Shown: positions 1 through 64,000 of the stretch, one piece after another
How positions within the stretch are numbered: the stretch's first letter is position 1
Layout of the letters: each line of letters starts with the position of its first letter
Assembly: GCA_030690365.1 (NCBI GenBank)
Contig: JAUYGX010000022.1
Coordinates: 1 to 64,000, forward strand
Length of the DNA stretch: 64,000 nucleotides
Origin: Bacteroidales bacterium
GTDB taxonomy: Bacteria > Bacteroidota > Bacteroidia > Bacteroidales > F082
Reading direction: 5' to 3'
Made by a program: the position numbers and the translations under genes
The notes under the pieces: model-generated
The model's input: only the letters and a program-made list of their open reading frames with translations
Databases searched by the model: none
What the model was told of the DNA's origin: nothing

Positions 1-23
1 TTGAAAACTGATCATCACCCCCG

Positions 24-163
24 TCACTCATCCTCGTTTGAGCGCAGCGGTAACGAGGATGCCATCGACAACAAAAATTACATGAATCAATGATACAGAA
101 ATAGAAAACACAAATTGTCAAACAGATCAGAAAAGAAAAAAAGAATTAACCAAAAATAGTAGC
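24..163 (+). repeat. Upstream repeat unit, copy 1, with hairpin
   Basis: This stretch precedes the truncated LRR gene and resembles 446-569, which precedes the intact copy. Both begin with CACTCATCC, then an inverted repeat (here 9-bp arms at 30-38 and 52-60, ATCCTCGTT/AACGAGGAT), then an A-rich tract containing GATACA and AAAACACAAATT, then the start codon. The similarity indicates that the upstream region and the gene were duplicated together. Confidence 0.6.
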
Positions 164-466
164 ATGAAAAAAATTACTCTACTTATTGCCTTTTTAGTGG
201 GATTACATTGGACTGCTTTTTCGCAGGGCTGTCTGCCTGGCACCTCGTATTTTTCAAGCCAGGCAGAGGTAGATGCTTTTCAAACCAACTACCCCGGTTG
301 CACCCAAATAGAAGGAAATATTGTAATTAATGGGAACGACATCACCCATTTAAACGCGTTTAGTAATGTCACTTCCATTGAGGGATTTTTTTATATTACA
401 AACGCATCCTCGCTAACAAACCTGACCGGATTGGATGCCTTAACTCTCACTCATCCGCGTTTGTAA
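164..466 (+). pseudogene. Truncated LRR-type secreted protein (5' fragment of tandem duplicate)
   Basis: The 100-residue product has a signal peptide (MKKITLLIAFLVGL...AFSQ) and the start of a leucine-rich, receptor-L-domain-like repeat region (ITHLNAFSNVTSIEGFFYI). It matches the N-terminus of the 471-residue protein encoded next at 570-1985. Homology stops after LTGLDAL near base 443. The last residues, LTHPRL, are read from the start of a second copy of the upstream repeat, and the TAA stop at 464-466 lies in that repeat's hairpin. The gene therefore lost its remaining repeats and its C-terminal secretion domain, most simply by recombination between duplicated copies. A short secreted product could still be made, but it would lack the T9SS signal. 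A real short gene is less likely. Confidence 0.7.
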
Positions 467-569
467 CGCGGATGTAAGAACAAAAAAAGTCTAACGAAAT
501 TGATACAATAACAGAAACCGAAAACACAAATTACCAAATAGAACAGAAAATAATAAATAATAAATAAAT
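446..569 (+). repeat. Upstream repeat unit, copy 2, with perfect hairpin
   Basis: Second copy of the unit at 24-163. Its hairpin is cleaner: 9-bp perfect arms ATCCGCGTT (453-461) and AACGCGGAT (465-473) around a 3-nt loop. It forms the 3' end of the truncated gene and the leader of the intact one. No poly-T follows the hairpin, so terminator function is doubtful. Confidence 0.6.
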
Positions 570-1985
570 ATGATGAAAAAAATTACTTTAATAATTGCAT
601 TTGTTGCTTTATCAGTAACACCCGCTTTGTCACAATGCCCACCATATGGGGCGGTATTTATGTCACAGGAAGAGATTGACAATTTCCCAGTAGTTTATCC
701 CGGATGTATTTCTATTACAGGAAACATCAACATTGATGGGAGCAATAACAGTATTACCAATCTCAATGGGTTAAGTAGTATACAATCCATAGGGCAACAC
801 CTGGAAATTACAAATACTTCACTTAGGAGCCTCGAGGGATTAGCTTCCTTAAAATATATAGGTAATAATTTGAATATTAATAACAATCCATTGCTTGTCA
901 GCCTGGATGGCATTGAGGCATTAACCAATGTAGGTGGTAGTCTGAAGATTGTGAGCAACGAATCCCTGGTAAGTATTGGATCATTACAGGCCCTTACCAT
1001 CTTAAATCGAGATGTAAGTATCAACATGAACCCTTCATTGGTCAACTTGTACGGAATGGAAAACATAACAAAAATTGAAGGTTATTTCGATCTTTATATG
1101 AATAATTCTCTTAGTAGTATGGTTGGTTTAGAAAAATTGACCTCTATCGGCGGTCTTGGCATAGAGCAAAATGCCTCATTATCGAGTCTTGAAGGATTAA
1201 ATAGCCTGAGTTCTCTCGGTACATTACTAATACAAAACAGTGAACTGTCCAGTTTTCATGGAATTGACCAACTTACTACTTTGCAAGGCATCTTTTATTG
1301 TAAAAACAATCCCAATTTGGTTAACTTTTCAGGACTGGAGAATCTTACTGCAATTGAACATAAATTGGTAATTGCTAACAATGGCAATCTGGTGAATTTT
1401 ACCGGACTCGATAACCTAAAGTCGATAAAATTAAAATTGGAGATTGTCGAAAATACAAAATTGGAAAACATCAATGCTTTAAGCAACACCAAATTGATTA
1501 CAGGGCTGATAAAACTCAACGACAACCCGGCTTTAACAAGTATTTCAGGAATTGGCAACATAAGTGCTGCTGATATCGACAGCCTTCACATTGGGAATAA
1601 TTCACTTTTGGCGCATTGTGAAATACAAAGTGTCTGCGATTATCTGGCACTGCCCAATGCAGCAACTGACATATACAGCAATGCTGAAGGGTGTAACAAT
1701 GTGATCGAAATCGATTCCGCCTGTCAGGCATCAGATATTTCCGAAATACAGTTTAGTGATTGGTATTCCATCTATCCTGTACCCGCTGATGACATACTTC
1801 ATATAACAGTATACAACAACCACAAAATAGATAAAATAGCCATTTACAATCAACTTGGACAAACCGCTATTTCTATTCAACCCGGTAATTCTGAATTAGA
1901 TATTTCGAATCTTAAATCTGGTTTGTATATTATTGAAATTGTGGGCGGTGACATTAAATTAAGAAACAGACTGATTGTTCGTTAA
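570..1985 (+). CDS. Leucine-rich-repeat protein with T9SS sorting domain
   Basis: Predicted secreted or surface protein of 471 residues. It has a signal peptide (residues 1-22, ending LSQ) and roughly a dozen irregular leucine-rich repeats of the form GLENLTxIxGxLxIxxNxxLxNL (about residues 50-345), typical of bacterial receptor-L-like LRR proteins. The last ~75 residues form a type A T9SS sorting domain beginning YSIYPVPADD, with LKSGLYIIEI near the end. Two adjacent ATGs (570 and 573) are both possible starts. The LRR region suggests protein or carbohydrate binding outside the cell, but no ligand can be inferred. It is the intact partner of the truncated copy just upstream and is followed 48 bp later by the Rhs-type gene on the same strand. 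Confidence 0.85.
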   Translation: MMKKITLIIAFVALSVTPALSQCPPYGAVFMSQEEIDNFPVVYPGCISITGNINIDGSNNSITNLNGLSSIQSIGQHLEITNTSLRSLEGLASLKYIGNNLNINNNPLLVSLDGIEALTNVGGSLKIVSNESLVSIGSLQALTILNRDVSINMNPSLVNLYGMENITKIEGYFDLYMNNSLSSMVGLEKLTSIGGLGIEQNASLSSLEGLNSLSSLGTLLIQNSELSSFHGIDQLTTLQGIFYCKNNPNLVNFSGLENLTAIEHKLVIANNGNLVNFTGLDNLKSIKLKLEIVENTKLENINALSNTKLITGLIKLNDNPALTSISGIGNISAADIDSLHIGNNSLLAHCEIQSVCDYLALPNAATDIYSNAEGCNNVIEIDSACQASDISEIQFSDWYSIYPVPADDILHITVYNNHKIDKIAIYNQLGQTAISIQPGNSELDISNLKSGLYIIEIVGGDIKLRNRLIVR

Positions 1986-2033
1986 GAGCTCAACTGAAGG
2001 ACATTAATTTAGAAATATTGTAACAGCCAGAAT

Positions 2034-5000
2034 ATGAAAAAAATAGCATTATTAGTTAGCATAACCCTTGTAGGTATTATTAATTGTTCACTACTTTACC
2101 CGCAAGGGGGACAAAGATTAATTGAACTTGATGATTATACCAAAGTGGTTCCTCCATCGCCAACAGCATATGAGCTGGGTAAGTACGGTCAGGTTCCTGT
2201 TGGCTATTTTACGGGGACACCTAATATTTCAGTTCCTCTGTACACATATCAGGCTGGTAGAATATCGATCCCAATTTCTTTAAGTTATAATTCCAATGGA
2301 ATCAAAGTAGATCAGTTGGCTTCAAATGTAGGATTGGGATGGAGTTTAGATGCTGGTGGTGTTATTACCAGAATTGTTAAAGACCTACCCGATGAAAGTT
2401 CATATGAACATTTACCCTTCTCCAGGATATCCCGACCACTCGGCATAATGGACTACAAGTATTTTCTTCAGGGTTCTGACGTAACGATGGATTCAGAGGC
2501 TGATGTTTACATGTATAATTTTATGGGTTATAGCGGAAAATTTATGTATGACAGGGATAAAAAAGTCATGTTAATGCCGGTAAAAGATTTGTTAATTGAT
2601 CAGTATATGATTGTCGGAACCGACGATTTTGGTTTTAGAATAACAACGGCAGATGGCATGATTTACGAATTTGAAGCAATTGAAAAGACACTGTCATTTT
2701 CAAACACAAGAGATATGAATCATCCGTTGATTACAGCCTGGTATTTATCTAGGATTATTCATCCTTTAGGAAATGAAGTTGCATTTTATTACAATAGCGG
2801 AACATATGAGTATATCAATTCAACAGCTCAATACTATTATAAAAGCGACGTAAATCCTCCATGTTCGGATGAAAATGGTTGTAAAAATTACGATGAGGTA
2901 AAGACCCTAGATAACCATTCAATTATAAGTTTCAAGAGATTATCAAGCCTGAGTTCAAATAATCCAATTAATGGATCGGTAGAGTTTTATTACGATCTTG
3001 ATCATCCGGAAGTTTACAATTACAAATTGATTACTAAAATTAGTGTAAATAATGCTGAAAATGTGATAGTTGAAAATTTGATGTTTGACTATTTATCGAC
3101 CTATAATAAACGGGTGTTTCTTTCCAATATTAAATATAAAGACACTACCAAACAATATCACTTTGAATATGTTAATCCTGAAGCACTATGTGAACGACTT
3201 TCATATTCTCAGGATTATTGGGGTTATTATAACAATGAGTCTAACAGTAGTCTACTCCCACAAATAACCGACCATTCTCTCTTTATTGATTGGACGGGAT
3301 ATGGTCACCGTGAACCCAGAAACATTTTTGCGCAAAAGGGATTGTTAAAAAAGATAACTTATCCAACGGGTGGATCTACTAATTTCAATTATGAGGCCAA
3401 TACTTACTTCGGAGATGAAGTTGTGTACCCTGATATTACAACAATTAATTTAGAAACAATTTGTGAGACACGACCTTGTTATGGTGTGTGGGACACTACA
3501 GGTCTGATTTCATTTGACAATAGAGCTATAATTGAGGCTTCTGCTATGTTAGCCCCTGGATGCGACTCCATCCATTCACCTGGTGCAGATGTTGAAATTA
3601 TCGATATCAGTACAGGTGAAATATCCCCTATTTTGATAAAAAACGGTTCAGGATGGATTAATGGGGGTAATCCATACACAATACTTTCCAAGAATGTTGA
3701 TTTAAGATTCGATCTAAAAGAAGGTCATTCCTATAAAGTAATCATTACTCCCTCTGCTTTTTGTCAGAAAGCAACCTTTAATATGGACTATTATTACCAA
3801 GATTATACTGTAGTACAGAAGGATATTGAAACAGGTGGATCACGCATAAAACAAACCATCAATTATGAACCTATAACCGGAATCTACGACACAACTGCCT
3901 ATTACTATAATGAATACGAAAACATACTTAAATCTTCTGGAGAGCCTGGTTCTAAAGGGTATTATATATCGGAAAGAACAAACAGAATGCAATGTGGTTT
4001 CCCTTGTAGTTTTATTGACTGTAAATTTTGGATACTTCAATCTAATAGCCTTACCAGCCTTTTTAATATTGGAAGTAACAATATTTACTACGAATTCGTC
4101 ACGGTTAGTAAAGGGGGAAGTGATTTTCAAAATGGTGGCGAAACACACGAGTATATCATCCAGCGCGATTATGCAGGTTTCCCCCTGTTGGGCGATGGAT
4201 TTGCTCAAAGTTCATCCACCTGGACAAATTTTGGATGGAACAACGGACTTGAAAAATCGGTAAAAACATTTAAAGTCGAGAATAATAGTACCATTCCTGT
4301 ATCCATTGTAACAAATAACTATACAAATGATGAAAGAATGGCCGATACTATTTACTCCTATGCGATAACTAAAGATTATGACAATATTTGCTCGCCAGAT
4401 AATAATTTTTATCATATCTGTACAGATGAAGAAACTCAGAGGTATTCTCTTGGGTGGAGGTGTAATCTTAGTCACACACACCATTGGTATTGCGGAAGTA
4501 CCGGAACATATTGTATCGCCGACCCACAACCTTTTTGGAACCACAATGTTCGTGACACCTTATTTCACCCATGTTATAATCGCGAAGAAGGAGAAACAAT
4601 TATCTACCACGACCAACTCGACAACTTAAACGTAATAGAATACATGAGCCTGTCATCCTGGAACTATATGTCAAGCTCAACTTTAGAAGAATACAGCTCG
4701 GATAACACAGGTAAAGTTTCAAAGACTACAGAATATTTCTATGATAACCCCAATCACCTGCAGTTAAGCCGGGTCGAAAGTGAAGATAGCAAGAGTAATA
4801 TGCTAAAAACGCAAATGTATTTTCCACAGGATTATGACACCAGCATCTTTAGCAACCTCATCCACAAACATATCATTAGCAGCCCCATCGACCAGCGAAC
4901 ATTGTATAACAACAAATTGCAAAACGGCAGGTTAGTTAAATACAACGAACTGAGCCAACCCGTTGAAATCTATGAAGCAGAGACGGAGAAAGGAACCGAA

Positions 5001-5480
5001 CTGGCTTTTAATCAGAATAACCCTTATTCATATGCCAATGACGTTAAAAAGAAAATTCTTGAGTATGATCCAACAAGCCATAATTTGGTCTCTTATAAAA
5101 ACGAGGGAGATATGGAAACGGTTATTTTGTGGGGTTACAATTACAGTAAACCCATCGCGAAAATTGAAAATGCAACTACGGTTGCTGTAGTGCAGGTTCT
5201 AACCGAAATTGGTGAGTCATACGAAAGTCTACAAACTTTATCCGGTGATGACCTTATTGATAAAATAAATCAATTAAGGGAAAGTCCTTCGTTAGCGAAT
5301 TCTATGGTAACCTCATATACTTACAATCCTATGATTGGAATGACATCGGTAACGGATCCAAATGGCATTATCACCAAATACGATTATGATGATTTCGGAA
5401 GGCTCCAGACAATCAGTGATACCCTGGATAATATTCTTAAACATTTTGATTATCACTATGCAGAAATAGAAATTAAGTAA
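2034..5480 (+). CDS. RHS/YD-repeat secreted protein
   Basis: The 1148-residue protein has an N-terminal signal peptide (MKKIALLVSITLVGIINCSL). Its first section, with VPVGYFTGTPNISVPLYTY and GLGWSLDAGG at about residues 45-120, is typical of Bacteroidota Rhs-like shell proteins. The C-terminal part carries YD-type repeats such as TDPNGIITKYDYDDFGRLQ (around 1110-1130). It ends soon after, without an RHS core motif (PxxxxDPxG) or a toxin tip. Orphan shells ending at NILKHFDYHY are common in this phylum, so this need not be a broken toxin gene. No T9SS domain was seen. It lies between the LRR gene and another T9SS cargo gene with short spacers, suggesting co-transcription. The role is probably cell-surface; the exact function is unknown. 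Confidence 0.8.
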   Translation: MKKIALLVSITLVGIINCSLLYPQGGQRLIELDDYTKVVPPSPTAYELGKYGQVPVGYFTGTPNISVPLYTYQAGRISIPISLSYNSNGIKVDQLASNVGLGWSLDAGGVITRIVKDLPDESSYEHLPFSRISRPLGIMDYKYFLQGSDVTMDSEADVYMYNFMGYSGKFMYDRDKKVMLMPVKDLLIDQYMIVGTDDFGFRITTADGMIYEFEAIEKTLSFSNTRDMNHPLITAWYLSRIIHPLGNEVAFYYNSGTYEYINSTAQYYYKSDVNPPCSDENGCKNYDEVKTLDNHSIISFKRLSSLSSNNPINGSVEFYYDLDHPEVYNYKLITKISVNNAENVIVENLMFDYLSTYNKRVFLSNIKYKDTTKQYHFEYVNPEALCERLSYSQDYWGYYNNESNSSLLPQITDHSLFIDWTGYGHREPRNIFAQKGLLKKITYPTGGSTNFNYEANTYFGDEVVYPDITTINLETICETRPCYGVWDTTGLISFDNRAIIEASAMLAPGCDSIHSPGADVEIIDISTGEISPILIKNGSGWINGGNPYTILSKNVDLRFDLKEGHSYKVIITPSAFCQKATFNMDYYYQDYTVVQKDIETGGSRIKQTINYEPITGIYDTTAYYYNEYENILKSSGEPGSKGYYISERTNRMQCGFPCSFIDCKFWILQSNSLTSLFNIGSNNIYYEFVTVSKGGSDFQNGGETHEYIIQRDYAGFPLLGDGFAQSSSTWTNFGWNNGLEKSVKTFKVENNSTIPVSIVTNNYTNDERMADTIYSYAITKDYDNICSPDNNFYHICTDEETQRYSLGWRCNLSHTHHWYCGSTGTYCIADPQPFWNHNVRDTLFHPCYNREEGETIIYHDQLDNLNVIEYMSLSSWNYMSSSTLEEYSSDNTGKVSKTTEYFYDNPNHLQLSRVESEDSKSNMLKTQMYFPQDYDTSIFSNLIHKHIISSPIDQRTLYNNKLQNGRLVKYNELSQPVEIYEAETEKGTELAFNQNNPYSYANDVKKKILEYDPTSHNLVSYKNEGDMETVILWGYNYSKPIAKIENATTVAVVQVLTEIGESYESLQTLSGDDLIDKINQLRESPSLANSMVTSYTYNPMIGMTSVTDPNGIITKYDYDDFGRLQTISDTLDNILKHFDYHYAEIEIK

Positions 5481-5515
5481 ATCCGATTATTCAATAACAT
5501 CAATTCAAAATAATT

Positions 5516-7006
5516 ATGAAACAGATTCTTATCCTATTATTACTTGCTGTAATCATCACCTCATCTTACAGTCAAACCAAACAACAATTCGACCAAAAAG
5601 TTGATTCAATCCTCGCTATTAACCTGCAAAATCATGTGCGTCAGGATACCTTATGGGTGTTGGATAAAAGTATGACCTATCAGGGATTAATTACTAAATT
5701 AGAACGTACTTATGAGGTGCTTTCGCGCAACGAGCAGGGAAATGCCCTTATAGCAATTGATTTGGTTGATGAAGGTTATGCAGCATATTCTGGTAACAAC
5801 ACGTTTGATTCGATCGTATATTTTGATGGAGAACAGGTTGAGAAGAAGTTTTCGAAGGTGTGGAATAGTTACACCCAGAAGTGGGTTGAAAATGATTACA
5901 AAGAGTATGAGGCTACAGGATTGGTAAAGGAAAGACTTTCGAAAGGTTACATAGATTATCTTTCTGAGTATAGGTACGGATATCGAGATTATTATTACAA
6001 TAACTCTGACAGACCTGATTCCAGCTTTACTTATTCTTACCTGTCGGTTAATGATTCCTGGCTCCCCAAGGCCAAAACAGTTTATTTTTATGATGATCAT
6101 GGAAATGATACCCTGATTTGGTTTTATAAATGGAACGAGAGCCAATGGCAGGATAGTGCCAGACTTCATCAGCATTTTCAGAATAATATGATGGTCCTCG
6201 CTTTGGGATACGTTTTCCGTGAATATAGTCATTCCTGGGGTAAATACTTTCAACAATCAAAGTCGTACAATGCAGCTGGATTATTGGACACACTGTCGAT
6301 GAGATTTTGGGATAATAATGATAACAACTGGTACGATTATTCAAAAAAAACGTATACCTATGACAATCAAAACAGAATTGTTCATCGGCTCGAATTATTG
6401 AAAAAGTATTCTCCCCAAATGGAAAATGACAAAAATTATTTCTTTGAATATAATGTAGATAGTGAAATAATTATTTACCAGAGATGGTCTGCACAATCAG
6501 ACATGTGGGTGAACGCCACACTTCAGATAACCTCACTTATTGCTGATAATATTATTGACACGGTTCAACTCCAGGCATGGGACGACTATTATGAAAAATG
6601 GGCACCTCAAGAGCTTAACTTAAATAAATATGATAGCCACTTCAATCTTGTCGAGAGTAGTGAGTTCTTTTATTATTCTAACGATTGGGTATTTAAAAAC
6701 AAAACCGACTACTACTGGTCCCCCTTTATCCCCAATGCCATACCCGAAATCATTGCAAATGCGGTGGATGTGTTCCCCAACCCGGCTTTGACGCAGGTGA
6801 GTTTTGTATTGCCAGAAGACTTTGTACTTCAGAACGAAGAAACCTTTCTTCAGGTCTTTAACCTTTCCGGACAGAAAATAGCTGAAATACCAATAAAGGA
6901 AGGAAAAGCGATTTGGAATTGTTCATCGGTAAAACCAGGTTTGTATGTGTATTCTACTGTGCTGAACAGAAGAAAAATCACCGGGAAAATAGTGGTTACG
7001 AATTAG
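5516..7006 (+). CDS. T9SS cargo protein of unknown function
   Basis: The 496-residue protein has a signal peptide (MKQILILLLLAVIITSSYSQ). Its middle is built of aromatic-rich repeats with recurring W-x(n)-Y-x-YD motifs (for example YDYSKKTYTYDNQNRIVH), about residues 110-400. A C-terminal type A sorting domain starts near residue 417 (VDVFPNPALTQVSF) and contains VKPGLYVYS. I do not recognise the central domain. The repeat style resembles the text-like YD repeats of the neighbouring Rhs protein, but the canonical motif is absent. It follows the Rhs gene by 35 bp on the same strand and probably belongs to the same surface-protein transcription unit. Confidence 0.75.
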   Translation: MKQILILLLLAVIITSSYSQTKQQFDQKVDSILAINLQNHVRQDTLWVLDKSMTYQGLITKLERTYEVLSRNEQGNALIAIDLVDEGYAAYSGNNTFDSIVYFDGEQVEKKFSKVWNSYTQKWVENDYKEYEATGLVKERLSKGYIDYLSEYRYGYRDYYYNNSDRPDSSFTYSYLSVNDSWLPKAKTVYFYDDHGNDTLIWFYKWNESQWQDSARLHQHFQNNMMVLALGYVFREYSHSWGKYFQQSKSYNAAGLLDTLSMRFWDNNDNNWYDYSKKTYTYDNQNRIVHRLELLKKYSPQMENDKNYFFEYNVDSEIIIYQRWSAQSDMWVNATLQITSLIADNIIDTVQLQAWDDYYEKWAPQELNLNKYDSHFNLVESSEFFYYSNDWVFKNKTDYYWSPFIPNAIPEIIANAVDVFPNPALTQVSFVLPEDFVLQNEETFLQVFNLSGQKIAEIPIKEGKAIWNCSSVKPGLYVYSTVLNRRKITGKIVVTN

Positions 7007-7159
7007 AATCTGTGTGCATTTTGTTTTAGACTACTTTGGAAGCCAAAAAAGAGGGATGGCAAGAATGAAGAAATATAATTTCTTTATGTTGGAAATATTA
7101 AAACCCCAAATGTAGGAAAAAGCATTTAATCAGTTCGGATTCGGCAGTCAGGCTGTATC

Positions 7160-7954
7160 TTAGTGAAGGTGTGGCAATAACCCTGAAACAACACTTTTAA
7201 AATCATAAACCCCGAACATATCGGCGGAGGTGATGAGGATGATCACTACTATGACCCATTTCACAAAATCAACGCCTTTGCTTACGGCTAACCGCGATGC
7301 AATCAGGGCTCCGGTTACATTGCCAATGGCCAGGATAAGGCCGTAAATCCAGTTCACCTGGTTATACCACAGGAAAACCAACAAGGTAAAGGGCGAATAC
7401 GCCAGCACAATAAACACTTTGATGGCGTTGGCTTTTACCAGGTTGAAACCTGCACCGCCCACGATTCCGGCCAACAAGAAATATCCCACACCCATGTGGA
7501 TAAATCCACCATATATACCGATGGCAAAGAATATCAGGTACAGTTTCCAGTCGAGGGGTTTGCTGGTGATTTCTGTCCGTCCGTAAATATATTTGTGCGG
7601 TTTGTAAAAAATAAAAACCAACATCACCAACATGATGATGCCCACCGCTTTTTCGAAAATATCTTCCCTGATATCCACTGCCAGCCAGGCACCGATAAGC
7701 GAGCCCAATATTGTTGGGATAGACAAATACAGGGCTTTGCGAAATTCAAGTACCTTTTGCTGTCGGAAACTGGTGGTGGCAGTAAGTGTTTGTATGGTGA
7801 TGGCAATGCGGTTGGTGCCATTGGCAATGGTGGCGGGCAGCCCGAGCATCATCAATACCGACAATGAGATGATACTTCCCCCACCGGCCAGCGTATTGAT
7901 GAATCCAACCATCAACCCTGCCGTAATAAGAATGCTAATTTCAACAGCACCCAT
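7160..7954 (-). CDS. Sulfite exporter TauE/SafE family membrane protein
   Basis: A 264-residue integral membrane protein with about eight hydrophobic segments. It opens with GLMVGFINTLAGGGSIISL (residues 13-31), the glycine-rich first-repeat signature of the TauE/SafE family, and has a second related repeat at GGFIHMGVGYFLLAGIVGG. Family members export sulfite, sulfoacetate or other organosulfur anions, but many homologues have no assigned substrate and nothing here names one. It lies 30 bp downstream of thiL on the same strand and is probably co-transcribed with it; no functional link is evident. Confidence 0.85.
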   Translation of the reverse strand: MGAVEISILITAGLMVGFINTLAGGGSIISLSVLMMLGLPATIANGTNRIAITIQTLTATTSFRQQKVLEFRKALYLSIPTILGSLIGAWLAVDIREDIFEKAVGIIMLVMLVFIFYKPHKYIYGRTEITSKPLDWKLYLIFFAIGIYGGFIHMGVGYFLLAGIVGGAGFNLVKANAIKVFIVLAYSPFTLLVFLWYNQVNWIYGLILAIGNVTGALIASRLAVSKGVDFVKWVIVVIILITSADMFGVYDFKSVVSGLLPHLH

Positions 7955-7984
7955 TTTGTTGAATATAAGTATTTTAAAGTTCTT

Positions 7985-9055
7985 TTATCCTTTTCTGGTT
8001 GTCATATTTCTCTTTTTCAGTGCATCCCAGCCCTGGGCCTGCAAAGGAATAGATTGGTTGTCGTTTGTAACCAGGTTTTCGCCATCATCGGGGTCAGTCA
8101 TGTATCCGATAATGGAGATGCCTTCCAGTTCCTTTACTTTTTCAAAATCGGATTGTTTGATGGTAAACAGCAATTCATAATCTTCACCTCCATTTAAAGC
8201 CGCCACCGAAGGAACGATATTAAATTCCTTAGCCGTGTCGAAGGTAAGTTGGTCGATGGGGATTTTATCTTCATAAATGGTACAACCTGTCCCTGATGCT
8301 TTGCACAGATGCATGGCTTCGGAGGCCAGCCCGTCAGAAATATCGATCATCGAAGTGGGTTTTACTCCGGCATCATCCAGTATTTTCAGGATATTCATTC
8401 TGGCTTCAGGCTTTAGCTGTCGTTCGAGCAGGTATTCTTTGTCGGTTAAGTCGGGTTGCATATTCGGGTCGGCCAGGAACACCGATTTTTCTCTTTCAAG
8501 AAGCAAAAGGCCCATATAGGCCGCCCCCAAATCACCACTCACACATAGTAAATCATTTGGTGAAGCCCCTTTGCGATACACTACCTTTTCGGGATCGGCC
8601 TCGCCGATGATGGTGAGACTTAAAAACAACCCAGCAGGACTGGAGGTGGTATCACCACCAATTAAATCTACCTGATAAACTTCACATGCTTTTTTTATCC
8701 CGACATATATTTCCTGGATGGCTTCGGCAGAATATTTTGATGAAACACCAAGTCCTACAAGCATTTGTTTTGGAGTGCCATTCATAGCCGCAATATCCGA
8801 AATATTGACAACCGCAGCCTTATAGCCCAGGTGCTTTAAAGGCATGTAAACCATGTCGAAATGAATGCCCTCGATGAGCAAATCCTTTGAAACAAGCATT
8901 ACTTTTCCGGTTTCCGGCTGGATGACTGCAGCATCATCGCCTACCCCGACTATTGTAGCCGGATGAATCGTGTGAAGGTCTTTGGTAAGTGCATCAATGA
9001 GACCAAATTCACCCAAAGCGGATAAATCGGTAAGTTTTTCTGTTGAATCAGACAT
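7985..9055 (-). CDS. thiL: Thiamine-monophosphate kinase
   Basis: ThiL phosphorylates thiamine monophosphate to thiamine diphosphate, the last step of cofactor synthesis in the cytosol. The 356-residue protein shows the family motifs in order: GVGDDAAVI, SKDLLIEGIHFD, ISDIAAMNG, LIGGDTTSS, SGDLGAAYMG, MIDISDGLASE and LNGGEDYELLF. These include the acidic Mg-ATP ligands. I chose the ATG at 9055; a TTG six codons upstream is open but unnecessary. The -7-like CAAAAATA at 9071-9078 (TATTTTTG on the coding strand) is a plausible promoter element. No TPP riboswitch fits in the short upstream gap. Confidence 0.93.
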   Translation of the reverse strand: MSDSTEKLTDLSALGEFGLIDALTKDLHTIHPATIVGVGDDAAVIQPETGKVMLVSKDLLIEGIHFDMVYMPLKHLGYKAAVVNISDIAAMNGTPKQMLVGLGVSSKYSAEAIQEIYVGIKKACEVYQVDLIGGDTTSSPAGLFLSLTIIGEADPEKVVYRKGASPNDLLCVSGDLGAAYMGLLLLEREKSVFLADPNMQPDLTDKEYLLERQLKPEARMNILKILDDAGVKPTSMIDISDGLASEAMHLCKASGTGCTIYEDKIPIDQLTFDTAKEFNIVPSVAALNGGEDYELLFTIKQSDFEKVKELEGISIIGYMTDPDDGENLVTNDNQSIPLQAQGWDALKKRNMTTRKG

Positions 9056-9094
9056 AGGGATATTTTTGGGCAAAAATAAGCTAAAATCGTGGTT

Positions 9095-9122
9095 TTTGGT
9101 GGGTGTGTTTTTCGTTACTTTG
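9095..9122 (+). promoter_or_regulatory. Candidate promoter for the small lipoprotein
   Basis: TTTG at 9095-9098, 16 bases, then TTACTTTG at 9115-9122, close to the Bacteroidota TTTG/TAnnTTTG pattern. It lies 32 bases before the ATG at 9154. Spacing is slightly short and the first half of the -7 box is imperfect. Confidence 0.35.
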
Positions 9123-9153
9123 GGTCTGTAAAAAGGGATTAATTAATTTAGGT

Positions 9154-9609
9154 ATGAAAAGGTGGCTGTTGATTCTTTCAGGTTTTTTTCTTCTGTTGGG
9201 ATGTGTTCCCAATTCGGAAGATACTTTTGTTCAGATGAAAAATCTTGAAGGGAACTGGTCCTCGGCCGGTAACGTGCTTATTAATCTGCAATGGAAATCC
9301 ATTGGCGATTCTGCCTTAAAAGGGCGTTTGTACACCTTATTGGTTGCCGACACTTCCTGCGTTGAACAATATGTTATTTTTAAACGCAATGATTCCGTAT
9401 TCGCACAATTGGGGAACTGTGAAGGATATTTACACCCTCAATTGCTTTTGTTAAATAAAAGCAGAGGGAATTTGTTTCGGTTTGAAAACATGAACCGCCC
9501 CTATCCCAACCGGATTGTTTTTGAATGGAAAAGCGATTCTTTGTTTGTATTTCGTAAAGAAAACAGCCGCGGTAATAAACCCATTGAATTTTTGATGAAG
9601 AGGAATTAG
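9154..9609 (+). CDS. Small lipoprotein of unknown function
   Basis: A 151-residue protein beginning MKRWLLILSGFFLLLGC, a lipoprotein signal with lipobox LLGC, so it is probably anchored in the cell envelope. The rest (GNWSSAGNVLINLQWKSIGD; MNRPYPNRIVFEWKSDSLFV) looks like a small beta-rich, lipocalin-like or DUF-type fold; that is inference only. The ATG at 9154 is preferred over an open GTG at 9103 because it places the signal peptide at the N-terminus. The gene is divergent from thiL and is followed directly by the non-coding repeat island. Confidence 0.65.
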   Translation: MKRWLLILSGFFLLLGCVPNSEDTFVQMKNLEGNWSSAGNVLINLQWKSIGDSALKGRLYTLLVADTSCVEQYVIFKRNDSVFAQLGNCEGYLHPQLLLLNKSRGNLFRFENMNRPYPNRIVFEWKSDSLFVFRKENSRGNKPIEFLMKRN

Positions 9610-9868
9610 CCCGACCCGACGGGTTTTTTCCAATCCGGTGGGTGGAAAGTGTTTCACAACGCAGATAGTTGTTAGCTTTTCTCTAAAATATGGCCCACAA
9701 AAGGGAGCGCACTTGGTGTCAATACAGAAACTGGTAATTTATGGAATAGGCTAATGCAGGATGAATACCCCACTTCCTTTCTCCTCCCCAAAGGGGAGGA
9801 GTGATAAAACATTGTATATGAAGTTTATAAGTGTGTTTTAATATGGTTTAATGGTTCAAGTTAGAATA
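9610..9868. repeat. Dispersed intergenic repeat, copy A (left part)
   Basis: Non-coding. It shares an ordered series of motifs with 51737-52034: a hairpin with CGGGTTTTTT in its loop (9618-9640), a stretch with CAATACA..AAAACT/GAAACT, TACCCCAC, a CCTCCCCAAAGG hairpin, then a strongly conserved segment (GGAGTGATAAAACATTGTAT through TTTAATGGTTCAA). In this copy CTCCTCCCC (9781-9789) and GGGGAGGAG (9793-9801) form a perfect 9-bp stem with an AAA loop. The copy is interrupted at 9868 by the miniature element described next. Confidence 0.65.
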
Positions 9869-10228
9869 TATGGGGTATCCGATCATCTCCCGTTATAAGA
9901 TTTAAAGATGCGAATAAAAGGTACGGAGTGTAGCTAATATTTATAGAACGACAAGAACACACTTTTTAAGGTGCAGCGCACCGTCATATTTTCCCGTTTA
10001 TTTAATTATAAATCAATATTGCGGTGCTCCGCACCTTGAATCTACTGTTATTAAATTGGCTATAAATATTTTCGGTGCGCTGCACCTCAAAATACATCAT
10101 CAAAACCAATACACAATATACTTGTATGCAGCGCCACTCATTGATTAATGAGTCCGGTCCAGAAAGGTGAATCATGAAAATAACCGAAAATCAGCACGGG
10201 AGATGATCGGATACCCCATTTTAGAATA
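9861..10228. mobile_element. MITE-like element with 24-bp TIRs and 8-bp target duplication
   Basis: The element proper is 9869-10220 (352 bp). Perfect 24-bp terminal inverted repeats lie at 9870-9893 (ATGGGGTATCCGATCATCTC...) and 10196-10219. The 8-bp direct repeat TTAGAATA flanks it at 9861-9868 and 10221-10228. There is no transposase gene inside, so it must be moved in trans. Eight-base duplications occur in several IS families (for example ISL3, IS66, IS1595, IS256), and the family cannot be named from this copy. The related repeat at 51.9-52.03 kb continues across the insertion point uninterrupted, supporting a clean insertion. Internal hairpins are listed separately. Confidence 0.85.
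9969..10087. repeat. Three phased GGTGC/GCACC hairpins inside the MITE
   Basis: Three 13-base hairpins with identical arms and different loops: GGTGC-AGC-GCACC at 9970-9982, GGTGC-TCC-GCACC at 10023-10035 and GGTGC-GCT-GCACC at 10074-10086, starting 53 and 51 bases apart. The first and third are exact inverted copies over 15 bases. An 11-base inverted pair, AATATTTATAG (9936-9946) and CTATAAATATT (10060-10070), accompanies them. A further perfect 7-bp stem ACTCATT/AATGAGT lies at 10136-10153. They resemble REP-type hairpins. Confidence 0.7.
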
Positions 10229-10244
10229 AATGATCAACTTGTTC

Positions 10245-10808
10245 CTAAAGAAGCGACTCAATAATTTCAGGGAAGTACCTATATTCAAGGTGATGGATTT
10301 TTTCGGCCAGCGATTCGGGTGTATCATCTGGTGAGATGAGCGTATCGGCCTGAAAAAGAATGTCTCCCTGGTCGTATTTTTCGTTTACAAAATGGATGGT
10401 GATTCCTGATTTTTCTTCTTTTGCTGCCATCACGGCCTCATGTACATGGTGTCCGTACATTCCTTTTCCACCATAGGCAGGTAATAAGGCGGGATGAATG
10501 TTGATAATCCTGTCACGGAAAGCCCGAATGATTTCGACAGGGATCAACCAAAGAAACCCGGCCAGCACGATGAGGTCAGGATGTTCATCTTTTAGCCAGT
10601 CAAGTACCTGGTGGCGGGTATAAAAATCGTCACGGGAAGCGATTTTTGATTTAACACCAAGCCGCTGGCATCGTTCCAATACGCCTGCTTTTGGATTGTT
10701 GGTTATCACCAAAGTAACTTCGGCCAGTCCGTTTTCACGGAAAAAAGTGATGATTCGTTCGGCATTGGATCCATTTCCTGAGGCCAGGATGACTATTTTT
10801 TTCTTCAT
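10245..10808 (-). CDS. purN: Phosphoribosylglycinamide formyltransferase
   Basis: GAR transformylase transfers a formyl group from 10-formyl-THF to glycinamide ribonucleotide in purine synthesis. The 187-residue length is typical. The phosphate-binding loop ILASGNGSNAERII is at residues 7-20, followed by the active-site region with INIHPALLPAYGGKG and HHVHEAV. The catalytic aspartate lies in KYDQGDILFQ. The gene is single on the minus strand and divergent from acpP. Its 3' end abuts the right target duplication of the MITE (stop 17 bases away), so the element landed just outside an essential-type gene. Confidence 0.94.
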   Translation of the reverse strand: MKKKIVILASGNGSNAERIITFFRENGLAEVTLVITNNPKAGVLERCQRLGVKSKIASRDDFYTRHQVLDWLKDEHPDLIVLAGFLWLIPVEIIRAFRDRIINIHPALLPAYGGKGMYGHHVHEAVMAAKEEKSGITIHFVNEKYDQGDILFQADTLISPDDTPESLAEKIHHLEYRYFPEIIESLL

Positions 10809-11008
10809 TGGCTGCTTCCCGCTTTAAATTGGGACAAAATTAGGATTTATTGAAAGCCGAAAAGTGAACCCAAAAGTTAATTATTCGCTCTACCAACAGG
10901 TTATCCATTAAGTGGTTACTATCCAATCGCTTAAAAAGTTATCATGACTATTGTTTTTTATTGCATTAATACCGTTCTTTGCATTGAGTTTAACCAAAAA
11001 ATACACAT

Positions 11009-11242
11009 ATGTCAGACGTACGTTCAAAAGTTGTAAGCATTATTGTTGACAAGCTTGGAGTAGAAGAAAGTGAAGTAACTAATGAGGCAAGCTTCACCAA
11101 TGATTTAGGTGCAGATTCTCTTGACACTGTAGAGTTGATCATGGAATTTGAAAAAGAATTTAACTTGTCAATACCTGATGAAGAAGCTGAGAAGATTGAA
11201 ACTGTAGGTAACGCTGTTGCTTACATCGAAGCCCATCAGTAA
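11009..11242 (+). CDS. acpP: Acyl carrier protein
   Basis: The 77-residue acidic protein carries the growing acyl chain in type II fatty-acid synthesis. The 4'-phosphopantetheine attachment site is Ser37 in [11 protein letters not shown]. Helix II ([11 protein letters not shown]) and the acidic recognition surface are intact. It is followed 11 bp later by fabF and then rnc, the usual gene order. The 200-bp upstream gap has no confident -7 box, though GTTCTTTG near 10975 is a weak candidate. Confidence 0.97.
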
Positions 11243-11253
11243 AAAAAGTTTTT

Positions 11254-12510
11254 ATGGAGTTAAAGCGAGTTGTAGTAACAGGTCTAGGTGCAATAACTCC
11301 CATTGGCAATAATGTAAAAGATTATTGGACCGCTTTGCTTGCAGGAGTGAGCGGAGCTGGTCCGATAACCCTTTTCGACGCGTCAAACTTTAAAACAAAG
11401 TTTGCCTGCGAAGTAAAGGACTTTAATGCCCTGGAGTTTTTCGACCGCAAGGAAGTTCGAAAGCATGACCGGTATGCGCAGTTTGGACTTATTGCTGCTG
11501 ATCAGGCCATCGAAGATTCGGGGTTGCTTCAGGATGAAAATCTTGATAAAAACCGGGTTGGGGTTATATGGGCTTCTGGTATTGGGGGCTTAGGCACTTT
11601 TTTCGAGGAAGTTACCAGTTTTGCAAGTGGCGATGGAATTCCCCGGTTTAATCCCTTTTTCATTCCAAAAATGATTGCCGATATTGCTGCCGGTCATATC
11701 AGCATCCGTCATGGATTCAGAGGTCCCAATTTTGCTACGGTATCAGCTTGTGCTTCTTCTGCCAATGCGTTGGCAGATGCCCTGATGTACATCAGACTTG
11801 GGAAGGCCAATGCTTTTGTGGCAGGAGGCTCCGAAGCCGCAGTAAATCAAACAGGTGTGGGTGGTTTTAATGCCATGCACGCCATTTCAACACGAAACGA
11901 AGATCCACATACAGCCTCACGTCCTTTTGACAAGGATCGTGATGGTTTTGTTATTGGAGAAGGCGGCGGCGGTGTAGTGTTCGAGGAAATGGAACACGCT
12001 CTTGCCCGTGGCGCTCATATTTATGCAGAGGTGGCCGGAGCAGGCTTGTCGGGTGATGCTTATCACATGACCTCTCCACATCCTGAAGGTTTAGGCGCAT
12101 ACCTTTGTATGGAAGCAGCACTTCAGGATGCCGGAATGAAACCTACTGATATCGATCATGTTAATACACATGGTACTTCAACACCTGTGGGAGATATGGT
12201 TGAGCCTAAGGCCATTGTAAGCCTTTTTGGCGAACATGCCTACAAACTGAACATCAACTCCACCAAGTCGATGACGGGTCATTTACTCGGAGGAGCTGGC
12301 GTTGTTGAAGCTATTGCTACCATTCTGGCCGTAAAAAATGATGTTGTTCCGCCTACCATCAACCATTTCACCGACGATCCTGAAATTGATGCTAAACTGA
12401 ATTTCACTTTCCATAAAGCACAGGAAAGGGTCATCAATGCTGCCCAAACAAATACCTTTGGTTTTGGAGGACACAATGCTTCTCTTATCTTTAAGAAATT
12501 TGTAAAATAA
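11254..12510 (+). CDS. fabF: Beta-ketoacyl-ACP synthase II
   Basis: FabF elongates acyl-ACP by condensation with malonyl-ACP. The 418-residue protein has the nucleophile Cys166 in VSACASSAN, His306 in NTHGTSTPVGD, Lys338 and His343 in STKSMTGHLLGGAG, and the C-terminal NTFGFGGHNAS loop, so it should be active. It starts 11 bp after acpP. The order acpP-fabF-rnc is conserved in this phylum and suggests one transcript. Confidence 0.97.
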   Translation: MELKRVVVTGLGAITPIGNNVKDYWTALLAGVSGAGPITLFDASNFKTKFACEVKDFNALEFFDRKEVRKHDRYAQFGLIAADQAIEDSGLLQDENLDKNRVGVIWASGIGGLGTFFEEVTSFASGDGIPRFNPFFIPKMIADIAAGHISIRHGFRGPNFATVSACASSANALADALMYIRLGKANAFVAGGSEAAVNQTGVGGFNAMHAISTRNEDPHTASRPFDKDRDGFVIGEGGGGVVFEEMEHALARGAHIYAEVAGAGLSGDAYHMTSPHPEGLGAYLCMEAALQDAGMKPTDIDHVNTHGTSTPVGDMVEPKAIVSLFGEHAYKLNINSTKSMTGHLLGGAGVVEAIATILAVKNDVVPPTINHFTDDPEIDAKLNFTFHKAQERVINAAQTNTFGFGGHNASLIFKKFVK

Positions 12511-12520
12511 TCCGGCTGAT

Positions 12521-13252
12521 TTGCTAATAGGCAATAAATTACGATCGTATTTTTCGTCTGATAGAGCGCTGCATCAGTCCATAAGAAATGTTTTCGGGTT
12601 TTATCCCGGAAACATTTCTTTATTTAAGCTGGCTTTACGCCATAAGTCAGCCTCCAAAAAAACAATCAACGGTTTAAAAGTTAACAACGAGCGACTTGAA
12701 TACCTGGGGGATGCCATTTTGAGTGCCGTGGTGGCCGACTATTTATTCCGTAAATTTCCTTATAAGAGTGAAGGTTTTTTAACTGAGATGCGCTCGAAAA
12801 TTGTGAGCCGTGTATCATTGAATAAGCTGGCCCATAAATTGGGGTTGACCAAACTCATCAGCATTGGTGGCGAGCATCAGCAAAAAGGAAAATCGGCCGG
12901 TGGTGATGCCTTCGAAGCCGTGGTGGGAGCCATTTATCTTGACAAAGGATATGAATTTACCTATAAAATTATCGTCAAGAGGATTATCAACATCCATTTC
13001 GATATCGAAGAGCTGGTAGAAACAGAAATCAGTTTTAAAAGCAGTTTGCTCGAATGGGCTCAGAAAGAAAAACATGAGATTTCTTTTCCGGTGATTGGCG
13101 AAACTGGAGAAAAGCATCAAAAGCAATACATTGTAGCAGTGGAGATTGATGGGGAAATTAAGGCAGAAGCACTGGATTACTCCATCAAAGGCGCCGAGAG
13201 ACTGGCTGCAGAAAAAGCCTGGAATCAGCTTTCCGGTAATGGTAATAAATAG
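12521..13252 (+). CDS. rnc: Ribonuclease III
   Basis: RNase III cleaves double-stranded RNA in rRNA and mRNA processing. The 243-residue product has the signature NNERLEYLGDAIL (catalytic Glu57, Glu60, Asp64) and GDAFEAVVGAIYLD (Asp129, Glu132), then a C-terminal double-stranded-RNA-binding domain (about 170-240) with AERLAAEKAWNQL. The start is a TTG at 12521: no ATG lies before the catalytic motif, and this start gives the N-terminal extension usual in Bacteroidota. It begins 10 bp after fabF. Confidence 0.93.
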   Translation: MLIGNKLRSYFSSDRALHQSIRNVFGFYPGNISLFKLALRHKSASKKTINGLKVNNERLEYLGDAILSAVVADYLFRKFPYKSEGFLTEMRSKIVSRVSLNKLAHKLGLTKLISIGGEHQQKGKSAGGDAFEAVVGAIYLDKGYEFTYKIIVKRIINIHFDIEELVETEISFKSSLLEWAQKEKHEISFPVIGETGEKHQKQYIVAVEIDGEIKAEALDYSIKGAERLAAEKAWNQLSGNGNK

Positions 13253-13320
13253 CATCTGACCTTCCCTCACCATTCCGTAATAAATTAGGAAAACGAACTA
13301 TTTTAACCTGCCAATTTGCG

Positions 13321-13328
13321 TACCTTTG
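13321..13328 (+). promoter_or_regulatory. Candidate -7 element TACCTTTG
   Basis: A perfect TAnnTTTG box 19 bases before the ATG at 13348. The -33 region upstream (ACTATTTTAA) is a poor match. It suggests that the 13348 gene has its own promoter in addition to read-through from rnc. Confidence 0.45.
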
Positions 13329-13347
13329 TGCGTTAAACCTTTAGGCC

Positions 13348-13806
13348 ATGCCCCGAAAACACACTCTTGGTTTTATATCACAGGATGAGTACCGGCTTAT
13401 TGCCATCGTAACTAACCTCAAGGATTACCGGTTTACTTTTTACCTTAATCAGGCTTTGAGAATGGATATGGTACACTACGATGACATCGCCTATGCACGA
13501 ACCGGAAGTGTAATGTGCACCTATCCCTGGTTTTATTATCATGACCATCAAATTCATACTTCCTATTATCTGATTGGTAATAAACATATTGGAGGGCCGA
13601 TGTTGGCCACAATAAAGGAAGCTGATTATGTTTTACTTGTAAAAAGCCCGATCCATGACGATCAGGTAAAGCAACTTGTTGCCGGCATTCGATCTATCGA
13701 AAATGTGGTAACTGCTTTTGAAGTTCAAATTCAGACGATTAAAGATATTAACTCGGTGTTGGATACCAATGAATTGCATGAGTTGGAACAACTAACCGAT
13801 GCATAA
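13348..13806 (+). CDS. IPExxxVDY-family small protein
   Basis: A 152-residue cytosolic protein of unknown biochemical role. It matches the small family found next to rnc throughout the Bacteroidota, with aromatic patches (YRFTFYLNQAL; YPWFYYHDHQIHTSYYLIGNK) and the segment TIKEADYVLLVKS at the place where family members carry IPExxxVDY. The exact name-giving motif is degenerate here, so the assignment rests on position, length and overall pattern. Its stop overlaps the start of the next gene by 8 bp, implying coupled translation. Confidence 0.65.
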   Translation: MPRKHTLGFISQDEYRLIAIVTNLKDYRFTFYLNQALRMDMVHYDDIAYARTGSVMCTYPWFYYHDHQIHTSYYLIGNKHIGGPMLATIKEADYVLLVKSPIHDDQVKQLVAGIRSIENVVTAFEVQIQTIKDINSVLDTNELHELEQLTDA

Positions 13807-14197
13807 AATACCATTAAGCCGAAAAGCACGTTATAATTGCATGCTACCTAAACAATCGAAGTTTAAGAAGTACGCTGCTTATTTTAATGAGCATGACCTG
13901 AAGGGTAAAATCAGGCATGTTGCAGGTAAGGCTGGTGTATGTTTGGTTTATGATGCCCTCATTTTGTTTTATTTGCTCAGGGATAAAAATGTACCTGCCA
14001 GAAACAAGATGGTCATGGTAGCGGCTTTGGGTTATTTTATCCTGCCGGCCGACCTGGTGGCCGATATCCTTCCTGTTCTTGGATTTACAGATGACATTGC
14101 TTTTCTGAGTTTTGCTGTGGCCTCCGTATCAAATTATGTAACTCCTGAAATTAAGGAGAAAGCCATTCAGAAAACTAAAACTCTTCTTCCTCAGTAA
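13799..14197 (+). CDS. YkvA/DUF1232 family membrane protein
   Basis: The 132-residue protein has the DUF1232 core, ALGYFILPADLVADILPVLG (about residues 77-96) followed by FTDDIAFL, a hairpin of hydrophobic segments containing the conserved P-x-D-L-x-P-D-like pattern. The function is unknown; homologues are small membrane proteins. The ATG at 13799 overlaps the preceding gene by 8 bp; a second ATG at 13841 is a possible shorter start. Its 3' end overlaps the convergent gene at 14175 by 23 bp. Confidence 0.8.
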   Translation: MHKIPLSRKARYNCMLPKQSKFKKYAAYFNEHDLKGKIRHVAGKAGVCLVYDALILFYLLRDKNVPARNKMVMVAALGYFILPADLVADILPVLGFTDDIAFLSFAVASVSNYVTPEIKEKAIQKTKTLLPQ

Positions 14198-14510
14198 AAT
14201 TATCAGCTAAATAATCCAGATCGGAGTATTTATCTTCATAATCATCGCGGGCATCATCCTTCAAATGGCCATTGTCATCATAGTCATCATCTTCGTTGAT
14301 AATTTCTTCGGCTTTTTCGGATGTCATCCGAACCAGATAATAAATCTCATCTGTTTCAAATGGTAGCGCACTCACAAATTTGCCTTCTTTGTTGGTAAAC
14401 CGAATCAGGTGCTGGCTAAATCCGTAGGGGTAAACAAGTTTGATTTGTTCCTGAATCTCGGGAGACAATTTCTCAAAATCTTTAATTACCCTGGTTTTAT
14501 TATCTTTCAT
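14175..14510 (-). CDS. Conserved hypothetical protein, acidic tail
   Basis: The 111-residue soluble protein has an N-terminal half with a small mixed fold (FEKLSPEIQEQIKLVYPYGF; FTNKEGKFVSALPFETDEIYY). Its C-terminal tail of about 35 residues is almost entirely Asp, Glu and Tyr (EDDDYDDNGHLKDDARDDY), probably disordered. I recognise this layout from Bacteroidota hypotheticals but know no function. It is convergent with, and overlaps by 23 bp, the DUF1232 gene. It has no membrane segment or signal peptide. Confidence 0.7.
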   Translation of the reverse strand: MKDNKTRVIKDFEKLSPEIQEQIKLVYPYGFSQHLIRFTNKEGKFVSALPFETDEIYYLVRMTSEKAEEIINEDDDYDDNGHLKDDARDDYEDKYSDLDYLADNFTEEEEF

Positions 14511-14843
14511 CTCTATGTTGATTATATTTTTTTCAATTTTTAATTCCGGTGCTGAAAGCCCTCATCTGTCCAAAAAAAATGCATTCATAAGCACATTTTA
14601 TCCATTGCAAAGCATCCTCGAAAGGTGATTCCGATCGGGCTAAATTATTTATTTTTTTATACCTGACACATTGTTTAACATTTTTTTTTGATTTTTTATT
14701 CTGCTGGAACACAATCAGGTAGAAGGAGCAAGGAGAATTGGTTCCAACCACATGGAATTTATTTGATGAGAATTTACAATAGGCAGGGTTCCATTATCCG
14801 GTGTCTGGCCTGTTCAGATTGATGTTGCCTGAAAATGGTAACC
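14511..14843. other. AT-rich intergenic gap
   Basis: No gene is supported here. There are several T-runs (14657, 14685) and a possible short reading frame on the minus strand that lacks any recognisable feature. I see no strong promoter, RNA gene or repeat. Confidence 0.5.
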
Positions 14844-16058
14844 CTAAGAATCGGAATGATTTTTCCAAGACCGGCTTCTATAGCTTAATTTTCGCCATAT
14901 ACTCTCCAGAGGTCCCTGATTAAATTTTTGCAACCATAAGTAACTGATTATTATCTCCAGGATAAATACGAAAATGGCAAAGAGTTCTATTTGCGATGGG
15001 TTTTGCCATCCAAAAAAACCCCAACCCCAGCCGTAAAAAATAAATCCAAACAAAACCGACTGTAGCAGATAATTGGTAAGCGACATTCTGCCGGGATAGC
15101 TAATTGGTTTAAGAATCCATTGCAATACTTTAAAAGCGCTAAGGAGTAAAATAATCAGGATATATGCTAACGCCATAACCAGGTTCATTAACTCATAGGA
15201 CATCATATAACTTGCTGTTAGGAAAGGACTTTCCGCAGGTGTCATCGTTATGGCCAGTTCTTCGTAATACAGGTATGCCGCAATGGCCAATCCTGCCACC
15301 AAAGGTGTGATAATAAGCCACCGTATGCGGTGAGTGATGATGTTTTTATGCAACTGAAGTTTTGAAGCCACAAATCCAAAGAGGGTAATGCCCATAATTT
15401 TGGGCAGATAGTAAAGCAGATTGACCGGAAAAAAGGCTGCATATTCAATCAACCTAAGCTTTAAAATCTGAAAATAGTCACCATGTGCGTAAACATCCAA
15501 AGCCTGACTCAAACAGGCCGGACAGGTAGATGAAAGGGCATTTGGCAGTTTAAACCAAACAGACAATATCAACCAAATAACGACGAAGAAATAAAAGAAA
15601 AAGCCCAGGATCAGCAGTCTGCTGACAGGTAGTTTGCGAAGAAACAGGACCACCATTCCAGCAATGGCATACGGAATCAGGATGTCTCCTGCCCAAAGAA
15701 ACAGTACATGTGCTATTCCAAAAGCCAGCAAAACCGCCATCCTTCGGCTAAAGAAGGCAGGGAAATTACCGCCTTGAAGGTTGAACCGTTGCAACTGCAT
15801 CCAAATTCCGTATCCAAACAAAAAGCTGTACAGGAAAATGAACTTATCGGCACTCAACCCGATTAGTACCTGATAAAAGTGTAGCTGGGCCGGATCGGGA
15901 AGCGCATTGTAAAACCCACCAAAATCAAAAAAAGAAGCGTTGAATCCCAGTATGTTGACGATTGCGATGCCCATAAGTGCAAATCCACGCAGAATATCCA
16001 GAGACGCTACCCTGTTTTGAGGTAGTACAAAGGTGATTTCCGGGTTTGAGTTTCTCAT
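14844..16058 (-). CDS. DUF418 (YeiB-like) membrane protein
   Basis: The 404-residue polytopic membrane protein begins with RVASLDILRGFALMGIAIVN (residues 17-36), the acyltransferase-like/DUF418 N-terminal motif. It has about 10 transmembrane segments and the C-terminal DUF418 block RMSLTNYLLQSVLFGFIFYGWG followed by QKFNQGPLESIWRKLSY. Homologues such as YeiB are proposed transporters or membrane acyltransferase relatives; the substrate is unknown. The start codon overlaps the stop of the upstream GNAT gene by 4 bp, so the two are translationally coupled. Confidence 0.87.
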   Translation of the reverse strand: MRNSNPEITFVLPQNRVASLDILRGFALMGIAIVNILGFNASFFDFGGFYNALPDPAQLHFYQVLIGLSADKFIFLYSFLFGYGIWMQLQRFNLQGGNFPAFFSRRMAVLLAFGIAHVLFLWAGDILIPYAIAGMVVLFLRKLPVSRLLILGFFFYFFVVIWLILSVWFKLPNALSSTCPACLSQALDVYAHGDYFQILKLRLIEYAAFFPVNLLYYLPKIMGITLFGFVASKLQLHKNIITHRIRWLIITPLVAGLAIAAYLYYEELAITMTPAESPFLTASYMMSYELMNLVMALAYILIILLLSAFKVLQWILKPISYPGRMSLTNYLLQSVLFGFIFYGWGWGFFGWQNPSQIELFAIFVFILEIIISYLWLQKFNQGPLESIWRKLSYRSRSWKNHSDS

Positions 16059-16582
16059 ACCTTATTATATAGGTCGTTGCGGCGAATGGCGAATATTAGC
16101 TCATCTTCGTATCGGTTGTTTTTCCACAGTGTTTGATCGAGTCTGGCTTCCAGTTTCATGCCGTTCTTTCTGAGTATCTGTTGTGAAGCCAGGTTTGAGC
16201 CAAATGGGCGTGCAAAAATCCGATCGATGTCCCAGGTGGTAAAACCATATGCAATCATTTCACCTATAAGTTTGGTCATGATGCCCTTTCCCCAAAAGGG
16301 TTCCGCAAGCCAATAGCCCATTTCAGCATTCTTCTTATGGATGTCCGGTTGAGGGAAAATACCGATGGCACCGCATGCTTTGCCGTCAATTTCTATGGCA
16401 AAAACTTTCACAGGGTCGTCTTCCTGTACCATGGTGATAAAGCATTCGCCATCGGCTTTGGTGTAAGGATGAGGAAAAACATCCGTCAAATTATTGGCGA
16501 TATTGGCATTGTTGGCATAGGTTATCAAAGATTCAAGATCAGACATTTCCCACTTCCTGAGCCTTATCTGTTGAGTATTCAT
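16055..16582 (-). CDS. GNAT N-acetyltransferase (RimJ/RimL type)
   Basis: The 175-residue protein starts IRLRKWEMSDLESLITYANN, typical of RimJ/RimL-like acetyltransferases, and includes AEMGYWLAEPFWGKGIMTK (acetyl-CoA binding motif A) and FGSNLASQQILRKNGMKLEA. It probably acetylates a small molecule or an N-terminal residue; the substrate is unknown. The plus-strand CAAATGTA at 16603-16610 (TACATTTG on the coding strand) is a good -7 box 20 bases upstream of the start. It overlaps the DUF418 gene. Confidence 0.85.
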   Translation of the reverse strand: MNTQQIRLRKWEMSDLESLITYANNANIANNLTDVFPHPYTKADGECFITMVQEDDPVKVFAIEIDGKACGAIGIFPQPDIHKKNAEMGYWLAEPFWGKGIMTKLIGEMIAYGFTTWDIDRIFARPFGSNLASQQILRKNGMKLEARLDQTLWKNNRYEDELIFAIRRNDLYNKV

Positions 16583-16766
16583 AGGTGTTGTGTTTTATTC
16601 CACAAATGTAAGAAGCCTGTTGGTGAAATAAAAATTAGAAGCGGAAAAGAACGGATTTATTGATTTGTGCCTGAGTCAATATAAAAAAGTCCCCGATTGA
16701 AGACTTAGTTACTCAATACCTTATTATATAAACACTGTTTCCTTTTACAGGATAAGTGTTGAAATC

Positions 16767-17594
16767 CTATTTCATATCCCTTTTAGTCAGGATGGTAATG
16801 ATTATTGTCAGATAGATCAACAGCCAACCGGCAGCAATGGCGATTGTTTTCAGTGGGATATGGTCCTGAATTTCCATAAATATATATCTCCCGAAAGGAA
16901 CAGTTATCAGGTTGTTGAGGGCCTGGATGGGGAAAAAGGCTACCAGCTCCGACCAGATGGTGTCGCGAAAGATGGGCGCGTTGGTTAAAATAGCACCGAC
17001 AATAGGCTCGAACATCAGGGTATATAAAAACAGGAGCACAATCACAAAACCTGCTTTTTTAATGACAAGCGACAACAAAAATGCCAGCGAACAATAAACC
17101 ACGATGTCGAAGAAGTAGGCTGCCAGAAATTCCAGTTTATCAAAAATAAATCGGGCTTCCCATACATGCGAATAAATACTGCCGGTAATCATGCCGGTAA
17201 AAAACAAATACAGGGTACTGATGGTTGCCAGTGCAATGATAAACATCAGCTTTCCCAGTAAATATCTTCTCTTGCTGATACCATCGATGATATTTTGCCG
17301 TAGTGTGTTGTAGGTAACATCGTTATTCACCGAAATAATGACCACAAAAGCCAATAGTATTTTGGCAAAGCTGCCCAGATAGGTCATGTTTTGCCAAATA
17401 TCCGGGAAATCGTAAATGGGTATAATGGTGGGATCGATGCCGTTAAAATCAGTGCCCAGGCTCTTAATCCATTCAAGAAAAAAAACGCCCCCTGCTGCAA
17501 TTACGGTGAGTGCCAACAGATACATGCCCATCAGAATCCAGAAAACACGGTAGTTTCTTACTTTAAGCCATTCGAGTTTTATCGCATCAATCAT
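16767..17594 (-). CDS. ABC-2 type transporter permease
   Basis: A 275-residue membrane protein with six predicted transmembrane segments, starting EWLKVRNYRVFWILMGMYLL as ABC-2 permeases do. It contains a TLRQNIIDGISKRRYLLGK cytoplasmic coupling segment. It is the last gene of the six-gene sigma-factor operon and overlaps the ATPase gene by 8 bp. It probably pairs with that ATPase in an exporter; the substrate is unknown. Confidence 0.88.
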   Translation of the reverse strand: MIDAIKLEWLKVRNYRVFWILMGMYLLALTVIAAGGVFFLEWIKSLGTDFNGIDPTIIPIYDFPDIWQNMTYLGSFAKILLAFVVIISVNNDVTYNTLRQNIIDGISKRRYLLGKLMFIIALATISTLYLFFTGMITGSIYSHVWEARFIFDKLEFLAAYFFDIVVYCSLAFLLSLVIKKAGFVIVLLFLYTLMFEPIVGAILTNAPIFRDTIWSELVAFFPIQALNNLITVPFGRYIFMEIQDHIPLKTIAIAAGWLLIYLTIIITILTKRDMK

Positions 17595-18486
17595 GTTCTT
17601 TCAGGATTTTAAGGAATTCTTTTTCCAGTGTATTGGTTTGGGTGGACAGTCGTTTCAGGGTAACCCCGTTGGTAAAGCAATGTTGGTTTATTTCCCTCGA
17701 ATTAAATCCCGGTTTTAGTGTGACCAGCAAACCGCTGCCATTTGTAGAAACGTCTTCGGATCCTTCAAAGTCGTACAGAATATTGTAGAGTTGCTCCTGA
17801 TCGAAATCAGCGGATATCTCCACCTTATTTATTTCCTCAAGGGTATCTTTCACCAGTCCTTCGTGGATTTTGATTCCTTTACGCAGCACACAAAAATGGG
17901 TACATACTTTTTGCACCTCGTCGAGCAAGTGGCTGGCCATGATGATGGTCTTTCCCTGTTGTGCCACCTGGGTGATGAGTTCTCTTACTTCGGCAATACC
18001 TTCAGGATCAAGTCCGTTGGTAGGTTCATCGAGAATAAGGACCGGCGGGTTGCTGAGCAGGGCGGCGGCAATGCTCAATCGCTGTTTCATGCCCAGGCTG
18101 TAGGTTTTAAATTTGTCATCCTTGCGGTCGAACAGATTTACCTGTTTGAGGGCCTCATTGATGCGGTCGGTTCCGCATTGTTTGATGTGTGCAGTTATTC
18201 TAAGATTTTGTACAGCAGTAAGATATGGGTAGAAACCGGGAGATTCGAGGATGGAGCCTATTTTTTTTCTGGCCTCTTCGTTGGGTGTATTTTCGAACCA
18301 ATGATAATCGCCACTAGCAGGTGCCACCACATCGAGAATCATGCCCAGGGTGGTGGTTTTTCCACTTCCGTTGGGACCGAGGATGCCATAAATCTGTCCA
18401 CTTTCGATGGTCAGCGACAGCTGGTTTACAGCTGTCAGCCGGCCGAATTTCTTAGTCAGGTTGTTTATCGCGAGGATTGTGGCCAT
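17587..18486 (-). CDS. ABC transporter ATP-binding protein
   Basis: A 299-residue ATPase with Walker A GPNGSGKTT (about residues 38-46), signature YSLGMKQRLSIAAAL, Walker B VLILDEPTNGLDPEG and switch histidine ASHLLDEV, then a C-terminal extension of about 85 residues, as in CcmA/DrrA-type exporters. It overlaps the DUF4252 gene by 35 bp upstream and the permease by 8 bp downstream. It is probably part of an envelope-related exporter driven by the operon's ECF sigma factor. Confidence 0.93.
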   Translation of the reverse strand: MATILAINNLTKKFGRLTAVNQLSLTIESGQIYGILGPNGSGKTTTLGMILDVVAPASGDYHWFENTPNEEARKKIGSILESPGFYPYLTAVQNLRITAHIKQCGTDRINEALKQVNLFDRKDDKFKTYSLGMKQRLSIAAALLSNPPVLILDEPTNGLDPEGIAEVRELITQVAQQGKTIIMASHLLDEVQKVCTHFCVLRKGIKIHEGLVKDTLEEINKVEISADFDQEQLYNILYDFEGSEDVSTNGSGLLVTLKPGFNSREINQHCFTNGVTLKRLSTQTNTLEKEFLKILKEHD

Positions 18487-18985
18487 GCGTGGGGGAATTT
18501 AATTGAAAAATATTGATCATGTTGCCACCATTTTGCAGATTTTGAATTAGCTGCGGAATATTACTCCACTCCACATTTCCACTCAGATAAAAGGCTTCTA
18601 TTTGGTCGTCCTGCCTAAAAACGCCTACATAATTTCCACCTTTATCCTTATCGCGTCCATAAAGAAAAAATTGGTTCTTGCCACCATACATGGATGCAAT
18701 CTCATCATATCCTAAGGCCTGATAGCCTTGTAGCATATTGAGATATGATTTGTTGGCCGTAGCGGTGGAGTCGAGGGTATAAATCACCAGCTTTTCGATG
18801 TCGTTCACCATTTGATAAAACTCGGGACTTCCAGTGGGATCGAGCATACGCAAAGTACTTGGATAAAGGCAATAAGTACGTGTTTTGGTGGAATCGGTGT
18901 ACGCTTTAATGAGATCCTGTTGTGCCCAAAGGGGCTGAAACAGCCCCGTCAGGATCAACAGATATATCAGCAATTTTTTATTCAT
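18452..18985 (-). CDS. DUF4252 domain protein (second copy)
   Basis: The 177-residue exported protein has signal peptide MNKKLLIYLLILTGLFQPLWAQ and a DUF4252-like domain (FYQMVNDIEKLVIYTLDS; AFYLSGNVEWSNIPQLIQNL). The start at 18985 overlaps the preceding DUF4252 gene by 8 bp, and the last 35 bp overlap the ABC ATPase gene. DUF4252 proteins are periplasmic or secreted proteins of unknown role that recur in pairs behind ECF sigma factors in this phylum. Confidence 0.8.
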   Translation of the reverse strand: MNKKLLIYLLILTGLFQPLWAQQDLIKAYTDSTKTRTYCLYPSTLRMLDPTGSPEFYQMVNDIEKLVIYTLDSTATANKSYLNMLQGYQALGYDEIASMYGGKNQFFLYGRDKDKGGNYVGVFRQDDQIEAFYLSGNVEWSNIPQLIQNLQNGGNMINIFQLNSPTHGHNPRDKQPD

Positions 18986-19496
18986 GGTGCATTCTGCCAA
19001 GGTTTTGGAGTCCTTCCACTTTCATGTCCTGAGCGATTTTTGAAATGTTTTTCAGATCAATTTCGCCATACAGACTCAAAAGTACGAAATTCTCTTTTCC
19101 ACCAACTACCATGATTAGTTCATTAATTATACCATCTTTTTCTTTGATAGAAAACAACATACTTTGATCTGGATCATTTACGGTCATCAGTTCATCGTAA
19201 CCGGCTTTTCCAACATCGGCAGCGGCTTTTTTATACAGCTCTCTGGCATTGGGAATGCTGTCGACCATTACAATTTTTAATCCTTTTAATTTACTGACGG
19301 CTTCCATAAACTCCTTCTGAGCTTCGCTGCCGGGTTCCATTTCGGTAAACATCGAGAACATTTTGCTGCTGACGGAGATTTTGGTGAAATTGTCGTTGTC
19401 GGCATATTTGTCAAAGTAATTGGTGATTACACTTCCCTGTGCAAAAGCACCTGCTGCCAGGAAAGCAAAAGCGATCATTAAGATTGATTTTTTCAT
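18978..19496 (-). CDS. DUF4252 domain protein (first copy)
   Basis: The 172-residue protein has signal peptide MKKSILMIAFAFLAAGAFAQ. The mature DUF4252 domain contains YADNDNFTKISVSSKMFSMF, KLKGLKIVMVDS, and an ending LLSLYGEIDLKNISKIAQDM. No catalytic motif was seen. It lies 30 bp downstream of the anti-sigma candidate and overlaps the second DUF4252 gene, so the two are probably made in similar amounts. Confidence 0.85.
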   Translation of the reverse strand: MKKSILMIAFAFLAAGAFAQGSVITNYFDKYADNDNFTKISVSSKMFSMFTEMEPGSEAQKEFMEAVSKLKGLKIVMVDSIPNARELYKKAAADVGKAGYDELMTVNDPDQSMLFSIKEKDGIINELIMVVGGKENFVLLSLYGEIDLKNISKIAQDMKVEGLQNLGRMHHE

Positions 19497-19526
19497 TTTT
19501 TAAAATATTAGTATTGAATGAGTTGA

Positions 19527-19964
19527 TTATTTATTGTTATTTCCGCTTAACAGTTCTTTCGGTTTGTTAAACTCCTGCAATTGTACTGAGGTATAATTTT
19601 TTCCTTCGTTTAGTCCGTTGGAGACCATCATCAGGGCCTGGCGGGTAATTTCGAAGGCCTTGTCGGGATCGTTTACATTGTATTCCGCATTGGTGTAATT
19701 GTATTGAAATAATCCGCTAACCACCAGAATTCCAATGGTAACAGAGGCGGCCACGGTATACCACATCATGCGGATCCGTTTGCCGGGGTTCAGAAAGCCA
19801 AATTCCGGTTCTTGTTGTTTTAATTCGGAAACAGCTTTAAAGTAGTGGCTGCAAGCAGAAGATTCGGTGTCGGAAGCCATGAGTATTTTCAGCTCTTTTT
19901 CTTCCTCCGGGGATGTTTCGGCCCGCCAGTACTTTTCGAGTAGTTGATTAGTTTGCGAGTCCAT
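19527..19964 (-). CDS. Single-pass membrane protein, anti-sigma factor candidate
   Basis: The 145-residue protein has an N-terminal cytosolic helical region (NQLLEKYWRAETSPEEEKEL), one transmembrane segment at about 66-85 (MMWYTVAASVTIGILVVSGL) and a ~55-residue extracytoplasmic part. Topology, size and the 17-bp overlap with the ECF sigma gene suggest an anti-sigma factor. The zinc HxxxCxxC motif of ZAS-type anti-sigmas is absent. The role is inferred from context. Confidence 0.65.
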   Translation of the reverse strand: MDSQTNQLLEKYWRAETSPEEEKELKILMASDTESSACSHYFKAVSELKQQEPEFGFLNPGKRIRMMWYTVAASVTIGILVVSGLFQYNYTNAEYNVNDPDKAFEITRQALMMVSNGLNEGKNYTSVQLQEFNKPKELLSGNNNK

Positions 19965-20457
19965 ATGCGTCGATTTTAGTAATGGTTTCTTTAATTTTTT
20001 CTCTTGTCCTGAACAAGGATATTTTTACCTCGGCGAGTGTAAGAGAAAGAATGTCGGCAATTTCCTGATACGACAATTCTTCCACTTCACGCAAGTGAAA
20101 TACCTCGCGGTGTTTTACAGGAAGTTCGTTGATAATCCGTTTCAACCAGGCTTGGCGATCACTCATGAGCAAATTTTCGTCGGTATGATATGTGTCAGCC
20201 TGATCCATCGGATGCATTTCCGCCAAATGAAACCGGTTTACTTTCACCCAGTCGTAACATTGGTTTCGAGTGATGCGCATGGCCCAGGATTCGGGATTGT
20301 CGATGGTAGCAATCATATGGCGATTTTTCCAGATTTTCAGCAGACATTCCTGTACCACATCATGTGCATTATCGGGTGTTTTAAGTATCGACAGTGCGTA
20401 TCGGTACATTTTGTTTTGTACCGGAATAATGTGTGTATCGAATAATTCTTTTGACAT
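19948..20457 (-). CDS. ECF-type RNA polymerase sigma-70 factor
   Basis: A 169-residue sigma factor. Region 2 is at residues 15-85 (DVVQECLLKIWKN; AMRITRNQCYDWVK) and region 4 at about 105-160 (LPVKHREVFHLREVEELSYQ, EIADILSLTLAEVKISLFR). It is the first gene of a six-gene operon whose members all overlap or lie within 31 bp, so it probably activates its own operon. Upstream on the coding strand, TAACTTTA is one mismatch from a -7 box. Confidence 0.92.
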   Translation of the reverse strand: MSKELFDTHIIPVQNKMYRYALSILKTPDNAHDVVQECLLKIWKNRHMIATIDNPESWAMRITRNQCYDWVKVNRFHLAEMHPMDQADTYHTDENLLMSDRQAWLKRIINELPVKHREVFHLREVEELSYQEIADILSLTLAEVKISLFRTREKIKETITKIDAYGLAN

Positions 20458-20632
20458 ATCAGCAAGGAGACGACAGGTTTTTATTAAAGTTACAAAATTG
20501 GTGTTTTTTATTGTATTTGGTTTGGGATTTTACCCTGATGGATAAAGTCTTTTCGGAAACATGATAATTGGCATCCTGTGCATCCATTTTACGATTTGTA
20601 TTGTCATCCAAAGGCAAAAGGCTAAGGATCGG

Positions 20633-20663
20633 TTCGCAAAGATGATTGATTTGCTTACTTTTG
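20633..20663 (+). promoter_or_regulatory. Candidate promoter of the first 970-residue T9SS gene
   Basis: TTCG at 20633-20636, 19 bases, then a perfect TAnnTTTG box (TACTTTTG) at 20656-20663. A transcript would have a leader of about 155 bases before the ATG at 20827, in an otherwise featureless 369-bp gap. Confidence 0.5.
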
Positions 20664-20826
20664 TCGCTTTAACACTTTATTAACAGAAGCTTAATGCACT
20701 AATATGTTTCTTCGCAAAATAATTGATAACACTTTAAAGGATAGGTTTTTTTTCTTTATCCGGGAAAAGACTGGTTAATCAACAAGAATTTGTTGAACAA
20801 TGAATGCCATAACTAAATTATACCAC

Positions 20827-23748
20827 ATGAAAATAAAATTAACGACAGTTTTCCTGATGATAATTGCATTGGGAAGTTTTACCATTTTATCTGCTCAGCA
20901 AATACATCCTGAAAAGATAACTAAGGCAGCACATTTTGATATTTCGCGACCTCTGGGACAAGTCGATCCCATACCCATGGGGGTGCGAAAAAGAGATTGG
21001 AAAGAGAAGGTGGTTCCCAATAAACTTCACCTTACAAATGAACTTGAGAACACACCACTTCCTACCGGACCAGATCCCGTTTTACAGAATTCAACACGTC
21101 AGTTTTCGGGTACACCACAGGTAAATCAGAACTTTAGCGGGATTACCAATACCTATGGGGTGGCTCCTCCTGATACCGATGGCGATGTAGGTCCAAACCA
21201 TTATTTACAGATGGTGAACAATGGGTTTGCTATTTGGGACAAAGAGGGAAATCTGTTGTACGGACCTGCCGATAACATCACGCTGTGGGATGGTTTTCCT
21301 GGCCCTTGGTCGAGTACCAATGATGGCGATCCGGTGGTGTTATACGATGAATACAGCGATCGGTGGATTGCCACGCAGTTTTCGCTTCCCAATTATCCAA
21401 ACGGCCCATTCTATGAACTGGTGGCTGTTTCCGAAACCGGTGATCCATTAGGAGCTTGGTATCGCTACGCTTTTGAGTTTGATGCCATGCCCGACTATCC
21501 AAAATTTGGCGTTTGGCCCGATGGCTACTACTTTACCACCAATTTATTTAGCAATGGCGGATTTTCAGGAGGAGGTATCAGTATTTTAGATCGCAGTGCG
21601 ATGCTAACAGGCGATCCAGATGCACAAATGATATTTTTCGTGATTGGCTATAACTGGTCCAATCACAGCAGCTTTTTGCCAGCCGATGCCGACGGTGCCT
21701 TACCTCCTCCCGCAGATTCACCCTCCTACATGGTCAACATGGGGAATAATGTATTGCGTGTTTACAAGGTAGATGTTGATTGGGTAAACACCGCCAACTC
21801 ATTTATTGAGCAGTTGAGTACATTGTCTACGGCTCCTTTTTCCACCAATGGACTTAACATACAGCAACCTGGTACGAGCCAGACATTGAGCACTTTGGCC
21901 GGACGGTTGATGTATCGTCTTCAGTACCGCAATTTTGGCGATTATCAGGTGATGTTGACCAACCATACGGTGAATGCCGGAAATGGCAAGGCCGGGGTAA
22001 GATGGTATGAATTACGTAATTATGGTACCGGATGGGAAATATACCAACAGGGTACTTTTGCCCCTGCCGATGGTGACAACCGCTGGATGGCTTCTGTGGC
22101 TATGAACCAGGGTGGTGATATTGCGGTAGGTTACTCGGTGTCGGGTGCCAATACATACCCCTCCATTCGTGTTGCCGGCCAATCTGCAGGTGCTCCTGCC
22201 GGGTTGGGCGTTTTAGATATTGATGAGGTCAGCATTTATGAAGGAACCCAGTCGCAGAGCGGTGTAGATCGTTGGGGCGATTACTCGGCTATGGCTGTCG
22301 ATCCAACAGATGGCATGTCCTTCTGGTATACCACCGAATACTCAAACGGTGGCTGGGGATGGAGATCACAAATTGCATCTGTATCGTTCGCCTCACAACC
22401 CATTTGTGACTTTACTTCTGACGAAACCATTGTACCTGTTGGAGAAACGGTCAGTTTTACCGACCTTACACAGGGTATTCCAACCCATTGGACATGGACT
22501 TTTGAAGGCGCTACACCGTCTACCTCATCCGATGAATCCCCACAAAACATTCTATATGATACCGAAGGTGTTTACCCGGTAAAACTGGTAGCCTACAATA
22601 CCATTGGTATTGACAGCGTTACTAAGGAAACCTATATTACAGTGAACTCAACCATTTTGCCTCTGGTAGATTTTGAGGCTGATAAAAAAGCCGTTTGTCT
22701 GGGTGAAACGGTACAGTTTACTGATATGACGCAGTTTAGCCCCGTTGCCTGGAACTGGGAGTTTGTTCCCAATGACGTAACTTTCGTTAATGGATCAGAT
22801 GCCAACAGCCAAAATCCGGAAGTGGTATTTAACAACACAGGGAGTTATCAGGTTACTTTAACTGCGGACAACCTAAACGGTAGTTCTACCTTATTAAAGG
22901 ATGATGTTATTAAAGCCGGAGGCAACACACCTTACTTTTTGGAGGATTTTGAAACCGATGGACTGAAAGCCAATGAGTGGACTGTTGAAAATCCGGATGG
23001 CAGCATCACTTGGGAAATGTACGAAACTGGTGGTACAACCCCTGGAAATCATTCGGTTGGCATAAATTTTAGAGAGTATATTTCAGTTAGTCAGCGCGAT
23101 TATTTGGTTTCACCACCTTTTAACCTGACCGGTACCAGCACACCTTCGCTTGAGTTCCAATATGCTTACGCACAATATTATGCAGAAGCCAGTGATTCGT
23201 TGATTATTTCTGTATCAACCGATTGTGGGATAACCTGGAACAGGATATATGCCAATGCCGAGAATGGAAGCGGTAATTTTGCCACCCATGAATTGACTAC
23301 GAACGACTGGTGGCCTGCAATACCCTCCGACTGGTGTATGGAAGGGTGGGGAGCCAGCTGTGTGACGCTTGATTTAACGGCTTTCGCCGGAAACGATCAG
23401 GTACGCATCAGGTTCGAGACGTATAGCTTTCTCGGACATCCATTATTTCTCGATAATATAGCCGTGAGCAGTTTGGTAGGCACCCAGGAAAATGATGCTC
23501 AGTCGAGCAAAATCAGGGTTTTTCCCAATCCGACAAATGGCGATTTCCACATTCGGGTGCCAGAAGGCAATCAATACGATAAAATTGAAGTGATGAACAA
23601 CATGGGACAACTGGTAAAAGAGATTCCTTTATCCATCCATGCTGAAAATCTGGTGATTAAAAGAGAAAATTTCTGGATTCCAGGTGTGTACTATTTAAGA
23701 GGTATTGGTCGAAATACGAGCGAAACGATCAAACTTATCATCTATTAA
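20827..23748 (+). CDS. Large T9SS cargo protein with PKD domains (paralog 1)
   Basis: The 973-residue secreted protein has a signal peptide (MKIKLTTVFLMIIALGSF) and a ~430-residue conserved domain containing APPDTDGDVGPNHYLQMVN and YGPADNITLWDGFPGPW. Two PKD domains follow (from about 523 and 615, with WTWTFEGATP and WNWEFVPND), then a MAM/choice-of-anchor-like domain (from about 701, YFLEDFETDG...LFLDNIAVSS) and a T9SS type A sorting domain from about 895 (IRVFPNPTNG). The ATG at 20827 is preferred over one nine codons upstream because it starts the signal peptide. No catalytic motif was recognised in the N-terminal domain, which may be a beta-propeller. Tandem paralog of the next gene. Confidence 0.87.
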   Translation: MKIKLTTVFLMIIALGSFTILSAQQIHPEKITKAAHFDISRPLGQVDPIPMGVRKRDWKEKVVPNKLHLTNELENTPLPTGPDPVLQNSTRQFSGTPQVNQNFSGITNTYGVAPPDTDGDVGPNHYLQMVNNGFAIWDKEGNLLYGPADNITLWDGFPGPWSSTNDGDPVVLYDEYSDRWIATQFSLPNYPNGPFYELVAVSETGDPLGAWYRYAFEFDAMPDYPKFGVWPDGYYFTTNLFSNGGFSGGGISILDRSAMLTGDPDAQMIFFVIGYNWSNHSSFLPADADGALPPPADSPSYMVNMGNNVLRVYKVDVDWVNTANSFIEQLSTLSTAPFSTNGLNIQQPGTSQTLSTLAGRLMYRLQYRNFGDYQVMLTNHTVNAGNGKAGVRWYELRNYGTGWEIYQQGTFAPADGDNRWMASVAMNQGGDIAVGYSVSGANTYPSIRVAGQSAGAPAGLGVLDIDEVSIYEGTQSQSGVDRWGDYSAMAVDPTDGMSFWYTTEYSNGGWGWRSQIASVSFASQPICDFTSDETIVPVGETVSFTDLTQGIPTHWTWTFEGATPSTSSDESPQNILYDTEGVYPVKLVAYNTIGIDSVTKETYITVNSTILPLVDFEADKKAVCLGETVQFTDMTQFSPVAWNWEFVPNDVTFVNGSDANSQNPEVVFNNTGSYQVTLTADNLNGSSTLLKDDVIKAGGNTPYFLEDFETDGLKANEWTVENPDGSITWEMYETGGTTPGNHSVGINFREYISVSQRDYLVSPPFNLTGTSTPSLEFQYAYAQYYAEASDSLIISVSTDCGITWNRIYANAENGSGNFATHELTTNDWWPAIPSDWCMEGWGASCVTLDLTAFAGNDQVRIRFETYSFLGHPLFLDNIAVSSLVGTQENDAQSSKIRVFPNPTNGDFHIRVPEGNQYDKIEVMNNMGQLVKEIPLSIHAENLVIKRENFWIPGVYYLRGIGRNTSETIKLIIY

Positions 23749-23831
23749 GCTTGCTTACAATCGTTCGGAAGTGGATGTTATTTATTGGTACACCGATAGT
23801 TAGTTCTGTTTGCCATGAATAATATCCACTT

Positions 23832-23865
23832 TTTGAATACTGTTCAATCAGATTATTTATCTTTG
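23832..23865 (+). promoter_or_regulatory. Candidate promoter of the second T9SS paralog
   Basis: TTTG at 23832-23835, 22 bases, then TATCTTTG (perfect TAnnTTTG) at 23858-23865, ending 57 bases before the ATG at 23923. Its presence argues that the second paralog can be expressed separately from the first. Confidence 0.6.
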
Positions 23866-23922
23866 CCTTTCATTTATTGAATTGAATAATTGACACTTAT
23901 AATAATCACAGGATCAAAAACA

Positions 23923-26826
23923 ATGAAAAAATTTATTACCTTATTTTTTGTTAGCGTTTTGCTGCTTATCTTCCCCTTGACAGGAGTTTACGGGCAGAGC
24001 ATTCATCCCACGCAAGTGACTAAAGCCGTACATTTCGACAAATCGCAACCTTTACGGGATGTTACACCCATTCCACTCGGCCAGCGTGAGCGTACCTGGA
24101 AAAACAAAGTGGTGCCCAATGTCTTCGACTTTGCTAAATTCAATATGAAAGCCTCCTGGCATAAAGGGGCTGATCCTGTATTACAAAAAGTACAGGGGCA
24201 TCCAATGAGCACCGATGCCGTGATTGATGTAAATGTAGCCGGTATTGCCAATACCTATGGCATTGCGCCACCTGATACTGATGGTGATGTTGGCCCAAAC
24301 GAGTTTTTCCAAATGGTAAACAATGGCTTTGCCATCTACAACAAATCAGGGGTTAAAATTTATGGCCCTGCCGATAACATTACCCTTTGGAATGGTTTCC
24401 CGGGACCCTGGTCGAGTACCAACGACGGAGACCCTGTTGTTTTGTACGATGAATATTCTGATCGGTGGATTTCTACCCAGTTTTCGCTCCCATATTACCC
24501 CAACGGACCATTTTATGAGTTGGTAGCTGTTTCGGAGACTGGTGACCCCACCGGTTCCTGGTATCGTTATGCATTCCAGTTTGATAACATGCCTGATTAT
24601 CCGAAATTTGGCGTTTGGACCAATGGATATTATTTTACCAGTAACCAGTTCGATCATGGCAACTGGCAGGGTGGTGCTATCAGCATCCTCGATCGTGATG
24701 CTATGCTGATAGGTGATCCAGATGCAGAAATGTTGTTCTTCGAGATGGGTTCCAGCAATGGAAGCATCCTGCCGGCCGATGCTGACGGCATTTTACCACC
24801 TCCTACCGGGGAACCCTGTTATTTTGTTTCTCTCGCCGGAGCTTCATTAAAAATGTGGTCGGCAGATGTGGATTGGAATACGCCTGCCAATACAACTATC
24901 GATTATCTGGGTTATATTCCGGTAGAAGCTTATTCTGATAACAATATCAGTATCTCACAACCAGGTACATCTCAAAAACTGGATGACCTGGCTGGCAGAC
25001 TGATGTACCGTCTTCAATACCGCAATTTTGGCGATTACGAAGTGCTGTTGACCAACCACACGGTAAATGCCAATGGTGCTGGTCAGGCGGGGGTTCGCTG
25101 GTATGAATTAAGAAAATACGGGAGTGCTGATTGGGAATTGTATCAACAAGGAACTTTTGCCCCTTCGGATGGCGCTTCCAGATGGATGGCCAGTGCAGCC
25201 ATGAATGACTTGGGCGACATTGCCATTGGATATTCCGTTTCATCAACTGCGGTATATCCATCTATCCGTATCGTAGGCCAGTCAGCCGGAGCCCCTCTTG
25301 GACTTGGTGTTTTGGATATCGATGAAATAAGTATCAAGGAAGGTACCAAATCACAAACAGGAGTAAACCGTTGGGGCGATTATTCAGCTATGTCTGTTGA
25401 TCCCAGCGATGGAATTACATTTTGGTACACTCAACAGTATTCCAATGGGGGTTGGAACTGGCGGTCACAAATTGCTGCCGTAAACTTTGCCCAGGCACCC
25501 GCTCCTGATTTCTCCGCCGACAATGTACTCATTCCAGTTGGAGAAACAGTTAACTTTTTCGATCAAAGTCTGAATCTCCCAACCGAGTGGGCATGGTCGT
25601 TTGAAGGTGGAGATCCTGCCACCTCGACAGATCAAAACCCTACAAGCATACTCTATAGTACCGAAGGTAGTTTTACGGTTGAACTAACCGCTTCCAACGA
25701 TATTGGCAGCAACACAGTTATAAAAGAAGCTTATATCACCACCAGTTCTGTTATTCTGCCAGAAGTGGATTTTGATATCAGTGCCGTTGACGGATGTACC
25801 TCGGATACCATCACCTTTACCGATTTAACACAATATGTACCCCGTCAGTGGAACTGGGAGTTTACTCCTTCAACAGTTACTTTCGTAAATGGAACTGATG
25901 CTTCAAGCCAAAACCCACAAGTTGTTTTCGATCAGGGTGGGGTATATTCCGTTAAGCTAACTGCCACCAATTTAAACGGGTCATCCTTTTTGGAGAAACC
26001 TGACTTGTTTACTGCCGGTGGATTGGTGCCTTATTTTATTGAAACATTTGAAGACGGACTTCTCCAGAATGATTGGACAATAGAAAAAGCGGCCAGTGAG
26101 TTTACCTGGGGAATACAGGAAATTGGTGGAACAGAACCCGGAAACCAGGCTGCTGGCATTTTATTGCGAGACAAACCAGCGGGAGAGCGCGACAGATTGA
26201 TTTCTCCTGCTTTCAACCTTGAAGGAATGTCGAATGCCTCACTTGAATTCCAGTATGCTTATGCTCAACGCAATGATCGTTTGTACGATTCGTTAATTGT
26301 ATATATTTCGGTGGATTGTGGCAGTAATTGGACACGGATATTTGCCGGTGGTGAAAATGGATCAGGTAATTTTGCTACTCATGAACTGACCAGTGATTTT
26401 TGGCCTGAAATTGCTGATGACTGGTGTATTTCAGGTTGGGGGGCACAATGCATTAACATTAATCTGACAGATTGGGTTGGTAACTCTGATGTTAAACTGG
26501 CTTTTGAATCTTATAGCGATCTGGGAAATCCATTGTTTATTGATAACATTGCAGTAAGTCAATACCTGAGTGTAAACGACCTGGCCAGCAATGCTATTAA
26601 AGTTTACCCCAATCCTACCAACGGATCGCTTCAGGTGATTTTTGGTGATACTCAGTATGCACAGATTCAACTGCTTAACCAGTTTGGTCAAGTGATCTAC
26701 CAGGTCAATTCAGATAAAAAAGCTTCCTCTGTTATCATCCCTGATCTGGGTTTGAACTCAGGAATATATTTTGTGGTAGCACGTGGTGCCAAAGGGTTGA
26801 GCACTGTAAAAGTGATTGCTTACTAA
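23923..26826 (+). CDS. Large T9SS cargo protein with PKD domains (paralog 2)
   Basis: A 967-residue paralog of the preceding gene with the same architecture: signal peptide (MKKFITLFFVSVLLLIFPL), N-terminal domain with APPDTDGDVGPNEFFQMVN, PKD domains from about 525 (WAWSFEGGDP) and 612 (WNWEFTPST), a MAM-like domain from 703 (YFIETFEDG) and a sorting domain from 891 (IKVYPNPTNG). Long runs of the N-terminal domain are identical between the two, while the sorting domains differ. The ATG at 23923 begins the signal peptide; an open TTG 11 codons earlier is not needed. Confidence 0.87.
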   Translation: MKKFITLFFVSVLLLIFPLTGVYGQSIHPTQVTKAVHFDKSQPLRDVTPIPLGQRERTWKNKVVPNVFDFAKFNMKASWHKGADPVLQKVQGHPMSTDAVIDVNVAGIANTYGIAPPDTDGDVGPNEFFQMVNNGFAIYNKSGVKIYGPADNITLWNGFPGPWSSTNDGDPVVLYDEYSDRWISTQFSLPYYPNGPFYELVAVSETGDPTGSWYRYAFQFDNMPDYPKFGVWTNGYYFTSNQFDHGNWQGGAISILDRDAMLIGDPDAEMLFFEMGSSNGSILPADADGILPPPTGEPCYFVSLAGASLKMWSADVDWNTPANTTIDYLGYIPVEAYSDNNISISQPGTSQKLDDLAGRLMYRLQYRNFGDYEVLLTNHTVNANGAGQAGVRWYELRKYGSADWELYQQGTFAPSDGASRWMASAAMNDLGDIAIGYSVSSTAVYPSIRIVGQSAGAPLGLGVLDIDEISIKEGTKSQTGVNRWGDYSAMSVDPSDGITFWYTQQYSNGGWNWRSQIAAVNFAQAPAPDFSADNVLIPVGETVNFFDQSLNLPTEWAWSFEGGDPATSTDQNPTSILYSTEGSFTVELTASNDIGSNTVIKEAYITTSSVILPEVDFDISAVDGCTSDTITFTDLTQYVPRQWNWEFTPSTVTFVNGTDASSQNPQVVFDQGGVYSVKLTATNLNGSSFLEKPDLFTAGGLVPYFIETFEDGLLQNDWTIEKAASEFTWGIQEIGGTEPGNQAAGILLRDKPAGERDRLISPAFNLEGMSNASLEFQYAYAQRNDRLYDSLIVYISVDCGSNWTRIFAGGENGSGNFATHELTSDFWPEIADDWCISGWGAQCININLTDWVGNSDVKLAFESYSDLGNPLFIDNIAVSQYLSVNDLASNAIKVYPNPTNGSLQVIFGDTQYAQIQLLNQFGQVIYQVNSDKKASSVIIPDLGLNSGIYFVVARGAKGLSTVKVIAY

Positions 26827-26844
26827 ACGTATAAGACCTATTTT

Positions 26845-27483
26845 TTAAGAGCGATCGGATTGTCCGGTCGCTTTTTCCATCAATCCTTCGGAGGAGGTGG
26901 TAAATCCGAGTTTTTTAAGGTATTTAATGTGATTTGGCGAATTGGCTTCAGCCACTATTTTTTGGATGCCCACATCTGTGAGCGATTGCAAAAGTTCATC
27001 ATACACAAATTTGCCGTTTTTGTAATCGCGGTATTGGGGAACAACATAATCCAATCCCACACGCAACTCTCCGTTTTCGCGCCGGTGGGCCAGTACCAAT
27101 CCGGCCACAGCCATATTTCGCAGCACAAAAAAGCTCATGGTGTTCATTTTGGGTTTATATACAAAACCGGGAAAGAAATGTTCAATTTCTTTTTGGTGAA
27201 AGGTCAAAAACCGCAGCAGATATTTATTGTCGCCACGGACTTCTAAAGTCTCGAAGTAATGTTTTGTGCCATAGATGGACGACAGATAGTAAATATCCAC
27301 CAGTGTTATAAAGCCATTTAGGATGCCAACAGGTAAAGCTCCAATCAGAAATCCGTAAGTTGAAAAAGTGATGGCCCCCATCAGGTTTATCCACCTGAAT
27401 TTCAGGATAGAATTCATGGTCATCGATAGTGCGATGATAATGGATGCTGCAAAGCCGATATATTCAAGTAAGTGAGATTGCAT
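26845..27483 (-). CDS. YgjV-like membrane domain fused to a GNAT-like domain
   Basis: A 212-residue protein in two parts. Residues 5-80 form about three hydrophobic segments of the YgjV type (AASIIIALSMTMNSILKFRW, INLMGAITFSTYGFLIG). Residues 110-205 look like an acetyltransferase core: MSFFVLRNMAVAGLVLAHRR, then LRVGLDYVVPQYRDYKNGKF and a closing IVAEANSPNHIKYLKKLGFT, the helix-strand that places acetyl-CoA in GNAT proteins. It is probably an inner-membrane protein with a cytosolic catalytic or sensory domain; the substrate is unknown. Confidence 0.7.
   Translation of the reverse strand: MQSHLLEYIGFAASIIIALSMTMNSILKFRWINLMGAITFSTYGFLIGALPVGILNGFITLVDIYYLSSIYGTKHYFETLEVRGDNKYLLRFLTFHQKEIEHFFPGFVYKPKMNTMSFFVLRNMAVAGLVLAHRRENGELRVGLDYVVPQYRDYKNGKFVYDELLQSLTDVGIQKIVAEANSPNHIKYLKKLGFTTSSEGLMEKATGQSDRS
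26850..26876 (+). terminator. Intrinsic terminator after the T9SS pair
   Basis: AGCGATCGGA (26850-26859), loop TTG, TCCGGTCGCT (26863-26872; one G-T pair), then T-run. It lies 24 bases past the stop codon and overlaps the C-terminal codons of the convergent gene at 26845. Confidence 0.65.
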
Positions 27484-27540
27484 AGAAAAGAATCAGTTGA
27501 TTTCAAAAAAAAATGTGATGTTCAGACCTCCTGTTAGGTG

Positions 27541-28536
27541 CTACTCATTGTAAACCACCGCCCCAACCACTTCGCCAACCATGCCGAGGCTGGTTTTATC
27601 AATTTGGCTCAAATCATCACTTACAGTATGCCAATAATCGTAAAAAGTACCGTTCTTGCTGGCGGTGTCAAGATGGATAATGTCGATGGTAGGAATATTG
27701 ATGTATTTGTTTACCGGAATGTGATCGTCGGTTACCCCTCCTACTTTTATATTCACAAACTGATTTCCGTAACCCAGTTTTGCAGCCACTTTCCATACCT
27801 TATCTACCACAAATCCTGCATATTGCATCGAAAAGTATTCTTTGCTGAAAAATGCACCTTTGGCACCAACCATGTCCAGAAGAATTCCATAAGCGGCCTG
27901 ATAACCAAAAATATGTGGGTTTTTCGACCAATATTGCGCACCAAGTCCCCAATATTCTTCATTCGACATGTTTAGTTCGGTGGGTGGTCCCCAGTCTTCC
28001 AGATCGAATAATACTATATCCACTCCTATATTCGGGTTTTTCAGTTGAAACTGTCGTGCCAACTCCAGCAAAACGCCTACTCCGCTGGCACCATCGTTGG
28101 CACCGTCGATGGGTGTGTTTTGAAGTGATTCATCGGGATCGTGGTCGGCAAATGGACGCGAATCCCAGTGCGACATCAACAATATTCGTTTTTTAAGATC
28201 AGGATTGTATGAAGCAATTATGTTTATTCCATTGCGGATAACGTTGTCATAGGTGCGGGCTTTAAAATTCTGCTTGGTTACCTGGGCACCATATTGATTT
28301 AGTTTGGCCGTAAGCCAAGCGGCGCAAGCTGCATGGGCCGGAGTTCCCGGTACGCGTGGTCCGAAAGCCACCTGACTGGCAACAAACTCATACGCTGAAT
28401 CAGCATTGAAAGTGATGGGTTGAATTTTTTTCTCCGTCTGGGTTGACTGACTTCGCCGACCTGAACTTGCATTGTTTTGGCAGGAAGTCAAGATCACCGT
28501 CAGCATGATTATTATGGTGGTTATTTTTGATCGCAT
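27541..28536 (-). CDS. M28-family peptidase / glutaminyl-peptide cyclotransferase-like lipoprotein
   Basis: A 331-residue lipoprotein (start MRSKITTIIIMLTVILTSC, lipobox LTSC). The zinc-hydrolase domain shows the M28 metal sites: LLMSHWDSRPFADHDP, DGANDGASGVGVLLELAR and VLFDLEDWG, with a later DDHIPVNKYINIPTIDIIH. The LFDxED variant is typical of bacterial glutaminyl cyclases, which form N-terminal pyroglutamate on exported proteins, so that activity is at least as likely as aminopeptidase. It lies 4 bp after the nitroreductase gene in the same orientation. Confidence 0.82.
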   Translation of the reverse strand: MRSKITTIIIMLTVILTSCQNNASSGRRSQSTQTEKKIQPITFNADSAYEFVASQVAFGPRVPGTPAHAACAAWLTAKLNQYGAQVTKQNFKARTYDNVIRNGINIIASYNPDLKKRILLMSHWDSRPFADHDPDESLQNTPIDGANDGASGVGVLLELARQFQLKNPNIGVDIVLFDLEDWGPPTELNMSNEEYWGLGAQYWSKNPHIFGYQAAYGILLDMVGAKGAFFSKEYFSMQYAGFVVDKVWKVAAKLGYGNQFVNIKVGGVTDDHIPVNKYINIPTIDIIHLDTASKNGTFYDYWHTVSDDLSQIDKTSLGMVGEVVGAVVYNE

Positions 28537-28540
28537 AAGA

Positions 28541-29137
28541 TTAAAATAGATTGGTTGAAATACCAAAGGTGTCTGTATAAACAAGGTCGTTCAGGTTTTT
28601 ACGACTTCTGGAACGGATTTCCGCTTCGGCCATATCAGCAGGCAGGTCGTCCAAATGACCATAATATCCCACGGCCATCACCGATGTGGGTTGATAATCA
28701 TCGGGAATATGAAACAATACGCGGGCTTTTTCAGGGTCGAAACCACTCATCTGGTGCGAAAGCAGTCCCTGATACACCGCCTCAACGGCTATGTTGGCTG
28801 CCGATTGCCCTAAATCGTATTGAAATGTTGCATTTGGTTTTCCGTTGTGAGAGAACGTTTTTTTCGCCAAATTCATGATTAAAACCGGCGCATGTCCTGC
28901 CCATTGTTGGTTCCAATCAATCAGGGTCTCAACAATTTTATCGTAGGCGGCATCCCCTTTTATTCCCACAATAAAGCGCCAGGGTTGCTCATTAAACGCA
29001 GAAGCTGACCATCTGGCAGCTTCAAAAAGACTTTGTAGCTTGTTCTTCTCAACAGGTTTGGATGAAAAGGCGCGTGGACTCCATCTTTCGATAGCATATG
29101 GATTTATTGGGAATTGAGTTGGGGCTGTATTCTTCAT
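28541..29137 (-). CDS. Nitroreductase family protein
   Basis: The 198-residue FMN-dependent oxidoreductase begins NPYAIERWSPRAFSSKPVEK, the family's R-x-S-x-R FMN phosphate motif region, followed by LFEAARWSASAFNEQPWRF and the dimer/FMN helix SAANIAVEAVYQGLLSHQM. It probably reduces nitro or quinone compounds with NAD(P)H; the physiological substrate is unknown. A good promoter lies just upstream at 29148-29180, and the M28 gene follows after 4 bp, so the pair likely forms an operon. Confidence 0.88.
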   Translation of the reverse strand: MKNTAPTQFPINPYAIERWSPRAFSSKPVEKNKLQSLFEAARWSASAFNEQPWRFIVGIKGDAAYDKIVETLIDWNQQWAGHAPVLIMNLAKKTFSHNGKPNATFQYDLGQSAANIAVEAVYQGLLSHQMSGFDPEKARVLFHIPDDYQPTSVMAVGYYGHLDDLPADMAEAEIRSRSRKNLNDLVYTDTFGISTNLF

Positions 29138-29147
29138 GTTTTTTTTG

Positions 29148-29180
29148 CAAAATTAACCAATTTGCCACAGACTGGAGCAA
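29148..29180 (-). promoter_or_regulatory. Candidate promoter of nitroreductase-M28 operon
   Basis: On the coding strand, TTG (29180-29178), 22 bases, then TAATTTTG (29155-29148), a perfect TAnnTTTG box ending 10 bases before the start codon. The leader would be very short. Confidence 0.5.
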
Positions 29181-29219
29181 TTGTTAACACTCATTAAATG
29201 AATACGGGAAGGAAATCGA

Positions 29220-32200
29220 TTACAAGTCCTCTGCCTGTTTGTTGATCAGATTGATGGCCTCTTCCATATTTTCGTTGTTTACAGCCTTGTTAATAGCTTC
29301 TAATACGGATTTGTCCACACCCCTTGAGGCAAGTTCGTCGAGTTGATCCAGGGCTTTCGGGCTTTTCTTTTTTAGATTCTCAATTAACAGGTAGAAAGTG
29401 TCTTTTGAGATTTCCTGAGGTTTATCCTCCGGATTTCCTTTTTTTTGAAAGTGACTTAACAGTGTAACGGTGATGGTTTTCAGCTTGTTTTCAAGCAATG
29501 GCATTTTCTTTTCAAAAAGTGCAATATCCTTTGATAATACTGCCTGCTCAACAACCTGTGATTGTTTGTAAACGCTGTCGGCGCCAATATTTCCACTTTC
29601 TCCTTTAAGGGTATGTATTAACAAATGTGCTTCTTCGAATTTACTTTGACTGACCAGCTTCCTTAATTCGTTACAGGTTTTATCGTTGGAGGAAATAAAT
29701 TTCCGAAGCATATTGGTATACAGCAATTCGTTGTTTCCAAACCTGCGAATTCCGGTTTTAGCATCCAGGTCATCTGTGGAGATGCCAGCAAAATCCAATG
29801 CCTGTTTTTTATCAACTACAGGATACCTGGTATCAATTTTTTTATTTTGTAAGATCCAATTTGAGATCTGTTCATAAAACAATTCAGGATCGATGGGCTT
29901 GGTAATGATATCGTTGATGCCCGCTTCATCGCATTTTGTTTTAATGGAATCCATGGCATCGGCTGTAATGGCCAGAATGGGTACCTTTTTGTCATACTTA
30001 CGGATTTGAGTCGAAGACACATAACCATCCATAACAGGCATGTGTAAATCCATGAGGATGAGGTCGAATTGATGGTTGATAGCTTTTTGTAAAGCAATCG
30101 CCCCGTTATCAGCTAACTCAATGAAGATTCCTATGTTGTCGAGCAATTCAAAAACTACCTGCCGATTGATTTCATTGTCTTCTGCCAGCAAAATTTTGTA
30201 ACCGGCCAGGTTTTTCTTAACGTTTTCGATGGCAACAGTTCTTCCTATTTTAATTGAATGAGCAGATCTTGCCTTTCCAAATACATTAAAAATCAGTTCT
30301 AAAACTACAGAAGGGAGGAAAGGTTTACTCAAATATCCATCCACGCCGATAATATTTTGTTCAAATAATCTCCTGTTATTTTCGGTTTCAGCAATCAAAA
30401 TTGTTTTTACAGAGGGAAGTGTTCGATTTTCGCGTATGGTCATAATGGTGTCGAGTCCGCTTATACCAGGTAGTTGCATATCGATCATGAGCAGGTTTGG
30501 AGGGTTGTTTTCGATGGCTTTAATTACCTCCTCGCCCGATGTGGCAGTATCAACATTAAAAGAAAACGATTTAAGTGTCTCCACTATTGATTTTAGTGCC
30601 GAAGGGTTGTCGTCGCAAACAAGTATTTTAATTGTTTTTAAATCCTCCGGGATGGTAAATTGAGGAATAGTACTTTCGGGTTGAATACCCACTTTACAGG
30701 TAAAATAAAAGGTGCTTCCTTTGCCGGGTTCGCTCTCAATCCCAATTTCTCCACCCATCATTTCTATCAGCAACTTGCTGATGCTAAGACCAAGTCCGGT
30801 TCCACCATATTTTCGGGTAATTGAATTGTCGGCTTGTTTAAATTCGTCGAATAAATGTGGAATTTGCTCTTTGCTAATACCAATTCCGGTATCCTGTACC
30901 GAAATTTTAAGATATCCTTCGTGTTCATTTATTTTCTCGCCTAAATCCACCTGAATGATCACTTCACCGGTGGAGGTAAATTTAATGGCATTGTTACATA
31001 AATTCGTGAGTACCTGTCCAATACGTAAAGGGTCACCAGTCAATTGACGTGGAACATTTTTGCCAATATTCACCACGAACTCCAGATTTTTATCACTGGC
31101 AAGTTGGGCAGTTAGGGTTAAAATGGAGTTGAGTACAATTTCGAGATCGAAGTTGGCTTTTTCGAGTTGCATTTTTCCGGCTTCTATCTTCGAGAAATCC
31201 AGGATATCATTAATCAGTCCAAGCAGTGTTGCTGCCGATCGATCAATTTTGGTTAAATAATCTTCCTGTTTATTGGTTAATGATGTGTTGAGGGCCAGAT
31301 GTGTAAGTCCCATTACAGCATTGAGCGGGGTTCGGATTTCGTGTGAGACGGTAGCTATAAACTGACTTTTGGCAATGGTAGCCTGTTTGGCAAGTTTTAC
31401 AGCATTCTTGAGCTCCTTTGTCCGAAGGAGGATGGTATTTTCAAGATCGGTTTTTTGCCTCTGAATGGTATGAACCCGCCATTTAATAATCAGCCAAATG
31501 ATGAATATGAAGACCAGAATATATAAGGTTATGGCCCACCAGGTAAAATACCAGGGCCATTGGATGGTGAAGGGATAGGTGGCCACATTGCTCCAAACCG
31601 AAGATTTTCCTTTGGCACGAACCATAAAAACGTAACTTCCCGGATATATATTGCGGTAATCAGCCTCGTTGTCTTTACTCAATGGACTCCAGCTATTGTC
31701 AACTCCATTTAGCATGTATTCATATTGAATTTGATTCGGGGAACTCCAGTCGGTGGCCGAAAACTGGAAAGTTAGATGATTAAATTTGTGCGGAAGACTT
31801 AAATTAATCGGAAGGTTTACAAATGGCAGAACTTCTGTAAATTGAATTTTCGACTGAGCATATTCATTCGTGTTGCGTTTTAACTCATTGAAAACATATG
31901 ATTTATCGTTGATGATGATATTGTTAATTTGTGCGATAGGTGCATTTTTACTGGTTTTATAGCTTTTTAAATCAAGCATGGTAAGTGCCTTGTTGGTTCC
32001 CCACCACATTCGGTCCGTTTTATCGAGAAAAACAGAGTTGGTATAGAAATCCACACCAAAGAGGCCATTCATTTTGTTGTAATTGATCAAAACAAATTTG
32101 GCGTTCTTAAAGTAATCCTCCGATGTGTTTAAACTGTCGGGGATCAGTATCCGGGTCAATCCACGGGTGGTTCCAACCCAAAGAGCATTGTCACTGTCGC

Positions 32201-34403
32201 GTTTAATCGAAAAGACATAATTATTACTAAGACCTTCCTCTTTGGTAAATGTCCTGAACGTTTTGCCATTAAAACAGCTTATGCCACCTCCATCGGTTCC
32301 AAACCAAAGGTTGCCCTGGTGGTCCTGTTCGATGGTCCAAACAGTGTTGTCAGCCAATCCCTGATCTTTGGTAAACCTCACCAGGGTGTCGTTATAAAGC
32401 CGCGATACTCCGGCACCCATGGTGCCAAACCACAAAGCGCCAGAGGGTTCTTCAAAAATACACAGCGCTTTATCTGTACCCAGTCCGTTTTTATTGTTGA
32501 GGGTATAAAATTTCTGTCCATCAAATTTTGTAATCCCGCCTTCGCTGGCAATCCAGAGGTCACCGTTTTGGTCTTGTAGCACCTTCCGTACAGTGTTGTT
32601 GGGTAAACCCTGATCAGTAGAATAATTGGTAAAAGAGATTTTTCCGGATTCAAAATCCCTACCATCCATTCTGCTTATACCACCTTCGAAAGTGCCAAAC
32701 CAGTAATCCTTGTCGCGGGATTCGGTAATCGACGTAACAATATTATTGGCCAGGCCCTGTTTGTCGTTAATGTGCAGGAATGAACTGTTTTTACCCAGCG
32801 GGTCGGGGTCGTTTACCACCAAAAGTCCATCATCAAATACGCTTAACCAAAAATTCTTCTGGTCCTGAAAAATGGATAGAACCAGATTATCGCTCAGTCC
32901 TTGTTCTCGGGTAACATGCACAAAGCTGTTAAAATTGAAGTGAGAGATGCCGCCGCCATCTGTTCCAATCCACAGATTGCCCTGGTCATCTTCGTACAGA
33001 CATCTAACATAGTTGTCGTTAAGTCCATGGCTGGTTTCGTAGTTGATAAATGCGTTGCCATCGAATCGGGTTATTCCATATCCAAAAGTACCAAACCAAA
33101 GGTTGTTATCGTCGTGGTCTTCAACAATGGATAAAATGGTGTTTCCTCCCAACCCCTGTTCCATACCGTAGTTGGTGAAAGTAGTGCCATCAAATTTGGA
33201 TGCTCCACCACCATTGGTACCCAGCCAGATATCGCCTTTACTGTCTTCTGTTATAGAAATAATAAAATTTGCAGGAAGACCATCGTTTGTATTAAAGTTC
33301 AGAAAATGAGTGCCATTGAATTTGCTGATCCCATTTTGCTGAGTTCCAAACCAGATATTCCCTGATTTATCTTCATAAATCGCAGAAACAGACTTTTCGG
33401 GCAACCCCTGTTCATTGGTATAGGTGGTAAATGTTTCGCCATCGAATTTAACAGCACCTCTGGTGGTTGCAATCCATATATTCCCAAGATGATCTTCAAA
33501 CAGTTTTAATACCACATTCGATGGCAATCCCTGTTTCTTACCATATTGAATAAATTTGCTTCCATCGAAGAAATTCAACCCGGCATCCTGTGTGCCGATC
33601 CAAAAATGATTGTTTTTATCTTTAATAAACGAATAAACCAAATCCGACGACAAACCGCTGGAAGTGGTATACTGGGTAAATGACAATCCATTGTAGGAAA
33701 TCAGCCCCCCGGTATGGCTGCCAAACCACATAACTCCCTTTTCATCTTCGGCAATGCCCCTGATATACGAGTTGGGCAGCTCCTGATCAGCGTCCAGAAA
33801 ACTAATGTTGAACTGCGCGTTTTCTTTATACCGAAACGGCAATGCCGCAATTTGTTTGGGATGTGGCGCCATGATTCCAATGGGTGGGAAAATCGAATCC
33901 TGATGCTGAACTGTTACAAGTCCGGATTTTCTGGCCTGTTGGTAAAAACCGGTTAAGTTGTCAGCGTCGGCCTCCACCATATCGGATAGGCGTGTAACCA
34001 CCGGAGGAATGGTCATCTCCAGTCCGGAAGAGTTAATTTTTGATTCGGGAATTCTGATTACTTCCGGCTTTTTGCTTTGGATGGCTGCCATTCCGGCAAA
34101 TTTTTCTTCTATCGTTTGAGGAAGGAACGATTTTCCAGGAATAACGGAGGCTGACATGTTAAAATCAATGGTTTCCCCTTTTTGGCTGGAAATTTTTACC
34201 GGGGGTTTTATTCCGTTCTTTCCCGGAACGCGGATGATTAAAGAATCCATGTAGACACGAGTCGTTATCGGGGGTATAACTTTGTCAGGATTTGAAACGG
34301 CCTCTTGGTAATTTTTTTTAAGATTTTTGGGGCTATCACTACAACCCTGCAAAAGCAATAACGTACTTATGAACAAAACAAAAAACGTAATTCCTGATCT
34401 CAT
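29220..34403 (-). CDS. Hybrid two-component sensor with 14-blade propeller, REC-REC-HPt
   Basis: A 1727-residue membrane sensor kinase. The N-terminus is a lipoprotein-type signal (VLFISTLLLLQGC, Cys21). Fourteen regulator-propeller blades with LWFGT-like motifs run from about 215 to 805 (two seven-bladed propellers), followed by a Y_Y_Y domain (about 880-945) and one transmembrane segment (950-973). The HisKA domain carries His1021 (SHEIRTPLN), then HATPase (about 1120-1237), receiver 1 (Asp1308), receiver 2 (Asp1452) and an HPt domain (His1597 in HTLKGESGNIGA). There is no AraC or other DNA-binding domain, so output must pass by phosphorelay to a separate regulator. The ligand is unknown; homologous propeller sensors often detect glycans. 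Confidence 0.93.
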   Translation of the reverse strand: MRSGITFFVLFISTLLLLQGCSDSPKNLKKNYQEAVSNPDKVIPPITTRVYMDSLIIRVPGKNGIKPPVKISSQKGETIDFNMSASVIPGKSFLPQTIEEKFAGMAAIQSKKPEVIRIPESKINSSGLEMTIPPVVTRLSDMVEADADNLTGFYQQARKSGLVTVQHQDSIFPPIGIMAPHPKQIAALPFRYKENAQFNISFLDADQELPNSYIRGIAEDEKGVMWFGSHTGGLISYNGLSFTQYTTSSGLSSDLVYSFIKDKNNHFWIGTQDAGLNFFDGSKFIQYGKKQGLPSNVVLKLFEDHLGNIWIATTRGAVKFDGETFTTYTNEQGLPEKSVSAIYEDKSGNIWFGTQQNGISKFNGTHFLNFNTNDGLPANFIISITEDSKGDIWLGTNGGGASKFDGTTFTNYGMEQGLGGNTILSIVEDHDDNNLWFGTFGYGITRFDGNAFINYETSHGLNDNYVRCLYEDDQGNLWIGTDGGGISHFNFNSFVHVTREQGLSDNLVLSIFQDQKNFWLSVFDDGLLVVNDPDPLGKNSSFLHINDKQGLANNIVTSITESRDKDYWFGTFEGGISRMDGRDFESGKISFTNYSTDQGLPNNTVRKVLQDQNGDLWIASEGGITKFDGQKFYTLNNKNGLGTDKALCIFEEPSGALWFGTMGAGVSRLYNDTLVRFTKDQGLADNTVWTIEQDHQGNLWFGTDGGGISCFNGKTFRTFTKEEGLSNNYVFSIKRDSDNALWVGTTRGLTRILIPDSLNTSEDYFKNAKFVLINYNKMNGLFGVDFYTNSVFLDKTDRMWWGTNKALTMLDLKSYKTSKNAPIAQINNIIINDKSYVFNELKRNTNEYAQSKIQFTEVLPFVNLPINLSLPHKFNHLTFQFSATDWSSPNQIQYEYMLNGVDNSWSPLSKDNEADYRNIYPGSYVFMVRAKGKSSVWSNVATYPFTIQWPWYFTWWAITLYILVFIFIIWLIIKWRVHTIQRQKTDLENTILLRTKELKNAVKLAKQATIAKSQFIATVSHEIRTPLNAVMGLTHLALNTSLTNKQEDYLTKIDRSAATLLGLINDILDFSKIEAGKMQLEKANFDLEIVLNSILTLTAQLASDKNLEFVVNIGKNVPRQLTGDPLRIGQVLTNLCNNAIKFTSTGEVIIQVDLGEKINEHEGYLKISVQDTGIGISKEQIPHLFDEFKQADNSITRKYGGTGLGLSISKLLIEMMGGEIGIESEPGKGSTFYFTCKVGIQPESTIPQFTIPEDLKTIKILVCDDNPSALKSIVETLKSFSFNVDTATSGEEVIKAIENNPPNLLMIDMQLPGISGLDTIMTIRENRTLPSVKTILIAETENNRRLFEQNIIGVDGYLSKPFLPSVVLELIFNVFGKARSAHSIKIGRTVAIENVKKNLAGYKILLAEDNEINRQVVFELLDNIGIFIELADNGAIALQKAINHQFDLILMDLHMPVMDGYVSSTQIRKYDKKVPILAITADAMDSIKTKCDEAGINDIITKPIDPELFYEQISNWILQNKKIDTRYPVVDKKQALDFAGISTDDLDAKTGIRRFGNNELLYTNMLRKFISSNDKTCNELRKLVSQSKFEEAHLLIHTLKGESGNIGADSVYKQSQVVEQAVLSKDIALFEKKMPLLENKLKTITVTLLSHFQKKGNPEDKPQEISKDTFYLLIENLKKKSPKALDQLDELASRGVDKSVLEAINKAVNNENMEEAINLINKQAEDL

Positions 34404-34778
34404 CTCTGTGTCATTATGAAGAGAAAACGGGTTGATAGAGTTTGAAAAAAGAGCAGGTAAATATACACAATTGTTTCAATAATTTTAACCAATTCAAAAT
34501 GAGCATGAATTTTTTGGAATGACCTCCGTCTTCTGACCTTAATTTTTAAACTCTTCAACCTTCTCACCCCCTTCCTGCCAGCCCTGCATACCGACAGGCA
34601 GGCGGCAGGCTGGAATCCCCCAAAGGGGGAAACTACCACGGCCTATTCATATTTTTAGTTTTTCCCAATTAAGTAGTTATGTTGCTATTGTGTTCATTAT
34701 TAATTTTTTCTTTTTCGACCTTTCCAAAATTCCGACTTCCCCAGATGACTATCGGGGTCCCACTTTCCTTAAAGGCTT
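34404..34778. other. Intergenic gap with C-rich/G-rich hairpin repeat
   Basis: No gene is supported. At 34571-34630 there is a repeat-like block: CCTGCC...GGCAGG complementary segments and a hairpin TCCCCC-AAA-GGGGGA (34616-34630), similar in form to the CCTCCCC-AAA-GGGGAGG hairpin of the dispersed repeat near 9.8 kb and its degenerate version near 51.94 kb. The rest is AT-rich with no clear promoter. Confidence 0.5.
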
Positions 34779-36164
34779 TTAAAAGATTATTGTAAAATTG
34801 GCTCCTTCTCCTGGTTTAGAGCGCACACTGATGGTTCCTTTGTGCATCTGCATGATTTGGCGTGAAAGGCTCAACCCGATGCCTGATCCGCTTTTTTTGG
34901 AAGTAAAGAAAGGCATAAAAATTTTATCCAGAATGTCCTGGCTGATTCCTTTTCCATTGTCGGCAACCTCAATGGTAGTCCGGTTGTTAAGGTTTACGGA
35001 GGCCACGATGGTTATCTGGGGTTTTTCAACTTCTGCTACCGCATCAATCGCATTCAGAATCAGGTTAATCAACACCTGGTCGATCAAGTCCGGGTCGGCC
35101 AGAATTTTGAGATCCTGTGGAAATATTTTGGTGGTACATTTAATGTTGAGTTGTTCGAATTTTGGATGCATCAATTCCAGGGTACTGTCGAAAAGTTTGC
35201 TGGTTTTAAAATAGCGAAAGTGAGGCTTTGGAATCCGTGTGAGGTTTCGGTATAATTCAACAAAGTTCAGAAGTCCTTTTCCTCTGTTTTCGATGGTGGC
35301 CACGGCTTGTGTAACACTTTCAATATCATCTTCTTCCTGTTCATCCCGGGCCGGGTAATTTTCCTTTCGGGTTTCGAGAATTTCCTTGATGGTAGCCGCC
35401 AGCGATGAGATGGGCGTGATGGAGTTCATGATTTCGTGGGTGAGCACCCGAATGAGTTTCTGCCACGATTCAATTTCCTTTTGTTCCAACTCGGGATGGA
35501 TATCCTGAAATGAAACCAAAATGTATTCCTCGCCACGCATTTTAAACTCGGTAGCATGCATCGAAAGTTGAAGCAATTCGTCGTTTACAAACAGTTTAAA
35601 CAGGGTTTTGTCACCTGCCCGCATCGAAAGCAGCCTTTCGGGCAATTCATCCGAAACATGTTTCAGGTCGTTTATTTTTCTGAGACGGTTTATTTGTAAA
35701 AGATGCTTCACCGCATTGTTAAACACATCCACCTTTCCATCTCTTTTAAACACGATAATGCCAATGCTAACATGCTGAATAACGGTAAGAAGATAGTTAA
35801 AATGTTCTTCTTTCTCGGTTTTGTTTTTGTTAAAGGCGGCGATTACCTGATTGAATTCGTTGTTTAAACCTTCAAAACTTTTTCCCAGGTCATTTTCGGA
35901 GAAAGAAGTGGAAAAATCGGCGTGACGGATTGATTCGAAAAAGCGGGCCAGCTTTCGATTGGTTTGTTCGGTATACCGAATCAACGAAATAACCTGTGCA
36001 AAGCTGATGACAATTAAAATAAGTGTACTAACCAGATAGGCAGGCTTTTGGAAAAGATAAAAAATAAAGAAAAGGGTTACAGTAAGTATCAGTACCCGTA
36101 ACGTTATCTGAAGTCGAAATCGCTTATAAACCATATTTTTCAATTCTTCTGTATAGTGAGGCAC
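34779..36164 (-). CDS. NtrB-like sensor histidine kinase
   Basis: The 461-residue kinase has two transmembrane helices (about 22-60), a HAMP-like stretch, a PAS-like region (about 120-230), a phospho-acceptor His243 in RVLTHEIMNSITPISSLA, and an ATPase domain with DQVLINLILNAIDAV, VADNGKGIS and SGSGIGLSLSRQIM. The HEIMNSITP form is typical of kinases paired with sigma-54-dependent regulators. It overlaps the regulator gene by 41 bp (11 bp if the ATG at 36134 is used), so the two are co-translated. The signal is unknown. Confidence 0.9.
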   Translation of the reverse strand: MPHYTEELKNMVYKRFRLQITLRVLILTVTLFFIFYLFQKPAYLVSTLILIVISFAQVISLIRYTEQTNRKLARFFESIRHADFSTSFSENDLGKSFEGLNNEFNQVIAAFNKNKTEKEEHFNYLLTVIQHVSIGIIVFKRDGKVDVFNNAVKHLLQINRLRKINDLKHVSDELPERLLSMRAGDKTLFKLFVNDELLQLSMHATEFKMRGEEYILVSFQDIHPELEQKEIESWQKLIRVLTHEIMNSITPISSLAATIKEILETRKENYPARDEQEEDDIESVTQAVATIENRGKGLLNFVELYRNLTRIPKPHFRYFKTSKLFDSTLELMHPKFEQLNIKCTTKIFPQDLKILADPDLIDQVLINLILNAIDAVAEVEKPQITIVASVNLNNRTTIEVADNGKGISQDILDKIFMPFFTSKKSGSGIGLSLSRQIMQMHKGTISVRSKPGEGANFTIIF

Positions 36165-37506
36165 GTGTTAAACCCAGCTCTTTTGCCGCACGGCTGATAT
36201 TTCCGCCATGTTTATCGACCACTTTTCGTACCAATACCCTTTCAACTTCCTCCAGGTTCAGGTTGTCGGCGTTAAAATTATCATTTTGAGGCCGGTCATC
36301 ATTTTCTGAAACAAAGAAGTCGTAGGGTTCAAGGATGGTATTCTCGCTTAAAATAACGGCACGCTCCACGGCATGCTGGAGTTCGCGTATATTTCCGGGC
36401 CAGTCGTGAATTTGAAGCCGTTTGAGGGTGCCGGCGTTGATACGTTTTTTTGGGACTTTGTACTTATTGCAATAGATATCAATATAAAATTCCACCAGCG
36501 GTTCTATGTCTTCGAGGCGTTCGCGTAAGGGGGGTAATTTGAGTTCAACGGTGTTGATTCGGTAGAGCAAGTCCTGCCTGAACTTATTTTCGCTCACCAT
36601 TTGATACAGGGGCATATTGGTGGCACAAATCAGCCTGACATTAATGGGGACTTCCTTGTTGGAGCCCAGTCTGACAACTTTTCTGCTTTGAAGTACACTG
36701 AGCAGTTTCGACTGCAGGTTTTGACTCAGATTGCCTATCTCATCCAGAAAAATAGTACCTCCGGTAGCGGCTTCAAAACGGCCTGCCCGATCCTCTTTAG
36801 CGTCGGTGAAAGCTCCTTTTTTGTAGCCAAACAGTTCGCTCTCGAACAGGCTTTCGGTAATGGCACCCAAATCAACATTGATAAAAACTTTGTCTTTTCG
36901 TTTTGAAGCGCGGTGAATGGCCCTGGCCACCACTTCTTTACCAGTGCCGTTTTCGCCCAGTATCAATACATTGGCGTCGGTAGAAGCTACACGATAAGCC
37001 ATTTTCATCACCTTCTGCATGGCAGGAGATTTACCAATCAGGTTGCTGTAGGCCTGATCCTGATCGGCAATCAGCATTTTTTGTGTAGAGCGCAGACTTT
37101 CGAGCTCTACTTTCGATTCGCGTACACGCAACGAAGTTTCGAGGGTGGCCAGCAGTTTTCGGTTTTCCCAGGGTTTGAGGATAAAATTGGTTGCCCCTTC
37201 CTTAATGCCCTGCACTGCCAATTCGATGTCACCATAGCCGGTAATAAAAATGACCGTGGCCGCCGGATCGTGTTCAAGAATTACATTTAGCCAATGAAAT
37301 CCCTCCTGTCCACTGGTGGCATCCCGCGAAAAATTCATGTCGAGCAGAATCAGATCAAACACTTCATTTTTGAGAATATCCGGAAGATTGGCAGGGTTTT
37401 TTTCGGTGTGAACAATTTCAATGTGCTGTCGCAGAAACATTTTTGCCGCCAGGAGAATATCGGTGTCATCGTCAACTATCAGGATTCGGGCTTTTATCTT
37501 TGTCAT
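36124..37506 (-). CDS. Sigma-54-dependent response regulator (NtrC family)
   Basis: The 460-residue regulator has a receiver domain with phosphoacceptor Asp56 (DLILLDMNF) and an AAA+ domain with Walker A GENGTGKE (184-191), sigma-54 contact loop GAFTDA (231-236) and Walker B TIFLDEIGNL. A Fis-type helix-turn-helix lies at 431-460 (GGNISRAAKELGLTRASLYR). The contact loop reads GAFTDA rather than GAFTGA, a known variant in this group. It is divergent from the ABC transporter operon at 37719, which has a possible sigma-54 promoter, making that operon its likely target. Confidence 0.93.
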   Translation of the reverse strand: MTKIKARILIVDDDTDILLAAKMFLRQHIEIVHTEKNPANLPDILKNEVFDLILLDMNFSRDATSGQEGFHWLNVILEHDPAATVIFITGYGDIELAVQGIKEGATNFILKPWENRKLLATLETSLRVRESKVELESLRSTQKMLIADQDQAYSNLIGKSPAMQKVMKMAYRVASTDANVLILGENGTGKEVVARAIHRASKRKDKVFINVDLGAITESLFESELFGYKKGAFTDAKEDRAGRFEAATGGTIFLDEIGNLSQNLQSKLLSVLQSRKVVRLGSNKEVPINVRLICATNMPLYQMVSENKFRQDLLYRINTVELKLPPLRERLEDIEPLVEFYIDIYCNKYKVPKKRINAGTLKRLQIHDWPGNIRELQHAVERAVILSENTILEPYDFFVSENDDRPQNDNFNADNLNLEEVERVLVRKVVDKHGGNISRAAKELGLTRASLYRRIEKYGL

Positions 37507-37661
37507 TTTTGCATCGCGTTAATGGGATAGATATTAAGAAGTTAAAAGTAAACATATTTTGTCCACCTTTGCACAAACATATGGACGATTTCGAACACAA
37601 AATGTTACAAAAAAGGGTAATAATTTTTTCAAAACGTTGCATCGCAAGGGTATAGTATGCA

Positions 37662-37676
37662 TGGCACAGTATTAGT
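37662..37676 (+). promoter_or_regulatory. Possible sigma-54 promoter of the ABC transporter operon
   Basis: TGGCAC at 37662-37667 is a perfect -24 element. After five bases comes TAGT (37673-37676) where TTGC is expected, a partial -12 element. The start codon at 37719 would be about 30 bases after transcription start. The divergent NtrC-type gene makes this plausible, but the -12 mismatch lowers confidence. Confidence 0.4.
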
Positions 37677-37718
37677 TAAAAATTATTAACAGATTTTAAG
37701 AACCCGATACCTACTCGC

Positions 37719-38408
37719 ATGAATATAATAGAAACAAAGGGGTTGGAGAAGATATTTCAGGCAGAATCAGTGGAAACGATTGCTTTGCGCAACATCAACT
37801 TTGATGTAAAAGAAGGAGATTTTGTAGCCGTAATGGGACCTTCCGGATGTGGAAAGACTACCTTACTAAACATTCTGGGAATGATTGACAGCTGGAACAG
37901 CGGATCTTACATGTTGCTTGGGCATGATATTGCCAAACTAAAGGAAAAGCAACGAACCAATTTACGGAAGAACCACATCGGGTTTGTGTTTCAAAATTTT
38001 AACCTGATTGAAGAATTAACTGTTTATGAGAACATCGAATTGCCGTTGCAATACCTCGGCTGGAAAAAAAAGGAGCGACACCAGCGCGTGACCGAACTGC
38101 TCGAAAAAATGAAAATCGCCCACCGGGGTAATCTGTTTCCCTTACAGCTTTCGGGTGGACAACAACAGCGAGTGGCAGTGGCCCGGGCAGTGGTAGCCAA
38201 TCCTCCACTGATACTGGCCGACGAACCTACCGGAAATCTCGACAGCCAGCATGGTGAAGAAGTGATGAATTTACTCGACACGTTGAACAAAGAGGGAACC
38301 ACCATCATCATGGTTACTCATTCACAGCGCGACGCTTCCTATAGCCGCCGCATCGTGCATCTTTTCGACGGACAGATCATCAACGAAAACCTGAATAAAC
38401 TCCACTAA
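37719..38408 (+). CDS. MacB/LolD-type ABC transporter ATP-binding protein
   Basis: The 229-residue ATPase has Walker [11 protein letters not shown]-loop [17 protein letters not shown], signature [14 protein letters not shown], Walker [13 protein letters not shown] and switch [14 protein letters not shown]. The size and sequence place it with MacB/LolD/FtsE-type ATPases that drive FtsX-like permeases rather than solute transport. It precedes the permease by 7 bp and is probably controlled by the adjacent NtrC-like regulator. Confidence 0.93.
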
Positions 38409-38415
38409 CCAGCTC

Positions 38416-40866
38416 ATGACCGGAAACTATTTTAAAGTTGAATTCAGGTTGCTGGTCAGGCAAAAAGGCTATACATTGCTCAACGTGGCAGGCCTTATGC
38501 TTGGGATTGCGGTGTTTGTGTTTATTTATCTGTTTGTAGAAAGTGAGGTTAGGTACGACAGGTACTGGGCCTGTCACGAGCAAATATACCGCATTACCAA
38601 TGAATATTCGCTGGATGGGAAATCAGAGAAAATTGCACTCACTCCCTTTAGACTGGCACAGGATTTACGCACCGAATTTACTGGCGTAGAAGAATCTACC
38701 AACTTGTTTTTTACCGATCCGGCTGATGAAAATGATGTTTCCACGGTAATTTATAACGGCGAAGTGTTCGAAATACCCGACATCAGTCTGGCTGACGGCA
38801 GCTTCTTCAATATTTTTGATTATCCTTTTCTGGAAGGAAATGCTGATTCGGCACTGGAGAAGCCCAATTCCATTGTAATTAATCTGGCGACAGCGCGAAA
38901 AATCTTTGGTAACCAGTCGGCGATGGGGAAAAATCTGAGGACAAACTTACGTGAATATACCGTTACCGGAGTAATCGATAAGTCAACAAAACCGTCGCAC
39001 CTCAATTTTGACGCCATCGTTTCTGTATCCTCTTTAAACGACCGCGAAAGCACAGCACTGGCTCACGATTACTTCTGGATGACCTGTTACACATACGTAA
39101 AGCTGAATGATACTGTCGACCCGGCTGATTTTGAATACCGGTTTAATGAGTTTGAACGCAGGGGGGAGGCTGCTTTTATACAGGAAGAAAAACTGAACGT
39201 GGTGGGCAGCATGCAGTATTTTTTTGAAAATGTTTCGATGGTTCATTTTAATTCGGGCCTGATGTACGATTCACCTACCAACGTGGATGTGGATAATCTG
39301 TATGTTTTTGCCATCATTGCCTTGTTTATATTACTAACGGCATCCATCAACTATATTAATCTGGCTACTGCCCGGTCGTTGAAGCGGTCGCGCGAAATTG
39401 GCATGCGAAAAGTGCTTGGTGCCGGTACCCGTCAACTGGCGGTTCAGTATATTGTTGAATCGCTTATCATTACCATTATTGCGTTTGTTCTGGCTCTTTC
39501 ATTGGTCGAATGGTTGATGCCTCAGTTTAATTTACTGGTAGGCAAGAAACTGAGTTTAATAGATAGCCTGGTTTCAGGAGGTAACTATTTCTTTGGGATC
39601 GCCCTTTTGGTACTTATTCTCCTACTTTCGGTTATTGGCGGTAGTTTCCCGGCTTTTGTCCTGAATTCGTTTAAACCGGCCCATGTGCTTCGAGGAACTT
39701 CTTATACGGCTGGTAGATTTGGAAAACAACAGGTAACGGCGGGAATTATGCGGCATTTCCTGGTTATCATTCAGTATGTGGTTTCCATTGGTATGATTAT
39801 GGCCACACTCATTATTTACGCTCAAATCAGTTTTTTGAAACACCATGAGCTCGGTTTTGATGAAGAAAATGTGTTTGTAATCAATGTTCCGCGTGATACC
39901 CTTTTTAGAAAGCAGATCCGTAAAACAATGGAGATACTTAAACATCATCCGGCTGTTCTTGAAGTGTCGGGTACGCAGAATGTCCCGGGCTACACCGAAG
40001 GTAAAATGCTGTTCCAGGTGGGTGATACCAATGTAAATCCGGTACAGACCATCAATTATTTTGGAGTAGGGTATCGGTTTTTTAAGTTGCTGAACATACC
40101 TTTGGTCGAGGGCCGGTATTTTCATGACGAACCAGGTGATGATACCGCCACCAGTTTTATCCTGAACGAAGCTGCGGTGGCCTTCTTAAACCTCGACACT
40201 GCCGTGGGCACTCCATTTAACTTTGCTGGTGCGAAAGGTGGAAAAATTGTGGGTGTGGTCAGGAACTTCAACTCTTCATCGCTGCACCGCGATGTAGATC
40301 CGGTAGTATTTATGCTGGTTCCCCGGATGGCACGGTATTTCATGGTAAAGGCGGTTCCGGACAGACTTGATGAGGCGGAATCGCATATCAGGCAGGTGTG
40401 GAGTGGAATTCCGTCTGCCGGATCGTTGCATATTATTTCTCTGGAATCAAAAATTTCGGGGTTGTACAGTGGCGACAAAAAAATGCTGAACCTATTTTTC
40501 TATTTTTCGTTGTTCGTGGTTTTTATTTCCAGCCTGGGATTATATGGTCTTTCGTCGTTCCTGATACAACAGCGAACCCGTGAAATAGGGATTCGACGGG
40601 TGTTGGGAGGTTCTGAAAAACAGCTGATTACCATGTTGTCGATGGGTTATCTTAAATTGGTATTTTTATCAGGACTCATTGCTACCCCCATCGTGTATCT
40701 GCTCATGAAAAAGTGGCTCGACGGATTTGCTTATCATATTTCGATCCATGCGGGATTTTTTATTGGCAGCATCTTGCTTGCGTTGCTGCTGGCCTTTTTA
40801 ACGGTCCTTTTAAGATCGGTGAAAGTGGTAAAGGAGCATCCTGCCAGTGCGCTCAAAGTTCAATAG
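38416..40866 (+). CDS. FtsX-like ABC transporter permease
   Basis: The 816-residue permease has a four-plus-four transmembrane layout: TM1 at about 20-40 followed by a large periplasmic MacB-PCD domain, a first FtsX block (about 290-420, with REIGMRKVLGAGTRQL), a second periplasmic domain, and a second FtsX block (about 690-800, with REIGIRRVLGGSEKQL and KEHPASALKV). Such double-FtsX permeases are common in Bacteroidota and are thought to act in envelope processes (lipoprotein or peptide export, mechanotransmission). The substrate cannot be inferred. Confidence 0.92.
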   Translation: MTGNYFKVEFRLLVRQKGYTLLNVAGLMLGIAVFVFIYLFVESEVRYDRYWACHEQIYRITNEYSLDGKSEKIALTPFRLAQDLRTEFTGVEESTNLFFTDPADENDVSTVIYNGEVFEIPDISLADGSFFNIFDYPFLEGNADSALEKPNSIVINLATARKIFGNQSAMGKNLRTNLREYTVTGVIDKSTKPSHLNFDAIVSVSSLNDRESTALAHDYFWMTCYTYVKLNDTVDPADFEYRFNEFERRGEAAFIQEEKLNVVGSMQYFFENVSMVHFNSGLMYDSPTNVDVDNLYVFAIIALFILLTASINYINLATARSLKRSREIGMRKVLGAGTRQLAVQYIVESLIITIIAFVLALSLVEWLMPQFNLLVGKKLSLIDSLVSGGNYFFGIALLVLILLLSVIGGSFPAFVLNSFKPAHVLRGTSYTAGRFGKQQVTAGIMRHFLVIIQYVVSIGMIMATLIIYAQISFLKHHELGFDEENVFVINVPRDTLFRKQIRKTMEILKHHPAVLEVSGTQNVPGYTEGKMLFQVGDTNVNPVQTINYFGVGYRFFKLLNIPLVEGRYFHDEPGDDTATSFILNEAAVAFLNLDTAVGTPFNFAGAKGGKIVGVVRNFNSSSLHRDVDPVVFMLVPRMARYFMVKAVPDRLDEAESHIRQVWSGIPSAGSLHIISLESKISGLYSGDKKMLNLFFYFSLFVVFISSLGLYGLSSFLIQQRTREIGIRRVLGGSEKQLITMLSMGYLKLVFLSGLIATPIVYLLMKKWLDGFAYHISIHAGFFIGSILLALLLAFLTVLLRSVKVVKEHPASALKVQ

Positions 40867-40890
40867 GCGCTTTTGTCTCATATACAAAAA

Positions 40891-40916
40891 AAGGCCTGAT
40901 CAATTGATCAAGCCTT
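40891..40916 (-). terminator. Intrinsic terminator between convergent genes
   Basis: Near-perfect 26-base palindrome AAGGCCTGATCAA/TTGATCAAGCCTT with one mismatched pair. On the minus strand it is followed by a run of T (complement of 40885-40892), so it terminates the DUF6249 gene. It may also stop transcripts of the FtsX permease gene. Confidence 0.75.
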
Positions 40917-40949
40917 CAGGATTGCGGTATTCCAAATGCTTTTTGGGGT

Positions 40950-41309
40950 TTATTTTTGTGAGCTGGTTTTCTCCAATTCGGCGCGTTCGTGTTTTTCCAT
41001 GAAATGGCTCACCACCAGGCCAATCCCGCCAAACAGAAATATCATTGCGAAATACGATACTTCCTCATCCAGGCTGCCTACCCTGATCAGGATTTCGCCA
41101 AGAATTGTCCCAACGCCCAATCCAATGAGCAGCAAGCCAATCTTTAAAGCGAAAAATGAAACATTCTTAAGCGGTGTGATGAAATAAGCTGCATCCACGC
41201 CCTTTTCCAAAAGAGCCATGCGTTCTTTTTTCCTGACCAACAGGAAAATAACAGCATAAACAAAGCCAAAAATGATGGCGAGTACAAATACAGGAATCAG
41301 GTCTTCCAT
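40950..41309 (-). CDS. DUF6249-like small membrane protein
   Basis: A 119-residue protein with three hydrophobic helices (LIPVFVLAIIFGFVYAVIFL; FALKIGLLLIGLGVGTILG; YFAMIFLFGGIGLVVSHFM), a KKERMALLEKG motif after the first helix, and an acidic C-terminus. This layout matches small membrane proteins often encoded next to ECF sigma factors in the phylum; their function is unknown. The ATG at 41309 is chosen over a start 12 codons upstream because it fits the first helix. Confidence 0.75.
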   Translation of the reverse strand: MEDLIPVFVLAIIFGFVYAVIFLLVRKKERMALLEKGVDAAYFITPLKNVSFFALKIGLLLIGLGVGTILGEILIRVGSLDEEVSYFAMIFLFGGIGLVVSHFMEKHERAELEKTSSQK

Positions 41310-41421
41310 AGTTTTAAATTTTAGTGTTGATTTTTTTGATGTCATTCTTTTGGACGCAGGTTTTAATCCATAGTTACAAACAAATTAAACAAATATTCAT
41401 TTTTTAGATGTGATCAGGATG

Positions 41422-41451
41422 TTTGATGTTTAAATTTTTTAATTATATTTG
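41422..41451 (+). promoter_or_regulatory. Promoter of tryptophanase gene
   Basis: TTTG (41422-41425), 18 bases, TATATTTG (41444-41451): a near-ideal Bacteroidota promoter. Transcription would start near 41458, leaving a leader of about 150 bases before tnaA, long enough for post-transcriptional control. Confidence 0.65.
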
Positions 41452-41469
41452 ATGCCTCTTGGATTTAGT

Positions 41470-41556
41470 ATGCAGTATTTACAAAAAATAGGACACAGAA
41501 AAGTATTTCGTAACGTGAAAAACCGCGATGCTTTCGATTCGTTTTACTTGTCGTAA
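41470..41556 (+). CDS. Possible leader peptide upstream of tnaA
   Basis: A 28-codon reading frame (MQYLQKIGHRKVFRNV...FYLS) lies inside the predicted tnaA leader, ending 49 bases before the tnaA start. An in-frame ATG at 41452 would extend it but precedes the likely transcription start. The peptide is basic and contains no tryptophan, so it is not a TnaC-type leader. It may be a chance frame. Confidence 0.25.
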   Translation: MQYLQKIGHRKVFRNVKNRDAFDSFYLS

Positions 41557-41605
41557 CCGGCTAGCCCTTAGTTAAGTAAAATATCTTATTATAAATCACT
41601 AAATC

Positions 41606-42982
41606 ATGAATTTACCTTTTTCAGAATCTTATAAAATAAAAATGGTGGAGCCCATCCGCCGCAGCACTCGCGAACAGCGTGAACAATGGATTAAAGATGC
41701 CAGGTTTAACCTTTTTAACCTCCGCAGCGACCAGGTGTTTATCGATCTGCTTACCGACTCGGGAACCGGAGCGATGAGCCAGATGCAATGGTCGGAAATG
41801 ATGCTGGGCGACGAAAGTTATGCAGGGGCTTCTTCGTATTACAAACTAAAAAATGCCATTGCTGAGATCACCGGATTTCCTTATTTTTTGCCTACACATC
41901 AGGGCAGAGCGGCCGAAAATGTGCTGTTCTCAACGATGATCAAGGCAGGTGATATCGTCCCCGGAAACTCACATTTCGATACCACCAAAGGACATATCGA
42001 ATTTCGCAAAGCACATGCCGTGGATTGTACCATTGATGAAGCTTTTAACACCACACTCGATCATCCCTTTAAAGGCGATGTGGACTTGAATAAGTTGGAA
42101 GGAGTATTGAAATCCTATCCGGTAAGCCAGATACCTTTGATTATCATGACGGTTACCTGTAACTCGTCGGGAGGTCAGCCGGTTTCGATGAAAAATCTAC
42201 GCGATGTTAAGCAATTGGCCAACCAATATGACATTCCTGTGTTTTTCGACTCGGCACGTTTTGCCGAAAACGCCTATTTTATCAAAATCAGAGAAGAAGG
42301 ATACGGCGACAAGTCCATCCGTGAAATCGTACGCGAAATGTTCTCCTATGCCGATGGTATGACCATGAGCAGTAAAAAAGATGCCATTGTCAACATGGGC
42401 GGGTTCATTGGTTTCAACAGCAAAGCGCTTTTTAATCAGGCCACTACTTACAATATTCTTTTTGAGGGGTATATTTCTTACGGTGGGATGTCGGGACGCG
42501 ATATGAATGCTTTGGCACAGGGACTATACGAAGGCACCGAATTCGATTACCTGGAAACACGCATTAAACAGGTGGCGTATTTGGGTCAGCAACTTAAAGA
42601 TTACGGAATTCCCATTCAGTATCCTTTTGGCGGACATGCCATTTTTGTGGATGCCAAGCGGTTTCTGCCCCAGCTTCCAAAGGAAGGTTATGTGGCCCAG
42701 ACACTTGCCGTGGAGTTGTATATTGAAGGCGGCGTCCGGGGTGTGGAAATCGGTACCTTGCTTGCCGATCGTGATCCTGAAACCGGATTAAACCGCTATC
42801 CCGATCTGGAATTGTTGCGCCTGGCCATTCCCCGAAGGGTTTACACCAACAACCACATGGATTATGTGGCTGCCTCACTGATGAACGTTTACGATCGTCG
42901 CCACGAGATTATGTCTGGCTTAAAGGTGACCCGGGAAGCTCCTATTCTCAGGCATTTTACGGTAGAACTTGAAAAAGCTTAA
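41606..42982 (+). CDS. tnaA: Tryptophanase
   Basis: PLP-dependent lyase converting tryptophan to indole, pyruvate and ammonia. The 458-residue protein contains LLTDSGTGAMS, PTHQGRAAEN, DSARFAENAYFIK and the PLP lysine in MSSKKDAIVNMGG (Lys258). It is called tryptophanase rather than tyrosine phenol-lyase because the segment GVRGVEIGTLL lacks the TPL arginine (SMERG) and the C-terminus reads LRHFTVEL with His450 where TPL has Phe. It stands alone, without a tryptophan permease next to it. The product indole could be a signal or a route for amino-acid catabolism. Confidence 0.9.
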   Translation: MNLPFSESYKIKMVEPIRRSTREQREQWIKDARFNLFNLRSDQVFIDLLTDSGTGAMSQMQWSEMMLGDESYAGASSYYKLKNAIAEITGFPYFLPTHQGRAAENVLFSTMIKAGDIVPGNSHFDTTKGHIEFRKAHAVDCTIDEAFNTTLDHPFKGDVDLNKLEGVLKSYPVSQIPLIIMTVTCNSSGGQPVSMKNLRDVKQLANQYDIPVFFDSARFAENAYFIKIREEGYGDKSIREIVREMFSYADGMTMSSKKDAIVNMGGFIGFNSKALFNQATTYNILFEGYISYGGMSGRDMNALAQGLYEGTEFDYLETRIKQVAYLGQQLKDYGIPIQYPFGGHAIFVDAKRFLPQLPKEGYVAQTLAVELYIEGGVRGVEIGTLLADRDPETGLNRYPDLELLRLAIPRRVYTNNHMDYVAASLMNVYDRRHEIMSGLKVTREAPILRHFTVELEKA

Positions 42983-42999
42983 GTGGAATCTAAGCAGCT

Positions 43000-43047
43000 A
43001 AATGCGGAGGTTGTCAGGGTTATATTACCCGGATAGTCTCCGCATTT
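43000..43047 (+). terminator. Hairpin after tnaA
   Basis: AAATGCGGAG (43000-43009) pairs with CTCCGCATTT (43038-43047). An inner GGGT/ACCC stem (43017-43020/43027-43030) stacks on it. No clean T-run follows, so it could be a terminator or an mRNA 3'-end stabiliser. Confidence 0.45.
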
Positions 43048-43050
43048 GCT

Positions 43051-43084
43051 TTCGTAGTCCATTCATAAACCTTTCGTATTTTTG
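43051..43084 (+). promoter_or_regulatory. Candidate promoter of the GAF/fRMsr gene
   Basis: TTCG at 43051-43054, 22 bases, then TATTTTTG at 43077-43084 (perfect TAnnTTTG). The start codon at 43103 follows after 18 bases. Confidence 0.45.
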
Positions 43085-43102
43085 CTGTCTGAAACTAAAC
43101 CG

Positions 43103-43573
43103 ATGGAACCAACTAAAAAACATCAACGCTATCAACGTCTTTTCGATCAAATACAATCGTTGATTCAAAAAAGCAGCAACAATCCACTTTCGAACATGGC
43201 CACCATCAATGCAGTGCTGCACCACAAAATGGACACCTTTTTCTGGACAGGGTTCTATTTATTGCACAACGGCAAACTACAGGTGGGTCCTTATCAGGGA
43301 GCATTGGCCTGTATCAACCTGGCCAAAGACAGCGGTGTTTGCTGGGCAGCCCTCAATCAGGAAAAAACCATGGTAGTTCCTGACGTACACAATTTCCCTG
43401 GTCATATTGCCTGCGATTCACGCTCACAATCGGAAGTGGTTGTTCCGGTAAAAAATAAACAGGGTGAACTGGTGGCCGTACTGGATATAGACAGCGATAA
43501 ACTCAACAGTTTTGATGAGGTGGATGCAGAATGGTTGGAGAAAATTGTGGAACTGGTTTACACTGCGGATTAA
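43103..43573 (+). CDS. Free methionine-(R)-sulfoxide reductase, GAF domain
   Basis: A 156-residue single GAF-domain enzyme that reduces free methionine-R-sulfoxide with thioredoxin. The three conserved cysteines are present: ACINL, GVCWAA and GHIACDSRSQSE, as are FWTGFYLL, VGPYQG and the closing VLDIDSDKLNSFDEVD. In many homologues the second motif is GVCG; here it is GVCW. The start is the ATG at 43103 rather than a TTG seven codons earlier. Its role is protection of the free methionine pool from oxidation. Confidence 0.88.
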   Translation: MEPTKKHQRYQRLFDQIQSLIQKSSNNPLSNMATINAVLHHKMDTFFWTGFYLLHNGKLQVGPYQGALACINLAKDSGVCWAALNQEKTMVVPDVHNFPGHIACDSRSQSEVVVPVKNKQGELVAVLDIDSDKLNSFDEVDAEWLEKIVELVYTAD

Positions 43574-43652
43574 TGGAATATCCTATTCAACACTTTTAGT
43601 CGATCCCCCCGAAAAGTTTAGTAATTTTGCAGCCCTTTTTAACAGGACCGAA

Positions 43653-44201
43653 ATGCAGTCAGTCATTATTATTGCCATCATATTTTTCCTTGCTGTTCAG
43701 CCATTTCCGGTAGCCATCGGCATTCAGGCAAAGCAAAATTGGCTTAAGGCAGGCCTGTTTGTTGTGATCATGGCTTTGGTTCAGACCATCCTGTTATGGT
43801 CCGGAATATGGCTGGGAGGCCTGTTTATGCATTTCATGGACGGATTCAGGGGTGTGGTTTTGTTTTTAGGATTTACCCTGGTGGGCATCCGGATGCTGAT
43901 GGAGGTTTTCCATATCCGCAAAGGGGAACGGACCTATTCAATCGACAGCATGTCGCTGGTATTTTTTGCCTCCCTGGCACAGGCCATGAACACCCTGTTG
44001 GTGGGCCTGATGTTAAGCTATTTTACACTCTCCGGCATTCCTGTATTTGGTATTTTATTTCTTGCCTCGATACTCATTGCGGCCACGGGCGTTTTGTTGT
44101 TGCCCACTAAACTTAACCTGTCGTTCGCCTCATTGCTCTACCTGGCAGGTGGATTGGTGATGCTGGCAGCTGCTGTTTACCTGGCATTTTTTATCACATA
44201 A
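43653..44201 (+). CDS. MntP-like membrane protein lacking both key aspartates
   Basis: A 182-residue protein with six transmembrane helices in two repeats, laid out like the MntP manganese exporter family. Where MntP has SMDAFAVS, this protein has AVQPFPVA (Gln16 at the position of the essential Asp). Where MntP has SIDALAVG, it has AMNTLLVG (Asn113). Manganese export by the known mechanism is therefore doubtful. The ATG at 43653 is used because it starts the first helix; an open frame continues upstream into the GAF gene. TAATTTTG at 43622-43629 is a good -7 box. The substrate is unknown. Confidence 0.7.
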   Translation: MQSVIIIAIIFFLAVQPFPVAIGIQAKQNWLKAGLFVVIMALVQTILLWSGIWLGGLFMHFMDGFRGVVLFLGFTLVGIRMLMEVFHIRKGERTYSIDSMSLVFFASLAQAMNTLLVGLMLSYFTLSGIPVFGILFLASILIAATGVLLLPTKLNLSFASLLYLAGGLVMLAAAVYLAFFIT

Positions 44202-44211
44202 TTTATTTTCA

Positions 44212-45237
44212 ATGAAAAGAAACACATTTTTTTTATTTTTTACCCTGCTTGCATTTTCAACAAATATGCTCGCACAGATTCCTTCGGGATATTATGATGG
44301 TGCCGAAGGATTATCGGGAGAGGCACTTAAATCAGAATTACATCAGATTATTAAAGGTCATACCACCTACTCATACAACGACCTGCGCGATTTTATTCTT
44401 AAAAATACCGATGAAGATCCGAACAACAGTAACAATGTAATTCTCTTGTACACAGGACGTTCGCAGGCAAAGAGTACCTTTGGTGGCAATGCAAACGACT
44501 GGAACCGGGAACATGTATGGGCCAAATCGCATGGTAATTTTGGTACAACGCCACCTGCCGGTACCGATGCACATCATTTGCGCCCAACGGACGCTTCGGT
44601 AAACAGCACACGTGGGAACCTGGATTTCGATATGGGTGGAAATCCGATTTCTGAGGCTCCCGGATGTTTTGTGGATGGCGATTCGTTTGAACCCCGCGAT
44701 GCCGTAAAAGGCGATGTGGCCCGCATGATTTTTTACATGGCTACCCGTTACGAAGGTGGCAATGGTGAGCCTGACCTGGAAGTGGTAGACCGGGTAAATA
44801 CTTCTCCGGCTCCAGAGCATGGAAAACTTTCGGTATTGATACAATGGAACCTTCAGGATCCTCCTGACGATTTTGAACGCCATCGCAACGATGTCATTCA
44901 TTATCAGTACCAGCACAACCGCAATCCGTTTATCGATCATCCGGAATATGTGGATGCCATTTGGGGAGATCCAAGCGCCATGCAGATGATCGGTTTGTCG
45001 CCTATTGTGGCCTACCCAAATCCCACCACTGGAAGTGTTACCCTCAACGGGCTGGACGGAAGCTATACATATACTGTAACTACAGTTTATGGGAATATTA
45101 TTGAGGATGGAATGATAACCCGACAAGATAGCAAAATCGACCTGAGTTTTGCCGCAAGCGGGGTTTATCTGGTAAATATCCTCAATCAAAACTCCCAACA
45201 GGTAAGTCAGGTTAAAGTGGTTAAGTTAACACGCTAG
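44212..45237 (+). CDS. Secreted endonuclease I family nuclease with T9SS domain
   Basis: The 341-residue protein has a signal peptide (MKRNTFFLFFTLLAFSTNMLA) and an EndA/NucM-type non-specific nuclease domain (about 25-245). The active-site block is NREHVWAKSHG...DAHHLRPTDASVNSTRGN, with the metal-binding His and Asn. The C-terminal ~75 residues are a T9SS type A sorting domain (VAYPNPTTGSVTLN, ending VSQVKVVKLTR). It probably degrades extracellular DNA or RNA for nutrients. It begins 11 bp after the MntP-like gene and ends 2 bp before queD. Confidence 0.9.
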   Translation: MKRNTFFLFFTLLAFSTNMLAQIPSGYYDGAEGLSGEALKSELHQIIKGHTTYSYNDLRDFILKNTDEDPNNSNNVILLYTGRSQAKSTFGGNANDWNREHVWAKSHGNFGTTPPAGTDAHHLRPTDASVNSTRGNLDFDMGGNPISEAPGCFVDGDSFEPRDAVKGDVARMIFYMATRYEGGNGEPDLEVVDRVNTSPAPEHGKLSVLIQWNLQDPPDDFERHRNDVIHYQYQHNRNPFIDHPEYVDAIWGDPSAMQMIGLSPIVAYPNPTTGSVTLNGLDGSYTYTVTTVYGNIIEDGMITRQDSKIDLSFAASGVYLVNILNQNSQQVSQVKVVKLTR

Positions 45238-45239
45238 TT

Positions 45240-45698
45240 ATGAAAAAAGCACCGGTTGTCCGTATTACCAAAGAGTTTAAGTTTGAAATGGCCCATGCCC
45301 TCAAAGGGTACGACGGTCCATGCCGAAATATTCACGGTCATTCGTACGAATTGTTGGTAACCCTTTCGGGAACGCCTATTACCGATGAAAACAATCCCAA
45401 ACTGGGGATGATCATGGACTTTGGTGATTTGAAAAAAATTGTACGCGAAGCGGTGATCGATGAATTTGATCATGCCTGTGTTCTCAACGAAAAGATGCCT
45501 GCAAAACTGATTGTCGAACTTCGTGAGCATTTTGAAAAGATCATTCTGTTGCCTTACCAACCTACCAGTGAACTGATGATTGTTGATATGGCTGAGCGCA
45601 TCAAAGGAAAACTTCCATCAGAGTTAAAACTAAAGTATTTGCTTCTGCGCGAAACCGTAACCTCCTATGCCGAATGGTTTGAAGAAGATAACGGATAG
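45240..45698 (+). CDS. queD: 6-carboxy-tetrahydropterin synthase family
   Basis: QueD/PTPS-family enzyme acting on dihydroneopterin triphosphate in queuosine precursor synthesis. The 152-residue protein has FKFEMAHALKGYDGPCRNIHGHSY, with the zinc histidines and catalytic Cys, and DFGDLKKIVREAVIDEFDHAC with further conserved Asp/His. Near the C-terminus LLRETVTSYAEW carries the substrate glutamate. The family also includes true pterin synthases, but QueD is the usual bacterial role. It starts 2 bp after the nuclease gene; no other queuosine genes are adjacent. Confidence 0.87.
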   Translation: MKKAPVVRITKEFKFEMAHALKGYDGPCRNIHGHSYELLVTLSGTPITDENNPKLGMIMDFGDLKKIVREAVIDEFDHACVLNEKMPAKLIVELREHFEKIILLPYQPTSELMIVDMAERIKGKLPSELKLKYLLLRETVTSYAEWFEEDNG

Positions 45699-45765
45699 TT
45701 TCTTCAACCAGAGAAAAAGGATTTCCCTTCAGCAAATACTACTATACTATTGGTTTTAACATTTT

Positions 45766-45793
45766 TTATAAGCGAATGAACGTTCGCTTATAA
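45766..45793. promoter_or_regulatory. Palindromic operator 1 overlapping -33 region
   Basis: Perfect 11-bp inverted repeat TTATAAGCGAA (45766-45776) and TTCGCTTATAA (45783-45793) with a 6-base spacer. The core GAACGTTC (45778-45785) is itself palindromic. It covers the -33 position of the promoter below. The form is like TetR-family operators. No regulator gene is adjacent. Confidence 0.6.
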
Positions 45794-45810
45794 GGGGTAG
45801 CCTAACTTTG
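45783..45810 (+). promoter_or_regulatory. Promoter of the SDR-yqhD operon
   Basis: TTCG (45783-45786), 16 bases, TAACTTTG (45803-45810), a perfect TAnnTTTG box. The -33 lies in operator 1. The leader to the start codon at 45879 would be about 60 bases and includes operator 2. Confidence 0.5.
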
Positions 45811-45849
45811 CATTCTCATTTAGCATCCGGGCTTGAGTAATTGTATTTT

Positions 45850-45867
45850 AATGAACGATCATTCATT
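45850..45867. promoter_or_regulatory. Palindromic operator 2 before the start codon
   Basis: AATGAACGATCATTCATT, 16 of 18 bases self-complementary, ending 11 bases before the ATG at 45879. It shares AATGAACG with operator 1, consistent with one repressor binding both sites. Confidence 0.55.
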
Positions 45868-45878
45868 TTAAAAACACC

Positions 45879-46538
45879 ATGAAAAAAACAGCCATTATAT
45901 TAGGTGCCTCGGGATTAACCGGTAGCTTGCTTTTAAATCAGTTGATAGCCGACGACAGATATGATTCAATAAAGGTATTTACACGAAAGAGTTTGGGCAA
46001 GCAACCCTCGAAGGTCCATGAGTTTGTGGGCGATATATTAAACCTGGATAAGTTCAAAAAACACTTTACAGGGAATGAAGTATACGTATGCATAGGTACA
46101 ACTGCGAAGAAAACCCCTGATAAGGCTTTGTACCATGAAATAGATTTTGGTATCCCGGTGGCAGCAGCGCAACTTTGTGTTGAAAACCACATTGAAACCT
46201 TTTTAGTTGTTTCCGCCATGGGGGCCAATGTCAAAAGCAGGATCTTCTATAACCGGACCAAAGGGGAGATGGAGCAAAAGGTTCTTTCCAAAAATATCCC
46301 CAACACGTATATTCTAAGGCCATCCTTTATCGGTGGAAACCGTGAAGAACACCGTCCCGGAGAAAAAATCGGGATGGTCATTGCCAAATTTATCCAACCC
46401 ATGATGGTAGGCAGTTTAAAAAAATACCGGATAATCGAAGCCGAAACCATTGCCCGTGCCATGATCTATCTGGCCAATAAAAAACCCGCAACAAAGTTGG
46501 TCCTGTCTGATGGAATTGAAACCTTTGGATCGGCTTAA
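45879..46538 (+). CDS. NAD(P)-binding atypical SDR (HTATIP2-like)
   Basis: A 219-residue Rossmann protein starting with the dinucleotide motif LGASGLTGSLLLNQL. It has VFTRKSLGKQPSK (the arginine suggests NADP preference), CIGTTAKKTP and the catalytic-region segment YNRTKGEMEQKVL, where the SDR Tyr-x3-Lys becomes Tyr-x3-Lys in YNRTK. The C-terminal part includes ILRPSFIGGNREE. It is probably an oxidoreductase or epimerase-like enzyme. It is followed by yqhD after 73 bp with no terminator, and sits behind two operator-like palindromes. This suggests joint induction, perhaps by reactive carbonyls or electrophiles. Confidence 0.8.
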   Translation: MKKTAIILGASGLTGSLLLNQLIADDRYDSIKVFTRKSLGKQPSKVHEFVGDILNLDKFKKHFTGNEVYVCIGTTAKKTPDKALYHEIDFGIPVAAAQLCVENHIETFLVVSAMGANVKSRIFYNRTKGEMEQKVLSKNIPNTYILRPSFIGGNREEHRPGEKIGMVIAKFIQPMMVGSLKKYRIIEAETIARAMIYLANKKPATKLVLSDGIETFGSA

Positions 46539-46611
46539 TTGTTGATAGTCACCTGTTTAGTTTCTATTAACTTACTAAAGTATTGCTTGTATAACCAAAA
46601 AAAACTGAGAA

Positions 46612-47772
46612 ATGAATAATTTTGAATTTAAAAATCCCACCAAAATCATTTTTGGTAAAGATCAAATCTCCAGACTGGCCGTTGAAATTCCGACAAATTC
46701 CAAAGTGCTTGTCCTTTATGGAGGAGGCAGCATCAAAAGTAATGGCATTTACGATCAGGTGATGACCGCACTGGAATCCTTTGAAGTGCTTGAATTTGGT
46801 GGAATTCCGGCCAATCCGGAATACGCCGTGTTGATGAAAGCCCTGGAGGTAATCAAATCCCATAACATCGACTTCCTGCTGGCTGTTGGCGGTGGCTCAG
46901 TTATCGATGGCACCAAATTTCTGTCGGCAGCCGCTCTGTTTAATGGCGATGATCCGTGGGAAATCCTGGAAACAGGTAAACCCATCCTGAAGGGATTGCC
47001 CTTTGCCACTGTTTTAACGCTGCCCGCAACCGGGTCGGAAATGAACTCGGGTGCCGTGATTACGCGTATGGAAATCAAAGAAAAGCGCATTATGGGTGGC
47101 CCGGGATTGTATCCCGAATTTTCTATCCTCGATCCACAGGTGATCCAATCAATCCCGCAGCGACAAATTGCCAATGGCATTGCCGACGCCTTCACCCACG
47201 TGATGGAACAATACATGACCTATCCAACAGGTGCCATTTTGCAGGATCACCTGGCGGAAAGCATCTTGCAGACATTGGTGGAAGTGGCTCCTGTTATTCT
47301 GAAAGATCCCACCGATTACAATGCGGCTTCCAATTTTATGTGGAGTTGTACCATGGCTTTGAATGGCCTGATCGGACAAGGTGTTCCATCGGATTGGGCC
47401 ATCCACATGATGGGCCATGAACTCACGGCTTTGTATGGCATCGACCATGCCCGCACATTGGCCATCATCGCGCCCAGCCACTACCGTTACAACGTGGAAT
47501 CGAAAAAGGAAAAACTGGCGCAATACGCCGAACGTGTCTGGGGTATAAACGAAGGCACAACCGTTGAAAAAGCCCATGCCGGCATCGATAAAATGGAAGC
47601 CTTTTTCCACTCTTTGGGAATCAAAACACGGCTCTCAGAGTATACCGCTGAATATTCAGGTACAGCCGGGGAGGTTTTCAACCGCTTTACCGAACGCGGC
47701 TGGAAGGGACTTGGGGAGCATAAAAGCCTGACACCTTCTGATGCTGAAAAGATTGTGGAAATGGCGTATTAG
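46612..47772 (+). CDS. yqhD: NADPH-dependent iron-containing alcohol dehydrogenase / aldehyde reductase
   Basis: A 386-residue YqhD-type enzyme that reduces short-chain and toxic aldehydes (such as glyoxal-type or lipid-derived aldehydes) with NADPH. The metal ligands align exactly with those of E. coli YqhD: Asp192, His196, His265 and His279. The NADPH motif YGGGSIKSNG and AVGGGSVIDGTKF are intact. Its place behind an SDR gene and paired palindromic operators suggests stress-inducible aldehyde detoxification. A convergent, perfect hairpin terminator follows. Confidence 0.9.
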   Translation: MNNFEFKNPTKIIFGKDQISRLAVEIPTNSKVLVLYGGGSIKSNGIYDQVMTALESFEVLEFGGIPANPEYAVLMKALEVIKSHNIDFLLAVGGGSVIDGTKFLSAAALFNGDDPWEILETGKPILKGLPFATVLTLPATGSEMNSGAVITRMEIKEKRIMGGPGLYPEFSILDPQVIQSIPQRQIANGIADAFTHVMEQYMTYPTGAILQDHLAESILQTLVEVAPVILKDPTDYNAASNFMWSCTMALNGLIGQGVPSDWAIHMMGHELTALYGIDHARTLAIIAPSHYRYNVESKKEKLAQYAERVWGINEGTTVEKAHAGIDKMEAFFHSLGIKTRLSEYTAEYSGTAGEVFNRFTERGWKGLGEHKSLTPSDAEKIVEMAY

Positions 47773-47808
47773 ACTTGGTCTGATTTTTCAGTAAATGACT
47801 TGAGTTAT

Positions 47809-47841
47809 AACTTTTCCAAAGTTTCAAACTTTGGAAAAGTT
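47809..47841. terminator. Bidirectional terminator with perfect 16-bp stem
   Basis: AACTTTTCCAAAGTTT (47809-47824) and AAACTTTGGAAAAGTT (47826-47841) are perfect inverted repeats around one base. T-rich sequence follows on the plus strand. It sits between the convergent yqhD and GtrA genes. Confidence 0.8.
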
Positions 47842-47856
47842 GTTCTTTTTAACGGT

Positions 47857-48369
47857 TTAAGGATTGCTTAACTTCTTTTGTTTTCCACCAGTTTTAAATG
47901 TGAAATGCCGCTGAATGATATAACTGTAGATGATCACCACAACGGTGGTAAGGATTTTTGAAACAGTGGGCCAGATATAAAAATACTCCACAAAGACCTT
48001 TAAACAAACATAGTTGAGCAGAATGCTTCCTACCACCGATAGGCCATAGCGCATCAATTGGGTTTTGCCCCGCAATGGCGAATCCAGAAAGGTAACATAT
48101 TTCGACAATAAAAATCCGGTGGAGAAGGTAATCGGAAAAACAATGATAAAAGCAGCTATGTATGGACTGATAGCTACAAATCCGAGGTTTACCACCTCCT
48201 TATCAAGGATAAAGTTATAGAAAACAAAATACAGAAATACATCAAGTGATGTGTTGAGGCCACCGGCAGCCGCATACCTGAACGTCTCAGGAGGAATATA
48301 CTTCCGAAAAGGCGGATAAAACCAACGGATGGTCCTGATAATTAAATTGTCGTGTTTATGATTCTTCAA
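47857..48369 (-). CDS. GtrA family membrane protein
   Basis: A 170-residue protein with four transmembrane helices. The first includes YAAAGGLNTSLDVFLYFVFY, the GtrA signature (F-R-Y-x3-G-x3-T), and the last ends KILTTVVVIIYSYIIQRHFTF. GtrA proteins are thought to flip or carry polyprenyl-linked sugars for surface polysaccharide modification; no glycosyltransferase partner lies next to it here. It is convergent with yqhD. Confidence 0.88.
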   Translation of the reverse strand: MKNHKHDNLIIRTIRWFYPPFRKYIPPETFRYAAAGGLNTSLDVFLYFVFYNFILDKEVVNLGFVAISPYIAAFIIVFPITFSTGFLLSKYVTFLDSPLRGKTQLMRYGLSVVGSILLNYVCLKVFVEYFYIWPTVSKILTTVVVIIYSYIIQRHFTFKTGGKQKKLSNP

Positions 48370-48542
48370 ACCTGATGAAGTATGTGAAAATATGTCGGCA
48401 AAGTTAACCTGATTTTGAAATCATACAACACATCTTATTTTTTCAACTCCTGCCCACAACCATAAAAATACCCGAATATAGGTAGTTATGCGATTCATGA
48501 TGCCGCGTAGTTTTGCCAGTATAAAATTAAAATTATCGAACT

Positions 48543-49751
48543 ATGAAATACTTGAAGAGTATCACTCTGATCATGACCATTTCACTCACCTTCGTGTTTA
48601 CTGCCCAAGCTCAAAATGCGGAATACGGCCTGTCCAATACAGTTTCAAATATATTAAAAAGCGATCGAAGCCTCTCGTTTGGCGGTTACGGCCAGATCGA
48701 TTACAATCAACCATTTGGCAACAACACGCTTCAAAACGGGAATCTGGATATCCATCGGTTGGTACTCATGTTTGGCTATCGTTTTAGCGAAAAACTCAGC
48801 TTTGTCTCCGAAATTGAAGTTGAGCATGTGAAGGAAGTATATATAGAACAAGCCTTTTTAAATTACTCATTCGCTCATTATTTGCAAGTGCGGGCCGGTT
48901 TGATGTTGGTGCCGATGGGTATAATAAACGAATACCATGAACCGACCAATTATCACGGCGTGGAACGTCCGTTGATCGATTCTTATATTGTTCCTACCAC
49001 CTGGCGCGAAATCGGTATAGGTTTTACGGGAATCATCCCCGAAGCCTCCATGCGTTATCAGGCCTATCTGATGAACGGTTTTAGCAGTTATAATGGTGCA
49101 GCCCGGTTATCAGGTAAAAACGGCCTGCGCAAAGGTCGACAAAAGGGCGCTGAATCCATCATGCTTAAGCCCAGTCTGGCTTTAAGGGGTGAATATTATG
49201 GCATACTGGGCCTGAATATAGGTCTGTCGGCCTATGCCGGACAAACCCAATCCTCCCTGTACAAAAGCCTCAGCCGTGATGATCAAACCGCCATCACCAG
49301 GGCCGATTCATCGGTGGTTTCGGTTAAAATGTTGGGAGTGGATGTCCGTTATCAACGTAAAGCATTCGAATTCCGAGGACAGCTTTATCACACATGGATT
49401 AGCAATACATTGGAATACAATCTGTTTACTGCATCCAATGGCATTAACAACGATTTGGGAAGTACCATGGTTGGTTACTATGCCGAAGTGGCCTACAACC
49501 TGTTTTATGGTGCGAAATTCACTAAAACAAAATTGGTCCCTTTTGTGAGATACTCTGAATACAACACCCAGGCGTCGGTGGCAGAAGGAGTCATTGAAAA
49601 TGAAGATTATCAAAAGAAGGTGATTACCGGAGGCATCGACTGGACAATTGTGTCAGGAGTGGTCGTCAAAGCTGACGTCCAGTTAATAAAACCAAAAACC
49701 TCAGAGAGTTATAACCAGGCTTTTGACGCAGGTATAGCCATCTGGTTTTAA
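48543..49751 (+). CDS. Outer-membrane porin-like beta-barrel protein
   Basis: The 402-residue protein has a signal peptide (MKYLKSITLIMTISLTFVFTAQAQ) and a mature part made of amphipathic strands, including SFGGYGQIDYNQPFG, LVLMFGYRFSEKLSFVSEIE and QVRAGLMLVPMGIINEYHE. It ends in an aromatic residue (AFDAGIAIWF), as barrel proteins do. It resembles the phosphate-selective porin O/P superfamily without a definite subfamily. It lies 6 bp upstream of an FMN-binding protein gene, suggesting an envelope redox or uptake unit. Confidence 0.8.
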   Translation: MKYLKSITLIMTISLTFVFTAQAQNAEYGLSNTVSNILKSDRSLSFGGYGQIDYNQPFGNNTLQNGNLDIHRLVLMFGYRFSEKLSFVSEIEVEHVKEVYIEQAFLNYSFAHYLQVRAGLMLVPMGIINEYHEPTNYHGVERPLIDSYIVPTTWREIGIGFTGIIPEASMRYQAYLMNGFSSYNGAARLSGKNGLRKGRQKGAESIMLKPSLALRGEYYGILGLNIGLSAYAGQTQSSLYKSLSRDDQTAITRADSSVVSVKMLGVDVRYQRKAFEFRGQLYHTWISNTLEYNLFTASNGINNDLGSTMVGYYAEVAYNLFYGAKFTKTKLVPFVRYSEYNTQASVAEGVIENEDYQKKVITGGIDWTIVSGVVVKADVQLIKPKTSESYNQAFDAGIAIWF

Positions 49752-49757
49752 CCATCA

Positions 49758-50342
49758 ATGACCATGAAATACACATCGATTTATAGTTGGATACTAATTC
49801 CTTTGGCAGGATTGCTCATCATGTCATTTCACAATAAGAAAGGATTTGAAATTCCACTTTCCAAAATCGACACGGAGGTGGTCAGGCTGATGAACACCAG
49901 GTCATCGCAACTGGTTGAACTGACCAAACCAATCCCCGGTTTCGAGGGAGCCAGTTTGTTTAGCATCGAACAGGAAGGCCAACCGATGGGTTATGTATTG
50001 GTAAACAGGGTTGAAAGTTGCCGGGCCGGTGGTTGCAATGCCTCCATCAGTATTGACCAACAGCCTTTCGAGTTTTTCGATTACTTTATGATACTTTCGT
50101 TACAAGGCGAAGTGTTGCGGGTAAGAATCTTTAACTACCAGGCAACCAGAGGACATGAAGTGATGAGTAAAGGTTGGCTCAGACAGTTTGTAGGAATTCG
50201 GCCACATCAGGAACTCACCGTTGGAGATGAAATTCAGGCCATTTCGGGGGCTACCATTTCGGCCAGGGCCATCACAGCAGATATTGTCAGTCAGACCTCT
50301 TCCCTGGGCGATTACCTTTCTGATCCGCTTAGCCAGCGATAG
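49758..50342 (+). CDS. FMN-binding domain protein
   Basis: A 194-residue protein with an N-terminal signal anchor (YSWILIPLAGLLIMSF, about 9-24) and a C-terminal FMN-bind domain. That domain contains GDEIQAISGATISARAIT, whose SGAT motif (Thr166) is the site of covalent FMN attachment by ApbE in known family members. A CRAGGC pair of cysteines (88-93) could hold a metal or disulfide. It probably passes electrons on the periplasmic side. Its partners are not in the window apart from the porin gene 6 bp upstream. A second ATG two codons downstream is also possible. Confidence 0.78.
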   Translation: MTMKYTSIYSWILIPLAGLLIMSFHNKKGFEIPLSKIDTEVVRLMNTRSSQLVELTKPIPGFEGASLFSIEQEGQPMGYVLVNRVESCRAGGCNASISIDQQPFEFFDYFMILSLQGEVLRVRIFNYQATRGHEVMSKGWLRQFVGIRPHQELTVGDEIQAISGATISARAITADIVSQTSSLGDYLSDPLSQR

Positions 50343-50346
50343 CGGC

Positions 50347-50377
50347 TTGCCTGTTATCGCTAAAAGCTGTTACTTTG
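50347..50377 (+). promoter_or_regulatory. Candidate promoter of the fructosamine kinase gene
   Basis: TTG (50347-50349), 20 bases, TTACTTTG (50370-50377), one base off the TAnnTTTG pattern. It ends 22 bases before the ATG at 50400. Confidence 0.4.
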
Positions 50378-50399
50378 TAATGGATTGAGAAAGTAGTTT

Positions 50400-51269
50400 A
50401 TGTATTGGCAAAATGAAGTCGAAAAGATACTTACAGAGCATTCCGCGAAAGCGGTAAAGATTCATGGTATTTCTTCTGTTGGCGGAGGCTCCATCAACGA
50501 TGCCTTCCGATTGGAGACAAGCGGTGGATATTTCTTTGTAAAGGTAAATTCAGCCAGCCGTTATCCCCGGATGTTTGAAAAAGAATCCCTGGGTTTGAAA
50601 ATGCTGTCGGCTACCCAAACGCTTTCGGTTCCGGATATTGTAGCCTTTGGTGAGACCGGGAATGATTCCTTTTTACTGCTTTCCTTCATCGAAAGCAGAC
50701 CTCAAAATTCAAACTTCTGGCCTCAATTCGGCGAACATCTGGCGGATTTGCACCGCCATTCGAACCCAACATTTGGACTCAATCACGACAATTATATCGG
50801 TTCACTGATTCAGCACAACAACGCACATGAAACCTGGGCAGATTTTTTCAGGGAAGAAAGGTTGGAACGACAACTCAAACAAGCACGAGATCATGGCCTT
50901 GTGGATTCAGAGGTTTCGCGTGCTTTTCAGCGATTTTATCTTCAACTTAACCAGCTATTTCCCCCAGAACCACCTGCCTTGTTACATGGCGATTTGTGGA
51001 GCGGGAATTTTATGAGTGGAAATCAGGGAGAACCAGTAATCATAGATCCGGCGGTTTATTTTGGCCACCGTGAAATGGATTTGGCTATGAGCCAGTTGTT
51101 TGGCGGGTTTAGTCCTTCATTTTATGAGGCTTACCAATCTGCTTTTCCATTGGAAAACGGTTGGAGAAAACGGTTGGATTACTGCAACTTATATCCATTG
51201 ATGGTACACGTCAACCTGTTTGGTGGCGGCTACCTTGGTTCGGTAAAGTCGATCTTAAGGTCTTTTTGA
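50400..51269 (+). CDS. Fructosamine kinase family protein
   Basis: The 289-residue kinase of the fructosamine/ribulosamine-3-kinase family phosphorylates sugar-amine adducts on proteins so that they fall off (deglycation). The motifs are SSVGGGSINDAF, the nucleotide lysine in GGYFFVKVN, the catalytic loop LLHGDLWSGNFM and the metal site IIDPAVYFGHREMDLAM, all intact. It is a single gene with its own likely promoter and is convergent with the PKD lipoprotein gene. Confidence 0.9.
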   Translation: MYWQNEVEKILTEHSAKAVKIHGISSVGGGSINDAFRLETSGGYFFVKVNSASRYPRMFEKESLGLKMLSATQTLSVPDIVAFGETGNDSFLLLSFIESRPQNSNFWPQFGEHLADLHRHSNPTFGLNHDNYIGSLIQHNNAHETWADFFREERLERQLKQARDHGLVDSEVSRAFQRFYLQLNQLFPPEPPALLHGDLWSGNFMSGNQGEPVIIDPAVYFGHREMDLAMSQLFGGFSPSFYEAYQSAFPLENGWRKRLDYCNLYPLMVHVNLFGGGYLGSVKSILRSF

Positions 51270-51281
51270 TTCCCCGATGTG

Positions 51282-51653
51282 CTAATTCACATTGATGGCT
51301 TTTTCTTTATAGCTTGAACAGGAACTGCTTCCCTTGTGCAGGGTGTAGTTTGCTTTGGCGGTATAACTTCCTGTGGAGGCGTAGGTGTGGTTGATGGTTA
51401 AGCCCTGAGAGGTTTCTGAAGTGCCGTCGCCAAATTCCCATTTTATTTGGTTGTCCAGGATATAATCGCCTGATGTGTCAGAATTCACAAATGTGAAATG
51501 AAATAACTTGGGGTTGCTGGCATCCACATCTCCTTCTATATATAAAAAGAACGATTCTGTGGTGCAGCTGATGGCATCGTCAATGATCTTTTTACAACCT
51601 GTTTGTGATAGGAAAAGGAGTGAAATGGCAGTAGCAATGAGTAGATTTTTCAT
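51282..51653 (-). CDS. Small PKD-domain lipoprotein
   Basis: A 123-residue protein with signal MKNLLIATAISLLFLSQTGC (lipoprotein cysteine at 20). It is followed by one PKD-like domain with IKWEFGDGTSETS and NHTYASTGSYTAKANYTL. Cysteines at CSSYKEK and CTTES could form a disulfide. It is probably anchored to the outer membrane and binds another surface component. The ATG at 51653 is chosen because it starts the signal. Confidence 0.75.
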   Translation of the reverse strand: MKNLLIATAISLLFLSQTGCKKIIDDAISCTTESFFLYIEGDVDASNPKLFHFTFVNSDTSGDYILDNQIKWEFGDGTSETSQGLTINHTYASTGSYTAKANYTLHKGSSSCSSYKEKAINVN

Positions 51654-51736
51654 AGGAGTTTTTTTTGACAAAGAAAACAAAATTTGAATTATGACAAGAT
51701 AGATGATTAAAAAACTGATAAAGTATAATATTCGAA

Positions 51737-52034
51737 CCGCCGGGTTTTTTTCAACCCGGCGGGTCGGATATCCTAAGTTTCGCCATGTTTTTGCCTTATC
51801 CCTTTTTTGTCATCGGCAGTAAAAAGACCCCTGTAAAAGTGGGCGCAGATAGTGTGATGACAATACAAAAACTCGCTACTCTGTACTATTGGCCAATGTG
51901 TATTTATACCCCACCTCCCTCCCGATAGTTATACGGGACCTCCCCAAAGGTGAGGAGTGATAAAACATTGTATATTAAGTTTATAAGTAAATTTTATTAA
52001 GGTTTAATGGTTCAAATTAGATTAAATTATCACC
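51737..52034. repeat. Dispersed intergenic repeat, copy B (uninterrupted)
   Basis: Non-coding counterpart of 9610-9868. It begins with a 10-bp stem hairpin CCGCCGGGTT (51737-51746)/AACCCGGCGG (51753-51762). It then shares CAATACAAAAACT, ATACCCCAC, ACCTCCCCAAAGGTGAGGAG and the segment TGATAAAACATTGTATAT to GGTTTAATGGTTCAAATTAG. At 52011-52034 it reads TTCAAATTAGATTAAATTAT followed by CACC, matching 20 of 24 bases of the reconstructed site into which the MITE at 9.87 kb inserted. A pyrimidine/purine hairpin block (ACCTTTCCC...GGGAAAGGGGT) follows to 52081. Confidence 0.7.
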
Positions 52035-52218
52035 TTTCCCTTTTGGGGAATCCCGAACGCTTTCGGGAGGGGAAAGGGGTGTTGATTTAAAAAATGAGAT
52101 GTTTTCATTTGAACATTCCTAAAAATTAAATCTAAACTGTCAAATTACTATAGTATTAATAACTAAATTTTTACAAAAAGTTGTCATTGGTATATCAGCC
52201 TCAAGCTGATGAGACATC

Positions 52219-53406
52219 TCATACCCCAAACCGTTTTGTATTCCTTTCCAGGATTTGATTTAAGGTTTGTGCCGGGTTCTCAAACTTATTAGCGAACATC
52301 ATTGCAGCGATTATATACGGTTTAAAACCGGCTTCCACGTAAGTGGGAATGCGGAATTTCTCAAAAACTTCACCCGACACTTCACCCGCCTGGCACGAAA
52401 CTCCACTAATATCGGCCGGCAAACAGTGCATATACAAGGCATCCTGATTTTTGGTAACCTGCATTTTATCGGCGTTGTATTCCCAATCGGTGAACTGTGC
52501 ATTGTTGGCCAGACAGGTTTTTTCCAGCTCAGCCAGCCCTTGTTTATCAGATTTTTTCAGCAACTCAGTTCGCTGCTGCATGATGTGGAAAGGGGCCCAG
52601 CTTTTGGGATACACAATGTCGGCCCTCTGCATGGCGTCCTTCATGTTGTGGTTTATGCCAAAGCTGCCACCACTTTTTTTGGCGTTTTCCTCTGCCAGAT
52701 CCACGATTTCTGGTATCAGCTCATATCCTCTGGGATAGGCCAGTTCTACATTCATGCCAAAACGGGTCATCAGTGCGATAATTCCCTGAGGAACCGAAAG
52801 GGGTTTTCCATAACTAGGCGAATAGGCCCAGCTCATCACCAGTTTTTTGCCGCGCAAGTGGTCCAAAGAACCGAAATGTTGTTCCATGTGTAGCAGGTCG
52901 GCCATCGATTGGGTGGGATGATCCTGGTCGCATTGCAGGTTGATAATCCCCGGACGTGAAGACAAAACGCCTTGCTGATAGCCATCGTCCAGTGCTGATC
53001 CCACTTCACGCATGTATTTATTGCCTTCACCCAGATACATGTCGTCGCGGATGCCGATAAAATCGGATAGAAAAGAGATCATGTTGGCGGTTTCACGCAC
53101 GGTTTCACCATGAGCTATCTGCGATTTGGTTTCGTCCATGTCCTGCACGGCCAGACCAAGTAGGTTGGCCGCCGAGGCATATGAAAACCGGGTACGCGTA
53201 CTGTTGTCGCGAAAAATACTCACAGCCAATCCGGAATTGTAAACGCGTGGTGAAATGTTGGCTTCGCGCAGCTTTTTCAGGATGAGGGCGATGTTCAGGA
53301 TGGCCTGCAATTCGGCATCGGTTTTTTCCCAGGTGAGCAGGAAATCTTTGTGGTATAGGTTGGTTTTCAACAGCCCGAGCAGTTCGATATTTTTTTTGAG
53401 TTCCAT
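52219..53406 (-). CDS. ygeW: Knotted carbamoyltransferase YgeW
   Basis: The 395-residue protein belongs to the aspartate/ornithine carbamoyltransferase superfamily. It shows the phosphate-binding motif FRDNSTRTRFSYASA, HGETVRETANM, QCDQDHPTQSMADL and HCLPADISGVSC, and closely matches E. coli YgeW along its length. The true carbamoyl acceptor is unresolved; 2,3-diaminopropionate- or ureido-type substrates have been discussed for the purine/urate gene clusters where it occurs. It follows ygeY by 15 bp and is the last gene of the xdh operon. Confidence 0.92.
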   Translation of the reverse strand: MELKKNIELLGLLKTNLYHKDFLLTWEKTDAELQAILNIALILKKLREANISPRVYNSGLAVSIFRDNSTRTRFSYASAANLLGLAVQDMDETKSQIAHGETVRETANMISFLSDFIGIRDDMYLGEGNKYMREVGSALDDGYQQGVLSSRPGIINLQCDQDHPTQSMADLLHMEQHFGSLDHLRGKKLVMSWAYSPSYGKPLSVPQGIIALMTRFGMNVELAYPRGYELIPEIVDLAEENAKKSGGSFGINHNMKDAMQRADIVYPKSWAPFHIMQQRTELLKKSDKQGLAELEKTCLANNAQFTDWEYNADKMQVTKNQDALYMHCLPADISGVSCQAGEVSGEVFEKFRIPTYVEAGFKPYIIAAMMFANKFENPAQTLNQILERNTKRFGV

Positions 53407-53421
53407 ATTTTTATTGATTTT

Positions 53422-54624
53422 CTATTTATCTGATGCAAATTCCAGGGCAAAAGCAGCATAAAAGGCAGAAGCGGTTACCAGATCGCTGATGGCTACTTTC
53501 TCGTTGGGAGCATGTGCCAGCACTTCGTTTCCGGGACCAAATCCAATGGTAGGAATGCCATACATCCCATTGATGGTGACGCCATTGGTAGAAAATGTCC
53601 ACTTGTCGACCAGCGGCTTTTCGTTATAAAGATGTTCGTATGCCTTCACACCGGTGATAACAATTGGGTGGTCTTCAGGAATTTTCCAGGTGGGATAGTA
53701 TTTTTCCATGCCGTACTCCAAACCGGTATAAGCTGTTTCCATGTAATTCAGCACTTCTACTTTGGCATTTATGCCTTTGATGAGTTCTTCTATTTCACTA
53801 ACGGCCGATTCTTTGGTTTCTCCCCAGGTGAGGCGGCGGTCGAGGTGGAGGCGCGCGAAGTCGGCTACTGCACAGAGCGATGGGCTACCCGACACAAACT
53901 CCGAAATGGTCACACTGCCTTTTCCCAAAAAGGGGTCTCCGGCCAGACGTTCGTTGAGTTTTTCTATTTCCAGGGCGATTTCGCTGGCCATGTAAATGGC
54001 GTTTTTGCCTCGCTCCGGAGCCGATCCGTGCGACGAAACGCCAAAGAAACTTACATGCATCTCCATCCTGCCGCGGTGACCACGATAGATATTCAGGTTG
54101 GTGGGTTCGGTGCTGATAACCATATCTGGACGGATACCGTCTTCTTCGATGATGTATTTCCAGCAAAGTCCGTCACAGTCTTCTTCCATCACGCTGCCCA
54201 CAAAATAAATGGTTAGTTCGTTGGCCAGTCCCAGTTCTTTCAGGATTTTTCCGGAAGTAACAAAGGCAGCAGGCCCGCCTTCCTGGTCCACGGTGCCACG
54301 CCCGTGCACAAAACCGTCTTTTATTTCACCGCCGAGAGGGTTAAAATCCCAGTTTTCCATGTTGCCCATGTCCACGGTGTCCATGTGACCATCGATGGCC
54401 AGTATTTTCTTTCCATTGCCAATGCGACCAATGACGTTGCCCAGTCCGTCGATTTTTACTACATCGAAACCAGCCTCTTCCATCTGGCGTTTCAACTCCA
54501 GCTGGACTTTTTTTTCCTGCGCACTGAGCGATTTAATCTGTACCAGCTTGCTGAGGTTTTTAGCCGTATAATCGGCATATTGTTCCGCCAGTTTCCGGAT
54601 TTGTTGAAATGTGTTATGATTCAT
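53422..54624 (-). CDS. ygeY: YgeY family M20-type hydrolase
   Basis: The 400-residue metal-dependent hydrolase has DGHMDTVDMGN, GRGTVDQEGGPAAF, VGSVMEEDCDGLCW and, near the C-terminus, VLAHAPNEKVAI, which provide the M20 zinc ligands. YgeY homologues are linked to anaerobic purine/urate breakdown and to selenium-dependent hydroxylase clusters. No selD, selA or yqeB-like gene is visible here, so no selenium role is implied by context. It lies between the xanthine dehydrogenase genes (93 bp upstream) and ygeW (15 bp downstream). Confidence 0.9.
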   Translation of the reverse strand: MNHNTFQQIRKLAEQYADYTAKNLSKLVQIKSLSAQEKKVQLELKRQMEEAGFDVVKIDGLGNVIGRIGNGKKILAIDGHMDTVDMGNMENWDFNPLGGEIKDGFVHGRGTVDQEGGPAAFVTSGKILKELGLANELTIYFVGSVMEEDCDGLCWKYIIEEDGIRPDMVISTEPTNLNIYRGHRGRMEMHVSFFGVSSHGSAPERGKNAIYMASEIALEIEKLNERLAGDPFLGKGSVTISEFVSGSPSLCAVADFARLHLDRRLTWGETKESAVSEIEELIKGINAKVEVLNYMETAYTGLEYGMEKYYPTWKIPEDHPIVITGVKAYEHLYNEKPLVDKWTFSTNGVTINGMYGIPTIGFGPGNEVLAHAPNEKVAISDLVTASAFYAAFALEFASDK

Positions 54625-54717
54625 TTTATCAATTATTTAAAAATCTTTTGTGGGTTTATCCCTTTTTCCGGGTTTTATTGCGGAAATTAGGGTGTAATCT
54701 CTGCTAAAATCAGGTTT

Positions 54718-56973
54718 CTAGGTTTGTTCATACAGCCCCATCAAAACTTTTTCAGGTGTCATGGGGGCGTTAAACGCCATTGAATAATCAGGATTAAAAG
54801 CCTTAATGGCCTGTTGAATGGCGAAGTAAGCGCCAATACCATAGTTAAAGGGTGGTTCGCCTACTGCTTTCGATTTGAGAATGGCCAGGTTGTCTGATTC
54901 ATTTTCAAGCGGAATAATTTCCACCGATTTGGGTGCAGAATACAGATCGGGAACCTTGTAGGTGCTCAGCGCATTCGACAGTAAAATTCCGTTTTTGTCG
55001 TAGGCAATTTCCTCCATGGTCATCCAGCCAATGCCTTGCATCAATGCTCCTTCCACCTGTCCCAGATCGATTTCCTGGTTCATGCTTTTCCCGAAATCGT
55101 GTACAATTTTCACATCTTCTATTTCGTAGGTTCCACGCAGACAGTCTGTTAAAACTGTGGTTAACACCAATCCGTAAACATGATAGGCAAATGGGTGGCC
55201 CTTTTCGGCCGATTTATCAAAATGGATTTCGGGCGTGGCATAGTGGCTGCTTTCACTCAAACTGATGCGTTGCAAAAAAGCCGTTTTCACCAGTTCCTTC
55301 CAGGTTATCCCGGTAGGTTTTTTATTGAAAAATACTTCTTCATTTTTAATATCCAATGCTTCTTCATTGCCGGAAACCAATTTGGCTGCCACTTTTTTCA
55401 ATCTGCTAAGCAATGCATTGCATGCCATTTGAACGGCTTTCCCATTTAAATCGGCCGTAGAACTTGCTGCCGACGGCGAAGTATTGGCCACACGGGTGGT
55501 GTTGGTCGATTCAATATTGATTTTATGCATGTCGATGGAAAAAACCCCGGCGGCCACCTGCATCATCTTGGTATTTACGCTTTGCCCCATTTCTACAGCT
55601 CCTGTGCTGATCCCTACACTTCCATCCTGATAAATATGCACCAAAGCCCGGGCATGGTTCATCACCGTGTTGGTAAACGACACGCCAAAGGTGATGGGAA
55701 AGATAGAAAACCCCTTTTTTTTCAGTGAATGTTGTGCATTGTATTGGTTGATGTCTTCCTGTAATTTTGCAATATTCCACTGTTTATCAGCAAGGTGCCA
55801 TGAATTATCAAGCATTACATTTTGGGCCTTTTGTCCATAAGGAAATACGTCCCCCTCTTTCAATAAATTTATTTTCTGGATTTCTTCCACAGAAACATTC
55901 AGCTCTTTGGAAGCCAGATGAATGGCGCATTCGATGGCGAACATGCCCTGAGGAGCCCCAAATCCGCGAAAGGCCGTATTGGGTGGCAGATTTGTTTTGC
56001 AGCTGTGTACGGTAGCCTTAACATTTGGGATAAAATAGCTGTTGGTGCAATGGAATAAAGTGCGCTCGGTGATGGCCGGGGACAGATCGGCTGCTGCACC
56101 CGCATTTTGCAGGTAGTTGGCTTCATAGGCCAGTATTTTGTTCTCTTTCGACAGACCGATTTTAAAATGCGTGGTATATGGATGCCTTTTGCCGGTCATG
56201 TACATATCATCATGCCGGCTCAGGATCATCTTAACGGGTTTTTTCAGGTGATGTGCCGCCAGCGCCACCATCACGGCCCAGGGTGTTGCCTGATCCTCTT
56301 TTCCGCCAAAACCGCCGCCAAGCCGGTTGACGTCCACTTCAATCTGGTTCATGGGAATGCCCAGCACACGAGCCGTTTGCTTTTGAATGGCTGTGGGTCC
56401 CTGCGTGGAAGCATAAATTTTCAGTTTTCCTTTTTCCATCGGAATGGCGTAAGCACCTTGTGTTTCCAGGTACAGGTGCTCCTGACCGCCCGATTCAGCA
56501 GTTCCTTCAAAAACATGGGCGCAATCTTTCCATGCACTTTCGGCATCACCCATTTTAAAGGTCCGGGGAGGCGATATGAATTGGTTTCTCTCAAAGGCTT
56601 CGGTGGCGGTTGTCACCGGATGTAGAATATCCATGTCGAAGGTCACCAATTGTTTGGCCTGCTGACAAATAAAATCCGACTTCCCGACAATAAGGGCAAC
56701 TGGCTGACCAACAAAATGAAGTTCTTCTTCAGCAAAAAGAGGCTCATCGGGAATAATGCCACCAATTTGATTTTCGCCAGGGATATCCCGGTAGGTAAAG
56801 ATCCGAAGGATGCCAGGAAGTGTTTCCGCCTCCGAAAAATCAATCGAAAGCAATTTACCGTGGGCAATGGGTGAGGTAACCACCGAAGCAAAAAGGGTTC
56901 CCTGGATTTCGGGCATGTCGTCGATAAAGATGGATTTACCGCTCAGGTGCGATGTAGAGTCGATGTTCTTCAT
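54718..56973 (-). CDS. xdhB: Xanthine dehydrogenase, molybdopterin-binding subunit
   Basis: The 751-residue large subunit oxidises hypoxanthine and xanthine at a molybdenum centre. Motifs in order are GQPVALIVGKSD, GQEHLYLETQGAYAIP, RLGGGFGGKEDQ, AFRGFGAPQGMFAIE (substrate arginine), GAVEMGQSVNTKMMQVAA and KAVGEPPFNYGIG with the catalytic glutamate. The fold is complete. It starts 5 bp after the small-subunit gene. Domain split (FeS/FAD separate from Mo) is as in bacterial XdhAB. Purine is the likeliest substrate, given YgeW and YgeY in the same operon. Confidence 0.92.
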   Translation of the reverse strand: MKNIDSTSHLSGKSIFIDDMPEIQGTLFASVVTSPIAHGKLLSIDFSEAETLPGILRIFTYRDIPGENQIGGIIPDEPLFAEEELHFVGQPVALIVGKSDFICQQAKQLVTFDMDILHPVTTATEAFERNQFISPPRTFKMGDAESAWKDCAHVFEGTAESGGQEHLYLETQGAYAIPMEKGKLKIYASTQGPTAIQKQTARVLGIPMNQIEVDVNRLGGGFGGKEDQATPWAVMVALAAHHLKKPVKMILSRHDDMYMTGKRHPYTTHFKIGLSKENKILAYEANYLQNAGAAADLSPAITERTLFHCTNSYFIPNVKATVHSCKTNLPPNTAFRGFGAPQGMFAIECAIHLASKELNVSVEEIQKINLLKEGDVFPYGQKAQNVMLDNSWHLADKQWNIAKLQEDINQYNAQHSLKKKGFSIFPITFGVSFTNTVMNHARALVHIYQDGSVGISTGAVEMGQSVNTKMMQVAAGVFSIDMHKINIESTNTTRVANTSPSAASSTADLNGKAVQMACNALLSRLKKVAAKLVSGNEEALDIKNEEVFFNKKPTGITWKELVKTAFLQRISLSESSHYATPEIHFDKSAEKGHPFAYHVYGLVLTTVLTDCLRGTYEIEDVKIVHDFGKSMNQEIDLGQVEGALMQGIGWMTMEEIAYDKNGILLSNALSTYKVPDLYSAPKSVEIIPLENESDNLAILKSKAVGEPPFNYGIGAYFAIQQAIKAFNPDYSMAFNAPMTPEKVLMGLYEQT

Positions 56974-56978
56974 GGCTA

Positions 56979-58385
56979 CTAAACGTTTAAGAGTTCAGAT
57001 GATTTTACCCTGTTGGGAAACAGGCGGATAAAGTGGGCATAGAACAACTGTCTCAACAACAATCTTTTGTATTCTGCACTTCCGCGGATATCGCTGATGG
57101 GGGCTATTTCTTCTTTCATAACACAAAAGGCCTTACGAAGGTTTTCCGCATTCAGCTTTTTGCCCGTTAGAAATTCGCAGGTGTTTTTAAGGTATTTAGG
57201 AATGGGAGCAACCCCTCCCGCTGCCAGGTGTATTTCGTTTATTTCATCCCCTTTCAGGTGAATACTGATGGCGCAATTTACACTGGCTATGTCGAGGTAA
57301 GTCCGTTTACTCACCTTCTCAAAATTGAAGGCCATCGTTTTTCCAGTTTCAATGGCAAGTGATTGTATTAATTCATCTTTTTGAAGTGCTATTTTTTTAT
57401 AATCTTTAAAGAATTCCTTCAAGGGCAGTTTTCGGGACGACTCAGTATCAGGGTTTAAAAGTGTGATGTCTGCATTTAAAGCCAAAAATAAAACAGATAA
57501 ATCGCCAATGGGAGAAGCATTTACCAGATTCCCGCCAAGGGTTCCCATATTCCGGATCACCTGCGACGAAACCAGTTGGAAAAACTCCTTTAACCTGGGC
57601 AATGCGGATATAATCAGCTCGTTGTTCAACATATCTGAAGCGGTAAGCCCGGCACCGATGGTTAGTTTGGTTCCGTTTTGAAAAACATCGGTTAAACTTT
57701 TGATCTGATTTACGGGAATGGCCTCCATACCCTGAAGGTCTTCTGCTTTTTGCACGTAAAGATCCGTTCCTCCACCCACCAAAACACCTGCCTTTAAAGG
57801 TGAAAGAGGAACTATTTTTTTTAGTTGTTCGGAGATTTGCAGAAAATATTTCGGGACAAAGTGCTGTTTTATCAGCCAATCGAGACTGCGACCTTTGGGT
57901 GAGTGTTTTAATTGTTCAAATATATCAACAGCGGCCTTTTCGATGGATTTATATCCCGTACAACGGCAGATATTCCCACTAATGGACTCCCGAATTCCGG
58001 TGATGGAAGTCTCTTTGTTGAGTGCATAACCCGAAAAAGCCATGACAAATCCCGGGGTACAAAACCCACATTGCGTGGCATTGTGTTCCAGCATGGACTT
58101 CTGAACCTGGTTTAAGTCCGCTTCAATACCGATTCCTTCCACCGTCACGATATGTTTACCATGCACATTGATGATGGGAGTGAGGCAGGATGTAATGGTC
58201 TTGTAATGAACATGATCGTTAGCAGAAAGCGATCCTGATAAAACCGTGCATGCACCACAATCCCCTTCGCGGCATCCAATTTTGGTTCCCTTCAAATGCT
58301 GATCGCCCCTGATAAAATCCAGTAAGATCGACCCACCCGGCAGATTGGTTTCTACGAGCTGATTATTTAAAATAAATTGAATCAT
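56979..58385 (-). CDS. xdhA: Xanthine dehydrogenase, FeS/FAD subunit
   Basis: The 468-residue small subunit has two [2Fe-2S] clusters in the N-terminal ~160 residues. The first is Cys38, Cys43 and Cys46 in GCREGDCGACTVL; the second is CGFCTPGF with NICRCTGYKSIEKA. The FAD domain follows with GGGTDLYVQKAED and NMGTLGGNLVNASPIGD. Electrons flow from Mo through these clusters to FAD and NAD+. The ATG at 58385 is preferred to an open start 14 codons upstream because it fits the FeS-domain N-terminus. It is the first gene of the operon; the promoter in 58386-58627 is not obvious. Confidence 0.92.
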   Translation of the reverse strand: MIQFILNNQLVETNLPGGSILLDFIRGDQHLKGTKIGCREGDCGACTVLSGSLSANDHVHYKTITSCLTPIINVHGKHIVTVEGIGIEADLNQVQKSMLEHNATQCGFCTPGFVMAFSGYALNKETSITGIRESISGNICRCTGYKSIEKAAVDIFEQLKHSPKGRSLDWLIKQHFVPKYFLQISEQLKKIVPLSPLKAGVLVGGGTDLYVQKAEDLQGMEAIPVNQIKSLTDVFQNGTKLTIGAGLTASDMLNNELIISALPRLKEFFQLVSSQVIRNMGTLGGNLVNASPIGDLSVLFLALNADITLLNPDTESSRKLPLKEFFKDYKKIALQKDELIQSLAIETGKTMAFNFEKVSKRTYLDIASVNCAISIHLKGDEINEIHLAAGGVAPIPKYLKNTCEFLTGKKLNAENLRKAFCVMKEEIAPISDIRGSAEYKRLLLRQLFYAHFIRLFPNRVKSSELLNV

Positions 58386-58627
58386 AACACCAGTAAAATT
58401 AAACATTTTAGTCACATACTGCTCCATCGTTTTACTAAATGTGCATATTTTGAAATGCGTATAATTTGACTGAAATTTTAGCAGCCTCTGTATTTTTTGT
58501 CTATTTTAGCGGGGATAACCAAAAATGAAATTTCCCCGGAAATGCGTTGCCATAATCGATGCATTAATTCTGAGGTTTTGAGAATTCATTCCAGTTTATA
58601 AATATCTGGTACACAGGAGGAAATCCT

Positions 58628-59299
58628 TTGAAAAGAAGTTATATGAAGAAGAAAAGATTTGCAGTAGTTCTGGCAGGTTGCGGAGTGTATGATGGCGCCG
58701 AAATTCAGGAAGCGGTTCTTACCATGCTGGCCATTAGGAAACAGGGAGGATCTTATCAGTGTTTTGCCCCTGACATCCTACAATATCATGTGGTCAATCA
58801 TTTTGATGGACAGGAAATGCATGAAAAAAGAAACGTGCTGGTTGAATCGGCGCGCATTGCCAGAGGAAACATTAAGCGCTTAATTGAATTCAATCCTGAA
58901 GATTTTGATGCTTTAATCTTTCCGGGTGGTTTTGGTGCTGCCAAAAATTTATCCACCGTGGCTTTTGATGGTGCCAATGCTAAGGTCACACCCGAAGTGG
59001 AACGGGCGATCATGGAAATGGTCAGCGCCGGTAAGCCCATTGGCGCACTTTGCATTGCTCCGGCTTTTGTTGCCAAAGTACTGCAAGGCGTTGAGGTTAC
59101 CATTGGCGATGACCCCGGAACCATTGCAGCCATCGAAGGGATGGGAAGCCATCATCGGGTGACAACCCATGGAGAAGTGGTCGTGGATAACAAGTTCAAG
59201 GTTTTTACAACACCTTGTTACATGTTGGATGCCACCCTCCTGGATATTGAGCTGGGTGCCGAAAATGTGGTAAAAGCCATGATGAAAGAGCTTTCCTGA
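58628..59299 (+). CDS. elbB: ElbB-like glyoxalase III family protein
   Basis: The 223-residue DJ-1/PfpI-superfamily protein has GCGVYDGAEIQEAVLTMLA at its start and the nucleophile elbow GALCIAPAFVAKVL with Cys, preceded by FPGGFGAAKNLS. E. coli ElbB has weak glyoxalase III activity and is associated with isoprenoid synthesis. A perfect AGGAGG (58615-58620) sits 7 bases before the TTG at 58628, supporting this start; the ATG at 58643 has no such site. Strong Shine-Dalgarno signals are rare in this phylum. The next gene follows by 13 bp. Confidence 0.85.
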   Translation: MKRSYMKKKRFAVVLAGCGVYDGAEIQEAVLTMLAIRKQGGSYQCFAPDILQYHVVNHFDGQEMHEKRNVLVESARIARGNIKRLIEFNPEDFDALIFPGGFGAAKNLSTVAFDGANAKVTPEVERAIMEMVSAGKPIGALCIAPAFVAKVLQGVEVTIGDDPGTIAAIEGMGSHHRVTTHGEVVVDNKFKVFTTPCYMLDATLLDIELGAENVVKAMMKELS

Positions 59300-59312
59300 T
59301 GCAAATCAAAAG

Positions 59313-60263
59313 ATGATAAACAAAGTCACTTCACTTTTCGGAATAAAATATCCCATCATTCAGGGCGGAATGATCTGGTGCAGTGGATGGAGATTGGCCT
59401 CCGCTGTAAGCAATGCCGGTGGTCTGGGCCTGATTGGTTCCGGATCAATGCGGCCGGAACTGCTCGAGGAACATATCATTAAGTGCAAGGCTGCGACAAA
59501 CCTGCCTTTTGGGGTTAATGTTCCGTTAATCTATCCCCAAACCGATCAATTGATCGAAATCATACTACGTCATCAAGTAAAGATTGTGTTTAGCTCTGCC
59601 GGGAATCCCGCAAAATATACTTCTTTGTTAAAGGAAAACGGGATCATCGTAGCCCATGTGGTGGCCAACAGTAAATTCGCTTTAAAGGCAGCCGAAGCTG
59701 GTGTAGATGCCATTGTTGCCGAAGGATTTGAAGCAGGAGGACATAATGGTGCCGAAGAAACCACCACCCTGGTTTTGATTCCTCAGTTACGACCCTTAAT
59801 CAAGCAACCCTTGATTGCAGCCGGAGGAATTGCATCGGGTGAGGCCATGTATGCAGCCATGGCACTTGGTGCCGATGGAGTGCAGATTGGCAGCCTGTTT
59901 GCTTCATCTGTGGAGTCGTCGGGACACTGGCAATTTAAACAGGCCATTTTTGATGCCGGTGATGGTGCCACGAGGTTGCTGATGAAAAAGGTGGTTCCTG
60001 TGAGGCTGCTCAAAAACGGATTCTTCGATGATATCATGAGGGCTGAATCCCTTGGCGCCTCGGCTGAGGAACTAAAAGAAATTCTTGGAAAAGGCAAAGC
60101 CAAAACCGGAATGTTCCTTGGGGACACCGAAAATGGTGAACTTGAAATCGGACAAGTATGTGCACTGATCAACCAGGAAAATTCTGTGTCCGAAATAGTA
60201 GAAAGCCTGATACATAACTTTTACAATACGGCCAACAGGATGTACCATGAATGGCTTTTCTAA
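59313..60263 (+). CDS. Nitronate monooxygenase / FabK-like FMN enzyme
   Basis: The 316-residue FMN-dependent TIM barrel begins with GIKYPIIQGGMIWCSGWRLA and has GVNVPLIYP, EGFEAGGHNGAEE and AAGGIASGEAMYAAMALGADGVQIG. These fit the nitronate monooxygenase/2-nitropropane dioxygenase family; the related enoyl-ACP reductase FabK shares the same motifs, so the substrate is open. The role could be detoxification of nitronates or fatty-acid synthesis. It lies between elbB and the acyl-CoA dehydrogenase gene, on the same strand with short gaps. Confidence 0.82.
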   Translation: MINKVTSLFGIKYPIIQGGMIWCSGWRLASAVSNAGGLGLIGSGSMRPELLEEHIIKCKAATNLPFGVNVPLIYPQTDQLIEIILRHQVKIVFSSAGNPAKYTSLLKENGIIVAHVVANSKFALKAAEAGVDAIVAEGFEAGGHNGAEETTTLVLIPQLRPLIKQPLIAAGGIASGEAMYAAMALGADGVQIGSLFASSVESSGHWQFKQAIFDAGDGATRLLMKKVVPVRLLKNGFFDDIMRAESLGASAEELKEILGKGKAKTGMFLGDTENGELEIGQVCALINQENSVSEIVESLIHNFYNTANRMYHEWLF

Positions 60264-60331
60264 TTTAGAATCGTGACTAAACAAAATTTACTTAAATTCG
60301 TCAAATTACAGCAGTATAAATATTGATAAAA

Positions 60332-61471
60332 ATGAACTTTGAATTTACAGAAGAACAGTTGATGATTCAACAGGCGGCACGCGATTTTGCCCAGCGTGAA
60401 TTGTTGCAGGATGTCCTGGAGAGGGATGAAAAGGCAATTTTTCCGGCCAATCATGTTAAAAAAATGGCAGAACTTGGTTTCCTGGGCATGATGACCGACG
60501 AAAAATACGGAGGTGGTGGAATGGACACGGTTTCGTATATACTGGCCATGGAAGAAATTTCGAAAGTGGATGCTTCGGTGGCGGTGATCATGTCTATCAA
60601 CAATTCGTTGGTTTGTCATGGTCTGGAGAAATTCGGCACCGAAGAACAGAAACAGAAATATCTTCGTCCACTGGCCAGTGGAGAGGTGATTGGTGCTTAT
60701 TTGTTGTCGGAACCGGAAGCCGGTTCTGATGCCACCCATCAGCATACCACTGCCGTGGATCATGGCGATCATTATGTACTCAACGGCACAAAGAACTGGA
60801 TTTCAAATGCCAATTCTGCGGCCATCTACCTGGTGATGGCACAAACTCATCCCGAACTGGGACACAAAGGAATCAACGCCTTTATTGTTGAGAAAAATAC
60901 GCCGGGCATCACCTTGGGACCTCATGAAAACAAAATGGGCATGCGCAGTTCGGATACCCATTCGGTGATGTTTAGCGATGTAAAAGTTCCGAAGGAAAAC
61001 CGCATTGGTGACGATGGTTTTGGATTTAAATTTGCGATGAAGGTGCTCGAAGCCGGACGCATGGGCATTGCAGCTCAGGCGTTGGGCATCGCCTCAGGTG
61101 CTTTTGAACGGGCTGTGGCTTACGCCAAAGAACGAAAAGCATTCGGCACCCAGATAGCCAATCACCAGGCCATCGCCTTTAAACTGGCGGATATGGCCGT
61201 TAAGATCGAAAATGCACGCAACTTGTGCTTGAAGGCGGCCTGGCTGAAAGACAATGGCAAGTCGTATACGCTCGCCGGCTCGATGGCCAAGCTGTATGCA
61301 GCCGACATTGCCATGGAGGTTACCACCGAGGCAGTCCAGATACATGGAGGTTATGGATACGTGAAGGAGTACCATGTGGAAAGATTGATGCGCGAGGCCA
61401 AGCTAACGCAGATCTATGAAGGTACCTCTGAAGTGCAAAAGATCGTGATATCAAGGGCAGTACTACGCTAA
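60332..61471 (+). CDS. Acyl-CoA dehydrogenase (short-chain type)
   Basis: The 379-residue flavoprotein starts MNFEFTEEQLMIQQAARDFA. It has GAYLLSEPEAGSDA, LNGTKNWISNANSAAIYLVM and RIGDDGFGFKFAMKVLEAGRM, then QIHGGYGYVKEYHVERL and the catalytic glutamate region IYEGTSEVQKI. It is most like butyryl-CoA/short-chain dehydrogenases that donate electrons to ETF. The ATG at 60332 is preferred to one three codons upstream. Its stop codon abuts the RAYT stop codon with no spacer. The etfBA genes follow 1.4 kb later. Confidence 0.93.
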   Translation: MNFEFTEEQLMIQQAARDFAQRELLQDVLERDEKAIFPANHVKKMAELGFLGMMTDEKYGGGGMDTVSYILAMEEISKVDASVAVIMSINNSLVCHGLEKFGTEEQKQKYLRPLASGEVIGAYLLSEPEAGSDATHQHTTAVDHGDHYVLNGTKNWISNANSAAIYLVMAQTHPELGHKGINAFIVEKNTPGITLGPHENKMGMRSSDTHSVMFSDVKVPKENRIGDDGFGFKFAMKVLEAGRMGIAAQALGIASGAFERAVAYAKERKAFGTQIANHQAIAFKLADMAVKIENARNLCLKAAWLKDNGKSYTLAGSMAKLYAADIAMEVTTEAVQIHGGYGYVKEYHVERLMREAKLTQIYEGTSEVQKIVISRAVLR

Positions 61472-62041
61472 CTACCCCCTACGACCTTTCCCCCGCGGTC
61501 CCTTCCAGTTACGTGGGTTATCCTGGATGTATCGCTTTATCCGTTGAAACTCTCCATCATCTCTGATCACATGGTCGTAATAGTCGCGTTGCCATGTTTT
61601 GGTTCCGGGTGTATTGAAGAGGATGTTGATGTGCTTTGAAGTTTGCATTTTCAACTTTCCTATGACTTTGAAAAGCAGCATTTTTCTGCGAAGTTTAATG
61701 TATTCCTGAAGGTCTGTTTTTTGAGACAGTACATACAATTCATGAATTGTATGTACGTTATCAAAGTCATACGCTCCCAGCGTGATAATACAATGAAAGT
61801 GGTCTGGCATCACGATCCATTCATCGAGGATGACGCGTGTATGATAGGTTGGTATTTCTTTAATAAATTCAGATACAATCTTGCCTGCATCAGATAATAT
61901 CATTCTGGCATTTTCAATTTTACCCAAAATCTGTAATCTATCCTGGGTATTAACTGTAATAAAATACGAGCCTGGTGAGGAATAATCCCAAAACTGCATC
62001 CGGTTCGATTCAATGCGGTATTTGTTAAGGTACAGGGTCAT
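61472..62041 (-). mobile_element. REP-associated tyrosine transposase (RAYT) gene
   Basis: The 189-residue single-strand transposase is related to the Y1 transposases of IS200/IS605. The HUH motif is HFH at 81-83 (VMPDHFHCIITL), and the catalytic tyrosine lies in WQRDYYDHVIRD (Tyr154 or Tyr155). The C-terminus, RIKRYIQDNPRNWKG, is typical of RAYTs. These proteins mobilise short hairpin repeats in trans. The coding sequence contains a 28-bp perfect palindrome (61729-61756, residues about 96-105). A 54-bp palindrome lies 36 bases upstream of the start. The gene is convergent with, and abuts, the acyl-CoA dehydrogenase gene. Confidence 0.85.
61729..61756. repeat. 28-bp perfect palindrome within the RAYT gene
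   Basis: GTACATACAATTCA followed by its exact reverse complement, centred at 61742/61743. The central ATTCATGAAT is identical to the centre of the 54-bp palindrome at 62078-62131. It encodes the HTIHELYV region of the transposase. Confidence 0.85.
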
Positions 62042-62077
62042 GGAGTAGGTTTTAACAGGTTAAAGGTATAAAAAACA

Positions 62078-62131
62078 AGTATAACTGATAGTATAACCGA
62101 TTCATGAATCGGTTATACTATCAGTTATACT
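62078..62131. repeat. 54-bp perfect palindrome between RAYT and DUF2179 genes
   Basis: The left arm (62078-62104, AGTATAACTGATAGTATAAC...) and right arm (62105-62131) are exact reverse complements with no loop. The centre is GATTCATGAATC. Each arm also contains a tandem-like AGTATAA repeat. It starts 36 bases beyond the RAYT start codon and reaches the first base of the -7 box of the next gene. It is a candidate REP-type target of the RAYT or an operator. Confidence 0.9.
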
Positions 62132-62138
62132 ACTTTTG
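62108..62138 (+). promoter_or_regulatory. Candidate promoter overlapping the palindrome
   Basis: TACTTTTG (62131-62138) is a perfect TAnnTTTG box 30 bases before the ATG at 62169. The -33 position, 19 bases upstream, falls in ATCG inside the right palindrome arm. Confidence 0.4.
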
Positions 62139-62168
62139 CATGACGTTAAAACTTAAAAAACTACTTAA

Positions 62169-62768
62169 ATGGTTGCACCTGAATGGATTAGTACTGATAT
62201 ATTTAACTGGGTAGTCTTGCCCTTGCTCATTGCCATTGCCCGCATCCTGGATGTTTCGGTTGGAACCGTCAGGTTGATCTTTGTTTCGCGCGGATACAAG
62301 TACCTGGCACCTTTGCTGGGTTTTGTGGAGGTGATCATCTGGTTGTTGGCCATCGGACAGATTATGCAGCAACTCGATAATTTTATGTCATATATAGGCT
62401 ATGGTGCCGGTTTTGCCATGGGGAATTATATTGGAATTATATTGGTGGAAAAAATGTCCATTGGTACAGTACTCATCCGCGTTTTACCTAAATTCGATAC
62501 TTCCAACCTGATAAAGCATCTGCGTGAAGCCAACTTTGGAGTGACCAGTGTAAATGCCGAAGGTAAAAACGGACCAATCAAGATGTTATTCAGTATTGTG
62601 AAGAGGAAGGATTTGGATGGAGCCCTGCAAATCATCAATACGCATAATCCCAACGCTTTTTATACCATAGAAGAGGTGCAAAAGGTCAACGAGGGACATT
62701 TTGGAGCCTCCACCAGAAAGAGCTTTTTCTTTGGTGGTATTTTCGGTTCAAGCCAGATGAGGAAATAG
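62169..62768 (+). CDS. DUF2179 / UPF0316 membrane protein
   Basis: The 199-residue protein has three transmembrane helices (about 12-85), including ARILDVSVGTVRLIFVSRGYK, typical of UPF0316/DUF5698 proteins. A C-terminal DUF2179 domain follows (about 110-185, FGVTSVNAEGKNGPIKMLFS). The function is unknown; related YitT/DUF2179 proteins are predicted transporters or ligand-sensing membrane proteins. It lies between the RAYT palindrome and a degenerate copy of it, separating the acyl-CoA dehydrogenase from etfBA. Confidence 0.82.
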   Translation: MVAPEWISTDIFNWVVLPLLIAIARILDVSVGTVRLIFVSRGYKYLAPLLGFVEVIIWLLAIGQIMQQLDNFMSYIGYGAGFAMGNYIGIILVEKMSIGTVLIRVLPKFDTSNLIKHLREANFGVTSVNAEGKNGPIKMLFSIVKRKDLDGALQIINTHNPNAFYTIEEVQKVNEGHFGASTRKSFFFGGIFGSSQMRK

Positions 62769-62797
62769 TTATACCGATTAATGAACCAGATTAACTA
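62769..62797. repeat. Degenerate copy of the palindrome core
   Basis: The 29-base sequence directly after the DUF2179 stop codon matches 20 of 29 bases of the central part of the 54-bp palindrome (sharing ACCGATT.ATGAA and ACTA). It probably represents an older REP-like copy flanking the gene on its other side. Confidence 0.45.
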
Positions 62798-62875
62798 TTA
62801 TTAAAGATTTTTTACGAAATTTGTTGCTTTCCAAAAAGAAAAGCTTAAAATAGAATTCATTAATTAATACAGAAT

Positions 62876-63613
62876 ATGAAAATATTGGTTTTAATAAGCA
62901 ATGTGCCTGATACCACCACCAAAATCAGGTTCAAGGCTGACAACACTGCATTTGATGATGCCGGTGTACAGTGGATTATCAATCCATGGGATGAGTTGGC
63001 CCTCACCCGTGCGGTAGAATTAAAGGAAGTTGGTGGAGTTTCGCACATTACAGTAGCCAATGTGGGTACATCTTCCACAGAGCCCACTCTGAGAAAAGCC
63101 CTGGCCGTAGGTGCCGACGATGCCATCCGGGTGGATGTTGAAGCCAGAGATGCTTTCGAGGTAGCCACACAACTGGCCACCATTGCCAAGGATTATGACC
63201 TGATCATGGCGGGTATCGAAGCCTCCGATTATAATGGCTCGGCAGTGGGAGGTATGCTGGCCGAATTGCTCGACATTGCATCTGTTTCTGCCGTTTCAGG
63301 TGTAAAAGTTGATGGCGGCAACCTGATTTTTAACCGCGAGATTGATGGAGGCTCACAGGTGCTTTCAGTTACCACTCCCGTTGTTGCCATCGTTCAGAAA
63401 GGAATTGCCAAAGAACCCAGAATTCCGGCCATGCGGGGTATCATGATGGCACGCAAAAAGGAACTAAAGGTGGTTGCACCGGTTTCGGCTGAAGACCGTA
63501 CCTCTTTTGTGAAGTTTGAACTTCCTCCGAAAAAAGCAGCATGCAAAATGGTGGCCGAAGACAATGCCAAAGAGCTGGTCAGGTTGTTGCACGAAGAAGC
63601 CAAAGTGCTGTAG
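62876..63613 (+). CDS. etfB: Electron transfer flavoprotein beta subunit
   Basis: EtfB binds AMP (or FAD in bifurcating forms) and pairs with EtfA to pass electrons from acyl-CoA dehydrogenases. The 245-residue protein opens KILVLISNVPDTTTKIRFK and has INPWDELALTRAVELKE, VGADDAIRVDVE and IMAGIEASDYNGSAVGGMLAE. The C-terminal VSAEDRTSFVKFELPPKK is the usual extension. etfA begins 23 bp downstream. It probably serves the acyl-CoA dehydrogenase at 60332. Confidence 0.93.
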   Translation: MKILVLISNVPDTTTKIRFKADNTAFDDAGVQWIINPWDELALTRAVELKEVGGVSHITVANVGTSSTEPTLRKALAVGADDAIRVDVEARDAFEVATQLATIAKDYDLIMAGIEASDYNGSAVGGMLAELLDIASVSAVSGVKVDGGNLIFNREIDGGSQVLSVTTPVVAIVQKGIAKEPRIPAMRGIMMARKKELKVVAPVSAEDRTSFVKFELPPKKAACKMVAEDNAKELVRLLHEEAKVL

Positions 63614-63636
63614 TTATTCATTTAAAAAGTATCATC

Positions 63637-64000
63637 ATGTCAATATTAGTATATACAGAAAACTGGGATGGCAAGTTTAAGAAATTCAGCTTCGAGCTGG
63701 TTTCGTATGCTGCTGCCGTGGCCAAACAAAGAGGAACAACCGTAACTGCCCTGTCCATTGGTAAAGTGGCTGATAGCGAACTTGAAAAATTGAGTACCTA
63801 CGGAACCAAAAAGGTGCTGAGCATCACCGACGATCGTTTTAACTCACTGGACAACAAAGCCATGTCGAAGGCGATTGTAGCTGCCGCCAAAGCCGAAGGT
63901 GCTAAAATCATTGTTCTGGCGCACAACAACCTGGGTAAAGCCCTGGCTCCCAGGGTGGCGGTGCGGATTCAGGCCGGTCTGGAAACCGGAGTGGTAGCAC
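63637..64000 (+). CDS. etfA: Electron transfer flavoprotein alpha subunit (partial, runs off end)
   Basis: Only the first 121 codons are in the window. They read MSILVYTENWDGKFKKFSFE, with SYAAAVAKQRGTTVTALSIG and LAHNNLGKALAPRVAVRIQA, the N-terminal domain of EtfA. The C-terminal FAD-binding domain is beyond the window. The ATG lies 23 bp after etfB. Confidence 0.9.
   Translation, partial: MSILVYTENWDGKFKKFSFELVSYAAAVAKQRGTTVTALSIGKVADSELEKLSTYGTKKVLSITDDRFNSLDNKAMSKAIVAAAKAEGAKIIVLAHNNLGKALAPRVAVRIQAGLETGVVA

Follow-up and report, generated by a model that had tools for sequence, protein, structure and literature searches.

A 352-bp MITE with IS1595-type ends and REP-like palindrome doublets in its interior in a Bacteroidales genome

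The IS1595 family of insertion sequences (IS), also called ISXO2-like, is related to the eukaryotic Merlin elements. PATEs, on the other side of the comparison made here, are palindrome elements derived from IS200/IS605, gene-less Y1 derivatives with terminal hairpins, for which we know of neither terminal inverted repeats (TIRs) nor a target-site duplication (TSD). The interior of the element described below, with its two palindrome doublets P and Q, looks like a PATE but lies within IS1595 ends. According to PMC8101967, IS1595-family elements have an 8-bp TSD and a transposase with a Zn-ribbon and a DDE_Tnp_IS1595 domain encoded as a single gene. The MITEs studied here share the 8-bp TSD and their parent has the single-gene Zn-ribbon and DDE_Tnp_IS1595 transposase, whereas the element itself has no transposase and its interior is unrelated.

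As in the account of REPINs and RAYTs by Bertels and Rainey (2011, PMC3116915), inverted palindrome doublets are dispersed in the genome and found beside a single high-identity Y1-type gene. Here, however, they lie inside a DDE-type MITE, and the Y1 protein concerned, encoded on contig C99, is below the RAYT cut-off. RAYT-associated REPs usually number more than 100, according to PMC2817692, as against tens of sites per genome here. BrickBuilt from Porphyromonas gingivalis is likewise a Bacteroidota MITE with an interior repeat array that varies in length between orthologous copies, but its repeat is a 23-nt minisatellite, its TSDs are of 4 nt and, in the sections of PMC4596501 at hand, no second transposase is tied to the array. 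IS1595-family IS, MITEs and REPINs are all already known, as is, from BrickBuilt (PMC4596501), a repeat array within a Bacteroidota MITE. In the literature searched, which was open-licence and mostly titles and the starts of abstracts, we saw neither a name for this MITE family nor any description of an IS1595-type MITE with REP doublets in it.

What is new is the interior, where REP-like doublets similar to the surroundings of a Y1 gene are found inside an IS1595-type MITE. These doublets, missing from the original prediction, are the most interesting part of the element; one mobile element may be spreading parts of a second, unrelated jumping system. In four related genomes a single DDE-type MITE family contains palindromes of two unrelated families, and each of these is associated with a Y1 gene of its own. 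The system lets one ask whether REPs outlive and outspread their own transposase by riding on another element. Bertels and Rainey (PMC3116915) proposed that more complex repeats could be built from REPINs, and this MITE family looks like a concrete case.

The element and its insertion site

The window, the whole 64,000-nucleotide stretch of contig JAUYGX010000022.1 that was analysed, reads TTAGAATA-T-ATGGGGTATCCGATCATCTCCCGT ... ACGGGAGATGATCGGATACCCCAT-T-TTAGAATA at the site of the element, with a single T outside each 24-mer. From the two identical copies of TTAGAATA, read directly at 9861-9868 and 10221-10228, the element occupies 9869-10220 of the forward strand and is 352 bp long. The left terminal repeat ATGGGGTATCCGATCATCTCCCGT (9870-9893, forward strand) is complementary at 24 of 24 positions to the right one (10196-10219, reverse strand), so that the perfect 24-bp TIRs, the length and the exact 8-bp direct repeat on both sides are all as originally predicted. 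Searching the window for inverted repeats that are perfect over at least 20 bp and lie no more than 600 bp apart gave 13 seeds, five from the TIR pair and eight from a 54-base palindrome at 62078-62131; none came from 20 mononucleotide shuffles of the window.

The element lies between two convergent frames, one at 9103-9609 on the forward strand (168 aa, no Pfam match) and one at 10245-10808 on the reverse strand encoding a formyltransferase-domain protein (PF00551), and contains no ORF of 100 aa or more. Its predicted single-stranded DNA fold has an energy of -65.8 kcal/mol, compared with a mean of -31.8 in 100 shuffles (z -8.1). A role as a regulatory RNA was rejected, since Rfam gave a single match at E<=0.1, to a miRNA family, with 22.9 bits where the cut-off is 90. 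Promoter function (one promoter-like match with 2.9 expected) and terminator function (two terminator-like matches with 0.8 expected, both of them hairpins of the element) were rejected as well.

The target was a dispersed repeat, of which an uninterrupted copy at 51939-52036 (forward strand) provides the empty-site comparator. When joined at the duplication, the flanks of the element align to this copy over 98 bases at 88.8% identity, ungapped over the junction. The empty-site comparison made in the original prediction thus holds, within the limits that only 12 bases match to the right of the junction before the right flank of the window diverges from the dispersed repeat, and that TTAGAATA is exact in neither comparator, being TTAGATTA at 52 kb and a more diverged stretch in the congener G169.

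The gene region to the right of the element is present in all four congeners (G169, G170, G171 and G172) at 71-94% identity, and none of the four has the element at the orthologous place, so among the five genomes the insertion is confined to its own. In G169 the dispersed repeat is uninterrupted at this site, although diverged and without an exact TTAGAATA; G172 and G171 have neither repeat nor element there, and neither was seen in G170, where the left flank is not alignable. Related strains with identical flanks but no element and no single TTAGAATA had been named in advance as evidence against an insertion. The G169 site is free of the element and lacks TTAGAATA, but it does not correspond to that case as worded because the flanks of the congeners are similar rather than identical. 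The dispersed repeat itself (window 9780-9868 and 51900-52070) resembles a third palindrome doublet, with CTCCCCAAAGGGGAG on one side and CCTTTCCCTTTTGGGGAAAGG (in G169) on the other, and the spot entered by the MITE is the AT-rich spacer of this doublet-like repeat.

Copies and the IS1595-family parent

A BLAST search of its own genome with the element gave 43 matches, many of them TIRs or hairpins alone. Two are further full-length copies, at C51:3326-3683 (86%) and C12:44463-44821 (85%), and long partial copies reach 90% identity. The 21-base core of the TIR is found at 17 sites in this genome with up to three mismatches (none with the reversed control), and TIR pairs bound three full-length elements. 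Of 173 genomes of the family, five have TIR sites with up to two mismatches, namely the genome itself, three of the four congeners (G169, G171 and G172) and G144. Terminal repeats occurring only once, which would have spoken against a MITE, are therefore not what is seen, there being 17 sites in its own genome and more in the congeners. No match to the element was obtained in either the plasmid or the phage collection searched, and plasmids and phages were dropped as its carriers. Full-length relatives of the window copy, which we call class B, are also present in congeners. The closest among the 11 full-length class-B copies compared is one elsewhere in G169 (95%). The other two in its own genome are just 85-86% like it, and the family may therefore now be inactive.

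The TSDs were scored as the best 8-mer beside both ends, allowing offsets of 1-4, for 37 TIR pairs from 54 loci. The set includes four complete IS copies, leaves out pairs without 30 bases of flank (L177, whose flank is cut, is unscored) and counts orthologous insertions once per species (for example L067/L073, L068/L074, L059/L075, L062/L072 and L060/L078). The duplication is exact in 21 of the 37 pairs and matches at 7 or more of 8 positions in 27, whereas among 1326 cross-paired flanks of different copies 0.3% are identical, 5.2% match at 7 of 8 and 5.5% at 7 or more. With the offset fixed at 3, 11 of 37 pairs are identical as against 0.38% of cross-paired flanks. Ten pairs, among them the copy on C51 and every complete IS scored but L100, fall below 7 of 8. 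All 21 exact pairs are MITEs; none of the complete IS copies is exact, their best scores out of 8 being 7 (L100), 6 (L172), 5 (L120) and 5 (L184). Multiple copies with different 8-bp duplications, which the original prediction had suggested looking for, are thus present, in keeping with a non-autonomous MITE with TIRs and an 8-bp TSD.

A TIR search of the order matched 9 of 393 genomes. In three of these (G214, G282 and G526) there is a lone TIR site without a partner, which may be due to chance, while G289 has a 972-bp TIR pair with a transposase gene inside that both Pfam and NCBIfam assign to IS1595. An exact TIR scan of a collection of bacterial and archaeal genomes gave 24 stretches. Full-length IS with the same ends, also sought at the suggestion of the earlier note, were found, all in other genomes. 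L184 (CAIXAQ010000111.1; 976 bp, GGGG to CCCC) and L177 (JAUWBB010000007.1; 973 bp) both have exact 21-base TIR cores at both ends and a 306-aa protein, and the left TIR of the window element is the same as their left ends. L172 (973 bp, 305-aa protein) has 0 and 2 TIR mismatches and L100 (972 bp, a complete pair) has 1 and 3. L120, a more distant fifth element with 4 and 5 mismatches, likewise encodes an IS1595-family protein. In the proteins of all five, which are of 304-320 aa, PF12762 and PF12760 are above cut-off; that of L100 scores 202.9 bits against NF033547 (IS1595). As for the catalytic triad, a comparison of five proteins shows D135, E136 and D201 to be invariant.

Similarity to these IS is also seen beyond the terminal repeat. 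At the right end of the window copy, a remnant of the parent at 10174-10219 (forward strand) matches positions 933-980 of L184 in blastn (89.6% over 48 columns, E 2e-13), so that the homology extends about 22-24 bp inward past the TIR; in an L184-like parent this region is the end of the transposase gene together with the TIR. No IS homology beyond the TIR was detected by blastn at the left end of class B. A sister MITE of 200 bp in G169 is, judged by its sequence, a plain internal deletion of an IS1595-family parent, its sequence passing from IS positions 980-845 directly to 73-2 (90% and 89%) and still including a fragment of the transposase C-terminus (56% over 43 residues, with one stop). 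In the MITE L058, of the class A discussed below, about 71 bp remain from the left end of the IS and 49 bp from its right end.

The original prediction implied a trans-acting enzyme of unknown family. The family can now be given, the parent being of the IS1595 family, whose transposase would presumably act in trans. The draft assemblies of the genome itself and of the four congeners yielded no complete IS with these ends. The only long IS1595 match in its own genome, C136 (protein 50% identical over the aligned residues, 46% to L184), was rejected as the mobiliser as its 36-nt ends are of other sequence. The 1391-bp TIR pair in G169 was rejected as an autonomous IS, having inside it no transposase frame but a tandem class A array and an apparently decayed class B element. 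The single TIR at G144:C43 was discounted as an IS end, with no long transposase-like frame listed beside it and no IS1595 match on the contig.

In L172, at 270-746 and 747-1664, a truncated gene for another IS1595-type transposase is followed directly by the complete IS, so that an IS has apparently inserted into a related one. Other Bacteroidota genomes contain MITEs with like ends that are 119-203 bp long and free of both hairpin types (L095, L097, L101, L104, L105, L110, L173, L182 and L183).

Palindrome doublets and Y1 genes

The interior of the window copy contains three perfect GGTGCNNNGCACC hairpins and a degenerate fourth, arranged as two doublets, P and Q, inverted with respect to one another. 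In P the degenerate hairpin GGTACGGAGTGTA (9920-9932, forward strand) is followed by GGTGCAGCGCACC (9970-9982); of the 10 other class-B copies in the alignment, 8 read GGTACGGAGTACC at the degenerate hairpin. Q consists of GGTGCTCCGCACC (10023-10035), identified by the hairpin search and by comparison of the doublets, and GGTGCGCTGCACC (10074-10086). The hairpin starts are 50 bp apart in P and 51 bp in Q; in other doublets, to which most hairpins belong, they are 49-52 bp apart. There are 45 perfect GGTGCNNNGCACC hairpin sites in the genome (control 0), and the class B hairpin pattern is found at 32 sites in G169 (control 1), 35 in G171 (control 0) and at least 20 in G172 (control 1), with two in G170 (control 0), both of which have unusual loops. 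On a hand-made list, 16 of the 45 hairpins are in MITE copies having a TIR site with up to three mismatches, 19 if C17 with its partial TIR is added and 23 if C128 and C150, in which the TIR was not seen, are also counted as MITE-derived.

A similar set of doublets surrounds a Y1 gene on contig C99 (L028), where eight hairpins in four doublets lie around a gene for a 160-aa Y1_Tnp protein. The doublets nearest to the gene are P and Q, one to either side, while in the MITE P is followed by Q with 40 bp between, which looks like the result of a deletion of the gene. The Q module is 86% identical to its C99 counterpart over 81 bp (E 1e-22), and the P module 76% over 91 bp (E 2e-11) and 73% over 74 bp. 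Other Y1 genes of this genome are 35-46% identical to the C99 gene, which is therefore present once at high identity. At the orthologous locus in G171 (86.7% over 3.2 kb) the Y1 gene is broken and seven of the eight hairpins are recognisable. Despite its 32 hairpin sites, G169 offers at best a 39% identical Y1 match to the C99 protein. Against NCBIfam the C99 protein scores 63.8 for IS200/IS605 (cut-off 55) and 23.4 for REP_Tyr_transpos (cut-off 80), and it is thus RAYT-like in setting only, the term RAYT denoting a resemblance.

Several class-B copies are incomplete. The one-ended copies L004, L005 and L006 (on C9, C13 and C14 of the genome of the window) stop near a common point (CCAAT to CCAATACAT), and L007 and L159 end where doublet Q ends, as if smaller units ended there. 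A class-B copy in L061 (G169:C33:81700-82900) has 181 bp inserted close to the left end; the insert, with inverted ends of 16 bases (GAGTCCACTCCGAAAA), is possibly a further MITE.

Class A shares its ends with class B but has a different doublet, of the GCAGTCTGGCTTTAGCCGACTGC type, which matches the surroundings of a second Y1 gene (best pieces E 1e-30 to 1e-23). G172 has an intact copy of this gene (145 aa, PF01797 at 72.5 bits), and that of G169 is broken. In the genome of the window, class A is represented by one-ended copies only. At one orthologous site, with flanks 95% identical, the element measures 1391 bp in G169 but 818 bp in G172; its array of 193-195-bp doublet units runs to 5.3 copies in the former and 2.3 in the latter, a difference of three units from which it follows that the length of the cargo changes in place. 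An A-type core is found within 300 bp of 6 of the 11 B-derived copies, while the whole 64-kb window has two such cores. Ten MITEs of 119-203 bp that have these ends but are otherwise different were checked, and all lacked hairpins of either type, so the ends can spread without this cargo.

Origin of the element and its interior

The element is very probably a deletion-derivative MITE of the IS1595 family with its interior occupied by Y1-type palindrome doublets, which are spread by its transposition. An IS1595-type DDE transposase would recognise the 24-bp ends and move the element in trans, as we infer from the parent, and insertion would duplicate eight AT-rich target bases. The transposase gene would have been lost in the lineage, with doublets like those around Y1 (IS200-like or RAYT-like) genes then taking up the interior, perhaps through Y1 activity rather than recombination or shared ancestry. 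Transposition of the MITE would also spread REPIN-like units as passengers from Y1-type elements. REPs would in this way ride on the MITE, and their spread might have some effect on the host. As the class B and class A doublets match the surroundings of two different Y1 genes, REPIN-like units appear to have been captured twice by IS1595-type MITEs. A broader view, to which we give slightly less than even weight, is that REPIN-like repeats are repeatedly captured by such MITEs, dispersed by a second, double-strand chemistry and able to persist without a matching Y1 gene, as G169, with its many hairpins and distant Y1 match, would suggest.

It could be argued that the element is itself a Y1/RAYT-type unit, REPIN or PATE-like, which moves as single-stranded DNA and has the 24-bp ends merely as incidental flanks. 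Hairpin doublets are indeed also found without TIRs at several places and around a Y1 gene, and the truncation of three copies near the shared CCAAT point and of two near the end of Q is what a smaller unit might give. To our knowledge, however, IS200/IS605-type transposition makes no target duplication, whereas 21 of the 37 pairs have 8-bp duplications at the TIRs, and the ten other MITEs checked have these ends without either hairpin, which makes this reading very unlikely. Still more improbable is that a DDE transposase of another family moves the MITE, the ends being alike by convergence. No matching IS was found in the host genome or its congeners, but IS1595-family proteins are encoded by all four complete elements that share these ends and by L120, and the internal homology to L184 past the TIR strongly disfavours convergence.

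The origin of the palindromes leaves more room for an alternative, in which they are not Y1-derived but form a common hairpin array that was acquired independently, or in which Y1 genes inserted into arrays already spread by the MITE. The C99 doublets, lying in two sets on both sides, do look like an array interrupted by a gene, and the A and B repeats cluster, as noted above. Against this, the two palindromes differ and each matches the sequence around a separate Y1 gene, and some doublets lack MITE ends. We consider this alternative rather unlikely and favour the capture of Y1-type doublets by an IS1595-type MITE.

Palindromes are also seen near other Y1 genes. At 61472-62041 on the reverse strand of the window there is a Y1 transposase frame above the Pfam cut-off, which scores 72.1 bits for REP_Tyr_transpos against the cut-off of 80, and the perfect 54-base palindrome (62078-62131) is just upstream of its start. 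Elsewhere in this genome the Y1 loci L026, L029 and L031 each have a different type of palindrome near by.
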